Of a stretch of DNA of 64,000 nucleotides, positions 1 through 64,000 are shown piece by piece (the first letter of the stretch is position 1; every line of letters begins with the position of its first letter). The stretch lies in contig NZ_KB905900.1 in NCBI RefSeq assembly GCF_000381085.1, positions 118,744 to 182,743 of the forward strand, given 5' to 3'. Under the pieces are notes generated by a model. The model searched no databases and was not told where the DNA came from. It saw only the letters and a program-made list of their open reading frames with translations. The DNA comes from Thiomicrorhabdus arctica DSM 13458. Its GTDB lineage: Bacteria; Pseudomonadota; Gammaproteobacteria; Thiomicrospirales; Thiomicrospiraceae. Made by a program: the position numbers and the translations under genes.

Positions 1-69
1 CATGAAAATGGACGGCATGAATCACAGCGGACACGATCAATCTGCTGGCATGAAAATGGACGGCATGAA
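1..69 (+). repeat. Direct repeat coding for Met-rich copper-binding units
   Basis: A 21-base unit beginning CATGAAAATGGACGGCATGA occurs at 1-21 and again at 49-69, giving a 48-base period. It encodes the repeated MKMDGM peptide of CopA. More copies may lie upstream of the window edge; copy number in such repeats can vary between strains. Confidence 0.85.
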
Positions 70-739
70 GACACCTAATTACACACATGCTTTAACCATG
101 GAAAAGATGGCGATGGGACAGGATGTTAGTGGGGTTGATCATTCAAAACATTCGCACGATATGTCCTCTATGAAAGTGGATTTAGACAGCATTGAAATTC
201 CAATGGATATGAATCCAACGCTGCCGCAGATCTCCGTTCCTAAAAAAGAAGGGCCACAAATTGATATGCGTGCCACTGGTGCAAAATACCGTCTAGATGA
301 TCCCGGTGTTGGTCTGCGCAATAATGGTCGTAAAGTCTTAACCTATGCCGACTTAAGAAATCTGTATCCGACTCGACATGAACCTCAACCCACCAAAGAA
401 TTAGTATTGCACTTAACCGGCAATATGGAGCGTTACATGTGGTCAATTGATGGCATTACTTTTGATGAAGCGCCCCCATTGCAGTTTAACTTCGGTGAAC
501 GCATTCGCATTACATTTATTAATGACACCATGATGAATCACCCTATGCACTTACATGGTGTTTGGAGTGAATTAGAAACGGGAGATGAAAATCACATTCC
601 TAGAAAACACACTGTTATTGTGCAACCAGGCGCCAAAATCAGTTACAGAGTGACTATGAACGCTCGCGGTGACTGGGCATACCACTGCCACATGCTCTAT
701 CACATGATGGGTATGTTTCGTCGTGTACAAATTCGATAG
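2..739 (+). CDS. copA: Copper resistance multicopper oxidase CopA, C-terminal part (cut by window edge)
   Basis: This is the C-terminal 245 residues of a CopA/PcoA-type periplasmic multicopper oxidase; the 5' end lies outside the window. The visible part opens with a Met/His/Asp-rich copper-binding stretch containing two MKMDGM units, followed by the C-terminal cupredoxin domain. That domain carries HPMHLHG at about residue 180 and HCHMLYHMMGM at about residue 228, which supply type 1, 2 and 3 copper ligands. In the family the enzyme oxidises or sequesters Cu(I) in the periplasm. copB follows after 28 bases, the standard copAB order. Identity is firm; the N-terminal signal cannot be seen. Confidence 0.93.
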   Translation: MKMDGMNHSGHDQSAGMKMDGMKTPNYTHALTMEKMAMGQDVSGVDHSKHSHDMSSMKVDLDSIEIPMDMNPTLPQISVPKKEGPQIDMRATGAKYRLDDPGVGLRNNGRKVLTYADLRNLYPTRHEPQPTKELVLHLTGNMERYMWSIDGITFDEAPPLQFNFGERIRITFINDTMMNHPMHLHGVWSELETGDENHIPRKHTVIVQPGAKISYRVTMNARGDWAYHCHMLYHMMGMFRRVQIR

Positions 740-767
740 TCAAATTCAGTGTTCTAGGAGAAATAAC

Positions 768-1475
768 ATGAAAACAACACATAAAGTAATATTACGTACA
801 GCCATTATCTCGTCTATACTCATGACATCACAAGTACACGCAGCCGGTGAAAGAGACCCATTATTAACCTATTTTTTAATGGATAAGTTAGAAATTAGCA
901 ATCAAACTGATAACCCGGTTTCTTGGGATGCGACGACTTGGATAGGTAAGGATTGGCACAAACTCTACCTCAAATCGGAAGGGGAAAGCGTTAATGGAAA
1001 AACAGAATCTGAAAACCAGCTGCTCTACAGTCATCCCATTGAAAAATTTTGGGATGTTCAAATGGGGTTAGGGTATGACACGACTCCTGAAAAGAACCAA
1101 ACTTGGGGAGTGATCGGGTTACAGGGTCTTGCCCCTTACTTCTTTGAAACCAATGCCGTCGTGCTCGCAAACGATAAAAACTTTGGCTTTAGGTTGGATA
1201 CAGAATACGAGGCTTTATTTACTCAAAAGCTAATATTAACGCCTAGTCTAAAATTAAACGCATATGCTGCTGATGACAAATCTATGGGCCTTGGCTCAGG
1301 ATTATCTTCGACAGAGCTCGCACTGCGTTTACGGTATGAATTTTCTCGAAAATTTGCACCTTATATTGGTGTCAAGTTAAATCAGACCTATGGCGCCACT
1401 GCCGACTACGTTAAGGCCGAGGGTGGAAAAGAGTCTGTGACCAGCATAGTGGCTGGTTTAAGATTCTGGTTCTAA
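768..1475 (+). CDS. copB: Copper resistance outer-membrane protein CopB
   Basis: CopB/PcoB-family outer membrane protein of 235 residues. The start at 768 is chosen because AGGAG (756-760) sits seven bases upstream and a normal signal peptide follows, ending VHAA; a longer reading frame from 723 would overlap copA and lacks a signal. The mature protein starts GERDPLLTYFLMDKLE, typical of CopB, then shows alternating beta strands and ends in the aromatic LRFWF expected of a beta-barrel. The family binds or gates copper at the outer membrane together with CopA. It sits directly behind copA and is probably cotranscribed with it. Confidence 0.92.
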   Translation: MKTTHKVILRTAIISSILMTSQVHAAGERDPLLTYFLMDKLEISNQTDNPVSWDATTWIGKDWHKLYLKSEGESVNGKTESENQLLYSHPIEKFWDVQMGLGYDTTPEKNQTWGVIGLQGLAPYFFETNAVVLANDKNFGFRLDTEYEALFTQKLILTPSLKLNAYAADDKSMGLGSGLSSTELALRLRYEFSRKFAPYIGVKLNQTYGATADYVKAEGGKESVTSIVAGLRFWF

Positions 1476-1500
1476 CTTAACCGATTATTTCAACAACGTC

Positions 1501-1530
1501 CGTCAGGCTTATCAATAAATAAGTCTGACG
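1501..1530 (+). repeat. Intergenic stem-loop
   Basis: CGTCAGGCTTAT and ATAAGTCTGACG form a 12-bp stem (one G-U pair) around a six-base loop between copB and the cytochrome gene. No U-run follows on the + strand, so it may be an mRNA-stabilising or attenuating hairpin rather than a full terminator. Confidence 0.5.
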
Positions 1531-1552
1531 CCATACACATGGGCCGAATACG

Positions 1553-1984
1553 ATGAAAGCCTTACTCATTATTCCGTTATTTTTACTCCTGAGTGCTTGC
1601 TCCGATGAGCAGACTCCCAACAATAATCATTCTGACAGATGGTATTCCAATGCAGATATTCTGATTGGAGAAAAAATATTTACCAACAACTGCGCTGTTT
1701 GTCACGGTGATAAAGCACAAGGACTCACCAAAGATTGGAAACAACCTTTAACGGATGGAAGTTATCCAGCCCCCCCTTTAAATGGCTCAGCTCATGCGTG
1801 GCATCACCCAATGAAAATCCTTTTAAGAACCACTCAAAATGGAGGCATTCCACTTGGGGGAACCATGCCAGGATTTAAAGAGCAATTAAGTCAACCTGAG
1901 CAATTGGCTGCAATTGCTTATTTCCAGAGCTTTTGGTCAGAAAAAACTTACCAGGCCTGGTTAGAACGTGGTGGTCTTAAATAA
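1553..1984 (+). CDS. Cytochrome c lipoprotein
   Basis: A 143-residue monoheme class I cytochrome c with a lipoprotein signal (MKALLIIPLFLLLSAC). The haem motif is CAVCH at about residues 47-51 and GTMPGF near residue 103 probably provides the axial Met. It would be anchored on the periplasmic face of a membrane. Its position between copB and a multicopper oxidase suggests it passes electrons to or from a copper oxidase; that link is inference. The coding region contains one exact copy of the ACCAGGCCTGGT palindrome (1950-1961), encoding part of YQAWL. The Shine-Dalgarno is weak. Confidence 0.88.
   Translation: MKALLIIPLFLLLSACSDEQTPNNNHSDRWYSNADILIGEKIFTNNCAVCHGDKAQGLTKDWKQPLTDGSYPAPPLNGSAHAWHHPMKILLRTTQNGGIPLGGTMPGFKEQLSQPEQLAAIAYFQSFWSEKTYQAWLERGGLK
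1950..1961. repeat. ACCAGGCCTGGT palindrome, copy 1 (inside cytochrome gene)
   Basis: Exact 12-bp palindrome read in the cytochrome coding frame as xx-CAG-GCC-TGG-T (QAW). One of six exact copies in the window; see the other copies at 14279, 27153, 29448, 36626 and 55785. Confidence 0.8.
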
Positions 1985-2046
1985 ATGAATATAACACTAA
2001 AAGAGCGCTGTTCACTCCTAACTCAGCGTTCTAAAAAGGAATTCAA

Positions 2047-3552
2047 ATGAAAAGACGTGATTTTTTACGGCAAGGACTCGGAATAACCTCCGGTTTAATG
2101 GCCGCGACTCAAGCTCCTTTTGCATTCGCAAAATCAGATGCCTCTGGGTTTTCAAATTCAATTTCTCAACGGAATGACTTTAATTTGCCGGCCATTGAAG
2201 AGGGACAAACTGTTCGCGGAAAACAAGTTTTTAAGCTGACTTTGCAGCAAGGCCAAACTCGAATTTTAGCCGACACAACGACCGAAACCATTGGCATTAA
2301 CCAAAATTTCTTAGCCCCTGTGTTAAGAATGAAAAAAGGTCAAACCGTTAAAATGGAAGTGACGAACAAGTTGGATGAAATTGCCGCTCTTCACTGGCAT
2401 GGCATGGTATTACCAGCAACAGAAGATGGTGGGCCGCACCAAGCAATTGAGCCCAATACAACCTGGATTGCAGAATGGAAAGTACTCAATGAACCTTCGA
2501 CTCTGTTTTATCATTCGCACACCCACAACCAAACAGGACAACAAGTTTGGCGTGGTTTGGGCGGTCAGATGCAGATTGTAGATGAGGATAGAGATGCTGA
2601 TTTGGGCATTCCTCATCAATATGGCATAGATGATTACCCGGTAATCTTGATGGACCGAGCGTTTGAAGAAACGGGTGAGTTTTATTACAACAATAGCCGC
2701 ATGGATAAAATGCAAGGCATGCATGGCGATGTCATGTTAGTTAATGGCGTTCCTAACTCTGTGCTTAAACCGAAAAAAACACTGGTTAGATTGCGTTTAC
2801 ATAATGCTTCAAATGCCCGTTTTTACCATTTAGAGTTTTCAGACAATCGACCTTTCCAACTCATTGCTACCGATGGAGGTCTTCTAGAAAAACCGACAAA
2901 GCTACGTCAGATTCGTTTAGCACCAGCCGAAAGAGCAGAAATATTAGTCGATCTTTCTGACCGAAAACCAATTACTCTAAAAAGCATTAAAGGCTACGGC
3001 AACCTATCAAGAGGCATGATGGGTGGAAACAATGCCAGTCATCTGGATCAAGACTTTGATCTATTGCATCTCGATTCTAGCCAGTCTGAACAGTCGTCTG
3101 CTTTTAAAAGAACACAGCTAGTCACCTTTCCTGATTGGTCTAAAGTACAAGTGGCTAAAACACGACTGATGAAGTTAGAAATGCAAATGGGCCCGCGGAT
3201 GATGTTCGGTTCTGGAGGGTTCACGATCAATGGCCAAGCCATGGATATGAATGTCATCAATGAGGTCACGCATGCGAATACCTTTGAGATATGGGAGTTA
3301 CAAAACCCCTCAACAATGCATCACCCATTCCATATACATAATACCCAATTTAGGGTATTGGATCGCGACGGCAAAGCGCCTTACCCCTGGGAACATGGTT
3401 TTAAAGATACGGTAACCGTACATTCAAAAGAAACAGTCAGAATTCTATTTCCCACAGGCCCATATAAGAACAATAACACGCCCTATATGTACCACTGCCA
3501 TATTCTTGAGCATGAAGATGCAGGCATGATGGGGCAGTTCACTGTCGTTTAA
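2047..3552 (+). CDS. Multicopper oxidase with Tat signal
   Basis: A 501-residue three-domain multicopper oxidase of the CueO/CumA/laccase group. It starts with a twin-arginine signal (MKRRDFLRQG... ending PFAFA), so it is exported folded to the periplasm. Copper ligands appear in the four canonical places: HWHG near residue 117, HSHTH near 157, HPFHIH near 426 and HCHILEHEDAGMM near 483. A Met-rich segment around residues 380-405 resembles the substrate-Cu region of CueO. AAGGA six bases upstream fixes the start. Its copper cluster setting supports Cu(I) oxidation as its role, though a Mn or phenol oxidase activity cannot be excluded. Confidence 0.93.
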   Translation: MKRRDFLRQGLGITSGLMAATQAPFAFAKSDASGFSNSISQRNDFNLPAIEEGQTVRGKQVFKLTLQQGQTRILADTTTETIGINQNFLAPVLRMKKGQTVKMEVTNKLDEIAALHWHGMVLPATEDGGPHQAIEPNTTWIAEWKVLNEPSTLFYHSHTHNQTGQQVWRGLGGQMQIVDEDRDADLGIPHQYGIDDYPVILMDRAFEETGEFYYNNSRMDKMQGMHGDVMLVNGVPNSVLKPKKTLVRLRLHNASNARFYHLEFSDNRPFQLIATDGGLLEKPTKLRQIRLAPAERAEILVDLSDRKPITLKSIKGYGNLSRGMMGGNNASHLDQDFDLLHLDSSQSEQSSAFKRTQLVTFPDWSKVQVAKTRLMKLEMQMGPRMMFGSGGFTINGQAMDMNVINEVTHANTFEIWELQNPSTMHHPFHIHNTQFRVLDRDGKAPYPWEHGFKDTVTVHSKETVRILFPTGPYKNNNTPYMYHCHILEHEDAGMMGQFTVV

Positions 3553-3642
3553 TTATTGTCTTCAGGTGTTATGCCTGTCAAGCGCTTTGAGAGATTATTA
3601 TTTGTATCAAAATGAAGGTTATTTAAATTAATTTAGGAAAAT

Positions 3643-4635
3643 ATGATGAAAACAACTTTGTTAATACATACGATGACACTGCTAAGTGTGTTTTTCACGC
3701 ACACAGCAAGTGCAGACCCTACTGTATATACACCTTTAGGCCAAGCCAATCAAGTTGTTGCGATTGATGCGGCCACTAGTCAAGTGATTGCGATTATTCC
3801 AGGAGTGGCAAATTCACATGGTTTAGTTGCGACGCCAGATGGTGAATACCTGATTGCAGGGAGTCTCGACGAAACGCCTTTAAAGCCCGATGATCCAAAA
3901 GATAAACCTAACAGTCTGCTCTATCTAGTTCATCCAGAACACGGCCATGTGATGTCGACCATTTCTGTTTCAGGCGGTACACATCACCAAGCCATTACCC
4001 CTAATGGCCGTTATGTAATTTCCACACACCCAAGCCGCGGTTATGTTTCAGTCGTCGACTTAAAACTGAATAAATTGATAAAAACTATTCCAACAGGTAA
4101 AGGTCCTAATTATGCACTCGTGACTAAAAATGGCCAATTTGCTTATGTCAGTAACACTGGGGACAACAATATTAGTCAAATTAATTTACAAACCTTGCAA
4201 GTGGTTCGGAATTTAGACGCTGGCGTAATGCCAACTCATATTGTTTTTTCAAAGGATGAATCACGTCTTTATGCAGCCAATCCTGGCCTTGGTGGAATTG
4301 CCGTCATTGACGTCGATACGGGTGAGATTGTTGACGAGTATGATGTTGGTCAAAAGGTACATGGCTTGGATATCAGTAATGATGGAACAAAACTGTTTGT
4401 GACGAGTACAAAAGATGAAATTTTCGTTTCTATAGACACAAGATCAGGTGACAAACAAGTGATGAAATTATCACCAGCACCTTATCATCTGAATACGATT
4501 CCAGGCACGGATAAGGTTTATGTGTCGAGTAAAACAAAGCCCATTATCTGGGTGATTGACCAAAATCAGTTTAAAGTCGTTGGCACCATTCAGCTTCCCG
4601 CTGGAGAAGCACATCAAATGACGACTGTGCAATAA
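3643..4635 (+). CDS. YVTN beta-propeller repeat protein, secreted
   Basis: A 330-residue protein with a signal peptide (ending TASA) followed by about seven repeats of the YncE/YVTN beta-propeller type, seen as recurring segments such as VSVVDLKLNKLIKTIPTGKGPNYAL and YVSNTGDNNISQINL. Such propellers act as periplasmic or surface scaffolds and are often found beside multicopper or nitrite reductases. Here it is the fifth gene of the copper cluster, 90 bases after the multicopper oxidase. A role in copper handling is suggested only by position. TAGGA upstream of ATGATG supports the start. Confidence 0.8.
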   Translation: MMKTTLLIHTMTLLSVFFTHTASADPTVYTPLGQANQVVAIDAATSQVIAIIPGVANSHGLVATPDGEYLIAGSLDETPLKPDDPKDKPNSLLYLVHPEHGHVMSTISVSGGTHHQAITPNGRYVISTHPSRGYVSVVDLKLNKLIKTIPTGKGPNYALVTKNGQFAYVSNTGDNNISQINLQTLQVVRNLDAGVMPTHIVFSKDESRLYAANPGLGGIAVIDVDTGEIVDEYDVGQKVHGLDISNDGTKLFVTSTKDEIFVSIDTRSGDKQVMKLSPAPYHLNTIPGTDKVYVSSKTKPIIWVIDQNQFKVVGTIQLPAGEAHQMTTVQ

Positions 4636-4666
4636 AACATACACCATTTTATAGACGGAAGCATCA

Positions 4667-5113
4667 ATGATAAAAGCTTATAGGCAGTTTAGTTTTATTA
4701 CCCTAGGGTTAATTTTCTGGGGGCTTTTAATACCACCTATGGTGATGGCACAAAGTCAATCAGAACCTGTTCCATTTGTCGTTCAGTTGACTCGCAGTGA
4801 CGACAATTACGGCCATAGAAGAGTCTTTTTGCAAATCGATAAAGTACTAGATGAAATTGGTGAAGATAAGCTGAATATTACCGTGGTGGCTTATGAAGAA
4901 GGTATCAAAGCTTTATTAGCCAACAATGACAAAACATCCCAGTTATTAACCAAACTGGCGAACCGAGGCGTCACTTTTAAAGCCTGCCGCATTAGTATGA
5001 AATCGTGGGGATTAACGGATGAACAATTTCCATTGGAAGTCGAATTCGTCCCCTCAGGTGCACCCGAAATGATTCGGTTGCAAATGTTAGGGTATAAATA
5101 TTGGCGCCCTTAA
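4667..5113 (+). CDS. DsrE/DsrF-like secreted protein
   Basis: A 148-residue protein with an N-terminal signal or anchor (ending MVMAQ) and a single DsrE/F-like alpha/beta domain. The domain runs FVVQLTRSDDNYGHRRVFLQIDKVLDE ... ITVVAYEEGIKALL and has one cysteine in FKACRIS, at the position often used by DsrE-like sulfur carriers. An exported DsrE-like protein in a copper operon is common in metal clusters but without an established function. The gene is 31 bases behind the propeller gene and probably cotranscribed. Confidence 0.72.
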   Translation: MIKAYRQFSFITLGLIFWGLLIPPMVMAQSQSEPVPFVVQLTRSDDNYGHRRVFLQIDKVLDEIGEDKLNITVVAYEEGIKALLANNDKTSQLLTKLANRGVTFKACRISMKSWGLTDEQFPLEVEFVPSGAPEMIRLQMLGYKYWRP

Positions 5114-5159
5114 ACTAAAACTTGGCTTTTAAGCCAATAATCAACATGAGGAATTTGTA

Positions 5160-5387
5160 ATGAACTGGAATTTTGAACCTTTTCACGGGGACTTAGGAGA
5201 TGGAATGATGGTTGGAATGTGGGTTTTTTGGTTAATTATGTTAATCGCTATTATTTTTATCATTAAGCAATTTATGGCACCTTCGAAACCACCAGAAAGT
5301 GCTCTGGAGCTTCTTGAAAAACGCTATGCAAAGGGTGAAATTAATAAAGACGAATTTGAAGAGATTAAAAAGACACTCTTGCCTTAA
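5160..5387 (+). CDS. Small SHOCT-domain membrane protein
   Basis: A 75-residue protein with one membrane helix (about residues 18-38, GMWVFWLIMLIAIIFIIKQF) and a C-terminal SHOCT domain (SALELLEKRYAKGEINKDEFEEIKKTL). SHOCT is a short oligomerisation-associated motif; no reaction is known. Small SHOCT proteins of this kind are frequent just before copper P-type ATPases, as here (83 bases upstream of the ATPase), and may modulate it. The function is inference. Confidence 0.78.
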   Translation: MNWNFEPFHGDLGDGMMVGMWVFWLIMLIAIIFIIKQFMAPSKPPESALELLEKRYAKGEINKDEFEEIKKTLLP

Positions 5388-5470
5388 TCTGTCTAGATAA
5401 CAACGATCATCACTCTTTAGATGACCACCTGGTCGGGTATGCCTGGCTTTAAATTTTAAATGGAGTAGAG

Positions 5471-7810
5471 ATGAAACATGCCGTTAATGTAAGTGTTCCG
5501 GAACAGGCACTTGATCCAGTATGTCAAATGTCGGTTTCAGTCGACTCACCTCATCGTGAAACGTATCAGGGACAGACATTTCATTTTTGCAGCGACACCT
5601 GTCAGAATAAATTTATCGCTCACCCACAAGAGTACCTCTCCGATTCTCGCTCAATAGTGACCAAAAATGAAGACCATCTGTCGCTATCGGATGTGCAATA
5701 TACTTGCCCCATGCACCCTGAAATCATCACTAATCAACCAGGAAACTGCCCTATTTGTGGTATGGCACTTGAACCCTTGCTGATTCAACCCGTTTCCGAA
5801 GAAGTCGACCCTGAATTACAGGATATGAGTTTGCGTTTTTGGGTCAGTTCGGCACTGGCATTGCCAGTGTTTATCTTAGCCATGATCATGGACTTAGCGC
5901 CTGAATATATACCGGACTCACTGAGTTTTCATAACATTCAATGGATTGAATTTGCTTTGGCGACGCCCGTTGTTTTATGGGGGGCTTACCCATTTTTTGT
6001 ACGTGCTTGGCTGTCGATTAAAACGTGGAATTTAAACATGTTTACTCTGATCGCTATGGGGGTCGGTGCTGCTTGGAGTTATAGCATGGTTGCACTCTTA
6101 GCTCCGCAACTTTTTCCTATTACCATGCAATCCTCAGCAGGCCTGGTGGCCGTTTACTTTGAAGCCGCCGCGGTGATCACGGCCTTAGTGTTATTAGGAC
6201 AAGTTCTGGAATTGCAGGCTCGATCTCAAACCAATTCTGCGATCAAAATGTTATTGAACTTGGCGCCGAATACCAGCTGGAAAGTACAAGCCGATGGCTC
6301 TGAAACAGAGATTGATTTAGAGGAGGTTCACGTAGGAGATGTGCTACGAGTTCGCCCCGGCGATAAAGTGCCTGTCGATGGTTTTATCACCCAAGGACAG
6401 AGTTATATTGATGAGTCTCTGGTCACAGGAGAACCACTGCCCGTTTCAAAAAACCTTAATGATCATGTGATTGGTGCAACCATCAATGGTTCCGGTAGTT
6501 TTTTAATGCAAGCCGAAAAAGTGGGGAAAGAGACCTTGCTGGCGCAAATTATTGACATGGTGGCTAAAGCGCAACGTTCTCGTGCCCCCATTCAAAAGTT
6601 AGCCGATATGGTCTCAGGTTACTTTGTACCGCTTGTCGTAATTATTTCTGCGATTTCATTTGGAGTATGGTGGCTCTTCGGGCCAGAACCCAGCCTGGCT
6701 TACGCCTTAATCAGTGCGGTTTCTGTGCTTATTATTGCTTGCCCTTGTGCATTAGGCTTAGCCACCCCCATTTCCATCATGGTCGGCACTGGACGAGGGG
6801 CGAGCCAAGGTGTGTTAATTAAAAATGCAGAAGCCCTTGAAGTGATGGAAAAAGTGACGCTATTGGTCGTTGATAAAACAGGTACTTTAACGGAAGGTAA
6901 ACCTCAATTGACCTCGTTACAAGTTGAACCTGGCTTTGACCAACAAAAGGTTTTGCAGTTGGTTGCCAGTTTAGAGCGTGGCAGTGAACACCCTTTAGCG
7001 GCTGCGATTGTTGCAGCCGCTGAAAAACAGACATTAGTCCTTGAAACCGTAGAAGATTTTCAATCTAAAACTGGCGAGGGTGTTTTAGGCATGGTCGACC
7101 ACAAAACGATCGTTATTGGCAATGAGCAATTAATGGCCACTCTTGCAATCCCTTTGCCCCCCTTAAATGAACTGATTATGGAGCATAGGTCTCAAGGTCA
7201 ATCTGTCATGCTGATTGCAATTGACAATGCTTTTGCCGGATTCATCGTGGTAGCAGATCCCATTAAATCGACAAGTCAAGAAGCCATAAAAGCACTCCAT
7301 CAAGAGGGTATTCGTGTGGTCATGTTAACAGGTGACAATGCTACGACGGCAAATGCGGTTGCGTCTAGTTTGAAGATAGACCAAGTTGAGGCAGGGGTTT
7401 TACCCGATGAAAAAGCTCAGTGGGTCCAGAAATTTCAAGCCGAGGGTTATATTGTCGCCATGGCGGGTGATGGGGTCAATGACGCACCCGCTTTAGCACA
7501 AGCCCAGGTTGGCATCGCCATGGGGACCGGTACAGATGTTGCCATGGAAAGCGCCGGAATTACTTTGGTCAAAGGCGATTTAAGTGGCATTGTTCGAGCT
7601 CGGAAGCTGAGTCGAGCCACCATGAGAAATATTCGCCAAAACTTATTTTTTGCTTTTATATACAATGCGGCCGGCGTTCCCATAGCAGCTGGAGTGCTCT
7701 ACCCTATTTTTGGCACCTTGCTTTCGCCTATGCTTGCCGCGGCAGCCATGAGTTTTAGCTCCGTCTCAGTGATTGGCAACGCCTTACGATTAAGGAAATT
7801 AAAACTCTAA
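5471..7810 (+). CDS. copA: Cu(I)-exporting P1B-type ATPase with YHS and HMBD domains
   Basis: A 779-residue heavy-metal P-type ATPase that pumps Cu(I) or Ag(I) out of the cytoplasm. In place of HMA domains the N terminus has a YHS domain (DPVCQMSV ... FHFCSDTC) and a heavy-metal-binding segment (YTCPMHPEI ... CPICGMAL). The membrane core shows the CPC ion motif (IACPCALG, about 422-428), the phosphorylation loop DKTGTLTEG (about 468) and [13 protein letters not shown] (about 666). CPC with these N-terminal domains is typical of a CopA-like P1B-1 pump. A Shine-Dalgarno GGAG precedes the start. The symbol copA is also used for the oxidase at the window start, an unrelated protein. Confidence 0.93.
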
Positions 7811-7927
7811 TTAATAACATTATCGACCCATTTTACCGTCTATCTAACGCTGACTTTCAGCAGTCAATTTCGGGTTGAATTGACGACTTTAGATAGCTTA
7901 CTCAACCCATATCATGAGGATAAAGTT

Positions 7928-8332
7928 ATGTTAAAACAAGGACTAATCTTACTTGCTTTTACCGGCAGTGTTTTGAGTGGAATAGCCTCCGCTTCAGAGC
8001 ATGCTTACCCACGTACCCATGCCATTCAGTCGCTGGATGGTACCCATGTCATTGGCTGGCATCTAATGACCGAAGATGAAAAAAAAGAGTATAGGGAAAA
8101 AATGGAGTCTGCTCAAACGAATGAAGATCGAGAGCAAATTCTTCAAAAAAATCATAGCAAAATGAAAGCTCGCGCCAAAGAGCGTGGTGTTCCTTTGAGA
8201 AAGATGCCACCAGGCCAAAAAGAACTCATGGAGGATGATCATCAACACACGATGGATAATGAGATGGATGACCATCAAATGTCACCCCAAAATGAACATC
8301 ATGAAGGAATGGAAGGTCACAAAATGCATTAA
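7928..8332 (+). CDS. Secreted His/Met-rich protein of the copper cluster
   Basis: A 134-residue protein with a signal peptide (MLKQGLILLAFTGSVLSGIASA) and a charged middle that ends in a His/Met/Asp-rich tail (repeated DDHQ, EHHEGMEGHKMH). The tail looks like a metal-binding segment, so it may be a periplasmic copper buffer; I do not recognise a named family. The start at 7928 is preferred over a longer frame from 7880 because GAGGA (7916-7920) lies seven bases upstream and the signal peptide starts there. It is the last gene of the copper cluster and is followed by a strong hairpin. Confidence 0.75.
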   Translation: MLKQGLILLAFTGSVLSGIASASEHAYPRTHAIQSLDGTHVIGWHLMTEDEKKEYREKMESAQTNEDREQILQKNHSKMKARAKERGVPLRKMPPGQKELMEDDHQHTMDNEMDDHQMSPQNEHHEGMEGHKMH

Positions 8333-8347
8333 GGTGGAGGTTGCAAT

Positions 8348-8376
8348 GGTCAAGTTGGGAAACTTGACCTTCTGTT
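8348..8376 (+). terminator. Hairpin terminator closing the copper cluster
   Basis: GGTCAAGTT (8348-8356) pairs perfectly with AACTTGACC (8361-8369) around a four-base loop and is followed by a T-rich tail. It lies between the convergent copper cluster and merA. Confidence 0.7.
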
Positions 8377-8594
8377 CTTAACACTCATTTTCGACATTTT
8401 TATAACATCTGGTTCCACCCTGAATACTGAGCTCTTGCTAAACCATAGGCATAGACTTCACGATGCTAAAATTTACACACTCAAAATATGAGCACGGGTG
8501 CAAACCCCCTAAAAATCAATCCAAACTTATCCTGAAAAGGTTTTACTCTATCCTTCACGATCCAATGAATATATTTATTGCCTTAACCCACCAA

Positions 8595-10022
8595 TCACCC
8601 CGCACAACAAGAAAGCTGAGAAACATCCTGTGAAAAAGTTTGCGCACAAAGCTTTAACCCTTCAACTTGGGTTAAATAAGGAAAAAGTGTATCCGCTAAA
8701 TCGGTAATGGTCATTTTCTGTGCAACTGCAATTGCCGCTGTTTGTATCATTTCGCCAGCAACATCAGCAACGATTTGCGCACCAATCAATTGTTCTGTAC
8801 TCTCATTCGCAACCAATTGGATAAACCCTGTCGTATTAAAGTTTGCTAACGCGCGAGGTACATGCTCTAAATCAAGCTTACGTGAAATAACAGGTATCCC
8901 TTGTTCTTGTGCCTGCTTAACGGTTAAACCGACAGTGGCCACCTGTGGATCTGTAAAGACGACCGTGGGTAAAGTTGTTAAATCTAAGACGGCATGACCT
9001 CCCACCATATTTTTTCCGGCACGGGTACCTGCTGCCGCTGCAACATACACAAATTGCGGTAATTGAGTACAATCGCCTGCGGCATAGACATTTTCCTGAC
9101 TCGTCTGGAGGTCATTTCCAACAATAATCCGTCCTTGATGATCAGTATCAACATTGGCTGCCTGTAAATTGAGTTGATGCGTATTGGCCTGTCTTCCTGT
9201 CGCCACTAAAATCTGCTCTGACTCCAATTCGTCACCCGTTGTCGTGGTGCATTTAAACTGGTTATTTATATAACAAACGGACTCAAGTTCGGAGTGCGTT
9301 AGCACTTTCATCCCTTCAGTTTGCAAAGTAGCCATTAATAACTCACCAATTGCAGAATCTTCGTTAGATAAAAGAGTCGTGCGAGCGATTAAAGTCACGA
9401 ATGAACCCAAACGTAGGAATGCTTGTGCAATTTCTAAAGCAACCACAGAAGCACCTATAACGATTAAACTTTTGGGAGTGGTTTCAGTGAACAATGCTTC
9501 CGTAGATGTCCAATAAGGTGTTTCATCCAGTCCATTAATAGGTGGAATATTCGCCCGAGACCCTGTGGCGATCAATATTTTATCCGGCGATAAACGTAAC
9601 GTACCCCCCTCATTGAGTTCAACATGCAATTCATTTGAATTGTGGAATTTTGCATACCCACGAATCAATTCAATCAGGGGGTTGTCCTCAAGAAGATTTT
9701 CATATTTGGCCACTCGCAGCTCATCAACTCGTTGGTGTATTTGTTTTGCCAGAGTAGAACGGTTCAAGTCAAAAGACTTAATCTGTATCGAAGGAAAAGC
9801 TGTTTGCTCTGTCTCATGAGCAATTTTTGCTGCTTGAATGAGTATTTTTGAAGGCACACACCCCACATTGACACAAGTGCCGCCGACCCTTTTATCCGCT
9901 TCAATAATTGAGACCTTTGCACCCAACTTAGTCGCTTGAATGGCTGCCGCAAAAGCAGCCGAACCCGCACCAATAATGGCCACATGAAGAGGTCTGTTTT
10001 GATCTGTAGAATCATCGTTCAT
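8595..10022 (-). CDS. merA: Mercuric reductase MerA (no NmerA domain)
   Basis: A 475-residue NADPH-dependent flavoprotein that reduces Hg(II) to Hg(0) in the cytoplasm. It shows the FAD motif IIGAGSAA near residue 17, the redox cysteines C50 and C55 in GGTCVNVGCVPSK, and the C-terminal vicinal pair C472-C473 (LSCCAG) that binds Hg(II) and separates MerA from other disulfide oxidoreductases. The N-terminal NmerA metallochaperone domain is absent; the separate MerP fills that place in many operons. The ATG is one base after the merP stop (TGATATG), so translation is probably coupled. Confidence 0.95.
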   Translation of the reverse strand: MNDDSTDQNRPLHVAIIGAGSAAFAAAIQATKLGAKVSIIEADKRVGGTCVNVGCVPSKILIQAAKIAHETEQTAFPSIQIKSFDLNRSTLAKQIHQRVDELRVAKYENLLEDNPLIELIRGYAKFHNSNELHVELNEGGTLRLSPDKILIATGSRANIPPINGLDETPYWTSTEALFTETTPKSLIVIGASVVALEIAQAFLRLGSFVTLIARTTLLSNEDSAIGELLMATLQTEGMKVLTHSELESVCYINNQFKCTTTTGDELESEQILVATGRQANTHQLNLQAANVDTDHQGRIIVGNDLQTSQENVYAAGDCTQLPQFVYVAAAAGTRAGKNMVGGHAVLDLTTLPTVVFTDPQVATVGLTVKQAQEQGIPVISRKLDLEHVPRALANFNTTGFIQLVANESTEQLIGAQIVADVAGEMIQTAAIAVAQKMTITDLADTLFPYLTQVEGLKLCAQTFSQDVSQLSCCAG

Positions 10023-10023
10023 A

Positions 10024-10305
10024 TCACTCTCCTATTTTCTTTAACGTTGAAGCATACCCTGCATTCTCAGTGGCAAACGTCAAATCATCTACTTCTACAA
10101 CCTGATCATCAAATGTCACTATGGCCGTTTTGTCTTTTAATGACGTTTTGACGGATTGAACGCCCTCCACTTTCAATAAAGATTTTTTTACCGTAATTGG
10201 ACAGGTTGCGCAATACATGCCAGGAACATCGAGTATGACCGTTTTTTCAGCCGCAAATGCATTAAAAGAAATGAATAAACTCAATATTAAAATTATTTTT
10301 TTCAT
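10024..10305 (-). CDS. merP: Periplasmic mercury-binding protein MerP
   Basis: A 93-residue HMA-fold protein with a cleavable signal peptide ending AFAA. The Hg(II)-binding motif is GMYCATC with C32 and C35. It takes Hg(II) in the periplasm and hands it to MerT. The start at 10305 is chosen because the signal peptide begins there; the longer open frame to 10467 overlaps merT and encodes no plausible extension. The gene is between merT and merA in the usual order. Confidence 0.94.
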   Translation of the reverse strand: MKKIILILSLFISFNAFAAEKTVILDVPGMYCATCPITVKKSLLKVEGVQSVKTSLKDKTAIVTFDDQVVEVDDLTFATENAGYASTLKKIGE

Positions 10306-10343
10306 GATGATTTCCTTATAGATAGTTAAAGAAGATTGATTGT

Positions 10344-10706
10344 TTAATATAGCCATGATTCTGGAAGCAGAGGAATCCACCAAGTAGTCGTGATTAGGAT
10401 GGTGGCTATCAATAAAGCAACCCAAAATAGTCGACGACGATTGACTTGAACTTTTGGAATCAAACATACATCATCCGCTTGGCAAGATTGCTGAGGTTTA
10501 TAAAGTCCCCACCCAACCCAGATGAATAACAGGATTGTGACAAGAATAAAGTAGGGCTTAAAGGGTTCAAAAATCGCAAGACCAGATATCCATGAACCAC
10601 TGACACCTAACAAGATTAAAACCAAAGGTCCTGCACAGCACAAACTTGCACCAATGGCTGTGGCGACGGCTCCAATCAATGGTAATCTCGAATTTTGAAT
10701 TGACAT
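10344..10706 (-). CDS. merT: Mercuric transport protein MerT
   Basis: A 120-residue inner membrane protein with three membrane helices that imports Hg(II) to MerA. The vicinal pair C23-C24 (SLCCAG) lies in the first helix and a second pair, C75 and C81, lies in the cytoplasmic loop, the standard MerT arrangement. It is the first structural gene after the mer promoter at 10747-10777. Confidence 0.95.
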   Translation of the reverse strand: MSIQNSRLPLIGAVATAIGASLCCAGPLVLILLGVSGSWISGLAIFEPFKPYFILVTILLFIWVGWGLYKPQQSCQADDVCLIPKVQVNRRRLFWVALLIATILITTTWWIPLLPESWLY

Positions 10707-10746
10707 GTAACACCTCTTTTAAATGAATTTATTTCTTTCATTTAAA

Positions 10747-10777
10747 AGCATACCTCCGTACCTAGGTACAGGAGCAA
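10747..10777 (-). promoter_or_regulatory. MerR-type promoter/operator of merTPA
   Basis: On the - strand, TTGCTC (-35, 10772-10777) and TATGCT (-10, 10747-10752) are separated by a 19-bp spacer (10753-10771). The spacer contains the dyad GTACCTAGGTAC. A 19-bp spacer with a GTAC dyad is the hallmark of MerR-activated promoters, in which MerR untwists the DNA. It lies between merR and merT, which here read in the same direction. Confidence 0.88.
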
Positions 10778-10855
10778 GAGGAACCACAATTAAACTTAGA
10801 AATAACTCATTAAGGAAGGTCAGCATGATCAGGTATACGTAAACGTTGAATATAA

Positions 10856-11266
10856 TTAATCTTTGTATAAATCAGCAATTAAGGGGCAAGAGATACTGGT
10901 CTCTTCTGAAAGAGTACAGCTTATTGTAAGCGCCTCTAAAAGGCATTCCAAACGAGAAAGTTCGGCTATTTTTGCTCGAACATCGAGTAGTTTACTTTGC
11001 GCAATACTCCTCGCTTCAGCACAGTGCGTTCCATCTTCCAAAGCTAATAAACCTGCAACTTCATCCAGACTAAACCCTAACCCTTGAGCAGATTTAATAA
11101 ACTTAACTCTCTTAACATCTGTTAAGTCATATTTTCGTATACCGCCATAAGGTTTAGCAGGTTCATTCAGTAGCTTTTTTCTTTGATAGAAACGAATTGT
11201 CTCTACGGACACACCAGATTGCTTTGCAAACGTGCCGATCGTTAGGTTTTTCAAATGATCATCCAT
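10856..11266 (-). CDS. merR: Mercury-responsive activator MerR
   Basis: A 136-residue MerR-family regulator: N-terminal winged helix ([22 protein letters not shown]), dimerisation helix, and the Hg(II)-binding cysteines C82 (GTHCAEA), C117 and C127 (ISCPLI), matching C82/C117/C126 of classical MerR. The start at 11266 (MDDHLKN) has AGGA upstream and puts the first ligand exactly at residue 82; an upstream ATG at 11302 is less likely. Unlike many transposon mer operons, merR is not divergent: it reads in the same direction upstream of merT. Confidence 0.94.
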
Positions 11267-11515
11267 AAGTACATTCCTATCAATAACCATCAAACAACGC
11301 AATGACAGCTATTCATCTATATTTTTTACTGTTTGATGACTGAATTTTCACCGAGTCCATTTAGCAAAAAGTAAAGTTTACCGTTCAAATGAAAAGTGCA
11401 AACCGATAATCTGGCAAGAAAAGGCGCAGTTACCATAAAAACAACCTACACAGGAATCACCAGCAAGACCGATTCATTCTTCTGCTTTATTTATTTGTGA
11501 CACCAGCACACAAAA

Positions 11516-11535
11516 CAGAACAGAACAGAACAGAA
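11516..11535. repeat. Pentanucleotide tandem repeat (CAGAA)4
   Basis: Four perfect copies of CAGAA, with a near-copy CAAAA following. It lies inside an unassigned 94-codon frame on the - strand; a pentamer array would shift frame on slippage. Confidence 0.8.
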
Positions 11536-11589
11536 CAAAAGCCAATACTTGCCGATGTTCAGAGTGTCCCATGAGATATTTACCGTCCC

Positions 11590-11604
11590 TGAGAATGATT
11601 CTCT
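11590..11604. promoter_or_regulatory. Fur-box-like dyad
   Basis: TGAGAAT-G-ATTCTCT matches the 7-1-7 inverted repeat recognised by Fur at 14 of 15 positions of TGAGAATnATTCTCA. No obvious iron gene starts beside it; the nearest intact gene downstream on the - strand is merR, about 320 bases away. Confidence 0.45.
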
Positions 11605-11985
11605 TTACTACCCATGCGGACATACGCGAGTCGATTACGGACACATCGCCATCATGTCTTGCTTGTTTCAAAAAGCACAACTCTTTTAACTCAGCGATGG
11701 TTGTCAAGCTGGTCGACAATTCGCTCGGTTGAATACAGAACGGTGGACATTTGCGCAAAATGTTGGCGCGACGTCCGGCATAGGTAATTCAGTCGGCACT
11801 TTGGTTAAAGCCAGCAGTTGATGCTTCATCCATGCTAACCCGCCCAACTCACGAAAATGAATGGATGCAGAACAAGTAAAGAGCCGTCGGATATTTTTGA
11901 GATTCTTCTTTCGGTATCTACTGCTTTCCCGTCCTGCTTCTCATGGCCATGTTGCTTATTCAGATCGCAAGCCTATTTGGCGATC

Positions 11986-14007
11986 TTATTTTGCGGATTC
12001 ACCTCCCAGTTTGTGGTCTGGGAGCACCTCGACTGCAACGGGACTCCGGGATATTGTCAGCAGACGTGCATTAATCGCAACAATCACGGTACTAGCAGCC
12101 ATCAACGCCGCGCCCAAAGCAGGGGAAAGCAGCACGCCCCAAGAGTAAAGAGCCCCAGCTGCCAGCGGGATAGCGAATGCGTTATAGCCAGTCGCCCAGA
12201 CGAGATTCTGGATCATTTTGGCATAGGTGGCCTTGGAAAGGTTGAGAAGCGCCACGACATCCAATGGATTGCTGCGTACCAGAATGACGTCAGCCGTTTC
12301 GACAGCGACATCCGAACCCGCCCCTATAGCGATGCCCAAATCCGCCTGTGCTAGCGCGGGAGCATCGTTCACCCCATCGCCAGTCATGGCCACCAATTTG
12401 CCTCGGGACTGGACTTCCTTGACCTTGGCCGCTTTGTCCTGCGGTAAGACTTCGGCAAAGAATTCGTCCAATCCAACCTGGTCCGACACCCATTGGGCAA
12501 CTTGTTTGTTGTCCCCGGTTAGCATAATGCACTTAATGCCCATTGCTTTGAGTGCGGCGATCGCTTGTTTCGACTCAGGCCGGATAATATCAGCCAGAGC
12601 AATAGCCCCTTTTAACTGCCCGTCAAACAGAACAAAGACGACAGTTTTACCTTGTGCTTTCAGTTCCTCCACACGTTTGTCATCCATGCCAATATCCTGT
12701 TCACGAAGAAAGCCCGGACTGACCACCTTAATCTCTTTGCCCTCAACCCAGGCCTCGGCACCTTTACCTGCAATGCCCCTAAAATTTTCAATGGGCAGTT
12801 TATTGTCGGAAGAGGCAGCAATAGCCTTGGCAATGGGGTGTTCGGAATTGGCTTCTACCGAGGCGGCATATTGATGCAGCGTATTTTCATCAATGTCCTG
12901 TGAGAACAGCAGTGTATCGGTAACGCCAAAGCGACCCTCGGTGAGGGTACCGGTCTTATCGAAAATAATCGCCTGTACTTTCCGGGCGCGCTCGAACGCG
13001 GGACGATTACGAATGAGCAATCCATTGCTCGCGGCCAGTGCCGTGGAGACAGCGATGACCAGCGGCACCGCCAGACCCAGAGCATGCGGACAGGCGATGA
13101 CCATGACGGTCACGGCGCGTTCGATGGCAAAAGAGAGATCCCGGCCCATAATACCCTGCCAGATAAAGAAGGTAATTGCACCGCCACTTAAGGCAATCAG
13201 GGTGAGCCACATCGCAGCCGTATTGGCCAGATCTTGTGTTTTTGATTTGCTTTCCTGGGCCTGTTTGACCAGGTCGATAACTTGGGACAGAAATGAATCC
13301 TTGCCGGTTCCTTTGACGGCTATGGTCAGTGACCCTTCGCCATTGATGGCGCCGCCGATGACCTTGTCGTTGGTTTTTTTGGTGACTGGGGTGGATTCTC
13401 CTGTGAGCATGGCTTCATTCACTGCGCTTTCGCCATTCACTATGACCCCATCTGCAGGAATCTTTTCGCCGGGTTTTATCAAAACCTGATCGTCTACCGC
13501 CAGTTCGCCTAGCGGCACATCCTTCACGCTGCCGTCCGGCATGAGTTTATGGGCATCGGAAGGCATTAGTTTCGCCAAGGCTTCCAGGGCTTTGGAAGCG
13601 CCCATCACCGATTTCATCTCGATCCAGTGCCCCAGCAACATCACATCGACTAGCGTCGCGAGTTCCCAAAAGAAAACTTTCCCGGTCAAACCGAACACCA
13701 CGGCACTGCTATAAATATATGCGGTAGTGATCGCGACCGAGACCAGCGTCATCATTCCGGGCTGCTTGGATGCAAGTTCTTGGAAGAGTCCTTTTAGAAA
13801 GGGCCAACCACCGTAGAAAAATACTGCTGTAGAAAGGCCAAACAGAACGTATAGGTCGCCGGAGAAACGGATGGTATCGCGTAAACCTACCAATTCTTGG
13901 AGCAATGGGGAGAGAATCAGAATAGGAATGGTTAGAACCAGCGCAATCCAGAACCGCTTCCGAAAATCCGCAGCCATGTGGGCATGGTGATTGGTATGGT
14001 GCTTCAT
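11986..14007 (-). CDS. copB: Copper-translocating P1B-type ATPase CopB (CPH motif)
   Basis: A 673-residue P-type ATPase. It has a short His-rich N terminus (MKHHTNHHAHM) and no HMA domain, the CPH ion motif (VIACPHALG, about residue 305), DKTGTLTEG (about 348) and [21 protein letters not shown] marks the CopB (P1B-3) group, which exports Cu(II)/Cu(I) or Ag. The start at 14007 is supported by GGAGAA eight bases upstream; the longer frame to 14064 is unlikely. Base composition is clearly richer in G+C than both flanks, with many GCC/CTG codons, so recent horizontal transfer is likely. It is functionally redundant with the CPC-type pump at 5471. Confidence 0.92.
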   Translation of the reverse strand: MKHHTNHHAHMAADFRKRFWIALVLTIPILILSPLLQELVGLRDTIRFSGDLYVLFGLSTAVFFYGGWPFLKGLFQELASKQPGMMTLVSVAITTAYIYSSAVVFGLTGKVFFWELATLVDVMLLGHWIEMKSVMGASKALEALAKLMPSDAHKLMPDGSVKDVPLGELAVDDQVLIKPGEKIPADGVIVNGESAVNEAMLTGESTPVTKKTNDKVIGGAINGEGSLTIAVKGTGKDSFLSQVIDLVKQAQESKSKTQDLANTAAMWLTLIALSGGAITFFIWQGIMGRDLSFAIERAVTVMVIACPHALGLAVPLVIAVSTALAASNGLLIRNRPAFERARKVQAIIFDKTGTLTEGRFGVTDTLLFSQDIDENTLHQYAASVEANSEHPIAKAIAASSDNKLPIENFRGIAGKGAEAWVEGKEIKVVSPGFLREQDIGMDDKRVEELKAQGKTVVFVLFDGQLKGAIALADIIRPESKQAIAALKAMGIKCIMLTGDNKQVAQWVSDQVGLDEFFAEVLPQDKAAKVKEVQSRGKLVAMTGDGVNDAPALAQADLGIAIGAGSDVAVETADVILVRSNPLDVVALLNLSKATYAKMIQNLVWATGYNAFAIPLAAGALYSWGVLLSPALGAALMAASTVIVAINARLLTISRSPVAVEVLPDHKLGGESAK

Positions 14008-14570
14008 AACAAGTGTTCTCCTTTTTTTAGTCCAGACCGAGAACGCGGTAAACCGTTTCAACAATCATTAGTACGGCGTCTGTACGAAGCTCTAAACTTG
14101 ATTGTAAATATAACGACTAAACTAAGTGACTACGCTTTAGCCTGTTGCCAGAAAATGAGCTTTGCACGGGAATGACTGAATTTACGACCTATGCTTGAGG
14201 AGCCCAGCTTTCATATTAACTTTAGAACTAGTATACGTAATTTAATGTAAAATAAACATCAGTCATGGCTTCGTTATAGAATAACCAGGCCTGGTTATTC
14301 CAAAGGGTAATATTCTTGATTTTAAGTCTCTAAACGAAACATTAACACTAAGCTAAAACCTTAAAAACCCGCCCCTTTAATATAGCAGTAACAACGAGAT
14401 CCTCTGCAACTGAAGTAATTGTGATTTTTATATCAATTTTAGTTTCTTTCGGAACGTTATTTCCTGTAGTGCTCAAGCAAAAGTGGCCACCTCTTTAGAA
14501 AAATTTAACCTGCTAACGACAGCTTTTAACATTGGTTAAAATGGAGAATGATACTCCAAGTTTTAATGAA
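14008..14570. other. Gap between the CopB-type ATPase and the ABC permease
   Basis: Upstream region of the - strand CopB-type ATPase and downstream region of the ABC permease. It contains the 22-bp palindrome at 14279-14300 and a short dyad TGGAGAATGATACTCCA at 14542-14558. I see no gene; a small + strand frame over the left end is a shadow. Confidence 0.5.
14279..14300. repeat. ACCAGGCCTGGT palindrome, copy 2 (22-bp perfect)
   Basis: A perfect 22-bp palindrome with arms GAATAACCAGG and CCTGGTTATTC, the longest copy in the window, lying in the intergenic gap upstream of the CopB-type ATPase. It carries no U-run. Confidence 0.85.
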
Positions 14571-15764
14571 TTACCGACCTGAAAACACAACCCCTGGCTC
14601 CATCTTTAATACAGGTCTCGTACTCACCATAGCCGCTGTTATGCTGACAATTAAAACCCCTACAATACCGAATATAGGTGTAAACCACATCATTCTAAAT
14701 GGGAAGTCGATTGTGGAAACAAACTCACCAATAATGGCACATAAACCAACCCCCATACCAGCACCCAAAAACGCACTTGCTCCAGCTTGTATAAAAACCA
14801 TTTTCAATAACATCGAATTTGAAGCCCCCATTGCTTTAAGCACCGCATATTGCTTAAGACTTTCATAGGTAAACATATAGAGCATTATGCCTGTAACACC
14901 GAATCCTACCGTCATTGCTAAAATAAGCATTGCCGCCATGTCTCCAACATCTTCGGAATTAATAAGAAACCATCGAACAGTATCTTCTTTAAAATCGGAG
15001 GATGTTCTTGCGCGTAACCTTGTTTGCTGTTCAATTCTCTTAGCCAGTACCGTGGCGGATACGCCTGTTTGGGCTGAAACCATGATAAATGTTAATCGTC
15101 TATGCTCAGAAGGTAATAAACGCTTAGCATTTGAGTAAGTCGTATAGAGTAATGGCCGAGGTGGAAATCGATGAATAGTCTGTGACACGCCTGCAATGAC
15201 GATTCGTTTGCCATTGACTAAGAGTTCATCATCAACCTTTAAAGGTCTTGTCGGGGCATCCAAATGTACACCATCAAAAGGCCATTTATCTTTTTGATAA
15301 ATAGGCGTTTGCAATTTTCCACTTGTACCGCCCGAGTCAACAATAACGCTATCCGGTCGATAGAGTATTTTTGATGACCCCCTTTTGTACAGAAAAGGTG
15401 CACCGGATAATGTGGCATCATCGACCCCTATCATCTGAAAGGTCTGAAAACGTCCGTTGGGGAAACGCGCAGTCAGGTCATTCAATGATAGAGGCGCGGC
15501 ACTGCTTACCCCTTTAACGCCTCGAACCCTTGCCAAGGCGGAAGATGGCATATTGATAGTCATTTCAGTCGAGTTGACCGCGGGATCCATAACCCAAACA
15601 TCTGCAGAATTATTTTCAGAAATAAGAGCAAAACCCTGTGTCATAAAACCGGCAAAATATGCAAGCGCAAAGGTAACCAAAAAGGCTGTAAAAGTAATAC
15701 CTAAGAGTAATCCAATATATTTTGCCCGGTCACCCATAAGCATTTGAAGTGCTATACGCAACAT
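14571..15764 (-). CDS. ABC transporter permease, FtsX/MacB/DevC type
   Basis: A 397-residue permease with one N-terminal membrane helix (about residues 17-40), a large periplasmic MacB_PCD-like domain and three C-terminal helices (FtsX fold). This layout belongs to type VII ABC systems such as MacB or DevC. It forms an operon with the fusion protein (3 bases upstream) and the ATPase. Because it contains no ATPase domain it resembles cyanobacterial DevC more than E. coli MacB. Substrate unknown: possibly a lipid, peptide or small molecule exported across the envelope. Confidence 0.86.
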   Translation of the reverse strand: MLRIALQMLMGDRAKYIGLLLGITFTAFLVTFALAYFAGFMTQGFALISENNSADVWVMDPAVNSTEMTINMPSSALARVRGVKGVSSAAPLSLNDLTARFPNGRFQTFQMIGVDDATLSGAPFLYKRGSSKILYRPDSVIVDSGGTSGKLQTPIYQKDKWPFDGVHLDAPTRPLKVDDELLVNGKRIVIAGVSQTIHRFPPRPLLYTTYSNAKRLLPSEHRRLTFIMVSAQTGVSATVLAKRIEQQTRLRARTSSDFKEDTVRWFLINSEDVGDMAAMLILAMTVGFGVTGIMLYMFTYESLKQYAVLKAMGASNSMLLKMVFIQAGASAFLGAGMGVGLCAIIGEFVSTIDFPFRMMWFTPIFGIVGVLIVSITAAMVSTRPVLKMEPGVVFSGR

Positions 15765-15767
15765 TGA

Positions 15768-16676
15768 TCAGTTCTCTTGGGTATTGTCATGTGCCTCTAT
15801 AAACACATCTAACTGTTGGCCCACATAGACGGGGAAATCAGGCTTTTCAAATGTATAAATCATTTGTAAAACACGCATATCGGTGCGCTCTGTACTCAGG
15901 TCTGTGAAAGCGGTTTTAGAACTTATATAGGGCTCGGTATAGTTATAATTAAGCGGGATTTTCAACTCAGGGTGCCCTCTTACAAAGGCGACTGCTTTTG
16001 CTTTAGGTTTTATTCGCCAAACATCATTTTCATTAATCTCAACGGGTAGGCGCATGGCATTACTTCCTAATAGAATTAAGGGTGAAGCAACCTGGCCATT
16101 ATCAATATACTCTCCTATTTGCATTTTACACCGCAAGACTTGACCATCAATTAATGAAGAAATAGTATGCATTTCTAACTCTTTTTTAAATGCCATGACT
16201 TCTGTTTTTGCCAACTCTAAATTCGCTGTAGCAAGGTTTAATTCATCAAGCTGAGAAAGATATTGCTTTTTACTCACCACTTGCGGAGCAGCTTCCTTAA
16301 GTTCCTTATAAATTTGAAATTGATGCATTACTTTTTTTAAAGCCGCATCAGCCACTTTTACTTTAACTTCAGCCACCGTAATTTTTGCTCGGACATCCCT
16401 GTCATCTATTGTAAATAAGGCATCCCCCACTTTAATTTTCTGTCCTACTTTAATATACAGTTTTGTCACAATCCCTTGAATGGCTGTCCCAATGGGTATA
16501 TTGGTACTTTCTAACTCGATAACACCTGCTCCATACGCATAGGATTCATAGGGTGGTTCTGTCTTTAAGATTGGCTGAGTTTGAAGCGGGGCTGATCGAT
16601 TGCTAAAATAAATAGAAAAAATACCGATAATTAAGCCGACAAGAGATATCAAAATTACCTTATAAAAGCTTTTCAT
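15768..16676 (-). CDS. HlyD-type membrane fusion protein
   Basis: A 302-residue periplasmic adaptor with an N-terminal membrane anchor (about residues 7-26). It has a split lipoyl/barrel-sandwich domain (GTAIQGIVTKLYIKVGQKIKVGDALFTIDDRD ... ISSLIDGQVLRCKMQIGEYI) flanking an alpha-helical hairpin. It would connect the inner-membrane ABC pump to an outer-membrane exit channel, which is not encoded here. Its start overlaps the end of the ATPase gene by 17 bases, showing translational coupling. Confidence 0.86.
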   Translation of the reverse strand: MKSFYKVILISLVGLIIGIFSIYFSNRSAPLQTQPILKTEPPYESYAYGAGVIELESTNIPIGTAIQGIVTKLYIKVGQKIKVGDALFTIDDRDVRAKITVAEVKVKVADAALKKVMHQFQIYKELKEAAPQVVSKKQYLSQLDELNLATANLELAKTEVMAFKKELEMHTISSLIDGQVLRCKMQIGEYIDNGQVASPLILLGSNAMRLPVEINENDVWRIKPKAKAVAFVRGHPELKIPLNYNYTEPYISSKTAFTDLSTERTDMRVLQMIYTFEKPDFPVYVGQQLDVFIEAHDNTQEN

Positions 16677-17394
16677 CAGGCGTCCTTACATTAGTTTCAA
16701 TTTTTACAATTCTTCCATCGTCCATATAGGCCATACGGTCCGCAAAATTAAAAATTCGATTATCATGCGTCACAACAATCAAGGTTTTACCCTCTTTTTT
16801 TACAAAACTACGAAGAAGTTCCAAGATCAGCTGTCCAGATTCGTGGTCAAGACTACTTGTTGGTTCGTCACATATTATCAATTTTGGGCTGTGTATCAGC
16901 GCGCGAGCAATCGCTACACGCTGCTGCTCGCCACCACTGAGCTCACCTGGCATGGCCTGAGAACGCGAAGTTAATCCCACAAGATCAAGTATTGTTTGCG
17001 CTCGTTTCATCGCTACTGCACGATTTACACCTTGAATTAATAATGGGATAGCGATGTTTTCTACGGCCGTTAATGCGGGTAATAAATTAAAAGCTTGAAA
17101 AACAAATCCAATAGAATGCCCCCTAAAATAGGTTTTTTCCTGGGAATTTAATGTACTTAAGTCTTCGCCTAAAACACGACAAAACCCTTCATTATCCGCT
17201 TCAAGCAATGCACTGATAATAGAAATAAAGGTTGTTTTACCGCAACCTGAAGGACCCACTAGCATGACCAATTCACCTTGGTAAACATCAAGATCAATAC
17301 CCCGCAAAGCAAACACTTTTGATTCACCGCTACCATATGTTTTTTTGATATGCCGACACTTAACGACTATGTTCTTATCTTCATCCAAAATCAT
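16660..17394 (-). CDS. ABC transporter ATPase, MacB/DevA/LolD type
   Basis: A 244-residue ATP-binding subunit of the LolD/MacB family. It shows Walker A GPSGCGKT (about residue 48), Q-loop FVFQAFNLLPALTAVENI, signature LSGGEQQRVAIARAL, Walker B LIICDEPTSSLD and H-loop VVTHD. It energises the FtsX-like permease downstream. It is the first gene of the operon; a 6-1-6 inverted repeat lies 17 bases upstream of the ATG. Confidence 0.9.
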   Translation of the reverse strand: MILDEDKNIVVKCRHIKKTYGSGESKVFALRGIDLDVYQGELVMLVGPSGCGKTTFISIISALLEADNEGFCRVLGEDLSTLNSQEKTYFRGHSIGFVFQAFNLLPALTAVENIAIPLLIQGVNRAVAMKRAQTILDLVGLTSRSQAMPGELSGGEQQRVAIARALIHSPKLIICDEPTSSLDHESGQLILELLRSFVKKEGKTLIVVTHDNRIFNFADRMAYMDDGRIVKIETNVRTPDEKLL

Positions 17395-17410
17395 AATGTT
17401 TATACAAGGT

Positions 17411-17423
17411 ACTCTCCGAGAGT
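17411..17423. promoter_or_regulatory. Inverted repeat upstream of the ABC exporter operon
   Basis: ACTCTC-C-GAGAGT is a perfect 6-1-6 dyad 17 bases before the ATPase start codon. It could be an operator or a 5' leader hairpin; no regulator gene is adjacent. Confidence 0.35.
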
Positions 17424-17972
17424 TTTAATTTTTTGCAAGAACTTTAAAGACTTCATTCATAAAGATGGCATCCGTGGTTGACTTTACTCGTAAAGATATG
17501 CAGCTAAAGACATCTGCTGTAATCCTTAAAAGTTCGGCGCATGAAAGCCCAATTAAATCATTCTAGTATCAATAACAATGATAGTCTTTTTTTCTTACCT
17601 TAAAGTACTTAGAGTTCTATTTATTGAACTGTAAGTAAAGTCAGAGCCTTACTGTAAGCCTCACTTTTTAAGTAAATGTCAAAACCGAGGGTAACCCCCT
17701 TAATTATATTCAACTTTCCTTTAAATCTTTTTTTTGTAAAAAACTCTATATTTTTAGACGTTTACTACACTTTATTATGGTTTTAATTACGCTTTCTTTA
17801 AGTTTTTGGGTCGTATTTCAGCAGCTTATTTACTTACTGTTTTTGAGGATTTCAATTTATCATCTAAGTTCCAAATAGTGTATCCACTCGAGCGTCATAA
17901 AGATGAGTTCCAGTGCATAATCTTACTTCTTGATATTCTGACTAACACGCCTATTACTTACAAAATGAAGCA

Positions 17973-17986
17973 CTTTGACTACAAAT
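17973..17986. promoter_or_regulatory. Putative enhancer-binding-protein site, copy 3
   Basis: On the - strand this reads ATTTGTAGTCAAAG, matching the perfect dyad ATTTGTAGACAAAT (19485-19498) at 12 of 14 positions. It lies about 83 bp upstream of the -24-like GG before the porin, a normal distance for a sigma-54 activator site. Confidence 0.5.
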
Positions 17987-18061
17987 AGTAACATTTATTG
18001 CGATTTATATAGCGCAGTGAGGTTTTATTGTTACACACTCGCTCCATACCGCTGATTTTAT

Positions 18062-18077
18062 TGGACTTTATTTGCTT
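18062..18077 (+). promoter_or_regulatory. Imperfect sigma-54-like promoter of the porin
   Basis: TTGGACTTTATTTGCTT has the GG and TTGC elements of a -24/-12 promoter but nine instead of ten bases between GG and GC. The spacing fault makes it doubtful on its own; the upstream ATTTGTAG element keeps it in play. Confidence 0.35.
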
Positions 18078-18121
18078 GGCCTGCATCCTGTTATTGGTTA
18101 GCAAAAAAGGAGTTCATCGAA

Positions 18122-19348
18122 ATGAAAAAAAATGTATTAACTAAAAATATCCAAGCTGCTCTTGCAGTGTCTGCATTAGGGCTTTCTTCCATAACTGTTC
18201 CACAACTTGCCTATGCTGGTGAATTTACAGATGCATTGACAGGCGGGGTAGCCTCTGTGGATGCTCGAGTGCGATATGAGGGCGTTAGTCAGAATGGTAA
18301 AGAGGACGCTAATGCCTTTACTGAAAGAACTCGTTTAGGCTATTTGACTGGAGACTTTAAAGGCTTTACAGGTTTTATTGAAATGTCAGACACTGCCGCG
18401 CTTAGCTCAAGAGAAGATTACTATGTGCCTAAGGGTAGTTATGCAGGTGGTGACCCAGCCAAAGCAGTTGTTCTTGACCCTACTTTTACCGCTTTAAATC
18501 AAGCGTGGATTGCTTATAAGTTTGATGAGACCACTGTTAAAGCGGGTGAGCAGCGTATTATTTTTGACAACCGCTTCTTAGGAAATGTTGGTTGGAGACA
18601 AAAAGAACAAACCTACTCAGGCGTCTCGATTCATACTGAGTCAATCCCAAAAACGACTTTAGATTATGCTTACATTGTTAATGCAAACAATGTAATCGGC
18701 TCTGATGTCGCTATGAGCACGCATGCTTTTCAAGCTGCGTTTAATGGACTGCCTTTTGGGAAAGTCACTGGTTATGCCTATCTTATTGATAATGATGTAG
18801 CGACATCTACTGATAGCCAAACCCTTGGCGCTAGATTTAATGGCGCAACAAGCTTGTCCGAAGATCTAAAAGTCAAATACCATATTGAGTATGCATCACA
18901 GGATGACTACGCAGATAGCAAGAGTGTTGGTGGTGAATATATGCGAACAGAGCTTGGGCTTATGTACAAGACTGGAAGCATTACTTTAGGGCAGGAGAAG
19001 TTGGGCGGTAATGGTGTAAGCGCTTTCCAGACTCCGTTAGGTACCGTGCATGCATTTAATGGTTGGGCGGATATGTTTATTGGACCTGTTGGCGGGACAC
19101 CTAAGAACGGTTTGGTTGACAATTATATCAATCTGTCTGGCAAAGCGCTTGGCCTGAAAATGGCGGCTATCTATCATGACTTCTCATCTGACGTTGGAGG
19201 TGAGCAATATGGTACTGAATATGACCTACTTGTCGCTAAAAAATTCTCCAAAACCTATACTGCTGGAATCAAATATGCCGCCTATAGTGCGGATACTTAT
19301 CTTAAAGATACTAATAAGCTTTGGGTTTGGGTTGATGTGAAATTTTAA
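18122..19348 (+). CDS. Outer-membrane porin
   Basis: A 408-residue beta-barrel porin with a signal peptide ending LAYA and a mature N terminus typical of OprD/Opr-like alginate- or anion-type porins (GEFTDALTGGVASVDARVRYEGV). It has many alternating aromatic strands and a C-terminal WVWVDVKF ending in Phe for BAM recognition. It probably lets the substrate of the neighbouring ABC importer cross the outer membrane, suggested by adjacency and a shared upstream element. Substrate specificity cannot be read. AAAAAGGAG upstream supports the start, and a strong terminator follows. Confidence 0.85.
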   Translation: MKKNVLTKNIQAALAVSALGLSSITVPQLAYAGEFTDALTGGVASVDARVRYEGVSQNGKEDANAFTERTRLGYLTGDFKGFTGFIEMSDTAALSSREDYYVPKGSYAGGDPAKAVVLDPTFTALNQAWIAYKFDETTVKAGEQRIIFDNRFLGNVGWRQKEQTYSGVSIHTESIPKTTLDYAYIVNANNVIGSDVAMSTHAFQAAFNGLPFGKVTGYAYLIDNDVATSTDSQTLGARFNGATSLSEDLKVKYHIEYASQDDYADSKSVGGEYMRTELGLMYKTGSITLGQEKLGGNGVSAFQTPLGTVHAFNGWADMFIGPVGGTPKNGLVDNYINLSGKALGLKMAAIYHDFSSDVGGEQYGTEYDLLVAKKFSKTYTAGIKYAAYSADTYLKDTNKLWVWVDVKF

Positions 19349-19383
19349 ATTTACTAAGCTCTCTGAGTCTAGTAAGTCAGCAG

Positions 19384-19407
19384 GCCCGCCATTGAGCGGG
19401 CATTTTT
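19384..19407 (+). terminator. Rho-independent terminator after the porin
   Basis: GCCCGC (19384-19389) pairs with GCGGGC (19396-19401) around a six-base loop and is followed by ATTTTT. Confidence 0.85.
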
Positions 19408-19484
19408 ATGGGATTCTTACGTGCTGCACCATTTTAAATGAATCAATGCACCGATTAGTTAACAAAACACTGCATATAGTTAAC

Positions 19485-19498
19485 ATTTGTAGACAAAT
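19485..19498. promoter_or_regulatory. Putative enhancer-binding-protein site, copy 1 (perfect dyad)
   Basis: ATTTGT-AG-ACAAAT is a perfect dyad about 89 bp upstream of the -24 element of the ABC promoter. Related elements occur at 27874-27887 and 17973-17986, each upstream of a gene of the same cluster. The NifA-like regulator at 22947 is the obvious candidate to bind it; that is inference. Two AGTTAAC repeats lie just upstream. Confidence 0.6.
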
Positions 19499-19577
19499 AA
19501 CGACATAATGTAGTATTGGATAGAGAGCCACCACCCTACTTTCATGTAACATGCTGATTTTAATTGATTTTTTCTGT

Positions 19578-19595
19578 ATGGCATTATTGTCGCTA
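19578..19595 (+). promoter_or_regulatory. Sigma-54 (-24/-12) promoter of the ABC importer operon
   Basis: TGGCATTATTGTCGCT has GG at 19580-19581 and GC at 19592-19593 with exactly ten bases between, and TGGCA matches the -24 consensus. The predicted start of transcription is about 28 bases before the ATG at 19633. Confidence 0.72.
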
Positions 19596-19632
19596 TATGT
19601 TAGTTAACTTAATTTATGGAATGAGAGAAATT

Positions 19633-20418
19633 ATGAGTTATAAAGCATCAAATGTCTGGATAGCGAATCTATCCCATACTTTTAAAAAACAAGTTAAGCC
19701 CACTCTGAGTGATATAAATCTATCCATTCCAAAAGGTCAGTTGACGGCGCTCATTGGCCGAAGTGGTTGTGGAAAATCTACACTACTTCAAATGATTGCA
19801 GGTTTAATGATTCCTTCTGATGGTGCAATTCGCATTGGCGGTCATACGGTCACCAAACCGAGTGCCAAGTGGAACATGATGTTTCAAAACCCTTCCCTTT
19901 ACCCATGGATGACCGTAAGAGAAAGCGCAGCTTTGGGGCTGGTTTTTGCGGGAACCTACAAAGATAAAAAAGACAAGGTAGAAGATTTGTTAGATATGGT
20001 TGGCTTGTCTGAACTTAAAGATGAGAATGTTCAAAAACTCTCAGGCGGACAGCAGCAACGCGTTGCGCTAGCTCGCTCTCTAGCGACAGAACCGGAAGTT
20101 TTACTGTTAGACGAACCATTCTCTGCATTAGATGCCTTCACTAGAACCACCTTACAAAACGAAGTTGCGCAAATTTGCCATGACCAAGGTATCACCATGG
20201 TCATGGTGACGCATGATATTGACGAAGCGGTTGCGATGGCAGACAACGTAATCATTATGAGCCAAAACCCTGGTGAAATTGTCGGTGACTTGAAAGTAAA
20301 TTTTTCTTATCCAAGAGACCGAAATTCTGAGGAGTTCATTATTTTAAAAGAAAAACTCTTTGGTGAGTTTGAAAAAATTGATCAAGCCAAGCAAAAAGAA
20401 TTACTAGAAATGGCTTAA
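19633..20418 (+). CDS. ABC importer ATPase, nitrate/cyanate/sulfonate type
   Basis: A 262-residue ATPase of the NrtD/SsuB/TauB/CynD group: Walker A IGRSGCGKST, Q-loop FQNPSLYPWMTV, signature LSGGQQQRVALARSL, Walker B VLLLDEPFSALD and H-loop MVTHDIDEAVAMAD. It powers uptake by the permease at 21730 with the binding protein at 20480. I chose 19633 (MSYKASNVW) because GAGAG lies upstream and family proteins start near here; a longer frame from 19564 would begin upstream of the predicted sigma-54 transcription start. Cyanate is a reasonable substrate guess because cynS shares the promoter type. Confidence 0.87.
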   Translation: MSYKASNVWIANLSHTFKKQVKPTLSDINLSIPKGQLTALIGRSGCGKSTLLQMIAGLMIPSDGAIRIGGHTVTKPSAKWNMMFQNPSLYPWMTVRESAALGLVFAGTYKDKKDKVEDLLDMVGLSELKDENVQKLSGGQQQRVALARSLATEPEVLLLDEPFSALDAFTRTTLQNEVAQICHDQGITMVMVTHDIDEAVAMADNVIIMSQNPGEIVGDLKVNFSYPRDRNSEEFIILKEKLFGEFEKIDQAKQKELLEMA

Positions 20419-20479
20419 ATGCCTTATTTAAAGACTTTGCAACCTAAATTTAATTTTACAGAACTAAGGAGATACAATC

Positions 20480-21733
20480 ATGTGCCAATTATGCGATGTT
20501 GATAACAAGTCCTCAAGAGAAGATTATGTGCTTAATCCAGTAACAGGACGTCGTGAATTTATTTTAGACAGTTTAGCTGTTGCTGGAGGTTTAGCTGCAG
20601 CAATGAGCCTGCCCTCTCAAGCTTTAGCTAATATGGAAATGCCAGAAGATGAAGTTGTCAGAATCGGCTACTTACCCATTACAGATGCTAGTGCATTATT
20701 AGTTGCGCATGCTATGGGATATTTTGAAGATGAAGGCTTAAAAGCTGAAAGGCCAACCCTAATACGCGGTTGGTCTCCTTTAATTGAAGGTTTTGCATCT
20801 AAGAAATTTAATCTAGTGCACTTTTTAAAACCTATCCCAATCTGGATGCGCTATAACAATAACTTCCCAATTAAAATTACTGGCTGGGCACACACTAATG
20901 GATCAGGCCTTGTGGTTGGAAAGGATTCGGGCGTTGAAGACTTTTCTCAATTGGGTGGGAAACAAATTGCGGTGCCATTTTGGTATTCTATGCATAATAT
21001 CGTACTGCAAATGGCATTAAAAAATGCAGGATTAGAACCTGTTATTCAAGACCAACAAGACCCACTTAAGCCAAATCAAGTCAACTTACAAATTATGCCG
21101 CCACCAGATATGCCCCCTGCGCTTGCAGCTAGAAAAATTGATGCATTCATTGTCGCAGAGCCTTTTAATGCCGCGGGTGAAATGCTCGCGGGCGGTAAGA
21201 TGTTGAGATTTACGGGTGATATTTGGAAAAACCATCCATGTTGCGTTATCTGTATGCACGACGACGATGTTGATAAGAAGAAAATTTGGTCGCAAAAAGT
21301 CATGAACGCCGTGGTTCGCGGCGCAATTTATGCACAAGAGAATAAAGAAGAAGTGGCTCACATGCTTTCTCGCGACGGCAAAAGATATTTACCAATGAAA
21401 GCCAAGGTTGTTCTTAAAGCGATGACCGATTATTCTGACGAAAATTATGCTAAACCTGATGCTATACATCACCCAGAATGGGGTATTGGACGCATAGACT
21501 TCAACCCTTACCCATATCCATCAGCCACTAAGTTTATTATTGATCAACTCAAAGACACCTTGGTAACTGGCGACACAACCTTCTTGAAAGATTTGGATAC
21601 GGATTTTGTTGTCAATGACCTTGTCAACTATGAGTATGTTAAAAATGCGATGGATAAGTTTGATGCATGGGAAAAAGTACCTGGTGTAAATCCTGAGGAT
21701 CCTACCCATCGAGAAGAGGTGTTTGTATTATGA
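20480..21733 (+). CDS. ABC importer substrate-binding protein (NrtA/CynA/SsuA type)
   Basis: A 417-residue periplasmic binding protein of the NMT1/NrtA-like family. A Tat-like signal (GRREFILDSLAVAGG, residues about 23-37) follows an unusual N-terminal leader with a CxxC (MCQLCDVD), then the mature domain EVVRIGYLPITDASALLVAHAMGYFEDEGL. CynA, NrtA and CmpA share the Tat signal and this domain, so anion uptake (cyanate, nitrate, bicarbonate or a sulfonate) fits. It lies 61 bases behind the ATPase and overlaps the permease by four bases. AAGGAG upstream fixes the start. Confidence 0.85.
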   Translation: MCQLCDVDNKSSREDYVLNPVTGRREFILDSLAVAGGLAAAMSLPSQALANMEMPEDEVVRIGYLPITDASALLVAHAMGYFEDEGLKAERPTLIRGWSPLIEGFASKKFNLVHFLKPIPIWMRYNNNFPIKITGWAHTNGSGLVVGKDSGVEDFSQLGGKQIAVPFWYSMHNIVLQMALKNAGLEPVIQDQQDPLKPNQVNLQIMPPPDMPPALAARKIDAFIVAEPFNAAGEMLAGGKMLRFTGDIWKNHPCCVICMHDDDVDKKKIWSQKVMNAVVRGAIYAQENKEEVAHMLSRDGKRYLPMKAKVVLKAMTDYSDENYAKPDAIHHPEWGIGRIDFNPYPYPSATKFIIDQLKDTLVTGDTTFLKDLDTDFVVNDLVNYEYVKNAMDKFDAWEKVPGVNPEDPTHREEVFVL

Positions 21734-22560
21734 GCCAATCTACTTTGCCCTCTAAATCCAGTTTAAGCCGGATAACTAATGGTTTTAATAGTTTACCTAC
21801 GGGAGTGCAAGGCTTTGTTAATGCAACCATAGGAATGGGCATACTCCTGTTCTTTTGGTGGGTTGGTGGGTTGTTAATCGCCAACAATCCCGATACTGAA
21901 GCATTTGCAGGTTTTGCACCTGGCTCTGCCTTTGTTGCTTTATGGGCGCTGATCACTAATGGAGAGCTTTGGGGGACTATTTACTCAAGCTTATATCGTA
22001 TTCTCAATGGACTTTTTTGGGGGATTGTCATAGGTGTCCCTGTGGGGATTTTGGTCGGGTATTTTATACGTGTTCGTCAAATTGCCAATATGCCACTTCA
22101 GTTTTTACGTATGATCAGCCCTTTGGCATGGATGCCAATCTCTGTATTAGCGTTTGAAAGCTGGGACAATGCCATTATCTTCTTATTAGTCATGGCGACG
22201 CTTTGGCCAATCCTTTTTGGCACAGCACATGGCGTTCAAAGAATTGACCCTAACTGGTTCAAAGTAGCCCGTAACTTAGGCGCTGATGGTTACCAAATGT
22301 TGCGACGCATAATTCTACCAGCCATTGGGCAAGATGTATTTGCGGGTATTCGACTCGCTATCGGTGTTGCTTGGGTTGTTTTGGTGCCGGCTGAATATCT
22401 TGGGGTAACTTCGGGATTGGGTTATGCAATTAACGATGCTCGAGATACGCTTGATTATGGTAAATTGGCGGCGGTTGTCGTTGTGATTGGAGCTATTGGT
22501 TATATGCTTGATTTTATTGCCGTCAAATTACTTAAACGCTACTCTTGGCATGCGGGATAA
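21730..22560 (+). CDS. ABC importer permease (NrtB/SsuC/TauC type)
   Basis: A 276-residue inner-membrane permease with about six helices and the BPD_transp_1 coupling motif (NWFKVARNLGADGYQMLRRIILPAIGQDVFAGIRLAIG). It forms the membrane channel for the ATPase and binding protein just upstream; its ATG overlaps the binding-protein stop (ATGA). Residues 1-60 are longer than the minimal family core. It ends the operon, with a hairpin at 22584-22612. Confidence 0.88.
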   Translation: MSQSTLPSKSSLSRITNGFNSLPTGVQGFVNATIGMGILLFFWWVGGLLIANNPDTEAFAGFAPGSAFVALWALITNGELWGTIYSSLYRILNGLFWGIVIGVPVGILVGYFIRVRQIANMPLQFLRMISPLAWMPISVLAFESWDNAIIFLLVMATLWPILFGTAHGVQRIDPNWFKVARNLGADGYQMLRRIILPAIGQDVFAGIRLAIGVAWVVLVPAEYLGVTSGLGYAINDARDTLDYGKLAAVVVVIGAIGYMLDFIAVKLLKRYSWHAG

Positions 22561-22583
22561 ACTATACAAAATCACATAAATGA

Positions 22584-22612
22584 TTAAACCAATATTTATA
22601 TTATTGGTTTAA
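22584..22612 (+). terminator. Stem-loop after the ABC importer operon
   Basis: TTAAACCAATA and TATTGGTTTAA form an 11-bp perfect stem around a seven-base AT-rich loop, 23 bases after the permease stop. It has only a weak U-tract (TTACTTCT), so termination may be partial; a second hairpin with a better T-run lies at 22744-22763. Confidence 0.55.
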
Positions 22613-22743
22613 TTACTTCTATGGAGACTAACTCATCTAATAAGCAAGGCTCTCTGGTGTCAGTCACCAAGTATTCCTTTGCATTTTTACAAAAAGATTA
22701 ACGACCTTACATTTCAGTACATGACTACCTGTAGTGTTTTCTC

Positions 22744-22763
22744 AAGCACTAATCGTGCTTTTT
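22744..22763 (+). terminator. Short terminator-like hairpin
   Basis: AAGCAC (22744-22749) pairs with GTGCTT (22755-22760) and is followed by TTT. Confidence 0.5.
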
Positions 22764-22946
22764 AAGCCCGTTAAGCTACGATTTTGAGTTCATAATACAG
22801 TGAATACGAAATATTCACCCCCAATCCTTTACAAAGTACTACAATCAGAATTTACTTTTTCTGAAAGTATCACCATAATACTACTATTTTTATTGTTGTA
22901 TAACTCCCTTGCTCGTTCAAAACGACCTCAGGGTTAGGAGCTTTTT

Positions 22947-24656
22947 TTGAAGAAGTATGAGCATATTAACATTTCAAATCAAACTGAATATTTGGTCATC
23001 AAAGAGGCAGCCGAGGAAATTGAGCATGCTTACCAACCTGACAAAGCCATTCACAAAATTTTAAGTATTATTTCTCGTCAACTCGGATTGAACCGTGGAA
23101 GAGTTTTACTACAAGAACCCAATACAGGTTATTTAAAAGCCGTATACACCTATAGTCTGACCCCTGAAGAGATTTCTAAAAGTCGTTTTGCCATTAAAGA
23201 AGGGATTTGTGGGAAGGTCATGCATACCGGAACGCCCGTTATTGTGCCTGACATTGACCAAGAAACTGACTACCTTTGCCGGACGGTGAATCGAGAAATA
23301 CTCCCTCAGGAAACAGTCTCATTTATTGCAACGCCCATTATTCGGAATGGCACAGTCGTCGGCGTTTTGGCAGTAAATCGTTTAAGTAAAAGTACTAGAT
23401 CACTGGATAAAGATTTAAGTTTATTGAAGCTGATTGCCGTTTTTATTAGTGAAATTTTAGCGGTACACGCTATGCTTGCACAGCAAACACAAATCTTAAA
23501 AGAAGAGAATGAACAGCTTAAGGCCTTAACGACTAACCAGGGTAGCCAATACGGCATTATCGGAGAAAGTAGCGCATTGATGGCCTCCCTAAACAAAGTT
23601 AGTCGCGCGGCCAATGCGGCTGTTACTGTATTGTTAAAAGGCGAATCAGGAACCGGCAAGGAAAAGTTTGCTAGGATGCTTCATTTATCCTCTCGTCGAC
23701 AAGATGGTCCTTTTATCGCTATAAACTGCGCAGCCATTCCTAAAGAGCTTTTAGAATCTGAATTATTTGGCCATGAAAAGGGTTCTTTTACTGGCGCAGG
23801 CAAGGCTAAATTAGGACAAATTGAAATAGCCAATCATGGCACACTTTTCTTAGATGAAATTGCTGATTTAGACCTCAGTCTCCAGGCTAAACTACTGAGA
23901 GTATTAGAAGATAAAGCGATCACACGTGTTGGAGCTGTAAAACCAATTCCTGTCGATGTCAGAATCATTGTTGCTTCACACATAGATTTAAATGAAGCTG
24001 TAAACCAAGGTAGTTTTAGATTAGATCTTTTTTATCGCTTAAATGTATTTCCTATTGAGCTTCCCCCTTTGCGCCAAAGAGCCGGAGATATTCGTTTGCT
24101 GGCAAGACACTTTCTAAACCAAGCTAACCAAGAGTATCAATTAAGTACTATCTTTGATGTCGGTGCAATGGAATTCTTAGAGTACTACGATTGGCCAGGA
24201 AACATTCGCCAACTTGAGAATGTGATTAAAAGAGTTGTATTAATGGCAGATGATCATCGATTAATTAAATCATCTCTGATTCAATCCATTATTAATGATG
24301 AAAAAGGCATTACCCGTGGTGGTCATGCTGGTGAACTTCGTCACAATGACTCTCAGGCACAACAACAAGCCCAATCCTTGCCAATGTCACAAAACCCTGT
24401 GAATATGACAAATCCTCATGCAGGCTTTGATCATGGCTTTAACTCTAATCCTATGCACAACTTACAAATGTCAGCAATAGATGGGCAAAATATTTCTGAA
24501 AAAAGAGATTATTGGAAAGTTTCGGATATCGATGTCGATACGCTTAAAAAGGCTTTGGAAATGGCGCGTGGTAATAAGACACGAGCTGCATTAATGCTTA
24601 ATATGACACCAAGGCAGTTCAGTTATAGACTTAAAAAATTAGAAATAGAAGGTTAA
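22947..24656 (+). CDS. NifA-like sigma-54 enhancer-binding regulator (GAF-AAA+-HTH)
   Basis: A 569-residue activator of sigma-54 RNA polymerase. Order: GAF sensor domain (about 20-170), short coiled linker, AAA+ domain with Walker A GESGTGKE (about 231), sigma-54 loop GSFTGA (about 279, Ala-to-Ser variant of GAFTGA) and Walker B GTLFLDEI, then a Gln/Met/Asn/His-rich linker of about 80 residues and a Fis-type HTH (KKALEMARGNKTRAALMLNMTPRQFSYRLKKL). The start is TTG, chosen because AGGAG (22936-22940) lies six bases upstream. Three -24/-12 promoters nearby make it the likely local activator; the effector is unknown. It resembles NifA in layout but no nif genes are present. Confidence 0.9.
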   Translation: MKKYEHINISNQTEYLVIKEAAEEIEHAYQPDKAIHKILSIISRQLGLNRGRVLLQEPNTGYLKAVYTYSLTPEEISKSRFAIKEGICGKVMHTGTPVIVPDIDQETDYLCRTVNREILPQETVSFIATPIIRNGTVVGVLAVNRLSKSTRSLDKDLSLLKLIAVFISEILAVHAMLAQQTQILKEENEQLKALTTNQGSQYGIIGESSALMASLNKVSRAANAAVTVLLKGESGTGKEKFARMLHLSSRRQDGPFIAINCAAIPKELLESELFGHEKGSFTGAGKAKLGQIEIANHGTLFLDEIADLDLSLQAKLLRVLEDKAITRVGAVKPIPVDVRIIVASHIDLNEAVNQGSFRLDLFYRLNVFPIELPPLRQRAGDIRLLARHFLNQANQEYQLSTIFDVGAMEFLEYYDWPGNIRQLENVIKRVVLMADDHRLIKSSLIQSIINDEKGITRGGHAGELRHNDSQAQQQAQSLPMSQNPVNMTNPHAGFDHGFNSNPMHNLQMSAIDGQNISEKRDYWKVSDIDVDTLKKALEMARGNKTRAALMLNMTPRQFSYRLKKLEIEG

Positions 24657-24663
24657 CGAACAT

Positions 24664-26031
24664 TTACAGTTTATAGGTTGCTTTGTAAAGAGCGTTTGCC
24701 GAACTTACCAAGTCGCCACTTAATGCAAAACCAGTAACGTCTTCACCATTGTTGTAATACAAGCGATGATTGTCACCGACTTGCAAGCTCAATTCCCACC
24801 GACCGTGTGTCGCTTTTAAAGGTGGGCTAAGCATAATGGCTAAACTCGGTGTTTTGGTTTTTATTAAGGTAGGGATGACGTGGAATTGATTTGAAGTGTC
24901 TCCCATAATATGACTTGCTAATACTTTCACCTGGCGTCTTATTGGTTCTAAGTAGGACTGGACAACGCCATCTGTTTCAGCGCAGTCACCAATCGCATAG
25001 ACATCGCTATCGCTCGTTTGGCAAAACCCATTAATACAAATACCTAAATTAGTGGTCAATTTTGCTTTATTAGCCAATGCAATATTGGGTGATAAGCCTA
25101 TCGCCGCCAAAACTAACCCAGATTCAAATGTTTCACCTTGGTCGGTTTTCAGGATGTATGCACCGTCAGAGTTAGTATTCATTTCAATCACTTCAGAATT
25201 GAAAATAAGGTTAATACCCCTACTAAGGAGTTTGTCGGTTAACTTTCGTGAGATTGCTTCAGGCATAATTTGACTCATTAAATGAGCACCTCTCACAATC
25301 ATGTCAACTTCTATTCCAAAGGAATGCAAATCCTCGGCCAACTCAGTTGCGATGAGGCCCCCGCCAATTAAGGTCACTTTTGGCTTGTCCTGTAAAAGTT
25401 TATAAAACTTCTTGTATGCCGCTAAATCGTTAATTGTGATGATTTCATGCGAAGCATCGCCTGCTATTTTGGGTAATACGGCCTTAGCGCCGGTCGCGAG
25501 CACAAGCTTGCTGTAACTAAAGCTTCCGGTTGTCGTGGTTACCTTTTTGCGTTGTGTATTAATTGACATGACTTTAGTACGAGTTTTAACGCCAATGTCC
25601 AGTTCTGTTGCCTTGTTATTTGCGGACGATTCGGGCAGGTCATCAGGTGTTCTGTTCTGACTTAAAGCCATCGATAGGGCTGGTTTTGGATATACAGTTC
25701 CATCATCAGCCGTTAACAAAGAAATCACAGCACCAGGGTCTAAGTGGCGAATCGCTTCAGCTGCTTGCCACCCCGCATAACCGGAACCAATAATTAAAAC
25801 ATCAGCCTTATTGCTTGCTTTCCGCTTAGGTTGGTCGCTAGACGTAATCTTCTTAGTGTCGTCTATTAAGACAAAATCATCCTTGCTAACCAAGCATAAC
25901 GGACAGTACCAATCATCAGGAATATCTGCAAATCTAGTGCCTGGTGCGAGGCCAGAATCTAGATCACCTTCCTCTTCGTCGTAAATTAAACCGCAAGTCC
26001 GGCAAATGTATTTCTGATACGGCTGAGTCAT
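24664..26031 (-). CDS. Rubredoxin fused to FAD-dependent rubredoxin reductase
   Basis: A 455-residue fusion. The N-terminal rubredoxin (residues 1-50) has iron ligands C10, C13, C43 and C46 (YICRTCG, WYCPLC). A lysine-rich linker follows, then an NAD(P)H:rubredoxin reductase with FAD motif [16 protein letters not shown] (about 76), NAD motif [17 protein letters not shown] and the FAD-binding [10 protein letters not shown]. It passes electrons from NAD(P)H to the rubredoxin and on to a partner oxygenase or reductase; the acyl-CoA-dehydrogenase-like protein nine bases upstream is the obvious candidate. The gene ends only seven bases from the convergent regulator gene with no terminator. Confidence 0.88.
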
Positions 26032-26040
26032 TTTATTCTC

Positions 26041-27126
26041 CTACGCGGCTTCTTCAAGTCGAGCGATTTCTTTTCTTAAATGTTTGATTGAAGGCGTCAC
26101 AATGACGACGAAATAGGCTTCGCGTTGTTTACGTTGTGCAACTGAATCCACGATATAACCCTTGGCGCCAGCATGTTGCATAACTGAATCAGCTGAACGT
26201 TTAGACAATTCACCGCCCAATAGCCGTGCTTCAAGAACAGATTTAATATAATCATCTCCTTGGGTAAATGGCTCTTCACACAAATCTTGAATAAGCTCTA
26301 AAGTATCCTCAAGTTCTTCTTGCAACTCTTCAGGTGAATCATCCAGGAAAGCATTGGTTTCAGATAAGGTTAGATTTGATTTATGCATATCATTGATAGC
26401 GCCTTGAATAACGCCAGCAGCCATACCAGTTTGTAATAAAATAAAGCCCGCTTTTATCTTCTTTAACAAGGGAAGAACAGGGTCGGACAATAAATATTTT
26501 TTAGGTAAAAATGCATTATCAAAAATCAGTGAATAAGTCCCTGTGCCTTCCATGCCGACAAAGGCAACCATTTGCTTCATGGTTAGGCCTTCGAGATTAC
26601 AAGGAATTAGAGCCATGGCATCACGATCTGGGTTGCCGTGTTTATCGTGTACTTTGAAAATAGAGCCAAAAAAGTGCTTGCTCGAGCTTTCTAGCAAGTT
26701 AGAAACCCACGGCAAAGTACCATTAATTATATAGCCGTCTTCCGTCTCTTCTGCAGAGAGCTTTAAATCTTCAATGCCTGAAAAATACTTCATAGGGTTA
26801 GAGAGAGATGTCGCCCCAAAAAATTCACCATCAACGATCTTTGGTAAAATTTCCGTTTTGAGCCACTCGTTATCAGAGTTCTCAATATACCAAGCACAAA
26901 CAGTTTGAGCCCACATCATAAACCCAGTAGACATGCATTCTTCAGAAACGACAGCCATGTCTGAAATCGTGCCAAACAGATCTAATTTACCGTTATTTTG
27001 TGAAGGAATATGGTGGCGAAACGCGCCCGCTTTACCTAGCTTTTCTAAAATTTCGGTTGTATATGTTCCGTGGTCAATAGACAGTGTCAGTGGCTTCAAA
27101 TCATTTTTTACAATTTGACTAATCAT
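26041..27126 (-). CDS. Acyl-CoA-dehydrogenase-like flavoprotein
   Basis: A 361-residue member of the acyl-CoA dehydrogenase fold, related in layout to SfnB/DszC-type flavin oxidoreductases and monooxygenases. Visible landmarks are the helical N-terminal domain (SDMAVVSEECMSTGFMMWAQTVCAWY), the beta-domain entry FFGATSLSNPMKYFSGI in place of the usual TEP-GSD motif, and WVSN in the middle. The altered motif argues against ordinary acyl-CoA substrates. The start at 27126 (MISQIV) has GAGGTAA upstream; a longer frame begins inside the palindrome at 27153-27172 and is rejected. It lies between the OsmC and rubredoxin-reductase genes in one operon. Substrate unknown. Confidence 0.78.
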   Translation of the reverse strand: MISQIVKNDLKPLTLSIDHGTYTTEILEKLGKAGAFRHHIPSQNNGKLDLFGTISDMAVVSEECMSTGFMMWAQTVCAWYIENSDNEWLKTEILPKIVDGEFFGATSLSNPMKYFSGIEDLKLSAEETEDGYIINGTLPWVSNLLESSSKHFFGSIFKVHDKHGNPDRDAMALIPCNLEGLTMKQMVAFVGMEGTGTYSLIFDNAFLPKKYLLSDPVLPLLKKIKAGFILLQTGMAAGVIQGAINDMHKSNLTLSETNAFLDDSPEELQEELEDTLELIQDLCEEPFTQGDDYIKSVLEARLLGGELSKRSADSVMQHAGAKGYIVDSVAQRKQREAYFVVIVTPSIKHLRKEIARLEEAA

Positions 27127-27152
27127 GAAAGTTACCTCGATGTCAGGCCTAG

Positions 27153-27172
27153 AATGACCAGGCCTGGTCATT
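27153..27172. repeat. ACCAGGCCTGGT palindrome, copy 3 (20-bp perfect)
   Basis: A perfect 20-bp palindrome with arms AATGACCAGG and CCTGGTCATT in the 54-base gap between the OsmC gene and the flavoprotein gene. Its position inside an operon argues against a promoter operator for the whole unit, but it could affect the distal genes. Confidence 0.85.
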
Positions 27173-27180
27173 TTTATGTA

Positions 27181-27720
27181 TTATTCTGCAAGTTTGCCAC
27201 TCATATTGACGGCATTTAAGTAGGTGTTTGCAACTGGCGACCATTTCATCGCATGTGCAACTAACTCTTCTAATACTTCTTTCGTTGCACTTGGAGACTC
27301 AATCACAAAAGTTGCACGAACATCTGTTACGCCTAAACGCTTGTTAGGATCAATGTCGCCTGTTCCCCAAACGGCCGTGATGTTGATGTCTCCTTCCAAA
27401 TAAACTTCCAACTTATTTAACGGTATGCCACGCTGAGTTGCATTAGCCTGTACACCTACTGATAAACAAGATCCTAGGGATAATAGAGCCATTTCAGAAG
27501 GGTTTGGAGCAGTATCCTCTCCTAAAAGTCCAGGTGGTTCATCAACAACAATCGGATCCAAGTCACGAATATAGTTAAAGTTCTTAAACTGACCTTCTAA
27601 TACCGTTTTAGATTTAAGTGTTTTAATTACGTTTGGATTAGCTTTTCCGGCTTCACCTAATTGATTCAACCCGTCATTGTCAATTGGGCGTATGCAAGAT
27701 GGGATATATACTTCAGTCAT
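27181..27720 (-). CDS. OsmC-family protein lacking the second active-site cysteine
   Basis: A 179-residue OsmC-fold protein. The first conserved cysteine is present (C85 in SLGSCLSVGV), but the second, normally in a CPxxNT motif, is serine here (S161 in SPVANT). Ohr/OsmC peroxidases need both, so organic-peroxide reduction by the classical route is unlikely. It is the first gene of the operon with the flavoprotein and rubredoxin reductase and has its own sigma-54 promoter at 27788-27804. A role in handling a sulfur or thiol intermediate is possible but not shown. Confidence 0.8.
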   Translation of the reverse strand: MTEVYIPSCIRPIDNDGLNQLGEAGKANPNVIKTLKSKTVLEGQFKNFNYIRDLDPIVVDEPPGLLGEDTAPNPSEMALLSLGSCLSVGVQANATQRGIPLNKLEVYLEGDINITAVWGTGDIDPNKRLGVTDVRATFVIESPSATKEVLEELVAHAMKWSPVANTYLNAVNMSGKLAE

Positions 27721-27787
27721 GTTTGAGACTCCTACTGTTTTGTTAAAAGGTTAAAAGTTTTCGAATTACGAAAAGTTAACTTCCTAT

Positions 27788-27804
27788 AGCGACAGAGATG
27801 CCAA
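27788..27804 (-). promoter_or_regulatory. Sigma-54 promoter of the OsmC operon
   Basis: On the - strand TTGGCATCTCTGTCGCT has GG (27801-27802) and GC (27789-27790) with ten bases between. It is almost the same as the ABC promoter (TGGCATTATTGTCGCT). The predicted transcript starts about 57 bases before the ATG at 27720. Confidence 0.75.
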
Positions 27805-27873
27805 CAACTCATTATTCTTATTTATCAATTAGTTAAGCAGTAAATACTACTAATTTTTAATAAATAGCATTAC

Positions 27874-27887
27874 AATTATCTACAAAT
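27874..27887. promoter_or_regulatory. Putative enhancer-binding-protein site, copy 2
   Basis: On the - strand this reads ATTTGTAGATAATT, 12 of 14 identical to the dyad at 19485-19498. It lies between two divergent sigma-54 promoters, about 79 bp upstream of the OsmC one and about 110 bp upstream of the cynS one, so a single site could serve both. Confidence 0.58.
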
Positions 27888-27987
27888 AATAACAAAATAT
27901 AAAATAATGTATGGTTTTGTTGATATTAAGCGCTATAAAACGCCCGTTAATATCCTAAATGTCATTAACATCAAATACTTATAATGC

Positions 27988-28004
27988 TTGGCATATTGTT
28001 TGCG
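27988..28004 (+). promoter_or_regulatory. Sigma-54 promoter of cynS
   Basis: TTGGCATATTGTTTGCG has GG (27990-27991) and GC (28002-28003) with ten bases between and a full TTGC -12 element; it is the best sigma-54 match in the window. The transcript would start about 40 bases before the cynS ATG. Confidence 0.8.
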
Positions 28005-28056
28005 TTATAGAGTTTGTAATTTATTTTAAATATTATTAATAGAAGAGGTAGAGACC

Positions 28057-28500
28057 ATGTTGTCTAAAATTGAAATGACTGAAGCGATTATTCTTGCGAA
28101 ATCGGAAAAAAATGTTGGGTGGGTTGAAATTGCAGCTGCTACAGGGTTAAGTGAAGTTTACACAACGTCCGCATGCCTGGGCATGAACCATTTAGATGTC
28201 GAACCGGCAGAAAAATTATCCGCTTTTTTGGGGTTAGATTCAGCCGTTGCTAGCGCCCTACAAGATTTTCCACATAAATCCTGGGACAAACTGGTGCCAA
28301 CCGATCCTTTAATCTACCGTCTTTATGAAATAGTCGGTGTTTACGGCCCAACCATGAAAGAACTGATACATGAAAAATTTGGTGACGGCATCATGAGCGC
28401 CATCGATTTTACAATGGACATCGATAAAGAAGAAAACCCTGCCGGTGATAGAGTGGTCGTAACAATGAATGGTAAATTCTTAGCTTATAAAGCCTGGTAA
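28057..28500 (+). CDS. cynS: Cyanase (cyanate hydratase)
   Basis: A 147-residue cytoplasmic enzyme that converts cyanate and bicarbonate to ammonia and CO2. The N-terminal helical domain is followed by the C-terminal active-site domain containing the catalytic triad R88, E91 and S114 (YRLYEIVGVYGPTMKE ... IMSAID). Length equals the family norm. AGAGG upstream supports the start. Its own sigma-54 promoter ties it to the flavoprotein operon and the ABC importer; no carbonic anhydrase gene is adjacent. Identity is firm. Confidence 0.96.
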   Translation: MLSKIEMTEAIILAKSEKNVGWVEIAAATGLSEVYTTSACLGMNHLDVEPAEKLSAFLGLDSAVASALQDFPHKSWDKLVPTDPLIYRLYEIVGVYGPTMKELIHEKFGDGIMSAIDFTMDIDKEENPAGDRVVVTMNGKFLAYKAW

Positions 28501-28511
28501 TTTTAATTTCT

Positions 28512-28529
28512 GCGGGGCTAATGCCCTGC
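28512..28529 (+). terminator. Hairpin after cynS
   Basis: GCGGGGC pairs with GCCCTGC (one G-U) around TAAT, 12 bases after the stop. There is only a weak T-rich tail, so terminator assignment is tentative. Confidence 0.45.
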
Positions 28530-28654
28530 TTAACTAATCAATCAGACTCTTTAAGGTTTTTTCTTCGAACTCAAATTTCGTCTAGAGACTTTATTTTCGA
28601 TGCTTTTGCTTATCTTCGGCCATTCTTTACAAAACTCGAATCTCGTTGGAAGGC

Positions 28655-28780
28655 ATGCGGTTATTGAGAAATAAGGAACGAGGGCAATATGTGATTGTAG
28701 ATGTGTTCTTAAATATTTACCTGTGTATCGATCAAACGGCTGAACAGGACGTTTATGAATTTTTACAGAACGCTTTTTAA
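28655..28780 (+). CDS. Possible small protein, 41 residues
   Basis: A short frame preceded by GGAAGG, encoding MRLLRNKERGQYVIVDVF and ending YEFLQNAF. I do not recognise it. It sits just before the HTH-gene remnant, so it may itself be a remnant of a mobile-element or toxin-antitoxin gene, or chance. Confidence 0.25.
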   Translation: MRLLRNKERGQYVIVDVFLNIYLCIDQTAEQDVYEFLQNAF

Positions 28781-28834
28781 CTAAAAAATGTGTTAATTCA
28801 AGAAATATTGCCAAATAATAAGGGAAATATAACA

Positions 28835-28977
28835 ATGAAACTAAGTAAAGTTTTACAGCGTAAAATCATTTATTAGGATGTCTACAGGGAATTAAGCTAG
28901 AAACTCTGGACAAGTTGTGTAAATTTTTCGATTGCACACCAAATGAGATACTTAACTTGATAAATGAAGAAAAATAG
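28835..28977 (+). pseudogene. Remnant of a Cro/CI-type HTH regulator gene
   Basis: The DNA starts with a typical XRE N terminus (MKLSKVLQRKIIY) that hits a stop, and resumes in another frame with the matching C terminus (GIKLETLDKLCKFFDCTPNEI, then LNLINEEK and a stop). The middle of the helix-turn-helix domain is missing, so this is an internally deleted gene. Its position about 145 bases before a tRNA-Phe gene fits the decayed end of an integrated element. Confidence 0.65.
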
Positions 28978-29076
28978 AGCATTTAAGTCAATTATGTTAA
29001 GCAGTAAGAGTCGTTTGTCTCTGATTTGTCCCTTTTTTGTCTCCAGAACTTATTTTAAAAAATAACAATATAACAT

Positions 29077-29105
29077 TTGACAGGTGCAGAGCCCCTCTAT
29101 ACAAT
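29077..29105 (+). promoter_or_regulatory. Consensus sigma-70 promoter of the tRNA operon
   Basis: TTGACA (29077-29082), a 17-bp spacer and TACAAT (29100-29105), ending 16 bases before tRNA-Phe. It contains the GC-rich element GCCCC between -10 and -35 rather than directly downstream. Confidence 0.8.
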
Positions 29106-29121
29106 ACGCACATTCTATTTT

Positions 29122-29197
29122 GGCCTGATAGCTCAGTCGGTAGAGCAAGGGATTGAAAATCCCTGTGTCCCTGGTTCGATTCCAGGTCAGGCCACCA
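29122..29197 (+). tRNA. tRNA-Phe (GAA)
   Basis: A 76-base cloverleaf: GGCCTGA acceptor pairs with TCAGGCC, D-arm AGCTCAGTCGGTAGAGC, anticodon loop TTGAAAA giving GAA (Phe), T-arm GGTTCGATTCC and encoded CCA. Confidence 0.97.
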
Positions 29198-29239
29198 TAT
29201 TTTAGTAAGTTGTTTGAACTTAGTTTGAACAGGTTATTC

Positions 29240-29323
<84 letters not shown>

Positions 29324-29358
29324 ATTAGTTAGTAAGACAATTGCTTATTAACGACTGA

Positions 29359-29384
29359 AGTCAGCTTAATCGCTGGCTTTTTTT
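29359..29384 (+). terminator. Terminator of the tRNA operon
   Basis: AGTCAGC (29359-29365) pairs with GCTGGCT (29372-29378) with one G-U pair, followed by seven T. Confidence 0.85.
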
Positions 29385-29447
29385 ATGCCTAAAATTTATG
29401 TTTTATATTTATCCCTTCATACTTTCTCCGTTTCGACGCCCAAACTT

Positions 29448-29459
29448 ACCAGGCCTGGT
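29448..29459. repeat. ACCAGGCCTGGT palindrome, copy 4
   Basis: Exact 12-bp copy 54 bases upstream of the lipoprotein start codon at 29514, in its probable promoter region (TGATATGCT follows). Confidence 0.8.
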
Positions 29460-29513
29460 GGTTTGTGATATGCTTTGCCTTTAAGATTCTCTTTGTTCCC
29501 CAGGATACTTTTC

Positions 29514-29957
29514 ATGCGTCGTACTTTATCAATTTTCACTCTGTTAACAACGCTTTTATTAGCGGGTTGTTTGGGCATCACCCAGCCGTCAGACTCCGAT
29601 ATTGATAACATGAGTGAACAATACTTTAATCAACAGCTGGCAGGACTTTTTACCGCGACTAAAGTCACTAAAAAGAATGGATATAAAGACAATGATACGC
29701 ACTACATTGCTGAGATGCATATTCTCGCTACGGCACAACAGTCTTTAGATGAATATGCGGCAAAACTGATGCAGGATGAGTCACTTTCGGCGGTGGAGAA
29801 ATTCACTCACGGCATAAGCTTAGGGCTTTTAAAAATGACCCTGCCTGAATTTTCAGCCGGTGATCAGATCGAATTCGAACGTAATTACCTTTTTATTAAA
29901 ACTGATAATGGTTGGATGCTTAAAAAAGAGTTGCGTGCAGAAGAACTGGCGGACTAA
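29514..29957 (+). CDS. Lipoprotein of unknown function
   Basis: A 147-residue lipoprotein: signal MRRTLSIFTLLTTLLLAGC with lipobox LAGC. The mature part is an alpha/beta domain with an FTATKVTKKNGYKDNDTHYIAEM segment that I cannot assign to a named family. The start at 29514 is chosen because AGGA is eight bases upstream and the lipoprotein signal begins there. It lies 48 bases before luxS and could share its transcript. Confidence 0.75.
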   Translation: MRRTLSIFTLLTTLLLAGCLGITQPSDSDIDNMSEQYFNQQLAGLFTATKVTKKNGYKDNDTHYIAEMHILATAQQSLDEYAAKLMQDESLSAVEKFTHGISLGLLKMTLPEFSAGDQIEFERNYLFIKTDNGWMLKKELRAEELAD

Positions 29958-30005
29958 ACCATTTAAATCCACACTCCCTTTACATTAAAAGATAGGAATC
30001 AAAAT

Positions 30006-30527
30006 ATGCCTTTATTAGATAGCTTTACCGTTGACCATACCATTATGAATGCGCCTGCTGTGCGTGTTGCCAAGACAATGACCTCGCCTTCTGGTGATAC
30101 CATCACCGTCTTCGATTTACGTTTTAACAAACCCAATGAAACGATGATGAGCGAAAAAGGCATTCATACCCTAGAGCATTTATTTGCTGGCTTTATGCGT
30201 AATCATTTGAATGGTGATGGCGTTGAAATTATTGACCTGTCACCGATGGGTTGTCGTACAGGCTTTTATATGAGTCTATTAGGTGCACCCAGTGAAGAAA
30301 GCGTTAGCAAGGCTTGGTTAGCGGCCATGCAGGATGTTTTAAAAGTAAAACGCGTAGAAGATATTCCTGAATTAAATGAATACCAGTGCGGAACCTTTGT
30401 GATGCACTCTTTGGAAGAAGCCAAAGCAATCGCTCAAGACATTATTGACCATGGCATTGGCGTGAATAAAAATGATGACATTGCGCTAAGCGAAGCCACT
30501 CTTAAGTCTCTTGGTAATGAAGTATAG
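30006..30527 (+). CDS. luxS: S-ribosylhomocysteine lyase LuxS
   Basis: A 173-residue enzyme that cleaves S-ribosylhomocysteine to homocysteine and DPD, the precursor of autoinducer 2. Metal ligands H54 and H58 (HTLEH) and C128 (YQCGTF) and catalytic C83 (MGCRTGF) are all present. It is followed seven bases later by mtnN, so the two steps of S-adenosylhomocysteine recycling are in one operon. Confidence 0.97.
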
Positions 30528-30537
30528 GAAACCAATG

Positions 30538-31245
30538 ATGAAAATAGCCATAATTGGTGCAATGGAAGAAGAAGTTGTCTTACTAAGAGGTCAGTTAACC
30601 GATTTAACCACGACCAAACATGCCGGTTTTGAGTTTTATTCTGGAAAAATTGGCCAGGTAGATGTCGCCTTGTTGCGTTCAGGTATTGGTAAAGTTAATG
30701 CTGCAATTAGCACGACCTTATTGCTGCAATTATATCAACCTGACTATGTCATCAATACAGGTTCTGCGGGTGGATTTCATACTGATTTAAATGTGGGTGA
30801 CATTGTCATCAGCAGTTCAGTTTGCCATCATGATGTCGATGTCACGCCTTTTGGTTATGATTTAGGCCAAGTTCCTGGCATGCCAGCATGTTTCTTACCG
30901 GATGATAAATTGGTCAAAGTGGCTCAGGAAAGTATTGAAGCATTGCAAGAAGTGGTGCATATGCACGGCTTAATCGCCACGGCCGACCGATTTATGCATC
31001 AGCCTGAAGATGTCGCCAATACTCGCAAAAACTTCCCTGAGATGATCGCCTGTGAGATGGAAGCTGCGGCGGTAGCACAAGCCTGCCACAGTTTTAACAT
31101 ACCCTTTGTCATAATCCGTTCTTTATCGGATATCGCTGGCAAAGAGAATGCAGTAACCTTTGAAAAGTACCTAGAGCAAGCGGCAACGCATTCCGCTAAG
31201 GTCATTTTAGAGATGTTAAAACGCCTTGAAAATAGCGTACGATAA
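30538..31245 (+). CDS. mtnN: MTA/SAH nucleosidase
   Basis: A 235-residue nucleosidase (Pfs) that hydrolyses S-adenosylhomocysteine and methylthioadenosine, giving the substrate for LuxS. It shows the family start KIAIIGAMEEEV, NTGSAGG and the purine-binding CEMEAAAVAQ with the catalytic Asp in RSLSD. ATG at 30535 and at 30538 are both possible behind TAGGA; 30538 starts in the family consensus. A longer frame from 30511 would overlap luxS. Confidence 0.96.
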   Translation: MKIAIIGAMEEEVVLLRGQLTDLTTTKHAGFEFYSGKIGQVDVALLRSGIGKVNAAISTTLLLQLYQPDYVINTGSAGGFHTDLNVGDIVISSSVCHHDVDVTPFGYDLGQVPGMPACFLPDDKLVKVAQESIEALQEVVHMHGLIATADRFMHQPEDVANTRKNFPEMIACEMEAAAVAQACHSFNIPFVIIRSLSDIAGKENAVTFEKYLEQAATHSAKVILEMLKRLENSVR

Positions 31246-31338
31246 CCTAAAGTATTTCATGGGTTTTTAATGAGGTAAGCCGTTGTCTATTAAAAATAGC
31301 GACAACATCCACAGGATCACGCTGAAAAAAGCAAAAGC

Positions 31339-31385
31339 ACTCAGTACAAAAAAACCGCCTGTAGGGCGGTTTTTTTGTACTGAGT
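31339..31385. terminator. Bidirectional terminator with 21-bp arms
   Basis: Arms 31339-31359 and 31365-31385 are perfectly complementary over 21 bases: CCGCC/GGCGG core, then a run of seven A/T, then ACTCAGTAC/GTACTGAGT outside. It serves both mtnN (+) and the frameshifted lipoprotein gene (-). Confidence 0.9.
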
Positions 31386-31396
31386 AAAGATTGCGT

Positions 31397-32625
31397 TTAT
31401 AAACCTGGCAAGTTAGCCGGGTCAAAAGGCAAAATTTTGGTCAAGGTAACAAGACCGTTAGTCGTTGTGAGACTCAATGTCGTGCCCGTACTATCCACGC
31501 CATAAGCGGTCGGGTTTGCGCCACTAAAGCCATTATTACCATCCGTATCAACGGTTACTTCAAAGCTAAAGGTGCCACCTGTAGACGGTGTTGTCTCAGG
31601 TGTAAGCTGATAACGACCCTGTTCATAAACAACAGAACCATTCGTACTGCCTGCCAAAGAGAAGACGGTGTAAGTACTGTCTTTATTAAAGACCGCTACC
31701 TTATTGGTTGCCAGTCCATCGAACTTCCAAACACCATTAATTTTATCAGCACTCTTAGCTTGATCCGTTAAAGAGACAAGACGCTTAAATTTAGATCCGC
31801 CATCACTCATATTAATCTCAAACTCACTCAACTTATCTGACACTTCAATTGGGTATGCAAGTTCTGACACCATTGACGTTGAAGCATTACCAACTAATTT
31901 ACTGAGAGTAATCTTTGTTCCGCCTGGATTCAGTGCATAAGTACCTATTTGCAAAACATCGGTGCCGGTACCTTGCTGATCACTCAATAACGCATATTGG
32001 CCATTAGTGAGCAACTTGAGGAAAACTAAGCCTATAGTCTCACGACTGCCCAGCATCCAAGTACCCACAATACCATTGGCATTTGATAGATGATCTTCCA
32101 CTTCTTCTTTCGTTTTCCAGTCATTCGATTCATCTTGATCATCGTCTAGCGCAATGCCACTAAAATATCCTTTAAAGGAGACATCATCCGTATCAAAATC
32201 ATCACCAGACAGTATCAGGCCTTTTAAAGCCTCGATGGTTGCCACAGAAATGCTAATCCCATTTGACGGATCCTTATCAGAATCTAAGGACTGTAACAAC
32301 AGCCCAATATTAAGCACCTTAGGATTACTTACATCTTTTGTACCCGCCATATCAAACGGTGTAACGACGCCTTTAGCGGCCACGGAAGGTAATGTAACAC
32401 CACCAATAGAGAACGTCACCGCTTCTCCTGCTGCTATTGATATTCACCCTGAGCATTAGTCGTTCCGCTTTGCGTTGCTGTTTGATAGGTAATTCCCTCA
32501 ACGGCACTATCAACAAAAACACCCGTGCTAGAGCCACTTGCAGGAGCCCCTCCACCACATCCCGCTAATGTTAATGAGGCAATTGCAGACATAACAATAG
32601 TAAGTTTTGCATTAAAAATGGTCAT
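31397..32625 (-). pseudogene. Frameshifted secreted lipoprotein gene
   Basis: Two reading frames join into one lipoprotein of roughly 410 residues. The first (32434-32625) has a lipoprotein signal (TLAGC), a Gly/Ser spacer and GVFVDSAVEGITYQTATQSG, then stops after GEYQ. The second (31397 to about 32430) continues as AAGEAVTFSIGGVTLPSVAAKGVVTP. A single missing base near 32430 explains the break (GEYQ-YAAGEAV is the expected reading). The family is a surface or periplasmic lipoprotein found in marine gammaproteobacteria; function unknown. A sequencing error cannot be excluded. AGGA six bases before 32625 fixes the start. Confidence 0.8.
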
Positions 32626-32846
32626 AAAAAATCCTATATAATTTTCGAACAAGAATGAATGAAATTTCACGTTAGCAAAGTGTAAACGCTTATTAAAATC
32701 AAAAAATCATTAAAATTCGTTCTCAATCAATAGTTCATTCCATGGTCATATAAACGTAAAAATTTTATAACCTACCAAGTCAATCTTAGAATCTATTAAG
32801 GCTACGACTCGACATGCAAAACCATTCTATCATCCTGCTAGTCACC

Positions 32847-33356
32847 TCATTTTTCAGCTTTAACATCAAGATCATCAAGATTTACAACGCTGTTTTTGAT
32901 CACCAATGTGCCTGCCATCTTGTCATGCCAACCTTGTTTACGTTTATCAAATGCCACCCAAATAAGACCTGCACAGAAGGGGATAATGGAGACAAAATAA
33001 CCTAAGTAACGTGCAATAAACTGTCCTACCGAAGGTTTTCCACCCGTCTTAGCGTCGACAATAGTGAGTTTAGTCAAGAGCTTTCCTGGAGTCGCTGATT
33101 TATACATCCAAAAAATAATGACCGCGACCGCCGGAAAAAGGTAGTTAATCACCAAATCCCATCCGCCTTGCAGATAGGTATAACCATCTGTAGGCACTTC
33201 ACCATAAATTGCAGTGGTAATCGGTAGTGTGATAATCATGACAATCACGCTATCGATCAGTGCTGCCATCACTCTTATCCAAAAACCTGCGTATTCAATT
33301 GATTCAAGATGACCGAGATTTTCAACCTCAGTAACTGCTTTTACGTCTGCTTGCAT
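32847..33356 (-). CDS. RDD-family membrane protein
   Basis: A 169-residue inner-membrane protein with an RDD domain: YAGFWIRVMAALIDSVIVMI at the start (the Arg-Asp-Asp region), TPGKLLTKLTIVDAKTGG in the middle and RKQGWHDKMAGTLVI near the end, with three membrane helices. RDD proteins are small transporters or accessory membrane proteins of mostly unknown role; some are implicated in Na+/H+ exchange. No operon partner is evident. Confidence 0.82.
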   Translation of the reverse strand: MQADVKAVTEVENLGHLESIEYAGFWIRVMAALIDSVIVMIITLPITTAIYGEVPTDGYTYLQGGWDLVINYLFPAVAVIIFWMYKSATPGKLLTKLTIVDAKTGGKPSVGQFIARYLGYFVSIIPFCAGLIWVAFDKRKQGWHDKMAGTLVIKNSVVNLDDLDVKAEK

Positions 33357-33475
33357 AGGACCTCGTTAATGCACACTGTTTTAATTATGTGCTCATGTTA
33401 CTTTGTAATACAAAATGATGCCAAGTTACCATGTGTTGCATAATGCCAAACCCACTTTAACGAATCATTCCATCG

Positions 33476-34120
33476 TTATTTTTTCCCAGAGGTTAGCTGG
33501 GCTAATTGAGAATCGTGCCATTTTCTCAGTAGGCCTAACGCCAATATGGCACCCATGAGCGCGTACAGCATATCGGACTGCGTATCCCAGACATAGCCTT
33601 GCGTGCCTAAGAAAGCCTCAGCGGCTTCTTCGGAAGTGAGCGCAACCCACCACTCCAATATTTCATAGAAAGCACTTAATGCTAGGCAGAATGTAATGAT
33701 GAAAAAGTTCTGCCAAACCGTACCCTTTATAATTTGTTTACGCAAAATCAGCTCTCGAGCGATCATCGCCGGTACAAATCCTTGCGCCAAATGTCCCAAC
33801 TTATCGTAATTGTTGCGCGACCAATTAAACAGCTCGCTTAGCCAATCAAAAAGCGGCACCTCGGCATAGGTGTAGTGTCCACCGACCATTAGGATGATGC
33901 TATGCACTAAAATCAAAAAATAGAGTAATGGGGTCAACTGAAAACGACGATAGGTCCAAGCTAAAATTATCAGACCGACCAGCGCTGGGAAAACCTCTAA
34001 AAACCAGGTAAGTTGATCTTTAGGGTGTATTCCAGACCAAATGAAGACCAAACCAAATATAAGTATCCAACCAATTTTGATAACAACCTCCTTAACCTTT
34101 ATTGTTAAAGATTTGAACAA
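33476..34120 (-). CDS. DUF2238 (YjdF-like) membrane protein
   Basis: A 214-residue membrane protein with about six helices and the DUF2238 signature (YDKLGHLAQGFVPAMIARELILR ... ALSAFYEILEWWVAL ... GYVWDTQSDMLYALMGA). Function unknown. The start is unclear: the frame opens at a TTG (34118-34120) without a ribosome site, while a strong AAGGAGG lies inside the frame about 25-35 bases further on, pointing to a later start at a non-standard codon (ATC near 34081 or ATT near 34075). The longest form is given. Confidence 0.72.
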   Translation of the reverse strand: MFKSLTIKVKEVVIKIGWILIFGLVFIWSGIHPKDQLTWFLEVFPALVGLIILAWTYRRFQLTPLLYFLILVHSIILMVGGHYTYAEVPLFDWLSELFNWSRNNYDKLGHLAQGFVPAMIARELILRKQIIKGTVWQNFFIITFCLALSAFYEILEWWVALTSEEAAEAFLGTQGYVWDTQSDMLYALMGAILALGLLRKWHDSQLAQLTSGKK

Positions 34121-34205
34121 TGTAGGAACTAAACGATGGAAAGCGCGATTAAGGCACTTCTATCCATTGTACAAAACAAATATACAATCTGCGAAAAATA
34201 AATTG

Positions 34206-34217
34206 ACCAAGCCTGGT
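34206..34217. repeat. Near-copy of the palindrome (one mismatch)
   Basis: ACCAAGCCTGGT differs at one position from ACCAGGCCTGGT. It is intergenic, upstream of the DUF2238 gene. Confidence 0.5.
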
Positions 34218-34253
34218 TATGCCTAGAATGTCAAAATTCAGACACTTAACAAT

Positions 34254-34285
34254 AAAAACGCCCAGGTTTAAATCTGAGCGTTTTT
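34254..34285 (-). terminator. Terminator of the GGDEF/EAL gene
   Basis: On the - strand AAAAACGCTCAG and CTGGGCGTTTTT pair with one mismatch around an AT-rich loop, with a T-run at the end. It lies about 55 bases after the GGDEF/EAL stop. Confidence 0.75.
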
Positions 34286-34340
34286 GTTTTACGGATTGAA
34301 AACAGACGATAGAGGTCACGTTGTTTAAATATAGATTTTT

Positions 34341-35891
34341 CTAATGCATAACCGGTAACTGCGCGGTAATTGCTTGATAATATGAGCTTGAATCCAATGG
34401 CTGAGCCCAGATTAAGCCCTGCCCTACCAAACATCCCATATTATGCAACAGAGCTGCTTGTGTTTGGTTTTCGATACCGGAGGCAATGACACACACATCT
34501 AACGTTTTCGCCATTTGAATGACCGCTTTTATCCATTTCTGACCACTGGTCGTTTCTAGAGCATCTTGCAGCCAAACACGATCGAGCTTGATCTCTTGTA
34601 CATTCAGGTTCATCAACTGCGCAAGATCCAGTGGGATCTTACCAACTTCTGTCAAAGTAATCTGGTAGCCAGCTTCACTCAATGCGTGTAGGGTATTTTG
34701 TAAATCGGCTTCGGTAATCGCTTGTAATGAAAATTCTAACTGCACTTGCGATGCTTTGACATTGAAAGATGCTAAACGATGGTTCATGAATTCAACCATG
34801 TTTTCGGTTTTCCAGACATTCTCCAGTACCGGAATTGAAATCACCAACTCATCATTCATCTGCTGCCACTGCTGGAGATAAAATAAGCCGCTATCAATTA
34901 ACCATGTCCCGACTGAACTCCCACACCCGCTCTGGTCAAGCTTATCCATCCAGCCTGGTAGATAAGGATTTTCAACTAATTCACTATGCCAAAGCGCACT
35001 GACACTTGCGCCGACAATTTGATGGCTTACTAAATCAATTTGCGGCTCAAAGCACACCTCTATCTCACCTGCGCTAATCGCGGCTTTTAGAGAAACAGCT
35101 AAATCAATCTCTTTAAGCTTCTGCTCTGCTTGTTCAGCAACATCAGAGTAGAAACGATAAGTACTACGCCCACTGGCTTTTGAAGCGTAAAGTGCTTTAT
35201 CAGAGTTCTCAACTAAATCCGCACAACTTTTTGCATCTTCAGGATAACGGGCCACACCGATACTGGTTGAAATCGCTACATCACTTTTATCAATCCAATA
35301 AGGACGACTGACTTCAAAAATAATACGCTTACAGATATTTTCAGTCATGTCACGATCAGACAGACCTGCTAATAAAATGACAAACTCATCCCCCCCCAAG
35401 CGACTAACGAGGTCACCTTCACGAACGGCCGAGATTAAACGAGCACTGACATTTCTCAACAATTCATCACCGGCATGGTGCCCTAAGGTATCATTGACGT
35501 TCTTAAAACCGTCTAAATCTAAAAACAATAACGTAAATTCAGTGTCGCTGTCTCTGGACTTTATGACTAGCTGCTCAAGCGTGCTGTGAAAATAAGAGCG
35601 ATTTGGTAAATGGGTTAAGGCATCGTAATTCGCTTGACGGAATAGCTCACGGGTGCGCATCACTACCTGAGCTTCCACCATCTCAGCAATTGCTTGCGGA
35701 ATATCACCCGTATCAGAGAAACGGTCTTGCAACACTCGGAGTATTTTTTTAACACCGAACCCAGCGGCCAGAGGTGATCTGTCAACCATCTTCTGAGTTC
35801 TAGAACGATCCGTTTGCAAAAAACGTTGTACTTCAGATGAAGTATCATTTTTTGTCATTGGCTTTTCAACAGTGTCTCTAAACTCTACCAT
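34341..35891 (-). CDS. Diguanylate cyclase with degenerate EAL domain
   Basis: A 516-residue cytoplasmic protein. The GGDEF motif (residues 166-170) is intact, and the inhibitory I-site RxxD (R157-D160) lies five residues before it, so c-di-GMP synthesis with feedback control is expected. In the following EAL domain the catalytic EALxR is replaced by SALWH (about 298-302), so phosphodiesterase activity is unlikely and that domain may only bind c-di-GMP or GTP. The N terminus (1-85) has no clear sensor domain. AAAGG eight bases upstream supports the start. Confidence 0.9.
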   Translation of the reverse strand: MVEFRDTVEKPMTKNDTSSEVQRFLQTDRSRTQKMVDRSPLAAGFGVKKILRVLQDRFSDTGDIPQAIAEMVEAQVVMRTRELFRQANYDALTHLPNRSYFHSTLEQLVIKSRDSDTEFTLLFLDLDGFKNVNDTLGHHAGDELLRNVSARLISAVREGDLVSRLGGDEFVILLAGLSDRDMTENICKRIIFEVSRPYWIDKSDVAISTSIGVARYPEDAKSCADLVENSDKALYASKASGRSTYRFYSDVAEQAEQKLKEIDLAVSLKAAISAGEIEVCFEPQIDLVSHQIVGASVSALWHSELVENPYLPGWMDKLDQSGCGSSVGTWLIDSGLFYLQQWQQMNDELVISIPVLENVWKTENMVEFMNHRLASFNVKASQVQLEFSLQAITEADLQNTLHALSEAGYQITLTEVGKIPLDLAQLMNLNVQEIKLDRVWLQDALETTSGQKWIKAVIQMAKTLDVCVIASGIENQTQAALLHNMGCLVGQGLIWAQPLDSSSYYQAITAQLPVMH

Positions 35892-36102
35892 AGTGCTAAC
35901 CTTTTACCTTACTAAAGGGCTTAACAGGATGAAGGTCATTAATGTCTGAAATGTCGTTATAATATTTGACCATTTCAAAGAGTCTTCAGTTAAGCCCGGT
36001 TCATTAATGTCTTTGCAAACACAAATGACTCAAGTTCTTATTTAAGTGGCCGATAAACTGACTCCTTAAATTTCTTAACAAGCTATTAGCAAAGGATATG
36101 CC

Positions 36103-37293
36103 ATGTCTAACATCGGTACCCCATTTTCATCTACTGCCGTCCGAGTATTGCTCTGTGGAGCCGGAGAGTTAGGCAAGGAAGTCGCCATTGAACTGCAACG
36201 TTTAGGTGTAGAGGTCATTGCCGCAGATCGTTATGCAAATGCCCCAGCCATGCAAGTTGCAGACCGCAGTCATGTCGTTGACATGTTGGATGGTGCCGCC
36301 CTAAGAAAAGTTATTGAGTTAGAAAAACCGCATATGGTCGTGCCAGAAATTGAGGCAATTGCCACCGACACCTTAGCGGAACTCGAAAACGAGGGTGTCA
36401 AAATAATACCGACGGCACGTGCCACGCAATTGACCATGAATCGTGAAGGTATCCGCCGTCTCGCCGCTGAAGCGTTGGGCATTCCAACCTCGCCTTATGA
36501 ATTTGTGGACACCAAAGCAGATTTTGAAGCCGCTATTGGGCGCATCGGCATGCCTTGCGTCGTTAAGCCAATTATGAGTTCGTCTGGTAAAGGTCAGAGT
36601 GTCATTAAAACCGCCGCCGATATAAACCAGGCCTGGTCATATGCGCAAGAAGGCGGACGCGCTGGTAAAGGACGCGTCATCATTGAAGGCTTTGTTGAGT
36701 TTGATTATGAGATTACCTTATTAACCGTTCGTCACGAACAAGGTATTAGTTTTTGTGAGCCCATTGGCCATCACCAAGAGGATGGCGATTACCGCCAATC
36801 ATGGCAACCACAGGTAATGAGTGCTGCCGCGATAACAACCTCGCAGGAGATCGCCCGTAAAGTCACCGATAATTTATGCGGCGAAACTGGACGAGGTCTA
36901 TTTGGCGTTGAGTTATTCATTAAAGGCGACAACGTTTACTTTAGTGAAGTCTCGCCTCGACCTCATGATACCGGCTTGGTGACCTTAATGTCACAAGATC
37001 TCTCTGAATTTGCTTTACATGCCCGAGCCATCCTAGGCTTGCCAATTCCAAATATTAGACAACACGGTCCAACTGCCTCAAGCGTTATTTTGCCGACCGG
37101 CAAATCTCGCCAAACGGAGTTCTCCAATCTAACTGAAGCACTCTCTTTGCCAGACACGCAAATTCGCTTGTTTGGTAAACCGGAAATTGACGGTCGTCGC
37201 CGCATGGGGGTTGCCATTGCAAAAGCGGATACCATTGAAGAAGCTATAAACAAAGCCAATCAAGTTGCAGCTGCCGTAAAAGTGACATTTTAA
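36103..37293 (+). CDS. purT: Formate-dependent GAR transformylase PurT
   Basis: A 396-residue ATP-grasp enzyme of purine synthesis that uses formate and ATP to formylate glycinamide ribonucleotide. It shows the N-terminal [20 protein letters not shown] nucleotide fold, the ATP-grasp core ([16 protein letters not shown]), and VELFIKGD ... [13 protein letters not shown]. Length and motifs fit PurT rather than PurK. The coding region holds an exact ACCAGGCCTGGT (36626-36637), read as NQAWS. Confidence 0.95.
36626..36637. repeat. ACCAGGCCTGGT palindrome, copy 5 (inside purT)
   Basis: Exact copy inside purT, read in the same codon phase (CAG-GCC-TGG) as the copy in the cytochrome gene. Confidence 0.8.
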
Positions 37294-37650
37294 GAAAACA
37301 ATCTAATAATCACTGTTTATTAATTGACATCAAATGCTCGCAATGACTTTTAAATGGACCTAATCTGGTCCATTTAAAAGCCACATCTATTCTATTGACT
37401 TCAATTAACCACAAACTAAATATCCACGTAACGCCTTGTTTTTAAAAAGTTCATTATCAACAAAACCACAAAACTCCGCCTTAAACCCACACTTCTTTTA
37501 TAAAATTTGGCACGCCTTATGCTCTACGACTATCAAAGGAAAAACTTTAATCTTTTATGAACCAACGTCAATATTTATATAGGTTCAAAACGTTAAAGCT
37601 CGCTAAACACACTGAACGGCCCAACAGCCAAAAGCATAAGGAAACCAGAC
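37294..37650. other. Gap between purT and fliS
   Basis: About 360 bases, AT-rich, with a 14-bp hairpin at 37347-37380 and nothing else I can name; no flagellar sigma-28 promoter is evident upstream of fliS. Confidence 0.5.
37347..37380. terminator. Hairpin after purT
   Basis: CTTTTAAATGGACC and GGTCCATTTAAAAG form a perfect 14-bp stem with a six-base loop 54 bases after purT. The arms end in A/T runs, so it could stop transcription in either direction. Confidence 0.6.
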
Positions 37651-38085
37651 ATGACTTTAAACAATACAACATCAGCAGAAGCAAAGGCTCCGATTCTTCA
37701 AGAATACAAAAGAAATCAAGAGTCTGAAAAACACCTTAAAGAGAACCCGCGTAAAACCATCCTACTCTTATTACAGGGTGCCGTAGACAAGGGTAATATG
37801 GCGAAAGTATGTCACCAAAGCCATGCTTTAGTAGAGAAGGGATTTCACCTGGGACGTATGACAACTATTTTGGATGCGTTACGTGACCGCTTATCAATGA
37901 CAAAAGAGACTCCCCTGGCATTTGATTTAGAGGAACTTTACCGTTATGCAGACCAAAGCATTCAAGAAGCCGTTTTTGAAAAAGATGCCTTCTATCTCGA
38001 CAGTGCTATTGAAATCCTAACGGAACTTCGCGATGCTTGGATGGAAATGATGCAGCAAACAGGACAGTTACACGATAATCAGTAA
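37651..38085 (+). CDS. fliS: Flagellin export chaperone FliS-like protein
   Basis: A 144-residue all-helical protein matching FliS: NPRKTILLLLQGAVDKGNMAKVCHQSHALVEKGFHLGRMTTILDALRDRL, then DLEELYRYADQSIQEAVFEKDAFYLDSAIEILTELRDAWMEM. FliS binds flagellin in the cytoplasm until export. No fliC, fliD or other flagellar gene is in the window, so this copy is an orphan; it is flanked by two c-di-GMP proteins. The N-terminal 30 residues are longer than usual. Confidence 0.82.
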   Translation: MTLNNTTSAEAKAPILQEYKRNQESEKHLKENPRKTILLLLQGAVDKGNMAKVCHQSHALVEKGFHLGRMTTILDALRDRLSMTKETPLAFDLEELYRYADQSIQEAVFEKDAFYLDSAIEILTELRDAWMEMMQQTGQLHDNQ

Positions 38086-38135
38086 TGTCCGCGAAAGGTT
38101 TAATATGGATGTGTAAGTCCATATCAATCACCCCC

Positions 38136-38165
38136 AAAAAAGCCGAGATCACTCTCGGCTTTTTT
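38136..38165. terminator. Bidirectional terminator between fliS and the EAL fusion gene
   Basis: AAAAAAGCCGAGA and TCTCGGCTTTTTT are perfectly complementary around TCAC, giving terminators for both convergent genes. Confidence 0.9.
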
Positions 38166-38212
38166 GTGCTCAACATCTCTTTCTTTACCAAAAAATAAAT
38201 ATTCAGCGCATT

Positions 38213-40516
38213 CTAACGGAAATGGGCACTGCCTAATAATGTCACATTGTGCAGAAATTGACGATTTTCTGGATCCCATGTCACTGGAGTTGACAACCCA
38301 ATATCGACACTGGACAAGCTTTCCAAAGCCTTGATTAAGTCCAATTTTCGATGCGTCGGACACTTATCAAGCCCCTTTAACAACACCAACGTGTTTAAAT
38401 AAGATTCAAAACTGATGCTATTACGGTATTTGGACGTACTTTCCGTTAAAAACGGTTTAATGTGTTTACGATATTGTGTTGCGGCCGATGACTTATCTTG
38501 ATAATCGTCGATGGGTGCAGTCACAAAGACATTTTGACAATTCTTAACATAACGCTTTAATGAACCCAATCCAATCAATGAAATCGAATAAAAATTGACT
38601 GGCTTCAAGCTCACATCGTTAATGATGTCGGCGAATGATTTTGTACCACCCACAAAAACGACATGCATGGCATTAGATTGGTTAATCGATTCAATCAAAA
38701 ATTTTTGACTGCGATGTTCAGAACCATAACTAAGGTGCTCGCTCCGTATCAATTTGTCAAAGACTACCGCACTGCGTTTACCAAATGCATTACCTGGGTA
38801 CACAAATAAAATTTTGCCACGCTTCTGAATCAGATGCTCGGCAATGCTCGCCAACTCATCTTCATAACTTGGACGGACATTAAAGAAGTTGCTCCACTTT
38901 GCATCTCGCAATAAATTACTCCCCGAAAAGGGTCCAATCACGGCTATTTTCATGGCTAATGCACTTTGAACAAACCATTTCATATTACCCAGTGTGAATA
39001 CCCCTCCCAAACAGGCGATGCTACGAGGTGAAATCTTCTTTTTAGCTAACTCCATATAATGGTTAATATCCGACTGATCATCAAACACTTCTAATTTAAT
39101 ACTGACACCAGAGGCGATTTTGTTGTCGTGATACTCTTTAAGTGCCGCATTAATACCATATAACTTACTATGACCTATAAAATTAAAGCCGCCCGTTAGC
39201 GGCAGGATTGAGCTGATAATAATTTGATTGTGTAATGTGTCATCATCATTATTGGATAAATCCTGAATTAAGGGAGTGGTGACTTGCAAACCTTCCAGCG
39301 AGGCATCGTTATCTTGACTACTGAACGTCGTATCAAGATCCAGACCCACACGTGCTGCTTTCAAAAAATCCAATAGACCCGGTTTTGAGAGAGGCTTACT
39401 GTACCAATAACCTTGAATAAGATCACAACCTTGGCCTATCAACCAATCCAGTACATCCTGATTCTCCACACCTTGAGCAACCACATCCAAACCTAAGTGA
39501 TGTGCTAATTCCATGGTATGTTTTACCAAAACATGCGACTTATCTTTCTCACCAATACTCTGGATAAACTCTCTGTGAATCTTGAGCTCAGTGGCCGGAA
39601 AGTACTTAAGGTTATCAAGTGAAGTACTGCCCTTGCCAAAATCATCAATTGAGATTTTAAAGCCTTTTAAGCGAATTCTTGCCAGCACATCCAAAGAGAC
39701 ACTTAAGTTCTGTAGTAAAATATCTTCAGTCACTTCGATAATGACGAAATTAGGGTTTATTTTATGCTCTGCAAAAATGGTTTCTAAGACATCAGGGAAG
39801 AAGAGATCATCTAAATCACGCGTTGATATATTAATGGAAATGGTCAGGCCATTATATTGCGCAGACAAGTCTGCATAATCTTGAGCGGCGATAATAGCCA
39901 CTGCCAAGGTCAACTCATGAATTAATCCTAAACGTTCAACCTCATCAATAAACTGATCTGGATAGATTAAATTGTTCTGGTTATCGCGAATACGGCATAA
40001 AGCTTCCAAACCAACAACGCGATTCATCTTGACGTCCAATTGCGGTTGATAATGAACCTCTACCCTGTCCTCATCAAACGCTTTACGAATATCATCTGAA
40101 CTCATTTGTCTTTGAGCGACAGGCTTATTTACCCACTGACTCTTCGCCTGTTCAACTCCGCTTATCAATGCCTCAATCGCCTTCTCTTTAAAAGGCTTAG
40201 AGAGGGGCGACATGGTATTGAGTTCATGTGCTTCGGCAAGTTCATGCGCGGTATTTAACACGGCCTTATCGCAACCACTCATTAACACCAAAGCAGCGCT
40301 TACTTTTTTCTCAGATAAAATACGCATCACCTGAATGCCATCTAAAAATGGCAAGCATAACTCTAAAAATATGAGGTCAAAAACCGTTGTTAATAAAGGT
40401 TCAACTTGTCTAGAATCGCTCTCTATCGTCACGTGATGACCTAAGCGGACTGCCACTTCTTGCAAATGGTCCGTTATGTCCGTATCAACATCTATTATCA
40501 AAATCTTTAATGGCAT
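38213..40516 (-). CDS. Receiver - EAL - periplasmic-binding-fold fusion protein
   Basis: A 767-residue protein with an unusual domain order and no signal peptide or membrane helix. Residues 1-120 are a receiver domain in which the phospho-acceptor Asp is Glu (E52, in LELCLP), though D9, D11 and K107 are kept. Residues 140-385 are an EAL domain with EALCR (171-175), N228, E260, D290-D291 and K311, but the catalytic Glu of EGVE is Gln (Q347 in AQGVE). Residues about 430-767 are a type 1 periplasmic-binding fold of the Leu/amide-binding family (SSILPLTGGFNFIGHSKLYG, VFDDQSD, GGVFTLGN). It probably binds a cytoplasmic ligand and c-di-GMP rather than degrading c-di-GMP. Confidence 0.88.
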   Translation of the reverse strand: MPLKILIIDVDTDITDHLQEVAVRLGHHVTIESDSRQVEPLLTTVFDLIFLELCLPFLDGIQVMRILSEKKVSAALVLMSGCDKAVLNTAHELAEAHELNTMSPLSKPFKEKAIEALISGVEQAKSQWVNKPVAQRQMSSDDIRKAFDEDRVEVHYQPQLDVKMNRVVGLEALCRIRDNQNNLIYPDQFIDEVERLGLIHELTLAVAIIAAQDYADLSAQYNGLTISINISTRDLDDLFFPDVLETIFAEHKINPNFVIIEVTEDILLQNLSVSLDVLARIRLKGFKISIDDFGKGSTSLDNLKYFPATELKIHREFIQSIGEKDKSHVLVKHTMELAHHLGLDVVAQGVENQDVLDWLIGQGCDLIQGYWYSKPLSKPGLLDFLKAARVGLDLDTTFSSQDNDASLEGLQVTTPLIQDLSNNDDDTLHNQIIISSILPLTGGFNFIGHSKLYGINAALKEYHDNKIASGVSIKLEVFDDQSDINHYMELAKKKISPRSIACLGGVFTLGNMKWFVQSALAMKIAVIGPFSGSNLLRDAKWSNFFNVRPSYEDELASIAEHLIQKRGKILFVYPGNAFGKRSAVVFDKLIRSEHLSYGSEHRSQKFLIESINQSNAMHVVFVGGTKSFADIINDVSLKPVNFYSISLIGLGSLKRYVKNCQNVFVTAPIDDYQDKSSAATQYRKHIKPFLTESTSKYRNSISFESYLNTLVLLKGLDKCPTHRKLDLIKALESLSSVDIGLSTPVTWDPENRQFLHNVTLLGSAHFR

Positions 40517-40958
40517 ACTTTAAATTCTCTTTTCATTCCGTTAGGCTAAAAACACCTAGTATCTAGCGTATTAAAAAGACTTTAAACTGAAATAAACGGC
40601 ACAGGTATTTTCAGCTTAAACCTACATCAAGCGGGTAAGTGTAGGTTAAGTAGGCCTCCAGACGAGTATACCTTTTCATAAAATGATTTCATGCATTTAA
40701 CCTCATCCAAATTAAACATGTATACATTAACTTAGCTTATATCAACAGGTGCATTTTGAAGATTTAAATTCAAAAAACCTGGTTTTAGTCCAAGACGATC
40801 AAATTAAAAAATTTCGTTTTAATCTAAAACAAAACCACTATCTAATTGATTTGTTACTATTTTATTAATCATGAACAAATCATGACTTATTTAGCACTCT
40901 CCTATAAAGAGTGCTAAAATAAGCTCATTGAAATAAAACATTATTGGAGTATTTTATA
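40517..40958. other. Divergent region between the EAL fusion gene and rpoH
   Basis: About 440 bases, AT-rich. The rpoH-proximal part contains a perfect CIRCE element (40891-40917) with a -10-like TATAAA inside its spacer. The rest shows nothing I can name. Confidence 0.6.
40891..40917. promoter_or_regulatory. CIRCE element (HrcA operator) upstream of rpoH
   Basis: TTAGCACTC (40891-40899), a nine-base spacer and GAGTGCTAA (40909-40917) match the CIRCE consensus exactly. HrcA binds it to repress heat-shock genes. It ends 41 bases before the rpoH start codon and its spacer contains a possible -10 (TATAAA). Confidence 0.93.
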
Positions 40959-41843
40959 ATGCAGGCCATCAACGCACAATTAGATACAATCATTAGTTTG
41001 CCGAGTTTAGCAGTTTCATCGCATGAGTTAGCACCAGGTCAAAACCTAGAGAGCTACTTGCAGACGGTTAAGAACATTCAAAAATTGACCGCTGAAGAAG
41101 AGCATGTGCTGGCTGAAAAACTTTATTATCAAGAAGATGTCGACGCGGCACGCCAATTAATTCTTTCTTCATTACGTTATGTCGTTCCCGTTGCTCGTAC
41201 TTTCAAAGGCTATGGTTTGCCATTAGGCGACATTATTCAGGAAGGTAACATCGGTTTAATGAAAGCCGTTAAACGTTTTAATCCGGAAGAAAACGTCCGC
41301 TTAATGACATTTGCTGTGCATTGGATTCGGGCTGAAATTAATGAGTATGTCATTAAAAACTGGCGTATTGTTAAAACAGCAACCACTAAAGCGCAACGAA
41401 AGCTGTTTTTTAAACTACGAAGTTCTAAAAAATCGCTAGAGTGGTTTAGCGACATCGATGCAGATACCGTTGCTGAAGAACTTGGGGTGACGCGTAAAGA
41501 TGTTCTCGAGATGGAAATGCGCTTGTATGGCAAAGATTTGCCAGTGGACATGTCTTCGGATGATGACAATGAAAATACAACTTTTCCAATTTTAATCAGC
41601 CAAGAAGCAGACCCAGAAACAGCATTAGTTCAACAAAACCAGGCTGAATATGAGTTAGAGCGTATGCAAAATGCCTTAGCAACCTTAGATGCACGTAGCC
41701 GAGACATTCTACAAAAACGATGGCTAACAGATGAGAAGGTAGGACTTAAAGCTCTGTCACAAGAGTATGGCGTTTCGATGGAACGTATTCGCCAAGTTGA
41801 GCAACAAGCATTGAAAAAATTACAAAGCCAATTAATAGCATAA
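40959..41843 (+). CDS. rpoH: Heat-shock sigma factor RpoH (sigma-32)
   Basis: A 294-residue sigma-70-family factor. Region 2 (DIIQEGNIGLMKAVKRFNPEENVRLMTFAVHWIRAEINEYV) is followed by the RpoH box QRKLFFKLR, which identifies sigma-32, and by region 4 (LKALSQEYGVSMERIRQVEQQALKKL). It directs heat-shock transcription. The ATG at 40959 is used with GGAG nine bases upstream; an upstream TTG at 40944 is part of the ribosome site. Expression is probably repressed by HrcA through the CIRCE element. Confidence 0.95.
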   Translation: MQAINAQLDTIISLPSLAVSSHELAPGQNLESYLQTVKNIQKLTAEEEHVLAEKLYYQEDVDAARQLILSSLRYVVPVARTFKGYGLPLGDIIQEGNIGLMKAVKRFNPEENVRLMTFAVHWIRAEINEYVIKNWRIVKTATTKAQRKLFFKLRSSKKSLEWFSDIDADTVAEELGVTRKDVLEMEMRLYGKDLPVDMSSDDDNENTTFPILISQEADPETALVQQNQAEYELERMQNALATLDARSRDILQKRWLTDEKVGLKALSQEYGVSMERIRQVEQQALKKLQSQLIA

Positions 41844-41871
41844 ATTACGCTTGTAAAATGAAGACGCAACT

Positions 41872-41909
41872 AGCCTGCTTCGAATACTGAGTATTCAGCA
41901 GGCTTTTTT
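41872..41909 (+). terminator. Terminator of rpoH
   Basis: AGCCTGCT (41872-41879) pairs with AGCAGGCT (41897-41904), with an inner stem GAATACT/GTATTC, followed by TTTTTT. Confidence 0.88.
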
Positions 41910-42014
41910 AATGCCTGTGATTACTCACTGAGTGCTAACTCGTGGGTAGACACATGAAAGGCCGGATAAAATAGATCCTTCCTGCATAGCCATTTCAATC
42001 GAGATTAAAAAGTT

Positions 42015-42734
42015 TTAAGAGTCGTATCGACGACTCAGTTTATTAAAACGAATCATATTCGATAACTCTTTAACATACTCATGTTTTCTTTGAGAATATT
42101 TCTCTAAGCCAACAACTAACTCTAAACCTGTCGCACGTTGTTTTTGCTGTCTTTTTTTATAACGTATTTCTCTTAATTGAGCATAAGCGGGATGAGAATT
42201 CAGGTTATGAATATAGCTTTTCACAGAAATAAAAGCGGAATCAAATTTGCGCACCTCATGCCCCTTACCAGTACCGCGTTGATTTGGCACCAGACCACAC
42301 CCTTTCGTAAAACACCACTGTCCATAAAAGTTTGAGGCCTTTCTTGCAAAACGTGATGTGCCCCAAGCCGACTCATTAGCCGCTTGTGCCAAAGCAAGAG
42401 AAGGTGGAATAATATCTACTTTTTTAAGCAACGCTCTTTTGACTTCAAGCAATGGCTTGCCTTTGTGACTGACACGGTACTTCTCTGCTATTTCAATCAA
42501 TCGAGACTGTTGTTTGCTTAGTTGATTTGCAGAAAGAGCTTGTAAAAAACCTCGCGTTTTTTTGATTTCAGCATTCGATTTTTTGATATAAGGCAGCATG
42601 AATTCAAAGAAGGCAATTTTTTTCTTTTTCACATCTTTATAGTGGCTAAAATCCGGAACTTTCATTCCGGCAACGACCATAGAAGGCAACGGCAATATGC
42701 TCGCCATTAGGCAAACAAAAATTATATTTTTCAT
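42015..42734 (-). CDS. Bax-like glucosaminidase (peptidoglycan hydrolase)
   Basis: A 239-residue secreted protein of the Bax / GH73-like N-acetylglucosaminidase family. A signal peptide (MKNIIFVCLMASILPLPSMVVAG) is followed by the catalytic region: AQAANESAWGTSRFA (catalytic Glu in NES), ASNFYGQWCFTKGCG, and SVKSYIHNLNSHPAYAQLR. It would cleave cell-wall glycan in the periplasm. The start at 42734 is taken because the signal peptide begins there; the longer frame to 42917 adds sequence without features. No operon partner. Confidence 0.84.
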   Translation of the reverse strand: MKNIIFVCLMASILPLPSMVVAGMKVPDFSHYKDVKKKKIAFFEFMLPYIKKSNAEIKKTRGFLQALSANQLSKQQSRLIEIAEKYRVSHKGKPLLEVKRALLKKVDIIPPSLALAQAANESAWGTSRFARKASNFYGQWCFTKGCGLVPNQRGTGKGHEVRKFDSAFISVKSYIHNLNSHPAYAQLREIRYKKRQQKQRATGLELVVGLEKYSQRKHEYVKELSNMIRFNKLSRRYDS

Positions 42735-43034
42735 AACATGTCTCTTTTTAATGAACATCATCTTAGATGTAGTTAAAGTGACCGTACGCCACAAAATAGA
42801 CTCATGATTATAACACGGAACTTTAAGGCCTATTTTAGGCAGAGGTTCTCCGATGCGGCAAGACTCCACGGCTAGTTTTTTTTGATGCCGAAAAACCCAA
42901 CGATTGAAGAATATCAATGTGAATAGTTGCTCATTTTTACTCGCTTTTCCAAAGTAAATTTATCAAAAAAATACTGAAAATAAGCTAAAAACATAGCATT
43001 TACATGACTCTACAAATGCTCTTTTTTGACCATA

Positions 43035-44105
43035 TTAAGCTTCAGTCGTCGGTAAGGATTTGATGTACAAATCATGCTTGCTATAAGGTATTTCAACGCC
43101 TTCTATTGCAAAACGTTTGTAAATGCTAGAGTTTAAGCTATCCCTCACCCGTCCCCTAATTTCAGGATCATCAATCCAGACCAGTAATTCTAACTCTAGA
43201 CCAGAAGCCCCAAAGCTACGGAAGCGGACTCTTGGCTCAGGATCATCACAAATTTGCGATTCCTTAACCGCTTCGTCCATTAAAAGCGCTTTCACCTGAT
43301 CAATATCCGAGCCATAGGCCACACTGACTGCAATCCGCGTTCTCGACTTAATATGCCGCCCAGAAGATTCATTGACGATTTTACCGTTAGCAATAATGGC
43401 ATTAGGAATATTAATTTCAAGATCATCTCGCGTTAAGATACGAGTCGAACGCAAGCCAATATGCGTGACCTTGCCACGTTCTCCGGAATCGATCACGATA
43501 TAGTCATTAATTTTATAGGGCGAATCCGCCAAGATAAACACGCCTGAAAGTAAGTTTGCAATCGAATCCTTGGCGGCAAAACCAATCGCAATACCAATGA
43601 TACCCGCCGATGCTAACCATGCGGTCATATCGATATTCCAGGTAATAAAGAGTAGATACAATATGACAAGAATAATCAGTACAGCTGAAACGTTGTCTAA
43701 CAACGGCAGGGTTTGCGGACGGATCAATGAACCTTCAATATACTGTTGGCTGAGATTTTTAAGACTGTATTGAGAAGCTCTATATAAAAATTGTCCCCAA
43801 ACAATGATATTAATCGTTGTAACCAGACCTGGTAGGCTGTGTTCTAAGGTGTTAGGCAAGTCCCAAGATCCTAAAACGGTATTCACTCCGATTAAAATAA
43901 TGGTGGCACTGATTGGAAATCGAATCGTATTTAAACTAAATGCCAGTGCGACCCTTCTTCTTTTATGGGCCCAAACCAACGGAATCCACTTGATTGAATA
44001 ATTTACGATCACCGCAATCATTAAAGCCAAACTTAAGGTCGTGAAAGCAGCAATCATTGGGTTATCTGAGTAAAAGAGCGCTTCTAACTGAAAAGAATCT
44101 ATCAT
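43035..44105 (-). CDS. MscS-family mechanosensitive channel
   Basis: A 356-residue inner-membrane channel with about four N-terminal helices and the MscS pore-lining helix plus beta domain (WLASAGIIGIAIGFAAKDSIANLLSGVFILADSPYKINDYIVIDSGERGKV). It opens on membrane tension to release solutes under hypo-osmotic shock. It is the last gene of an operon headed by an ECF sigma factor; the gap to the upstream channel gene is 11 bases. Confidence 0.9.
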   Translation of the reverse strand: MIDSFQLEALFYSDNPMIAAFTTLSLALMIAVIVNYSIKWIPLVWAHKRRRVALAFSLNTIRFPISATIILIGVNTVLGSWDLPNTLEHSLPGLVTTINIIVWGQFLYRASQYSLKNLSQQYIEGSLIRPQTLPLLDNVSAVLIILVILYLLFITWNIDMTAWLASAGIIGIAIGFAAKDSIANLLSGVFILADSPYKINDYIVIDSGERGKVTHIGLRSTRILTRDDLEINIPNAIIANGKIVNESSGRHIKSRTRIAVSVAYGSDIDQVKALLMDEAVKESQICDDPEPRVRFRSFGASGLELELLVWIDDPEIRGRVRDSLNSSIYKRFAIEGVEIPYSKHDLYIKSLPTTEA

Positions 44106-44116
44106 CGGATAAATTC

Positions 44117-44950
44117 CTATTTGGTGACGGGATGAATCAGTAAAACGGAGTCTTGCAATTGATCATTAGGAATCACCATTTTGCCAGCCTCAGTTTCAAT
44201 CACGACACTGTCGGCATTAAAAGCGAGTACTTTCCCTGTTGTGCCTGCAAACGTAATAGTTTGATTAATGTTAATCTGATCTTTTAGATAATAACCCGCC
44301 AACAGTTTTTGTACTTGGTGTCGACTTCCCAGTCCAGCGGATAGGGTAATGGCCACCGCAAAAGCACCGAAACTAATTAATACCACCATCTGTATTAAGT
44401 AGGTATCAATCGACAATTGCTCTATTGCCGTTAAAACAATGACCACTGCAAACAGACCGTAGACAAAGTTTGCAATGAGACGGCTCACCGAAGGAATGAT
44501 ATGCATAAGCGCAGATTTTGTCGCGATGCGAGCAAAGTGAGCAATTAAAAACCCGACCACAAGAATAACAATTGCGGCCATTACGCTGGGGATATATAAA
44601 GCAATTCTGGTCAACGCTTCACTAAACCCCGTTAAGCCAATGTAGTCTGCCGTAGTTATAAAGCTGAAAAATAGAATCAGCCAAAAGAAGAGCATGGCAA
44701 CGAGCATCGATGGTGTTTGTTTGATTGAGATCGCTTTCAGCTTGCCACTTAACCCTATACGATCTGCGGCACAATCTAGCTTCAATTTCTTTAAAATTTT
44801 GAAGGTTAATTTTTTAACAACAAAAGCGACCACCAGTCCTATCAGCAACATACTCAATGCAACCATCAGGTCGGGTGCAACATTATAAAACCCTTCCACA
44901 AAACCATCCCAAGTAAATCTTAATTTGTCTTTCACGTGATTAATTTCCAT
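44117..44950 (-). CDS. MscS-like channel with TM-helix repeats
   Basis: A 277-residue membrane protein with several helices of the MscS-associated TM_helix type (PDLMVALSMLLIGLVVAFVVKK, PSVMAAIVILVVGFLIAHFARIATK) and a short MscS-like beta domain (INQTITFAGTTGKVLAFNADSVVIET ... IPNDQLQ). It is a relative of MscS proteins but lacks their long C-terminal cage. Its start overlaps the small membrane protein gene by 11 bases. It may pair with the channel downstream. Confidence 0.82.
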   Translation of the reverse strand: MEINHVKDKLRFTWDGFVEGFYNVAPDLMVALSMLLIGLVVAFVVKKLTFKILKKLKLDCAADRIGLSGKLKAISIKQTPSMLVAMLFFWLILFFSFITTADYIGLTGFSEALTRIALYIPSVMAAIVILVVGFLIAHFARIATKSALMHIIPSVSRLIANFVYGLFAVVIVLTAIEQLSIDTYLIQMVVLISFGAFAVAITLSAGLGSRHQVQKLLAGYYLKDQININQTITFAGTTGKVLAFNADSVVIETEAGKMVIPNDQLQDSVLLIHPVTK

Positions 44951-45170
44951 TTTTAGGATCCTTATCTGGCTTCACTACAGTTGATAATATATTGATGAAT
45001 ACGCCTGGTAAAACCGTAAGATAGAGGCTAACGAGGGCTTGTAAAGTAACCAACCAGCGAACGCCTTGCATAATTCCTTGCTGACGTGATTCACTTGTTT
45101 TGTGGAGTTCGTTTTCTAAACTTAACAGCGACGTTAACTTGGCGTCTTGAGCCTTGGATGAGTTTGTCAT
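44940..45170 (-). CDS. Small membrane protein, possible anti-sigma factor
   Basis: A 76-residue protein with a polar N terminus (about 35 residues) and one or two hydrophobic stretches (WLVTLQALVSLYLTVLPGVFINILSTVV). It overlaps the ECF sigma gene by four bases (ATGA) and the MscS-like gene by 11, so all are translationally coupled. The position and layout suggest a membrane anti-sigma factor for the upstream sigma; no sequence family is recognised, and it lacks a zinc-binding ASD motif. Confidence 0.6.
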   Translation of the reverse strand: MTNSSKAQDAKLTSLLSLENELHKTSESRQQGIMQGVRWLVTLQALVSLYLTVLPGVFINILSTVVKPDKDPKNGN

Positions 45171-45715
45171 TTACAAAATGCCTGATAATATGTTTTAAAG
45201 GATTCTATCGAGCGATACAGTCGCATTTTTGCCGCACTCAACTTAATGTTTAATATCTCAGCGATTTCTTGTATCGATAACTCGGCATTAAAACGCATAG
45301 ACATTATAGCCCGCTCTTGTTGTTCTTGCTGTTCAAGGCAGTATTGAATACAATCCGCTTCGTCAGCACAATCAGGCTGAACCGATACCTGTAAATCATC
45401 TAACCAATCATCTAAAGATTCGTAATTGAGGCCTTTTTTCTTGTACTGAGTATGGCAATGATTCAAAGCAATACGGTATAACCAGGTAGAAAATTGTGCC
45501 TCTCCTCTAAACGTTTTTATCTGTTGAAAAATTTTTAGAAAAGTTTCTTGAGATACATCTCTTGCAAGGCTATCATCCCCAAGATATCGGTAACAGAGGG
45601 CATAAACCTTCTGTTCATGTCGTTTTACCAGGCTTTCAAATGCCATTGTCGTGTGTGGATGCCCTTTTTGGACTTGTTTAACTAACTCAAGGTCCGTTAC
45701 TGTTTTGTCTATCAT
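45167..45715 (-). CDS. ECF-type RNA polymerase sigma factor
   Basis: A 182-residue extracytoplasmic-function sigma factor: region 2 (LARDVSQETFLKIFQQIKTFRGEAQFSTWLYRIALNHC) and region 4 (RFNAELSIQEIAEILNIKLSAAKMRLYRSIESFK). It heads an operon with a small membrane protein and two mechanosensitive channels, so it likely reports osmotic or envelope stress. It is near the RpoE-like ECF groups but shows no DegS/RseA partner. I could not find a convincing self-promoter with the usual AAC/CGTC spacing. Confidence 0.88.
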   Translation of the reverse strand: MIDKTVTDLELVKQVQKGHPHTTMAFESLVKRHEQKVYALCYRYLGDDSLARDVSQETFLKIFQQIKTFRGEAQFSTWLYRIALNHCHTQYKKKGLNYESLDDWLDDLQVSVQPDCADEADCIQYCLEQQEQQERAIMSMRFNAELSIQEIAEILNIKLSAAKMRLYRSIESFKTYYQAFCK

Positions 45716-45894
45716 TTAAACCTTTTAGAGTGTACTTTTAATAAAAAGGTCACAACAATAGTGACTTTTTGAACCTACAACGTCTCAAATAGGTATATTG
45801 GTAATCGTGCGACACGCCTAATTTACCAAATTAACCTAAATTGGGATCTTTGCACAATGTCTCAACTTATTATTTTAGTTTAAAGGAACTTCAC

Positions 45895-47253
45895 ATGGAA
45901 AGCAGTACAAGTTTAATCATCATCGTGCTTTTGCTCGTCGCCAATGGCTTTTTCGTTGCGGCTGAGTTTGCACTGGTTAAAATTCGCATGTCCAAAGTTG
46001 AAACCTTAGCAAAAGAAGACGGTTTAAATGCCAAGTTACTGTTAACGATTAAACACAATCTTGAACCCTATTTGGCGGCATGCCAACTCGGCATTACCAT
46101 GGCCTCACTTGGGTTAGGTTGGGTAGGTGAACCTGCTGTCGCCAAGCTACTTGAACCTCTATTCCATTCTATAGGCATCTCTGAAGAAGCTCTACACATT
46201 ACCGCCTTTATTGTCGGTTTTGTCATCTTCTCCTCCTTGCACATCGTGATTGGTGAACAAGTACCGAAGACCTATGCCATTCGCAAGCCTGAACCCGTTT
46301 CTTTATGGATAGCCATCCCTTTACATGGTTTCTATCTTTTAAGCTATCCGCTCACTAAAGCTTTAAACTGGGCCGCTTCTGCCATTCTAAAACAACTTGG
46401 GGTTAAGGAAGCGTCCCATGATGAGATTTTCAGTGTTGAAGAGATCAGCGATTTAATTGATGCCTCTTCAGAGCATGGCGAAATGGATAACTCTAAAGCC
46501 GGCATGATCCAAAATATGTTTGCATTCGACACCCGTATTGCCCGCGACATTATGGTGTCACGTAACAAGGTGGATTGCATTGATATCAACGCTCCTTGGG
46601 TAGAAACCATCGATATCATTAAACGACTTGGACATTCACGTTATCCGCTCATTGAAGGCTCTTTAGACAATGTAATTGGCTTTTTACTGCTCAAAGATTT
46701 AACGCTTAAAATATTAAATGATGAAATCGTCAGCTCAGAATCATTAAGGGAAATGGCTCGCCCTGCCGGGATTATGCCTGAAGTGATGGGATTACAAAAA
46801 GCATTTGATGAAATGCGCATGACGCGTAACCATATCTCTTTTGTCATTGATGAGCATGGAGCCTTTGCCGGCATTATCACGATGGAAGACCTTATTGAAG
46901 AGATTGTGGGTGAAATTGCAGATGAACTGGATGAAGACGAAGCGGCTATACAAGAAGCGCAAGATGCCATTGATATCTACCAAGGTTTTGAAGTTAATGG
47001 CCTGATGGCCTTGCATGATTTTGAAAAACTCACCCATATCAAATTTTTAGAATCCATGGATGTCAGCACCCTATCAGGGTTGATTATGATGCGACTGAAT
47101 GGTCTTCCTGAAAAAGGCGACAGTGTTGAGCATGAAGGATGGGTCTTTAAAGTGACGACAATTCATCACCATCGACCAGAAACGGTGTTCGTACAACGTC
47201 TGAAAGAAACCTTTGAAATGGTCGATTCTGAAGCCTTAGCCGATAAAGAATAA
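45895..47253 (+). CDS. CNNM/CorC-family hemolysin-like transporter
   Basis: A 452-residue membrane protein with a DUF21/CNNM transmembrane domain (about 5-190, LLVANGFFVAAEFALVKIRMSKVETLA), two CBS domains (about 210-330) and a C-terminal CorC_HlyC domain. The family is linked to Mg2+/Co2+ efflux. AAGGA seven bases before 45895 fixes the start. mgtE follows 11 bases later, so efflux and uptake genes for magnesium are probably cotranscribed. Confidence 0.9.
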   Translation: MESSTSLIIIVLLLVANGFFVAAEFALVKIRMSKVETLAKEDGLNAKLLLTIKHNLEPYLAACQLGITMASLGLGWVGEPAVAKLLEPLFHSIGISEEALHITAFIVGFVIFSSLHIVIGEQVPKTYAIRKPEPVSLWIAIPLHGFYLLSYPLTKALNWAASAILKQLGVKEASHDEIFSVEEISDLIDASSEHGEMDNSKAGMIQNMFAFDTRIARDIMVSRNKVDCIDINAPWVETIDIIKRLGHSRYPLIEGSLDNVIGFLLLKDLTLKILNDEIVSSESLREMARPAGIMPEVMGLQKAFDEMRMTRNHISFVIDEHGAFAGIITMEDLIEEIVGEIADELDEDEAAIQEAQDAIDIYQGFEVNGLMALHDFEKLTHIKFLESMDVSTLSGLIMMRLNGLPEKGDSVEHEGWVFKVTTIHHHRPETVFVQRLKETFEMVDSEALADKE

Positions 47254-47264
47254 AGAGAAATTCT

Positions 47265-48626
47265 ATGAGTCAAAATGAAGAAAACATGCAGTCTTCAGAA
47301 GAGAAGTTGCTTCATCTGCAAGCTCTAATTGAGCAAGATAATCAGGCTTTGGTTTGTGAGTTTCTCTCCCATCAAATCGACAGTGAAATTGCATTATTAC
47401 TCGAATCCTTCCCACCCTATAATCGTGAAAAGATTTGGCAGTGTGTCCCTGAGGACATTAGGGGTGAAGTACTGGTCGAGGTTAATGAGGAAGTCCGTAC
47501 TAGCTTAATGTCGGAAATGCAGTCTGCAGAAGTCTCTGAACTGACAAAAGATTTAGCCGCTCAGGACATTGCAGAAATCTTGGATACGGTGCATGACTCC
47601 GTTAAAGAAGAAGTCATTGGTAACTTAGACGAGAGCACACGTGAATACGTGCAGACGTTACACGCCTATGAAGAAGATGCTGTCGGTCGCTACATGGATC
47701 CCGAGACCGTTAATGTCAAAGAAGATGTCACGTTAGAAACAGTACAACGCTTCATTCGCATTAAACACTTACTGGATGAACAAACCCAAGAAGTTATGGT
47801 CACAGATAAAGATAACCGTCTGACTGGTTCTTTAAGCTTGGTTGATTTGGTCAAACAAAACCAAGACGCTTTAGTCTCCGAGTTCATGCATCAGTCGGTG
47901 ACCCTATTGGATGAAATGAATATTCATGATGCGGCGGCCATTTTACGTTCTAAAGGTTTGCATTTTGCTCCAGTGATTAATGGGTGCAACCTACTCGTGG
48001 GTCAGTTAAATATTGAAGACATCATGGAAATTACCCGTGAAGACTCTGATAATACGCTGATGAGTATGTCAGGGGTAAGTGATGATGTAGAACTGTTTGC
48101 ACCGATTATGACCAGTGCTAAAAGTCGTGGTATTTGGCTTGGTATCAATTTAGCTACGGCCTTTTTAGCGGCGTATGTGATTGGCCAATTTGAGGCTGTA
48201 TTATCACAAGTTGTGGCCTTAGCGGTATTAATGCCTGTCGTCGCCAGCATGGGCGGCATTGCGGGTAGCCAGACCCTAACCATTGTCATCCGTGGACTCG
48301 CCATGGGGCAAATTGGGGGTAATAACCGTTGGTGGTTATTCAATAAAGAAGTATGGGTAGGTTTCATGAATGGTCTGGTCTGGGCACTTGTTGTTGGCTT
48401 GATTGCCCACTTATGGTTCAATGACTTAATGATCAGTATCGTGATCACCTTAGCGATTCTAATCAATATGACGATTGCGAACATGGCTGGCATTGCCGTA
48501 CCGTTAGTTCTCAAAAAAATGGATATTGACCCGGCACTGTCAGGAGCGGTTATTTTAACCACTGTCACCGATGTGGTTGGCTTTATGTCCTTCTTAGGAT
48601 TGGCAACATTGCTAATTTTAACTTAA
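47265..48626 (+). CDS. mgtE: Magnesium transporter MgtE
   Basis: A 453-residue MgtE: N-terminal superhelical domain, two CBS domains (about 135-255, AVGRYMDPETVNVKEDVTLETV) and a five-helix membrane domain with the selectivity region PVVASMGGIAGSQTLTIVIRGLA. It gates Mg2+ uptake in response to cytosolic Mg2+. It is 11 bases behind the CNNM gene. Confidence 0.94.
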   Translation: MSQNEENMQSSEEKLLHLQALIEQDNQALVCEFLSHQIDSEIALLLESFPPYNREKIWQCVPEDIRGEVLVEVNEEVRTSLMSEMQSAEVSELTKDLAAQDIAEILDTVHDSVKEEVIGNLDESTREYVQTLHAYEEDAVGRYMDPETVNVKEDVTLETVQRFIRIKHLLDEQTQEVMVTDKDNRLTGSLSLVDLVKQNQDALVSEFMHQSVTLLDEMNIHDAAAILRSKGLHFAPVINGCNLLVGQLNIEDIMEITREDSDNTLMSMSGVSDDVELFAPIMTSAKSRGIWLGINLATAFLAAYVIGQFEAVLSQVVALAVLMPVVASMGGIAGSQTLTIVIRGLAMGQIGGNNRWWLFNKEVWVGFMNGLVWALVVGLIAHLWFNDLMISIVITLAILINMTIANMAGIAVPLVLKKMDIDPALSGAVILTTVTDVVGFMSFLGLATLLILT

Positions 48627-48647
48627 CTTTAAACAGAAAGAGCCATT

Positions 48648-49076
48648 ATGAAAAAATTGGTGGGTTGGAGAGAGTGGATTGGATTACCTGAAATAGGCAT
48701 TCCAATCATGCAATGTAAAGTCGATACGGGTGCCAAAAATTCCGCATTACATGCATTTAAGGTAGATGCTTTTGAAAGCGGTGGACTAGAGTGGGTGCGT
48801 TTTTCAGTCCATGTTGATGAAACGGATTTAAGCAAAATCCAACTTTGCGAAGCTAGAGTGATGGATAAGCGATTAGTAACGGACTCCAGTGGGAATGTTT
48901 CTGAACGATTTTTTATCGAAACCATACTGGAGATTGGCGAAAGTCACTATCCAATACAAGTGTCACTGACAGATCGTGACACCATGAAATTTAATATGCT
49001 ATTAGGTCGAACTGCTTTAAGAAAAGGGCATTTCATTGTCGACCCCGGCAAATCTTATTTACAAGGAAAGAAATAA
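48648..49076 (+). CDS. RimB-like retropepsin-fold (Zn_protease) protein
   Basis: A 142-residue protein of the PF05618 family, related to retropepsins through the [11 protein letters not shown] motif (about 26-36) and the LLGRTAL strand (about 123-129). Its members are encoded beside rimK and in pseudomonads (RimB) regulate it or trim its product. Its stop overlaps the rimK start (TAATG). The older name ATP-dependent zinc protease is historical. Confidence 0.86.
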
Positions 49077-49981
49077 TGAAAATTGCAATTTTATCGCGTG
49101 GACCTAAACTTTATTCAACCCGTCGATTAGTCGAAGCCGCTGAAGCGCGTGGACACGAAGTCCGTGTCATTGATGCCTTACGTTGTTATATGAATATTAA
49201 CTCAGTACACCCTACCATTCACTATAAAGGTGAAGTATTGTCGGGCTTTGATGCTGTCATTCCACGCATTGGCGCTTCTGTCACATTTTATGGTACGGCC
49301 GTCTTACGTCAGTTTGAAATGATGGGCGTCTACCCTTTAAACGAGTCTGTTTCCATCTCGCGTTCACGTGATAAGCTGAGAAGTTTGCAGTTATTGTCTC
49401 GCAGAGGCATCGGCTTGCCCGTCACCGGTTTTGCACACTCTCCCGATGATGTCGATGACCTTCTGGCAACAGTCGGTGGTGCACCAGTCGTTATTAAACT
49501 GCTTGAAGGAACTCAAGGGGTCGGTGTGGTTTTAGCGGAAACACACGCTGCCGCTTCCAGTGTTATTCAGGCCTTTAACGGTTTGAAGGCCAATATTTTG
49601 GTCCAAGAATTTATCAAAGAAGCTGGCGGTGCCGACATCCGTTGTTTCATCGTCGGTGGCAAGGTCATTGCAGCCATAAAACGTCAAGGTAAAGAGGGCG
49701 AGTTCCGTTCTAACCTTCACCAAGGTGGCTCAGCTTCATTGGTGAAGATTACAGCGGCTGAAAGAGCAACCGCAATCAATGCTGCAAAAGCCATGGGACT
49801 GAATGTCTGTGGTGTGGATTTACTACGTTCGAATCACGGGCCTGTGGTCATGGAAGTCAACTCTTCACCTGGCTTAGAAGGTATCGAAGGTGCCACCCAA
49901 AAAGATATCGCAGGCATGGTCATTGACTTTATTGAAAAGAATGCCAAACCCAATAACACACGTACTAAAGGCAAAGGTTAG
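49076..49981 (+). CDS. rimK: Ribosomal S6 modification-type ATP-grasp ligase RimK
   Basis: A 301-residue ATP-grasp alpha-L-glutamate ligase: [30 protein letters not shown] at the N terminus, the ATP site [19 protein letters not shown], and the metal site [28 protein letters not shown] ... [14 protein letters not shown]. It adds glutamates to the C terminus of protein S6 in E. coli, or makes polyglutamate; the partner here may differ. Translationally coupled to the protease-like gene. Confidence 0.94.
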
Positions 49982-50003
49982 GAAAGGGCTGCGGAGATAT
50001 TTT

Positions 50004-51068
50004 ATGGACACAAAAAACAAGTCCATTACGATCGGTGGCATAACGATTTTGCCAGGTGAACGTAAGACAGTCGATTTAGTGGTGGGAAAGCTATATACCC
50101 ACAGTGAACTCACCATGCCTGTACAGGTATTGTGTGGCAAGCAAGCTGGCCCAGTGTTATTTGTCAGTGCAGCCATTCATGGTGATGAACTGAATGGCGT
50201 CGAGATTATTCGCCGTTTACTCAAAGTGAAAACGTTAAGCCGTCTCAAAGGCACCTTGATTGCCGTACCCATTGTGAATCTACATGGCTTTATCAATCAC
50301 ACTCGTTACTTACCGGATAGACGCGATTTGAATCGTAGCTTTCCAGGCTCAGAAAAAGGCTCCATTGCCGGTCGAATGGCCCACCTCTTCTTAAATCAAG
50401 TGGTGAAAAAATCCACCCATGGAATCGATCTCCATACGGGTGCTATTAACCGTTCTAATTTGCCACAAATTCGCGCTAATCTAGATGATGAAGTGACCAT
50501 GAGTTTAGCCGAAGCCTTTGCGGCACCGTTAATGCTAAATTCAGATTTAAGAGACGGCTCCTTACGTGCGGCCGCTGTTAAACGTAACATACCCGTTCTC
50601 CTTTACGAAGCTGGAGAAGCGTTACGATTTGATGAAACCGCTATTCGAGCAGGTGTACGCGGCATCATTAACGTCATGCGTAAGCTAGAGATGTTGCCCA
50701 AATCACGTAAATTGGTCGCGAACACTAAACCACCTGTCATTGCGCGTTCCAGTGCTTGGATTCGAGCACCTCACAGTGGCATCTTTCGTTCGGTGGTTCA
50801 GGATGGTGCGCGAGTCATTGCTGATATCACCCTGATGGGCGTAGTTTCAGACCCATTTGGAGAGAGTGAGATGAAAGTCTACTCCTCAGCCAATGGCATC
50901 GTGATAGGACAGATGAAAATGCCCTTAGTCAATGAAGGTGAAGCACTTTTCCATATCGCTCAATTCGAGCGTAGCTCGGTTGCGGCAACGTCAGTATATG
51001 ATTTTAATGAAGAGATGTCGGACGACAGTACTTTACCCTATCCGACTGAAGATATTCCAACCTATTAA
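50004..51068 (+). CDS. Succinylglutamate desuccinylase/aspartoacylase-family hydrolase
   Basis: A 354-residue zinc hydrolase: zinc ligands in AAIHGDELNGVE (H, E) and GIDLHTG (H), DLNRSFPG for substrate carboxylate binding, and a C-terminal beta-barrel. The family removes acyl groups or cleaves amide bonds of acidic amino acids. The start at 50004 (MDTKNKS) has GGAG upstream, and the longer frame from 49890 overlaps rimK. Adjacent to rimK in many gammaproteobacteria; it may process glutamate-containing peptides. Confidence 0.85.
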   Translation: MDTKNKSITIGGITILPGERKTVDLVVGKLYTHSELTMPVQVLCGKQAGPVLFVSAAIHGDELNGVEIIRRLLKVKTLSRLKGTLIAVPIVNLHGFINHTRYLPDRRDLNRSFPGSEKGSIAGRMAHLFLNQVVKKSTHGIDLHTGAINRSNLPQIRANLDDEVTMSLAEAFAAPLMLNSDLRDGSLRAAAVKRNIPVLLYEAGEALRFDETAIRAGVRGIINVMRKLEMLPKSRKLVANTKPPVIARSSAWIRAPHSGIFRSVVQDGARVIADITLMGVVSDPFGESEMKVYSSANGIVIGQMKMPLVNEGEALFHIAQFERSSVAATSVYDFNEEMSDDSTLPYPTEDIPTY

Positions 51069-51442
51069 CGTTGTCCGAGTCATACGCCACTAAAAAACAC
51101 TATATAACACTTGGCTGAGGAAACTCAGCCGAGTCGTCGCTTCCCCCCGTATACGAACGCTATTTTTTATATTCAAGAGCGTTCATCTAATCAAGTGTAT
51201 TCATCCTGATTTACGTTATATTTATCTATTGCAAACCCTTATTTTCAGGTAAACTTCAATTTTTAGAGCGCTCAAAATTGCTGAGAGAAACGTATGGATA
51301 TTTTATTTTTAATGCACGCTTGGCAAGAATACACCGTCTGACGATACGGATTCGCTGATTAAAATCACCGATTTGATCGTAACCGTCACACATATTAAAA
51401 AACATCTACACTCTCGAAAATTCAGATTCTCTAAGGTCAATA
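51069..51442. other. Gap holding a hairpin and an ATP-grasp remnant
   Basis: About 370 bases. A GAAA-tetraloop hairpin (GGCTGAG/CTCAGCC, 51113-51130) follows the aspartoacylase gene, and a broken reading frame at 51294 looks like a gene remnant. Confidence 0.5.
51113..51130 (+). repeat. GNRA-tetraloop hairpin
   Basis: GGCTGAG-GAAA-CTCAGCC: seven perfect pairs closed by a GAAA tetraloop. No U-run follows, so it is more likely an RNA-stability element than a terminator. Confidence 0.55.
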
Positions 51443-51449
51443 ATGATGC
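51294..51449 (+). pseudogene. Remnant of a glutathione-synthetase-like ATP-grasp gene
   Basis: The frame at 51294 reads MDILFLMHAWQEYTV and stops; in the next frame SDDTDSLIKITDLI follows, then no recognisable sequence before the DUF1704 gene. The start and the DTDSLIKI segment look like the N terminus of the ATP-grasp enzymes usually encoded in RimK/DUF1704 loci. The rest of the gene is gone. Assignment rests on short segments and is tentative. Confidence 0.45.
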
Positions 51450-53437
51450 TTAAACTCTCCGAAAAGGCTTGTCTTAAAGCCATTAAAAAAGGTCTACTTT
51501 TTCACGCGGTGATTGAAGAGGCCTTTGAAATCAAAATTGAAGACTATGGTTTTTTTGTCTGCACAGCGATTCATAACGGTCACCAATTACGCAAAGACTT
51601 AGCAAAAAAGTGTGTTTTATCAGACAGCGAAAGACTTTATGAAGAGAGTCCTTTCACAGGTGAAATGATCTCTTCAATGCCAATCACGTTGGTTGCCTTA
51701 GATTCTCGTTATGAGTACGACTTAAATCAACCGGCAGAAACCTGTATTTATAAAGAAGCTAAACAGGTTTGGTCTGTGCCTCTGGCGATAAATGAAATAC
51801 AGCTTAGTGTAAATAAACATGCCTTGTTCTATCGTGTACTGGGCGCGCTCATTAAAAAAGTTGAAAAACTGCATGGCAATTGCCTAGTTTATGATTTGCA
51901 CGCCTATAACCATGGCCACATGGCTGGCGAAATTTCGCCACCGACCTTCAATATTGGAACAGAACAACTTGACAGTATTCGTTGGGACCGCGTAATTACG
52001 CACTGGAATAAAAGTCTAGGCATGACGAACATGCCAAATATTGATACGCGTTCCGCCATTGATGAACTGTTTTTTGGCCGAGGGTATTTAGCAACCTTTG
52101 TAAAGCAGCATTTTAAAAACACTTTAGCCTTACCGACGGTGATCAAAAAAGTTTTTATGAATGAGTTAAGTGGTGAAGCTTATCCGCTGGTCTTAGATGA
52201 ATTAAAATCGGCACTGAAACAAATCATTTTAGCCAATGCTCTTTATTTTGCAAAACAAGGCAAGCCAAACACACCACGCCATAAAACCCAAATGCTCTCT
52301 TCAGAACTGGAGCCGGCAGTGTTAAAGCTAGACAAAAAACTTCACCAACTCGCCAGTGGCATTTCGACCTTGTCTTATATTAACCCTAAAAACATTGTGC
52401 GCGAACAAAAACGTTTTTTTGCCAAAAATTATAACTATACGCCTGAATTTGATTATCGACAGTTAGAGATCAATCCCTTCGAATTTCGTGAACAACTCTA
52501 CCGCTTACCTGAAAATGACATCTCAGACATTTCCATTCAACAGATGTATCGCGATACCATTGACTCCTATGCGACTAAAATCGATTTATTAGCAACCGTT
52601 GGGACAGAAAACTTTCTCTATAACTCATTGCGCTATTATGGTGAGCCAAGTGAAGATGACATTCAAATGGCGCATTTTATTCTCTATGCCAAGCCTTTTG
52701 AAGTCTTTGAAGAGCGAACCATTGATGCACTGTCGGCTAAGGCCTATTTTTTAACGGCATTGGAAGAATACAATATTCAGTGTCACGTTGAAGTGACCGA
52801 TAAAATCATCGCCTCAGCGATGGTGGACAATGCTAAAAAAACCATTCTCATCAATAAATCCATGAAAATGAATCAGATGGAAATCAATGCCTTAATTCAT
52901 CATGAACTAGGAGTGCATATGGTAACCACCGTAAATGCAGATTTACAACCTTTAAAGATTTTTAAATTGGGTCTACCGGGCAATACCTATACTCAAGAAG
53001 GTTTGGCAATCTTATCCGAATATATGACGGGCAATATGAACTTGCCGCGATTGAAAACCCTAGCTTTACGGGTGATTGCCGTCAAAATGATGATTAATCA
53101 ATATGACTTCAGCCATACTTTTAAGACCTTAATGAATGATTATGGCATTGCTCGAGATGAAGCGTTCCGTTTAACCGCCCGCGTTTATCGTGCAGGGGGC
53201 TTCACTAAAGATTTCTTATATTTACGCGGCCTTAAGGATGCGTTGAAGATTCACAGTAAAGAATCTTTAGAAGGGCTTTATATTGGCAAAACCAGCTTTG
53301 CTTACCTTAAAACAATCAATGAAATGACAGAGCGCGGCATGGTTACTCGACCCCCCCATCTGCCGATGTATTTGAAAAAAGATATGGGCTTGAAAGCCAA
53401 TCCAATATTGGATTATTTGATGCACTCTTCGGATTAA
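51443..53437 (+). CDS. DUF1704 (MATCAP-like) metallopeptidase fused to FGase-like domain
   Basis: A 664-residue protein. Residues about 1-270 resemble N-formylglutamate amidohydrolase (NCLVYDLHAYNHG). Residues about 300-664 are the DUF1704 / QEGLA-motif domain with zinc motif HHELGVH (a HEXXXH type) and TQEGLAILSEYM supplying the third ligand. Eukaryotic relatives (MATCAP) are tyrosine carboxypeptidases. In bacteria the domain is encoded with RimK-like ATP-grasp ligases, as here, and likely trims a ligase-made tail or peptide. The older name, flavohemoglobin expression-modulating protein, is not informative. Confidence 0.85.
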   Translation: MMLKLSEKACLKAIKKGLLFHAVIEEAFEIKIEDYGFFVCTAIHNGHQLRKDLAKKCVLSDSERLYEESPFTGEMISSMPITLVALDSRYEYDLNQPAETCIYKEAKQVWSVPLAINEIQLSVNKHALFYRVLGALIKKVEKLHGNCLVYDLHAYNHGHMAGEISPPTFNIGTEQLDSIRWDRVITHWNKSLGMTNMPNIDTRSAIDELFFGRGYLATFVKQHFKNTLALPTVIKKVFMNELSGEAYPLVLDELKSALKQIILANALYFAKQGKPNTPRHKTQMLSSELEPAVLKLDKKLHQLASGISTLSYINPKNIVREQKRFFAKNYNYTPEFDYRQLEINPFEFREQLYRLPENDISDISIQQMYRDTIDSYATKIDLLATVGTENFLYNSLRYYGEPSEDDIQMAHFILYAKPFEVFEERTIDALSAKAYFLTALEEYNIQCHVEVTDKIIASAMVDNAKKTILINKSMKMNQMEINALIHHELGVHMVTTVNADLQPLKIFKLGLPGNTYTQEGLAILSEYMTGNMNLPRLKTLALRVIAVKMMINQYDFSHTFKTLMNDYGIARDEAFRLTARVYRAGGFTKDFLYLRGLKDALKIHSKESLEGLYIGKTSFAYLKTINEMTERGMVTRPPHLPMYLKKDMGLKANPILDYLMHSSD

Positions 53438-53643
53438 ATCGCCGTATAAAACGTTCATATATCACCTTTCGCTCTCAGCCTTGAGGGCGGTCAAAAACCC
53501 TAAAACTTGTTGTCGTATTCGAACGAATATCAAATTTTCCAAAACCTAAATAGGCCGGGCTAAAAAATGACAACTTCACCGTTCATGCTGGTAGATCCAA
53601 TAGGGTAGAATAAATACTTAAATAAAAAAATCACGGAGCCTTC

Positions 53644-55782
53644 ATGTTAAGTCGAGCAGATCTAGTTTCAAAACCACTGTTGCTGAATCAAGGGGATATA
53701 GAGCTTAAACGTGCAGAAATCAAAGCGTACTTCAATCAAACTCAAGACAGTTATGAAGCTTTATTTGAAACCTTAGCTTCCGACAGCGCTTATTATGAAA
53801 AACCGTCCCGTTTACGCCATCCACTGATTTTTTACTTCGGTCATACGTCTACTTTTTTCACCAATAAACTTATGCTGGCCAAGTTACTGCCTGAGCGCAT
53901 GAATCCCCACATCGAATCCATGTGTGCGATTGGTGTGGACGAAATGTCATGGGATGATCTGAATGAAGCCCATTATGATTGGCCAACGGTTGATTCTGTC
54001 CGCCACTATCGTCAACAAGTCCGCCAGGCTGTCAATGACTTAATTGATGAGATTGAATTTACGTTACCGATTGATTGGGCCAGTCAAATGTGGCCGATTA
54101 TGATGTGTATTGAACATGAGCGTATTCACTTAGAGACCTCATCCGTATTGATTCGCCAGCTGCCCATTACTTCGGTGGTCGCCACACCTGTTTTTCCTAT
54201 TTGCCCTGACAGGAGTGAGGCTCCCCAAAATATCTTATTTGAAGTGCCTGCAGGTGAAATCACTGTCAACCAGCAAGACCCCACCGAAGTTTACAGCTGG
54301 GACAGTGAATATGGACATCATCATGCCGTCGTTGAAGAATTTAAAGCCGCTGCTTTTTTGGTTTCTAACCAAGAGTACCTTGAATTTGTGCAGGCTGGTG
54401 GTTATAGAAATCCAGAATATTGGGATAAAGAAGGCAACAAATGGCGACAATTCAGCCCTGATGAACACCCTACTTTTTGGTTAAAAAAAGACGATGAATG
54501 GTGGTTACGTTGTTTGACCGATGAAATCCCAATGCCCTGGAACTGGCCTGTTGAAGTCAACAACTTGGAAGCTGCGGCTTTTTGTCACTGGAAAGGCCAC
54601 CAAACCGGTCGCTCACTGCGTTTACCCAGTGAAGATGAATACCTTCGTCTTCGCGACCATAGCAACGCCCTACACCATATAGATCAGGCCAATATAAACT
54701 TACAACAATACGCTTCGACTATACCGGTAAACACTAACCAAACAGGAGATTTCTTTGACGTCATCGGCAATGTTTGGCAATGGACGCAAACGCCTATTTA
54801 TCCGTATGAAGGCTTTAAGGTACACCCGCTTTACGATGACTTCACGACCCCAACTTTCGATAACCAGCACACCCTATTTAAAGGTGGCAGCTGGATCTCA
54901 ACCGGCAATCTCATGAGCTCCACATCGCGTTATGCTTTTCGCCGTCATTTCTTCCAGCACGCAGGATTTCGTTATATCGAATCGGCCGAAGTCGTACAGA
55001 CACATTTCTCCACCTATGAAACCGATACGGCAGTCTCTCAATATTGTGAGTTTCACTACGGCGAATCGCATTTTGGCGTACAAAATTTTGCCCAAGCCTA
55101 TGCTCAGGCAGCCATTGAAGCCATCCAGCAAGATTCTGACTTCAACGATTCTAAAATCAACAAGGCTTTGAAAGTACTGGAAGTCGGCTCCTCTGTAGGG
55201 CGAGCAAGTTTTGAACTGGCGCACTATTTTGACGAGGTGACCGGAGTAGATTTCTCGGCACGTTTTATTCAAGTCGCCAATCAACTCAAAGAGACCGGAA
55301 GTGTACTCTACACAATGCCTATAGAAGGCGAGATTATAGACTTTAAGGAGTGCAGTTTAGCCGAGCTCAATTTGGCAAACATCGCCAATAAATGTACCTT
55401 TTTACAGCAGGATGCCACTAATCTCAAACCGATATTTACGGGCTATGACATGGTGGTCGCGGCTAATTTGATTGACCGTCTATATGAACCTAAAAAATTC
55501 TTAGCTGAAATTCACCAGCGTTTAAATTCAAGAGGTTTATTAATGCTGACCTCCCCTTATACGTGGCTAGAAGACTTTACCGCTAAAAAATATTGGCTAG
55601 GCGGCTACAAAGACCCTCAAACAGGTGAAAATGTGTCAACGCTGCAAGGTTTACACGCGGTACTGGATGCCGAGTTTGAACTCGTCGGAACTCCCTTTGA
55701 CTTACCGTTTGTGATTCGTGAAACCCAACGTAAATATCAACATAGTCTGTCGCAAGTCACACTTTGGAAAAAACGAAAGTAA
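53644..55782 (+). CDS. ovoA: 5-histidylcysteine sulfoxide synthase OvoA
   Basis: A 712-residue enzyme of ovothiol synthesis. It has a DinB-like domain with the Fe(II) motif HxxxHxE (EHERIHLE, about residue 160), an FGE-sulfatase domain (about 215-450, SWDSEYGHHHAVVEEF ... GNVWQWTQTP ... GGSWISTG), and a C-terminal SAM methyltransferase (about 510-712, VLEVGSSVGRASFELAHYF). It joins cysteine to histidine C5 with O2 and methylates the product. EgtB lacks the methyltransferase, so length and domain order favour OvoA. The gene 95 bases downstream is a matching C-S lyase. Confidence 0.93.
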   Translation: MLSRADLVSKPLLLNQGDIELKRAEIKAYFNQTQDSYEALFETLASDSAYYEKPSRLRHPLIFYFGHTSTFFTNKLMLAKLLPERMNPHIESMCAIGVDEMSWDDLNEAHYDWPTVDSVRHYRQQVRQAVNDLIDEIEFTLPIDWASQMWPIMMCIEHERIHLETSSVLIRQLPITSVVATPVFPICPDRSEAPQNILFEVPAGEITVNQQDPTEVYSWDSEYGHHHAVVEEFKAAAFLVSNQEYLEFVQAGGYRNPEYWDKEGNKWRQFSPDEHPTFWLKKDDEWWLRCLTDEIPMPWNWPVEVNNLEAAAFCHWKGHQTGRSLRLPSEDEYLRLRDHSNALHHIDQANINLQQYASTIPVNTNQTGDFFDVIGNVWQWTQTPIYPYEGFKVHPLYDDFTTPTFDNQHTLFKGGSWISTGNLMSSTSRYAFRRHFFQHAGFRYIESAEVVQTHFSTYETDTAVSQYCEFHYGESHFGVQNFAQAYAQAAIEAIQQDSDFNDSKINKALKVLEVGSSVGRASFELAHYFDEVTGVDFSARFIQVANQLKETGSVLYTMPIEGEIIDFKECSLAELNLANIANKCTFLQQDATNLKPIFTGYDMVVAANLIDRLYEPKKFLAEIHQRLNSRGLLMLTSPYTWLEDFTAKKYWLGGYKDPQTGENVSTLQGLHAVLDAEFELVGTPFDLPFVIRETQRKYQHSLSQVTLWKKRK

Positions 55783-55784
55783 AG

Positions 55785-55800
55785 TGACCAGGCCTGGTCA
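55785..55800. repeat. ACCAGGCCTGGT palindrome, copy 6 (16-bp perfect)
   Basis: TGACCAGGCCTGGTCA is a perfect 16-bp palindrome two bases after the ovoA stop, between ovoA and the ovoB-like gene, followed by TTTT. With a GGCC loop it could form a seven-pair (with flanks) hairpin. Confidence 0.85.
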
Positions 55801-55877
55801 TTTTGAAACAGACACTTTATTGTGTCTCTAACAAGTGCTTTATAGGCAATAAACAACATAGAAAAGAGAGTTGATTC

Positions 55878-57080
55878 ATGCAAGCGCCCCTCAATGACTT
55901 TAACGACGAGCTTAACCAAACCATTTCTAGGGAAGGGTCTTATGCCGAGAAATATGCGTTGCGTGAGGCACTGTTTGGGACAGAAGACGTCTTACCCATG
56001 TGGGTCGCCGACATGGATCTGCCCACGCCCTCGTTTATCCTCGATGCACTCAAGAAACGTTTACAACATCCTTTACTGGGATACACCGTCACACCTGAGC
56101 CCGTCTATCAAGCGATTATCGATTGGCAAGCACATCACCATTATCACATTACAACATCCCAAATAGTGTTTACCCATAATGTTGCCAACGGTTTTCACAT
56201 GGCTGTTTCTGCATTTACCCAGCCGGGCGATTCAGTTTTAGTGCAACCGCCGATTTACCCCCCATTCTTACAGGCCCCTAAACTCAATGACCGAACGCTG
56301 GTCGAAACCCCCTTAGTTCGGTTAAATCACCAATATCAAATCGACTTTGCTGCATTTGAAACGGCCATCGTCGACAACCAGGTAAAATTGTTCCTATTTT
56401 GTAATCCCCACAATCCCGTTGGCCGCGTTTGGTTACGATCTGAGCTGGAACAAATCGCTGAAATTTGCGTGCGCCATAATGTCATAATTGTCTCGGATGA
56501 GATTCACTCTGACTTAGTTTATGACGGCCAACAACACGTGCCTATTGCATCTCTTTCTCCAGAGGTTGCTAACATAACGGTTACACTAAGCTCCCCTGGT
56601 AAAACCTTTAATTTAGGGGGCTTACAAATCGGTTATGCCCTCATTGCTAACCCTCAATTGAAAACCGCTTATTTGAGCATTGCCAACAGCGTTTCTATCC
56701 ACAACTTGAATCTGTTCGCTATGATTGCCTTGCAATCCGCCTATTCCAAACAGGGTTTCACGTGGAAAGAAGATTTATTAAAGCACTTCACGCAAAACTT
56801 AGACACGGTAGAGAACTTTGTGAAAGAGTTTTTGCCTTTGGTGACTTTCTCTAGACCACAAGCGTCCTACTTGATTTGGCTGGATTTTAGAGAGATGTTT
56901 GATGATCAAGAAACACTAAAAAATTGGCTCGTCCAAAAAGCAAAATTAGGGTTAAACGATGGATTAGCCTTTGGCGAGGCTGGCAAAGGGTTTATGCGAA
57001 TGAACATCGCCGTCTCGAAACCCGCTTTACTCAAAGCCTTAAAACAGTTAGAAACGGCGGCGAGCGCCTACATCCGCTAA
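55878..57080 (+). CDS. ovoB: PatB/MalY-type PLP-dependent C-S lyase, probable OvoB
   Basis: A 400-residue fold-type I PLP enzyme of the PatB/MalY group: WVADMDLPTPSFILDALKKRL at the N terminus, VSDEIHSDLVYDG and the PLP lysine in SSPGKTFNLGGLQ. In isolation it would be called cystathionine beta-lyase, but directly behind ovoA it most likely cleaves the OvoA sulfoxide to 5-thiohistidine (OvoB). AAGAGAG upstream supports the start. It converges with the histidine kinase gene with nine bases between. Confidence 0.82.
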   Translation: MQAPLNDFNDELNQTISREGSYAEKYALREALFGTEDVLPMWVADMDLPTPSFILDALKKRLQHPLLGYTVTPEPVYQAIIDWQAHHHYHITTSQIVFTHNVANGFHMAVSAFTQPGDSVLVQPPIYPPFLQAPKLNDRTLVETPLVRLNHQYQIDFAAFETAIVDNQVKLFLFCNPHNPVGRVWLRSELEQIAEICVRHNVIIVSDEIHSDLVYDGQQHVPIASLSPEVANITVTLSSPGKTFNLGGLQIGYALIANPQLKTAYLSIANSVSIHNLNLFAMIALQSAYSKQGFTWKEDLLKHFTQNLDTVENFVKEFLPLVTFSRPQASYLIWLDFREMFDDQETLKNWLVQKAKLGLNDGLAFGEAGKGFMRMNIAVSKPALLKALKQLETAASAYIR

Positions 57081-57089
57081 CAAACTGCT

Positions 57090-58565
57090 TTATGAACGCT
57101 CCGATCTATTTAATACAAATACAGCGGAAAACAGATTGGCTTTAATACTCAATTTAAGCGTTGAGTGGTGAACGTCACAAATGGCTTTTACCATGGGTAA
57201 ACCGAGTCCGTTGCCTTGGTCCGAACGTGCGCTGTCTAAACGAACAAAGGGTTTTTGTATCTCCAATAACTGTTCTTGTTTTATGTCCACACCACTATTA
57301 TCAATGCGAATTTCAACACGATTTTTTGGTGTGAGTTGTAATCTGAATTCAATACGCTCTCCCGAATGCGAGTAATTCAAAGCATTTTCTAAAAGGTTAA
57401 TAATCGCTTGAGCCAACAACTGCCGATCGCCCTGAACCCATAAGTTTTCAGAGAGGTTATTCACCCATATCAACCCTTGCTCTGAGCCCATATCTTGATA
57501 CAGATCGCTTAAGTTTTCACACAATTTTGATAGGTTCACCGGGTGTAAAACACCACTTTGAGTGCCGGATTCTAATCGTCCTAACTGCAATAACGCATTA
57601 AACGTTTTACCCAAGGAATCCATCTCCTGCAAAACATCCGATAAGGCATCTGAACTCACTGACGGTTGGCTTTGCAAGCTTTCAACTCTGGTTTGGATCC
57701 GCGTTAAAGGCTTGCGTAAATCGTGTGCGATATTTTGGCTGACTTGGCGCATATCGCGCATCAACTGTTCGATGGTGTCTAACATTCGGTTTAAATGCGA
57801 TGCAAGTTCATCAAACTCATCGGGTAAATGATTCAAAGACGGCAGTCTTACTCGATGGCTTAAATTCCCCGATTCAATCGCTCTCGCTGTTTGATTAATG
57901 GGATCAATTCTTTGTAATATTTTATTTCCCAACAGCCAACCTAATAATAAAGAGATGAAGGTAACCCCACCAAATAGCAGCAGCATGACCATCAAGGTAA
58001 AGTCTTTCAATTGTTCAGTGGAATCGATACTCTGAGTAATCAATAGCTTTGACCCATCGGTAAACTCGGTGGCCACCGCTGGCCAAAATCCTTCGTCAAT
58101 ATCCATTCGCTGCAGCGGCAGATTTTCTTTTTCCAACAGAACATTCGCCACCTGACTATCCAATACCACTTCTTCAGGCCAACTCTGTAATCCCCCCGCC
58201 AATCGTTCGCCCTGTGCGGACAATAACAAATAATATCGGTGGCTGTGACCTCGTGTTTGATTCTCAGCTTTTAGCTGCTGTAAATTCTCGATAAGAGACG
58301 CTTGACCTTGCGTTTGTTGAATACGTGTCAACTGCCCCAGGTTGTAGCTTAAATCGGAACTTATTTGAGCCAACACAAAGCTGTTTAAAGCCCAATACAA
58401 CGTTAACATGGCTAACAGGGTTAACCCGCTCAAAAAGATGGATTGGCGGATGGCCAGGCGCATGGCAAGCGTTTGCCAAATATTAGGTTTTGTCACATTT
58501 AACTCATTATTGGCGGAGCGTTTCAATGGATTACGCCAAAACGTCTGGAGTGTGCGAAAAAACAT
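57090..58565 (-). CDS. Sensor histidine kinase
   Basis: A 491-residue membrane kinase: two helices (about 42-64 and 205-228) around a periplasmic sensor segment, a HAMP linker, HisKA with the H-box SQNIAHDLRKPLTRIQ, and a catalytic domain with NLLENALNYS and GNGLGLPMVKAI. It pairs with the response regulator whose gene it overlaps by 35 bases. It may actually start at an internal Met near residue 36. With the RND genes beyond, it probably senses a toxic compound or metal at the envelope. Confidence 0.88.
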   Translation of the reverse strand: MFFRTLQTFWRNPLKRSANNELNVTKPNIWQTLAMRLAIRQSIFLSGLTLLAMLTLYWALNSFVLAQISSDLSYNLGQLTRIQQTQGQASLIENLQQLKAENQTRGHSHRYYLLLSAQGERLAGGLQSWPEEVVLDSQVANVLLEKENLPLQRMDIDEGFWPAVATEFTDGSKLLITQSIDSTEQLKDFTLMVMLLLFGGVTFISLLLGWLLGNKILQRIDPINQTARAIESGNLSHRVRLPSLNHLPDEFDELASHLNRMLDTIEQLMRDMRQVSQNIAHDLRKPLTRIQTRVESLQSQPSVSSDALSDVLQEMDSLGKTFNALLQLGRLESGTQSGVLHPVNLSKLCENLSDLYQDMGSEQGLIWVNNLSENLWVQGDRQLLAQAIINLLENALNYSHSGERIEFRLQLTPKNRVEIRIDNSGVDIKQEQLLEIQKPFVRLDSARSDQGNGLGLPMVKAICDVHHSTLKLSIKANLFSAVFVLNRSERS

Positions 58566-59229
58566 ACCCTTTGCCTCGTATCGTGTGAATCAATGGTGGA
58601 TGAAAGGGTTTGTCCACTTTGGTACGTAAGCGGGATATTTGGGTATCAATCAAATTGGAGTCGGTATCAAAATGAAAATCCCAAACCTTTTCAAGCAACA
58701 TATTACGGGTAATTAATTGATTGGGGTTGAGTGCAAAATACTCTAATAACTTTCGCTCCTGAGGCTGTAAAAGCACACGTTTTTCTTGACGAAAGACCTT
58801 TCCGGACACCTTATTCAAACGTAAATCAAACACCTCTATCCAATCATTTAAAATCGGGGACATGACGGTTTGTGAGCGTTTGACCAGTACCTCGAGCCGA
58901 GCAACGAGCTCTCTTAATGCATAGGGTTTGACCAGATAGTCGTCCCCTCCCGCTTGCAGACCCTCTACGCGTTCGTCTACGTCCCCCAGTGCACTCAATA
59001 TTAGAACAGGCATTGTATTATGGTTGGCTCGCAGCTGTTTAATTGCCTCGATGCCATCCATTTTCGGCATCATTCGGTCAATGACCATGACATCGAAAGA
59101 GTCTTGGGCGACCGACGCCAGCGCCTCAAGCCCATTTCTGGCTAACTGCGTTTGATGCCCTAAGCTTTCTAAATTTTGCGCCAACACCTCTGCTGCAATG
59201 GGGTCGTCCTCAACAATCAACAATTTCAT
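58531..59229 (-). CDS. OmpR/PhoB-family response regulator
   Basis: A 232-residue regulator: receiver domain (KLLIVEDDPIAAEVL, phospho-Asp in VIDRMMPKMDG, LVKPYAL) and winged-helix DNA-binding domain (QPQERKLLEYFALNPNQLITRNMLLEKVWDF ... RTKVDKPFHPPLIHTIRGKGYVF). The start at 59229 has AAGGA eight bases upstream; the longer frame to 59325 enters the promoter region. It probably regulates itself and the divergent PepSY/RND operon, whose intergenic region has direct repeats. Confidence 0.92.
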   Translation of the reverse strand: MKLLIVEDDPIAAEVLAQNLESLGHQTQLARNGLEALASVAQDSFDVMVIDRMMPKMDGIEAIKQLRANHNTMPVLILSALGDVDERVEGLQAGGDDYLVKPYALRELVARLEVLVKRSQTVMSPILNDWIEVFDLRLNKVSGKVFRQEKRVLLQPQERKLLEYFALNPNQLITRNMLLEKVWDFHFDTDSNLIDTQISRLRTKVDKPFHPPLIHTIRGKGYVFSHTPDVLA

Positions 59230-59316
59230 TTTTTGATTCCTTATTCCAGACAAATCAACTTGTCCATTTAACCACCATATGATGCTTATAGTATAAAAGT
59301 GTTTGCCGCCAACCAA

Positions 59317-59359
59317 CCTTACCAAATAGAAAGGTCATTCGCCGCTTCCTTACCAAATG
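59317..59359. promoter_or_regulatory. Direct repeats CCTTACCAAAT, likely response-regulator sites
   Basis: Two exact 11-bp copies of CCTTACCAAAT (59317-59327 and 59349-59359), 32 bp apart, lie in the divergent region between the regulator and the PepSY-like gene. OmpR-family regulators bind direct repeats about one helical turn apart; 32 bp is about three turns, so the repeats would lie on one face. Confidence 0.5.
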
Positions 59360-59451
59360 GCAAACGACACCTTACAAGCTTGCGAATATGATGAACTCTA
59401 GAAAGGGATTCCCCCTGACGTTCAACTTGTATCTACATTAGGAGAAATCGA

Positions 59452-59940
59452 ATGACACCGTCAATAGCACCATGTGTGGCACTTAAGAAAAATACAGCTC
59501 AACAAAGTCAAAGGCAATATCTGTCGGCAATTGGGCTGTCCATTACTCTATTGGTCAGCAGCGCACAGGCTTTTTCTGCAGAGTCACTCTATCAAGGGAC
59601 TCCCATTAAAGGTGAGCTAAGCAGCCAGCAGTTAGTACAATTAACCAATCAAGAGGACGAAGAGCAGGACTCGGAATATCAAGGTCAGATTCCCGTTGCA
59701 TGGTACCAAGACACACAAGACGTTGCCAGATTAGCGTTAATCGATCAAACCAAGGCCATCTCATTAGGCAACCAAACAGGTCTAGGAAAAGTCTTTAAAG
59801 CAAAGTTAGATGAAGATGAAAACTTCTTGGTCTGGGAACTGACTATTTTAAGCCAACAGGGACAGATGTTTGATCTGACATTGGATGCCGGCAATGGCAA
59901 CGCCATTAAACTTGCACTGTCTGAGGAGAATGAGGACTAA
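59452..59940 (+). CDS. Secreted PepSY-like protein
   Basis: A 162-residue protein with a signal peptide (ISITLLVSSAQAFSA) and a PepSY-like C-terminal half (GLGKVFKAKLDEDENFLVWELTILSQQGQMFDLTLDAGNGNAI). Such periplasmic proteins next to two-component systems often tune the sensor. It is divergent from the regulator and upstream of the efflux genes. AGGAG upstream supports the start. Confidence 0.75.
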   Translation: MTPSIAPCVALKKNTAQQSQRQYLSAIGLSITLLVSSAQAFSAESLYQGTPIKGELSSQQLVQLTNQEDEEQDSEYQGQIPVAWYQDTQDVARLALIDQTKAISLGNQTGLGKVFKAKLDEDENFLVWELTILSQQGQMFDLTLDAGNGNAIKLALSEENED

Positions 59941-60018
59941 ACGCTTTTTTCATCTAACCCCTCTGCCAAGCCTGATGCTGTCTTGCGGTGCATCACAAAA
60001 CCACTGAATGGAAACACT

Positions 60019-61383
60019 ATGATCACCTTCTCACACATCTCGACTAAATCAATCGTTAATTTGAGCATCATACTGATTCTGCTTAGTGGTTGCACTCGGT
60101 ATGAAGCCAAACCCCTACCTGAAAACGTATCACTCTCTGACTCTGTGGACAGGCTGAAAGGCGCTCCTCAAATCACATCCCCTCTTAATATCCAGCAAGT
60201 TGCCCTATTGGCCTTACTCAATAATTCCGATTTAACCGCTAAACGAACTCAATTACAGGTATCTAAAGCGCAAATTATTTCAGCTCAATTGTTTCCAGAT
60301 CCTCTCCAATCAATGAACATTGATCAACCTGTAAACGGATCGTCCGGCTTAGTCAATGCTTGGGGAATTGGCTTAAGTTACGACTTAATGTCTCTACTCA
60401 CCCATACAGACCAGGTAACCAGTGCACAAGAAGCCTTTAAATCGTCAAAAATGACACTGCAATGGCAAGAGTGGCAAGTGGTTCAACAAGCCCGCACACT
60501 TTTTGTTCGTAGCGAGCTAGAACACAAACGGCTACAGTTACTATCAACGTCACTGCAACTCTATCAATCCCGATATGCTCTGTCTCAGACCGAATTGCAA
60601 AAGGGCAATGTCACCTTGGATGTCACGAGCATTGACCTGACTAGCCTTCTTGACCTGACCAGTCAAATAAATCAACTGGCTCAAACACATAACGATACAC
60701 AACAAGCCTTAGCGGACATCATGTCACTGGATAGCCGCACGACTTTTCAGCTGCAAGGCCTGCCTGCACTCACACCTTTATCGGTCGATGAATTGGAAAT
60801 ATATCAAAAAAAATTGAACACGACCCGACCCGATTTATTGGCTCTTAAAGCTGGCTATCTCAGTCAAGAAGCCAATGTCCGTAATGCCATCATGGCACAG
60901 TTTCCGGCGATCACCTTAGGTGTTAGCCGTGCGAGTGACACAGGAGGGGTATTAACCAATGGACTCAATCTCTCCTTAAACCTGCCTTTATTGAACGGTA
61001 ATCGAGGCGTCATTGCGCAGACGCGCGCCACACGAGCGCAGCTGTTTGCAGAGTTTCAGGCTCGACTGAATCAAGCACATAACGAAGTGCAAAAGCTGGG
61101 GCAACGAGAGCTTCTTTTAAACCAACAGCAAATCCAATTAAACCAGCTTTTACCTGAGGTGCACAAGCTCCTGATCCAAGCTCGCCCCGCCTATCAATTG
61201 GGTGAGCTCAACGCCTTAATTTTTATTAACCTAGAAACCAGCTGGATTCAAAAGCAACTGGATCAACTCAATATTGAGCAACTACGATGGGAAAACAAAA
61301 TTGCGCTTCAAACTCTGCTTGCCATCCCTATGGAATCTCCTGTTAAACTCACAAAACCAACATTTATGGGGGATAAATTATGA
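60019..61383 (+). CDS. TolC-family outer-membrane efflux lipoprotein
   Basis: A 454-residue outer membrane factor with a lipobox (LSGC) after MITFSHISTKSIVNLSIILILLSG. It has two OEP repeats of long helices and strands, such as QQVALLALLNNSDLTAKRTQLQVSKAQIISAQLF. It forms the exit duct of the RND efflux pump encoded downstream. The start at 60019 is taken because the lipoprotein signal begins there. Its end overlaps the adaptor start by four bases (ATGA). Confidence 0.85.
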   Translation: MITFSHISTKSIVNLSIILILLSGCTRYEAKPLPENVSLSDSVDRLKGAPQITSPLNIQQVALLALLNNSDLTAKRTQLQVSKAQIISAQLFPDPLQSMNIDQPVNGSSGLVNAWGIGLSYDLMSLLTHTDQVTSAQEAFKSSKMTLQWQEWQVVQQARTLFVRSELEHKRLQLLSTSLQLYQSRYALSQTELQKGNVTLDVTSIDLTSLLDLTSQINQLAQTHNDTQQALADIMSLDSRTTFQLQGLPALTPLSVDELEIYQKKLNTTRPDLLALKAGYLSQEANVRNAIMAQFPAITLGVSRASDTGGVLTNGLNLSLNLPLLNGNRGVIAQTRATRAQLFAEFQARLNQAHNEVQKLGQRELLLNQQQIQLNQLLPEVHKLLIQARPAYQLGELNALIFINLETSWIQKQLDQLNIEQLRWENKIALQTLLAIPMESPVKLTKPTFMGDKL

Positions 61384-62435
61384 AAGCTACCTTACTAACA
61401 ACCGCTTTACTGCTAGGATTTAATAGCTCGATTGCTCTGTCTGATGAAGACGATACCGTGCCAATAACGGTCACGCTTACGGCACAGGTCCACTCTGAAA
61501 AAGTGAGGTTGGAATCCATCACCAAGACGCTCTCCGTTTTTGGTGATATACAACCCGATACCGATCAAATCACGACTCTTTCACTGCCACATGCTGGATT
61601 AATCAGCCAAGTCAGTGTGCAACTGGGCCAACAAGTCAAACAAGGCGACGTACTGTTTACCGTAAATACCGCCCCCACGGCCAGAATGACTTACCTGCAA
61701 GCACAGGCCGCAGTCGCGTTTGCTCATAAAGACTTAAACCGAGAACGCCAATTATTACGCTCTCATATGAGCACGAACGCACAAGTGTCTATCGCTGAAA
61801 GTAAGTTGCAAGACGCTAAGATCAATTTAAACAGTTTAAAAAAGCAGGGATTGGATCAGAATCAGCAGGTATTTAGAGCACCGAAAGATGGGATTATCGT
61901 GCAACTTGACCTCAAAGCTGGGCAGCGTGTACAAGCGGACACCAGCGCCGTTCAACTCGCCAGTCAACAACACTGGGTCATCCATTTAGGGATTGAGCCC
62001 GAAGATTTATCACAAATCACGCTTGGTCACGCCGTTAAACTGCAGTCAGTGTTTAATGACCAGTTAGTATTTACCTCCCATATTTCACAAATCAATGCCA
62101 TTCTCAATCCTGCCACCAAACGGGTGGATGTCATTGCATCCATTCCCTCAGAGCTCACACAGTCTTTAGTCTTAGGCAGCCGTTTGAAAGGTGAGATTCA
62201 ACTCAATACGCACTCAGGTATCACGGTGCCTCGCAGTGCGATTTTATACGATGAGCAAGGCGCGTTTGTCTATCAAAACATCCAGAATAAGGCCATAAAA
62301 ACCAGAGTTATGACAGGTGAAAGTGACCATAATTTCGTAGAGGTCATCCATGGCCTGCAAAAGAGTGATCACGTGATTACGCAAGGCAATTATGAGCTAG
62401 AAGAAGGCATGGCCATTCAGGAGAGCCAACCATGA
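61380..62435 (+). CDS. RND efflux periplasmic adaptor
   Basis: A 351-residue membrane fusion protein with a signal peptide (ending IALS), a lipoyl domain (PHAGLISQVSVQLGQQVKQGDVLFTV ... APKDGIIVQLDLKAGQRVQ), a short helical hairpin and a beta-barrel domain. It joins the RND pump to the outer membrane factor. Translationally coupled on both sides (ATGA overlaps). Its hairpin is short, as in metal-type adaptors (CusB), but no Met-rich metal site is seen. Confidence 0.88.
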   Translation: MKATLLTTALLLGFNSSIALSDEDDTVPITVTLTAQVHSEKVRLESITKTLSVFGDIQPDTDQITTLSLPHAGLISQVSVQLGQQVKQGDVLFTVNTAPTARMTYLQAQAAVAFAHKDLNRERQLLRSHMSTNAQVSIAESKLQDAKINLNSLKKQGLDQNQQVFRAPKDGIIVQLDLKAGQRVQADTSAVQLASQQHWVIHLGIEPEDLSQITLGHAVKLQSVFNDQLVFTSHISQINAILNPATKRVDVIASIPSELTQSLVLGSRLKGEIQLNTHSGITVPRSAILYDEQGAFVYQNIQNKAIKTRVMTGESDHNFVEVIHGLQKSDHVITQGNYELEEGMAIQESQP

Positions 62436-64000
62436 ATTTAGCACACTGGGCTGCCAAACACCGTCGATCCATTTTATTTTTCTTTCTCATTTTAACCATT
62501 GCTGGTGGTTTCAGTGTCTCTCAACTCCCTCAAGGCATGTTCCCTAATATAAATTTTCCGCGCATTGCAGTCACCATCGAAGCGGGTGATCAACCCGCTG
62601 ACCAAATGGTCATCGCCGTTACTCGAAAAATAGAGGAGACTGTTCGACCTGTTCCTGGCGTTCACTCGATACGTTCAACCACCAGTCGCGGTAGCGCAGA
62701 AGCCTCTATTAACTTCAATTGGGGTCAGGACATGGGCTCTGCATTGTTGCAAGTTGAGTCCGCCATTAACCAAAGTCTTCCGAATCTCCCTCCTGGCACC
62801 AAATTTACTGTCAGGCGCATGGACCCAACCGTGTTCCCTGTTATTGCCTATAGCTTGACCTCTGACCAACTGTCACAAGTTACCATTAGAGACATAGGAC
62901 AACAGCAATTAGTGCCTCTACTCTCGTCCATTGAAGGCATCGCAAAAGTGGTCATCATGGGCGGCGACAAAGCTGAATTTTTAGTGGAAATTGATCCTGA
63001 AAAAATGGCCAGTTACGATTTAGCGTTTAGTGATGTGACTCAAGCACTCTCAGCAAGTAATGTTCTTAAAGCCGTTGGTCGTTTGGAAGACCACTATAAA
63101 CTTTACCTAAACTTAGCAGACACACGTTTACACGACATAAAGTCCATTCGAAATACTATTTTGCGAAGTGGAACGAACGGACTAGTACGCTTGCAAGACA
63201 TTGCAAAGATCACAATATCAGTGACTCCGAATTGGCTAAAAACCTCAGCGGATGGTAAACCTGCTGCTTTTTTGATGATCTTTCAACAACCCAAAAGTAA
63301 TGCGGTATACATTTCAGATCAAGTCAAACAACGGCTTGCCGACTACCAATCTAAATTGCCACACAGCTTACACCTCTCTAAATGGTACGATCAAAGCGAA
63401 TTAATACATTCTTCCACCAATACCGTTAGAGACGCCATCATAATTGGCGTTCTGCTGGCTGCGCTGATTTTATTTCTCTTTTTACGCAATCTCAAAATAA
63501 CTCTGATTGCTCTGATTATCGTTCCAGCGGCCCTGTCAGTTTCAGCCCTTACGCTGTATTTGTTAGGCGCCAGTTTCAATATCATGACTTTGGGGGGAAT
63601 GGCCGCAGCGGTAGGATTGATTGTAGACGATGGTATTGTCATGATTGAGCACATAGTAAGGCGAATGCGCGACAACAAAGATCAGTCTAATGACAGAGAC
63701 CGCATCAATCATTCTATTCGCGAATCGGCCATTGAATTTACGAAACCGCTCATGGGCTCTTCTGCTGCCACCATTATCATTTTTATACCATTGGCATTTT
63801 TAAGTGGTGTAACGGGATCATTTTTTCAAGCATTGTCTCTCACCATGGCCAGTGCGTTATTTGCATCCTTCATGATTGCTTGGTTAGCGGTCCCTTTGCT
63901 AGCTGAGCATCTGTTAACCCACAAAGATGCTCAAGTGAACGATACTGGCGCAACCTTTAAAGTCATACAAACCAGATACCAACGTTTAATGAAGGTGGTA
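62432..64000 (+). CDS. RND efflux pump, partial (runs off the right edge)
   Basis: The first 523 residues of an RND transporter, cut by the window end. It starts MNLAHWAAKHRRSILFFFLILTIAGG with the first helix, has the periplasmic loop (VTRKIEETVRPVPGVHSIRSTTSRG), and helix 4 with the paired acids GLIVDDGIVMIEHIVRRM. The DD pair is usual for HAE-type (multidrug) pumps rather than HME metal pumps, so a hydrophobic toxic compound is more likely than a metal. The ATG overlaps the adaptor stop (ATGA). Confidence 0.9.
   Translation, partial: MNLAHWAAKHRRSILFFFLILTIAGGFSVSQLPQGMFPNINFPRIAVTIEAGDQPADQMVIAVTRKIEETVRPVPGVHSIRSTTSRGSAEASINFNWGQDMGSALLQVESAINQSLPNLPPGTKFTVRRMDPTVFPVIAYSLTSDQLSQVTIRDIGQQQLVPLLSSIEGIAKVVIMGGDKAEFLVEIDPEKMASYDLAFSDVTQALSASNVLKAVGRLEDHYKLYLNLADTRLHDIKSIRNTILRSGTNGLVRLQDIAKITISVTPNWLKTSADGKPAAFLMIFQQPKSNAVYISDQVKQRLADYQSKLPHSLHLSKWYDQSELIHSSTNTVRDAIIIGVLLAALILFLFLRNLKITLIALIIVPAALSVSALTLYLLGASFNIMTLGGMAAAVGLIVDDGIVMIEHIVRRMRDNKDQSNDRDRINHSIRESAIEFTKPLMGSSAATIIIFIPLAFLSGVTGSFFQALSLTMASALFASFMIAWLAVPLLAEHLLTHKDAQVNDTGATFKVIQTRYQRLMKVV

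Follow-up and report, generated by a model that had tools for sequence, protein, structure and literature searches.

The window analysed here, a 64,000-nucleotide stretch of the Thiomicrorhabdus arctica DSM 13458 genome, encodes a protein in which a receiver (REC), an EAL domain and a type 1 periplasmic-binding-protein (PBP) fold are joined in one chain. We propose that this protein is a former kinase-controlled c-di-GMP phosphodiesterase that has turned into a one-component, ligand-gated c-di-GMP receptor, a reading to which we give an even chance. The parts of the protein are already known from FimX, AmiC-AmiR and NasS-NasT. Our literature searches found no description of the REC-EAL-Peripla_BP_6 combination and none joining Thiomicrorhabdus with c-di-GMP; the one paper that came up for Peripla_BP_6 together with EAL is about electroactive respiration. 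The first-pass annotation had presented the fusion as an architecture not known to be characterised, in agreement with these searches. It does not stand alone, being a derived member of a small family with seven copies.

Pfam places all three domains above cut-off in the one chain (Response_reg, 35.6 bits, cut-off 30.2; EAL, 203.7 bits; Peripla_BP_6, 78.4 bits, cut-off 31.7), and the open reading frame is free of stops from end to end (Table 1). No membrane-type or signal segment was found in the 767 residues by a 19-residue Kyte-Doolittle scan, where the highest mean was 1.82; a related kinase reaches 2.71 in its first hydrophobic stretch. These data bear out the earlier description of a one-chain fusion without a signal peptide. 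Export of the PBP fold to the periplasm is contradicted by the lack of a membrane-type segment and by the position of the fold C-terminal to REC-EAL. We also considered that the C-terminal domain might be a separate protein, joined on paper through a missed frame break. This was ruled out, since six other copies have the same continuous architecture. Whole-chain AlphaFold2 modelling with seven homologues gave a mean pLDDT of 77.5 and a pTM of 0.46, with pLDDT below 50 at residues 129-135 and 389-428. Because the linker is predicted to be disordered and the whole-chain pTM is 0.46, the relative domain positions are undefined in the model, and no domain contact was seen.

Table 1. Features of the fusion gene and its locus; positions are those of the window, and residue numbers are those of the 767-aa protein.
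Feature	Position	Strand	Basis
767-aa REC-EAL-PBP protein	38213..40516	-	Single uninterrupted ORF
Receiver domain, residues 5-118	40163..40504	-	Pfam Response_reg; D9, V10, E52, S80, K107
V10 codon GTT, second acidic Mg-site position	40487..40489	-	Read in DNA; aligned columns
E52 codon GAG, phospho-acceptor position	40361..40363	-	Read in DNA; aligned columns
EAL domain, residues 141-375	39392..40096	-	Pfam EAL
H314 codon CAC; KID-motif Asp in the other six fusions	39575..39577	-	Read in DNA; aligned columns
Q348 codon CAA; AEGVE Glu in 4 of 6 other fusions	39473..39475	-	Read in DNA; 3sy8 alignment
Flexible linker, residues 387-432	39221..39358	-	pLDDT <50 over 389-428
PBP fold of type 1 (residues 434-760), predicted to be cytoplasmic	38237..39217	-	Pfam Peripla_BP_6, AF2 model, PDB matches
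Segment without counterpart in G014, between the fliS-like gene and rpoH	38223..40835 (approximate)	.	Comparison with G014
Terminator-like element between convergent genes: a perfect inverted repeat with A/T runs	38135..38166	.	

The receiver of the window copy keeps D9, S80 and K107. The second Mg-site Asp is replaced by V10, and E52 falls in the column that holds the phospho-Asp in five family members, so that the domain has neither a phosphorylatable Asp nor the second acidic Asp. Aligned columns and the codon agree on Glu at the phospho-acceptor position, as had been annotated, and a Pfam match with Glu at this position places the domain among Asp-less or pseudo-receivers. According to PMC4395418, Asp-less receivers most often have Glu in place of the acceptor (26%). 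An acceptor Glu is described as activating some receivers without phosphorylation and not others (PMC4395418, PMC12632262). The first reading had spoken of three altered residues: E52 and the Gln at the EAL base stand, the third was left unnamed, and we found two more, V10 and H314.

Rao et al. in 2008 are said to have identified E352 of RocR as the general base. The Gln at the corresponding position of the window EAL was correctly recognised at first pass, but it is residue 348, not 347: in the alignment with RocR chain 3sy8, which is gap-free from 148, residue 384 corresponds to chain position 388 and Q348 to the Glu of VEGVE. The window EAL keeps the EAL motif, Q157, R175, N229, E261, D291, D292, K312 and E351. 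By alignment Q157, R175, Q368 and G369, which we take to be the substrate contacts, are all present. With Q348 and H314 altered, the domain would count as a degenerate EAL, and the Gln at the base position may allow leftover hydrolysis. PMC7911125 assigns RocR E175 to catalysis, Q161 and R179 to substrate, and E175, N233, E265, D295, D296 and E352 to metal. The window copy keeps seven of these eight positions, including the EAL Glu and both DDFG Asp, and only E352 is changed.

A catalytically dead-looking EAL is ordinary on its own, because 5 of the 23 EAL rows in the window genome (26 rows minus three fragmentary ones) lack Glu at the base. Other EAL proteins of this genome also depart from the usual pattern. 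The GGDEF-EAL protein at 34341-35891 (minus strand) has a seemingly intact SRLGGDEF, no EAL motif, and ASGIE for AEGVE. At L136 (G000:C1:948500-951800) an EAL domain is divided between a 309-aa and a 113-aa frame, and the gene is probably broken. L052 1664-5761 (G000:C1) encodes a 1365-aa protein with PAS, HisKA, HATPase, two receivers, Hpt and EAL, the last with AEGVE kept, DGFG for DDFG and KLNH for KIDR.

We searched 62 genomes of the taxonomic family with the PBP part. Six were positive, including the window genome, with seven copies in total; the fusion occurs in 5 of 32 genus genomes and in G036, another genus of that family (genus and family as grouped by the search tool). The PBP part matched at E values of 1e-38 to 1e-46 for five copies and 4e-18 for that of G008. 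Identity of the six other fusions to the window copy is 32.5-39.2% in REC, 36.6-43.3% in EAL and 20.5-31.1% in PBP. Because there are six further copies in five genomes, we regard the fusion as a small protein family and not an artefact. A Pfam scan of all relatives but L042 placed Peripla_BP_6 (cut-off 31.7) above cut-off only in L039, at 31.6 bits in L043 and L051 and at 22.3 in L040, and did not list it in L041; the PBP homology of the relatives thus rests on direct matches to the window PBP part.

Within the samples and thresholds given here, wider searches found no other fusion. Among 40 loci taken from contigs, one was full-length (Thiomicrorhabdus sp. ZW0627; L071, taken as G026), L072 is a plain REC-EAL, and the other 38 matched the REC or EAL parts only. 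A PBP profile run against 369 class genomes at E<=1e-15 matched seven of them; outside the window genome, every match lay in a frame of 381-433 aa. A full-length profile (E<=1e-75) was applied to 369 genomes of the class and 398 of the phylum, in samples that overlap and with only two candidates per genome scored; its match extended to the PBP part only in the window genome. Five long REC-EAL frames contained no PBP by Pfam; their additions were PilZ, LuxR-type HTH, Hpt or extra receivers. Two such REC-EAL proteins are L174 1678-3975 (G526), with a C-terminal PilZ domain, and L176 2316-4079 (G739), with a C-terminal LuxR-type HTH. Plasmid matches came from 62 records, and the ten listed are ABC substrate-binding proteins with 23.6-24.6% identity. 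No viral contig matched patterns built from the single protein.

Another pairing of a binding protein with c-di-GMP domains was seen in the taxonomic family: a protein of ~720 aa with an N-terminal hydrophobic segment, encoded directly before an EAL gene (L120 3124-7564, L121 3431-7936, L123 2882-7325 and L125 3916-8366). In L120, the one locus given a full domain scan, Pfam found DctP and Peripla_BP_6 in the first protein and GGDEF-EAL in the second.

A single origin of the seven fusions was rejected on the REC-EAL tree (AU p=6e-5 against their grouping; p=1e-4 with three long rows removed and six fusions remaining). On this tree the PBP module has probably been acquired or lost on more than one occasion, with a minimum of three changes. 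We keep this claim modest because long branches are involved and the inner branches are mostly weak (4 of 13 starred). The branch of the window copy is itself long, at 1.33.

Five of the six other fusions lie directly after a hybrid histidine kinase (two in G026 and one each in G005, G029 and G036). By Pfam these kinases contain HK_sensor_dom_bact, PAS, HisKA, HATPase and a receiver, with dCache_1 below cut-off; HisKA is below cut-off in L039. At E<=1e-60, 11 such kinases were found in 7 of the 32 genus genomes, and by coordinates 10 of the 11 have a REC-EAL gene, whether PBP-bearing or plain, as a neighbour. The remaining one, L122 3846-6914 (G010), belongs to this type of hybrid kinase but has no neighbouring REC-EAL. 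There is no kinase among the ORFs neighbouring the window gene, and among the 25 of 54 candidates scored, the window genome yielded no family-type kinase at E<=1e-60. The sole such kinase found in G008 adjoins a plain REC-EAL, not the fusion. As far as we searched, the window and G008 fusions are orphans; a distant kinase could lie elsewhere in the window genome.

Position 52 is Asp in the five kinase-linked fusions and Glu in both orphans. The second acid is also lost in both orphans, to Val in the window copy and Asn in G008. The D52E change occurs in 2/2 orphan versus 0/5 kinase-linked fusions (Fisher p=0.048). Over 16 REC-EAL proteins it occurs in 2/3 that lack a kinase versus 0/13 that have one next to them or in the same chain (p=0.025); for the eight non-PBP rows, Pfam confirmed the kinase. 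With few cases and related rows, this association is suggestive only. All nine non-fused REC-EAL rows keep Asp, including L072, a MAG copy with no kinase seen beside it, so absence of a kinase does not by itself require loss of the Asp. At the EAL base the window copy has Gln, G008 has Lys and G036 has Ile, so that three of the seven fusions have lost it. The remaining four fusions and all nine non-fused rows have Glu there, although one of these nine, the kinase-fused REC-EAL L052, lacks other catalytic residues. EAL loss is not strictly coupled to kinase loss, because G036, with a dead-looking EAL, keeps both kinase and Asp.

The first-pass annotation had proposed that the protein is driven by a ligand instead of by phosphorylation. 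For the window copy this is supported, as an inference, by a receiver without the phospho-Asp, an EAL that lacks the base and keeps the substrate contacts, and a conserved PBP domain predicted to be cytoplasmic. The proposal does not extend to the family. Because the phospho-Asp is kept in five of the seven copies, each beside a hybrid kinase, the PBP domain is better seen as an additional input there, replacing phosphorylation at most in the two orphans.

Could the window protein still be an enzyme? It may be a slow EAL phosphodiesterase in which Glu52 mimics the phosphate and the PBP domain tunes activity. We consider this unlikely: although seven of the eight listed catalytic and binding positions remain, with the EAL Glu and both DDFG Asp among them, neither the base Glu nor the KID Asp is kept, and the base is Lys or Ile in two other fusions. 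That an acceptor Glu can activate some receivers in unphosphorylated form (PMC4395418) would fit an enzyme of this kind.

We modelled the PBP part alone with AF2 (pLDDT 85.2, pTM 0.85). Its best structural match was 4m88 (VIA Z 33.1, rmsd 3.1, 328 aligned), followed by 3lop (Z 32.4) and 4kv7 (Z 31.5), the last being nearest by sequence (profile E 5e-24). These nearest solved relatives are ABC-type substrate-binding proteins. AmiC structures (1qnl, 1pea and 1qo0) ranked below them (Z 27.4-27.5, 322-324 residues, rmsd 3.5-3.6), and AmiC was absent among the eight PDB sequence matches. Amino acids or amides had been suggested as the ligand, and the binding motif does not support this. We take Ser79 to be the ligand-binding Ser of the Leu/Ile/Val-binding protein; by our reading of the alignment, five of the seven copies have Pro in the equivalent column, while G036 has Ser and the window copy Thr.

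In the close pair G005/G029, dN/dS was 0.104 for REC, 0.106 for EAL, 0.098 for PBP and 0.541 for the linker. The comparison is restricted to this pair, the window copy's nearest full-length relative being too distant (35% identical). The PBP domain of this pair is under purifying selection equal to that on REC and EAL. Forty PBP residues are invariant across the five kinase-linked copies; 32 of them are present in the window copy and 28 in G008, and the domain appears to be without visible decay.

The fusion gene is flanked by purT, a fliS-like gene and rpoH. A fliS-like match was present in 31 other genomes, and we compared the locus in the 11 where it was best. Nine of these 11 have the fliS-like gene and rpoH at most 1.5 kb apart, with no fusion gene between them; in L155 and L157, rpoH lay outside the fetched flank. 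The nearest relative of those compared is G014 (purT 96% and rpoH 94% identical over the compared parts). Similarity to G014 ends near 38222, with a weak piece, and restarts near 40836, with ~170 G014-specific bases between. Because only 5 of 32 genus genomes have the fusion, a gain at the window locus is the simpler reading. The plasmid, viral and genome searches found no donor or close relative of the fusion gene. Its GC content is 0.402, versus 0.432 +/- 0.030 for 30 long frames of the window. As a mark of insertion we considered the sole short direct repeat at the borders, a 74% identical 23-nt pair (38014-38036 / 38210-38232), and rejected it as chance-level. Promoter-like sites were no more frequent than in shuffles (9 vs 9.8).

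The neighbouring genes gave observations of their own. The FliS-like protein (37651-38085, plus strand) has a match of at least 71% identity in 22 of 31 other genus genomes, and most have a more distant second copy. purT adjoins the FliS-like gene in 12 of 12 loci, the window's included. Just upstream of rpoH (40891-40917, plus strand) is a perfect TTAGCACTC-N9-GAGTGCTAA inverted repeat, for which shuffles gave 0 expected, and G014 has a repeat of this kind in its intergenic sequence too. Presumably the TTAGCACTC-N9-GAGTGCTAA repeat is a CIRCE/HrcA operator, in which case the heat-shock sigma factor would be under HrcA control.

A second alternative is that the gene is a decaying orphan response regulator, now functionless after loss of its kinase or transfer without one. 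The orphan state, the long branch, the several altered functional residues and the position of the gene, alone between genes that adjoin each other in 9 of 11 relatives, would fit such decay. We nevertheless hold it to be improbable, given an open frame of 2.3 kb without a stop, 32 of 40 conserved PBP residues in a domain predicted to be well folded, most EAL binding residues kept, and a second orphan with similar receiver changes. A c-di-GMP-independent scaffold, in which EAL and receiver serve only for protein contacts and the PBP domain reports its ligand to a partner, is very unlikely given the presumed substrate contacts kept in the window copy (Q157, R175, Q368 and G369), although the G008 copy has lost more EAL residues. 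Degenerate GGDEF-EAL proteins are described as having c-di-GMP-dependent or -independent functions (PMC4374697), in keeping with such a scaffold.

RocR and PvrR share the REC-EAL core of the window protein, with the receiver N-terminal and the EAL after it. Residues 46-384 are matched by RocR chain 3sy8 and residues 3-385 by the NCBIfam PvrR model, the latter with a score of 211.7 versus a cut-off of 580. Most members of the fusion family also have a RocR/PvrR-like two-component setting, next to a hybrid kinase. Unlike RocR and PvrR, the window copy has a C-terminal PBP domain and no phospho-Asp, base Glu or neighbouring kinase. FimX, a REC-PAS-GGDEF-EAL c-di-GMP receptor, offers a precedent for a receiver without its site and an EAL that only binds (PMC8389850). 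It differs in that the window protein has a PBP domain and no PAS or GGDEF, and its c-di-GMP binding is only predicted.

AmiC-AmiR and NasS-NasT appear analogous in that a binding-protein-type sensor acts on a receiver-like regulator. NasS is predicted to be cytoplasmic, NasS-NasT has been likened to AmiC-AmiR (PMC3795266), and AmiR is listed as Asp-less (PMC4395418). Those systems consist of two proteins and act by RNA antitermination, whereas the window protein is one chain with an EAL. RmcA and its kin share with it a PBP-clan sensor on a c-di-GMP protein. PMC8846402 calls the PBP-clan domains of c-di-GMP enzymes periplasmic and names SBP_bac_3 (RmcA) as the only one studied. The window sensor differs from the RmcA type in being Peripla_BP_6, C-terminal and predicted to be cytoplasmic.

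Our preferred reading, a ligand-gated c-di-GMP receptor derived from a kinase-controlled enzyme, can be set out as follows. In the family form, a membrane hybrid kinase would phosphorylate the receiver, and the EAL phosphodiesterase would receive a further input, from a small molecule, through the cytoplasmic PBP domain. The window copy would have lost the kinase, and its receiver, with a fixed Glu at the acceptor position, would be a scaffold or dimeriser held in one state. Having lost its base, the EAL would bind c-di-GMP and not cleave it. A ligand would close the flexibly linked C-terminal domain and so alter the binding of c-di-GMP or a partner by REC-EAL; we infer this gating, its direction and its output. 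Such gating may resemble the control of AmiR by AmiC, but within one molecule. Only the ligand input and the c-di-GMP binding surface seem still recognisable in the window copy, and its long branch also fits relaxed selection. The fuller history, in which a family with two inputs (a kinase and a cytoplasmic Venus-flytrap) has twice shed kinase and phospho-Asp to leave an internal metabolite gating a non-catalytic EAL, is one that we advance tentatively.

The control of pseudo-receivers has been said to "remain a mystery" (PMC12632262). Here a candidate ligand sensor sits in the same chain as a pseudo-receiver. Because one architecture occurs with and without the kinase, the phospho-Asp and the catalytic Glu, the replacement of phosphorylation becomes testable by comparison. 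If our reading is true, it would bring a cytoplasmic PBP-fold input into c-di-GMP signalling, where the 2022 review (PMC8846402) calls this clan periplasmic.
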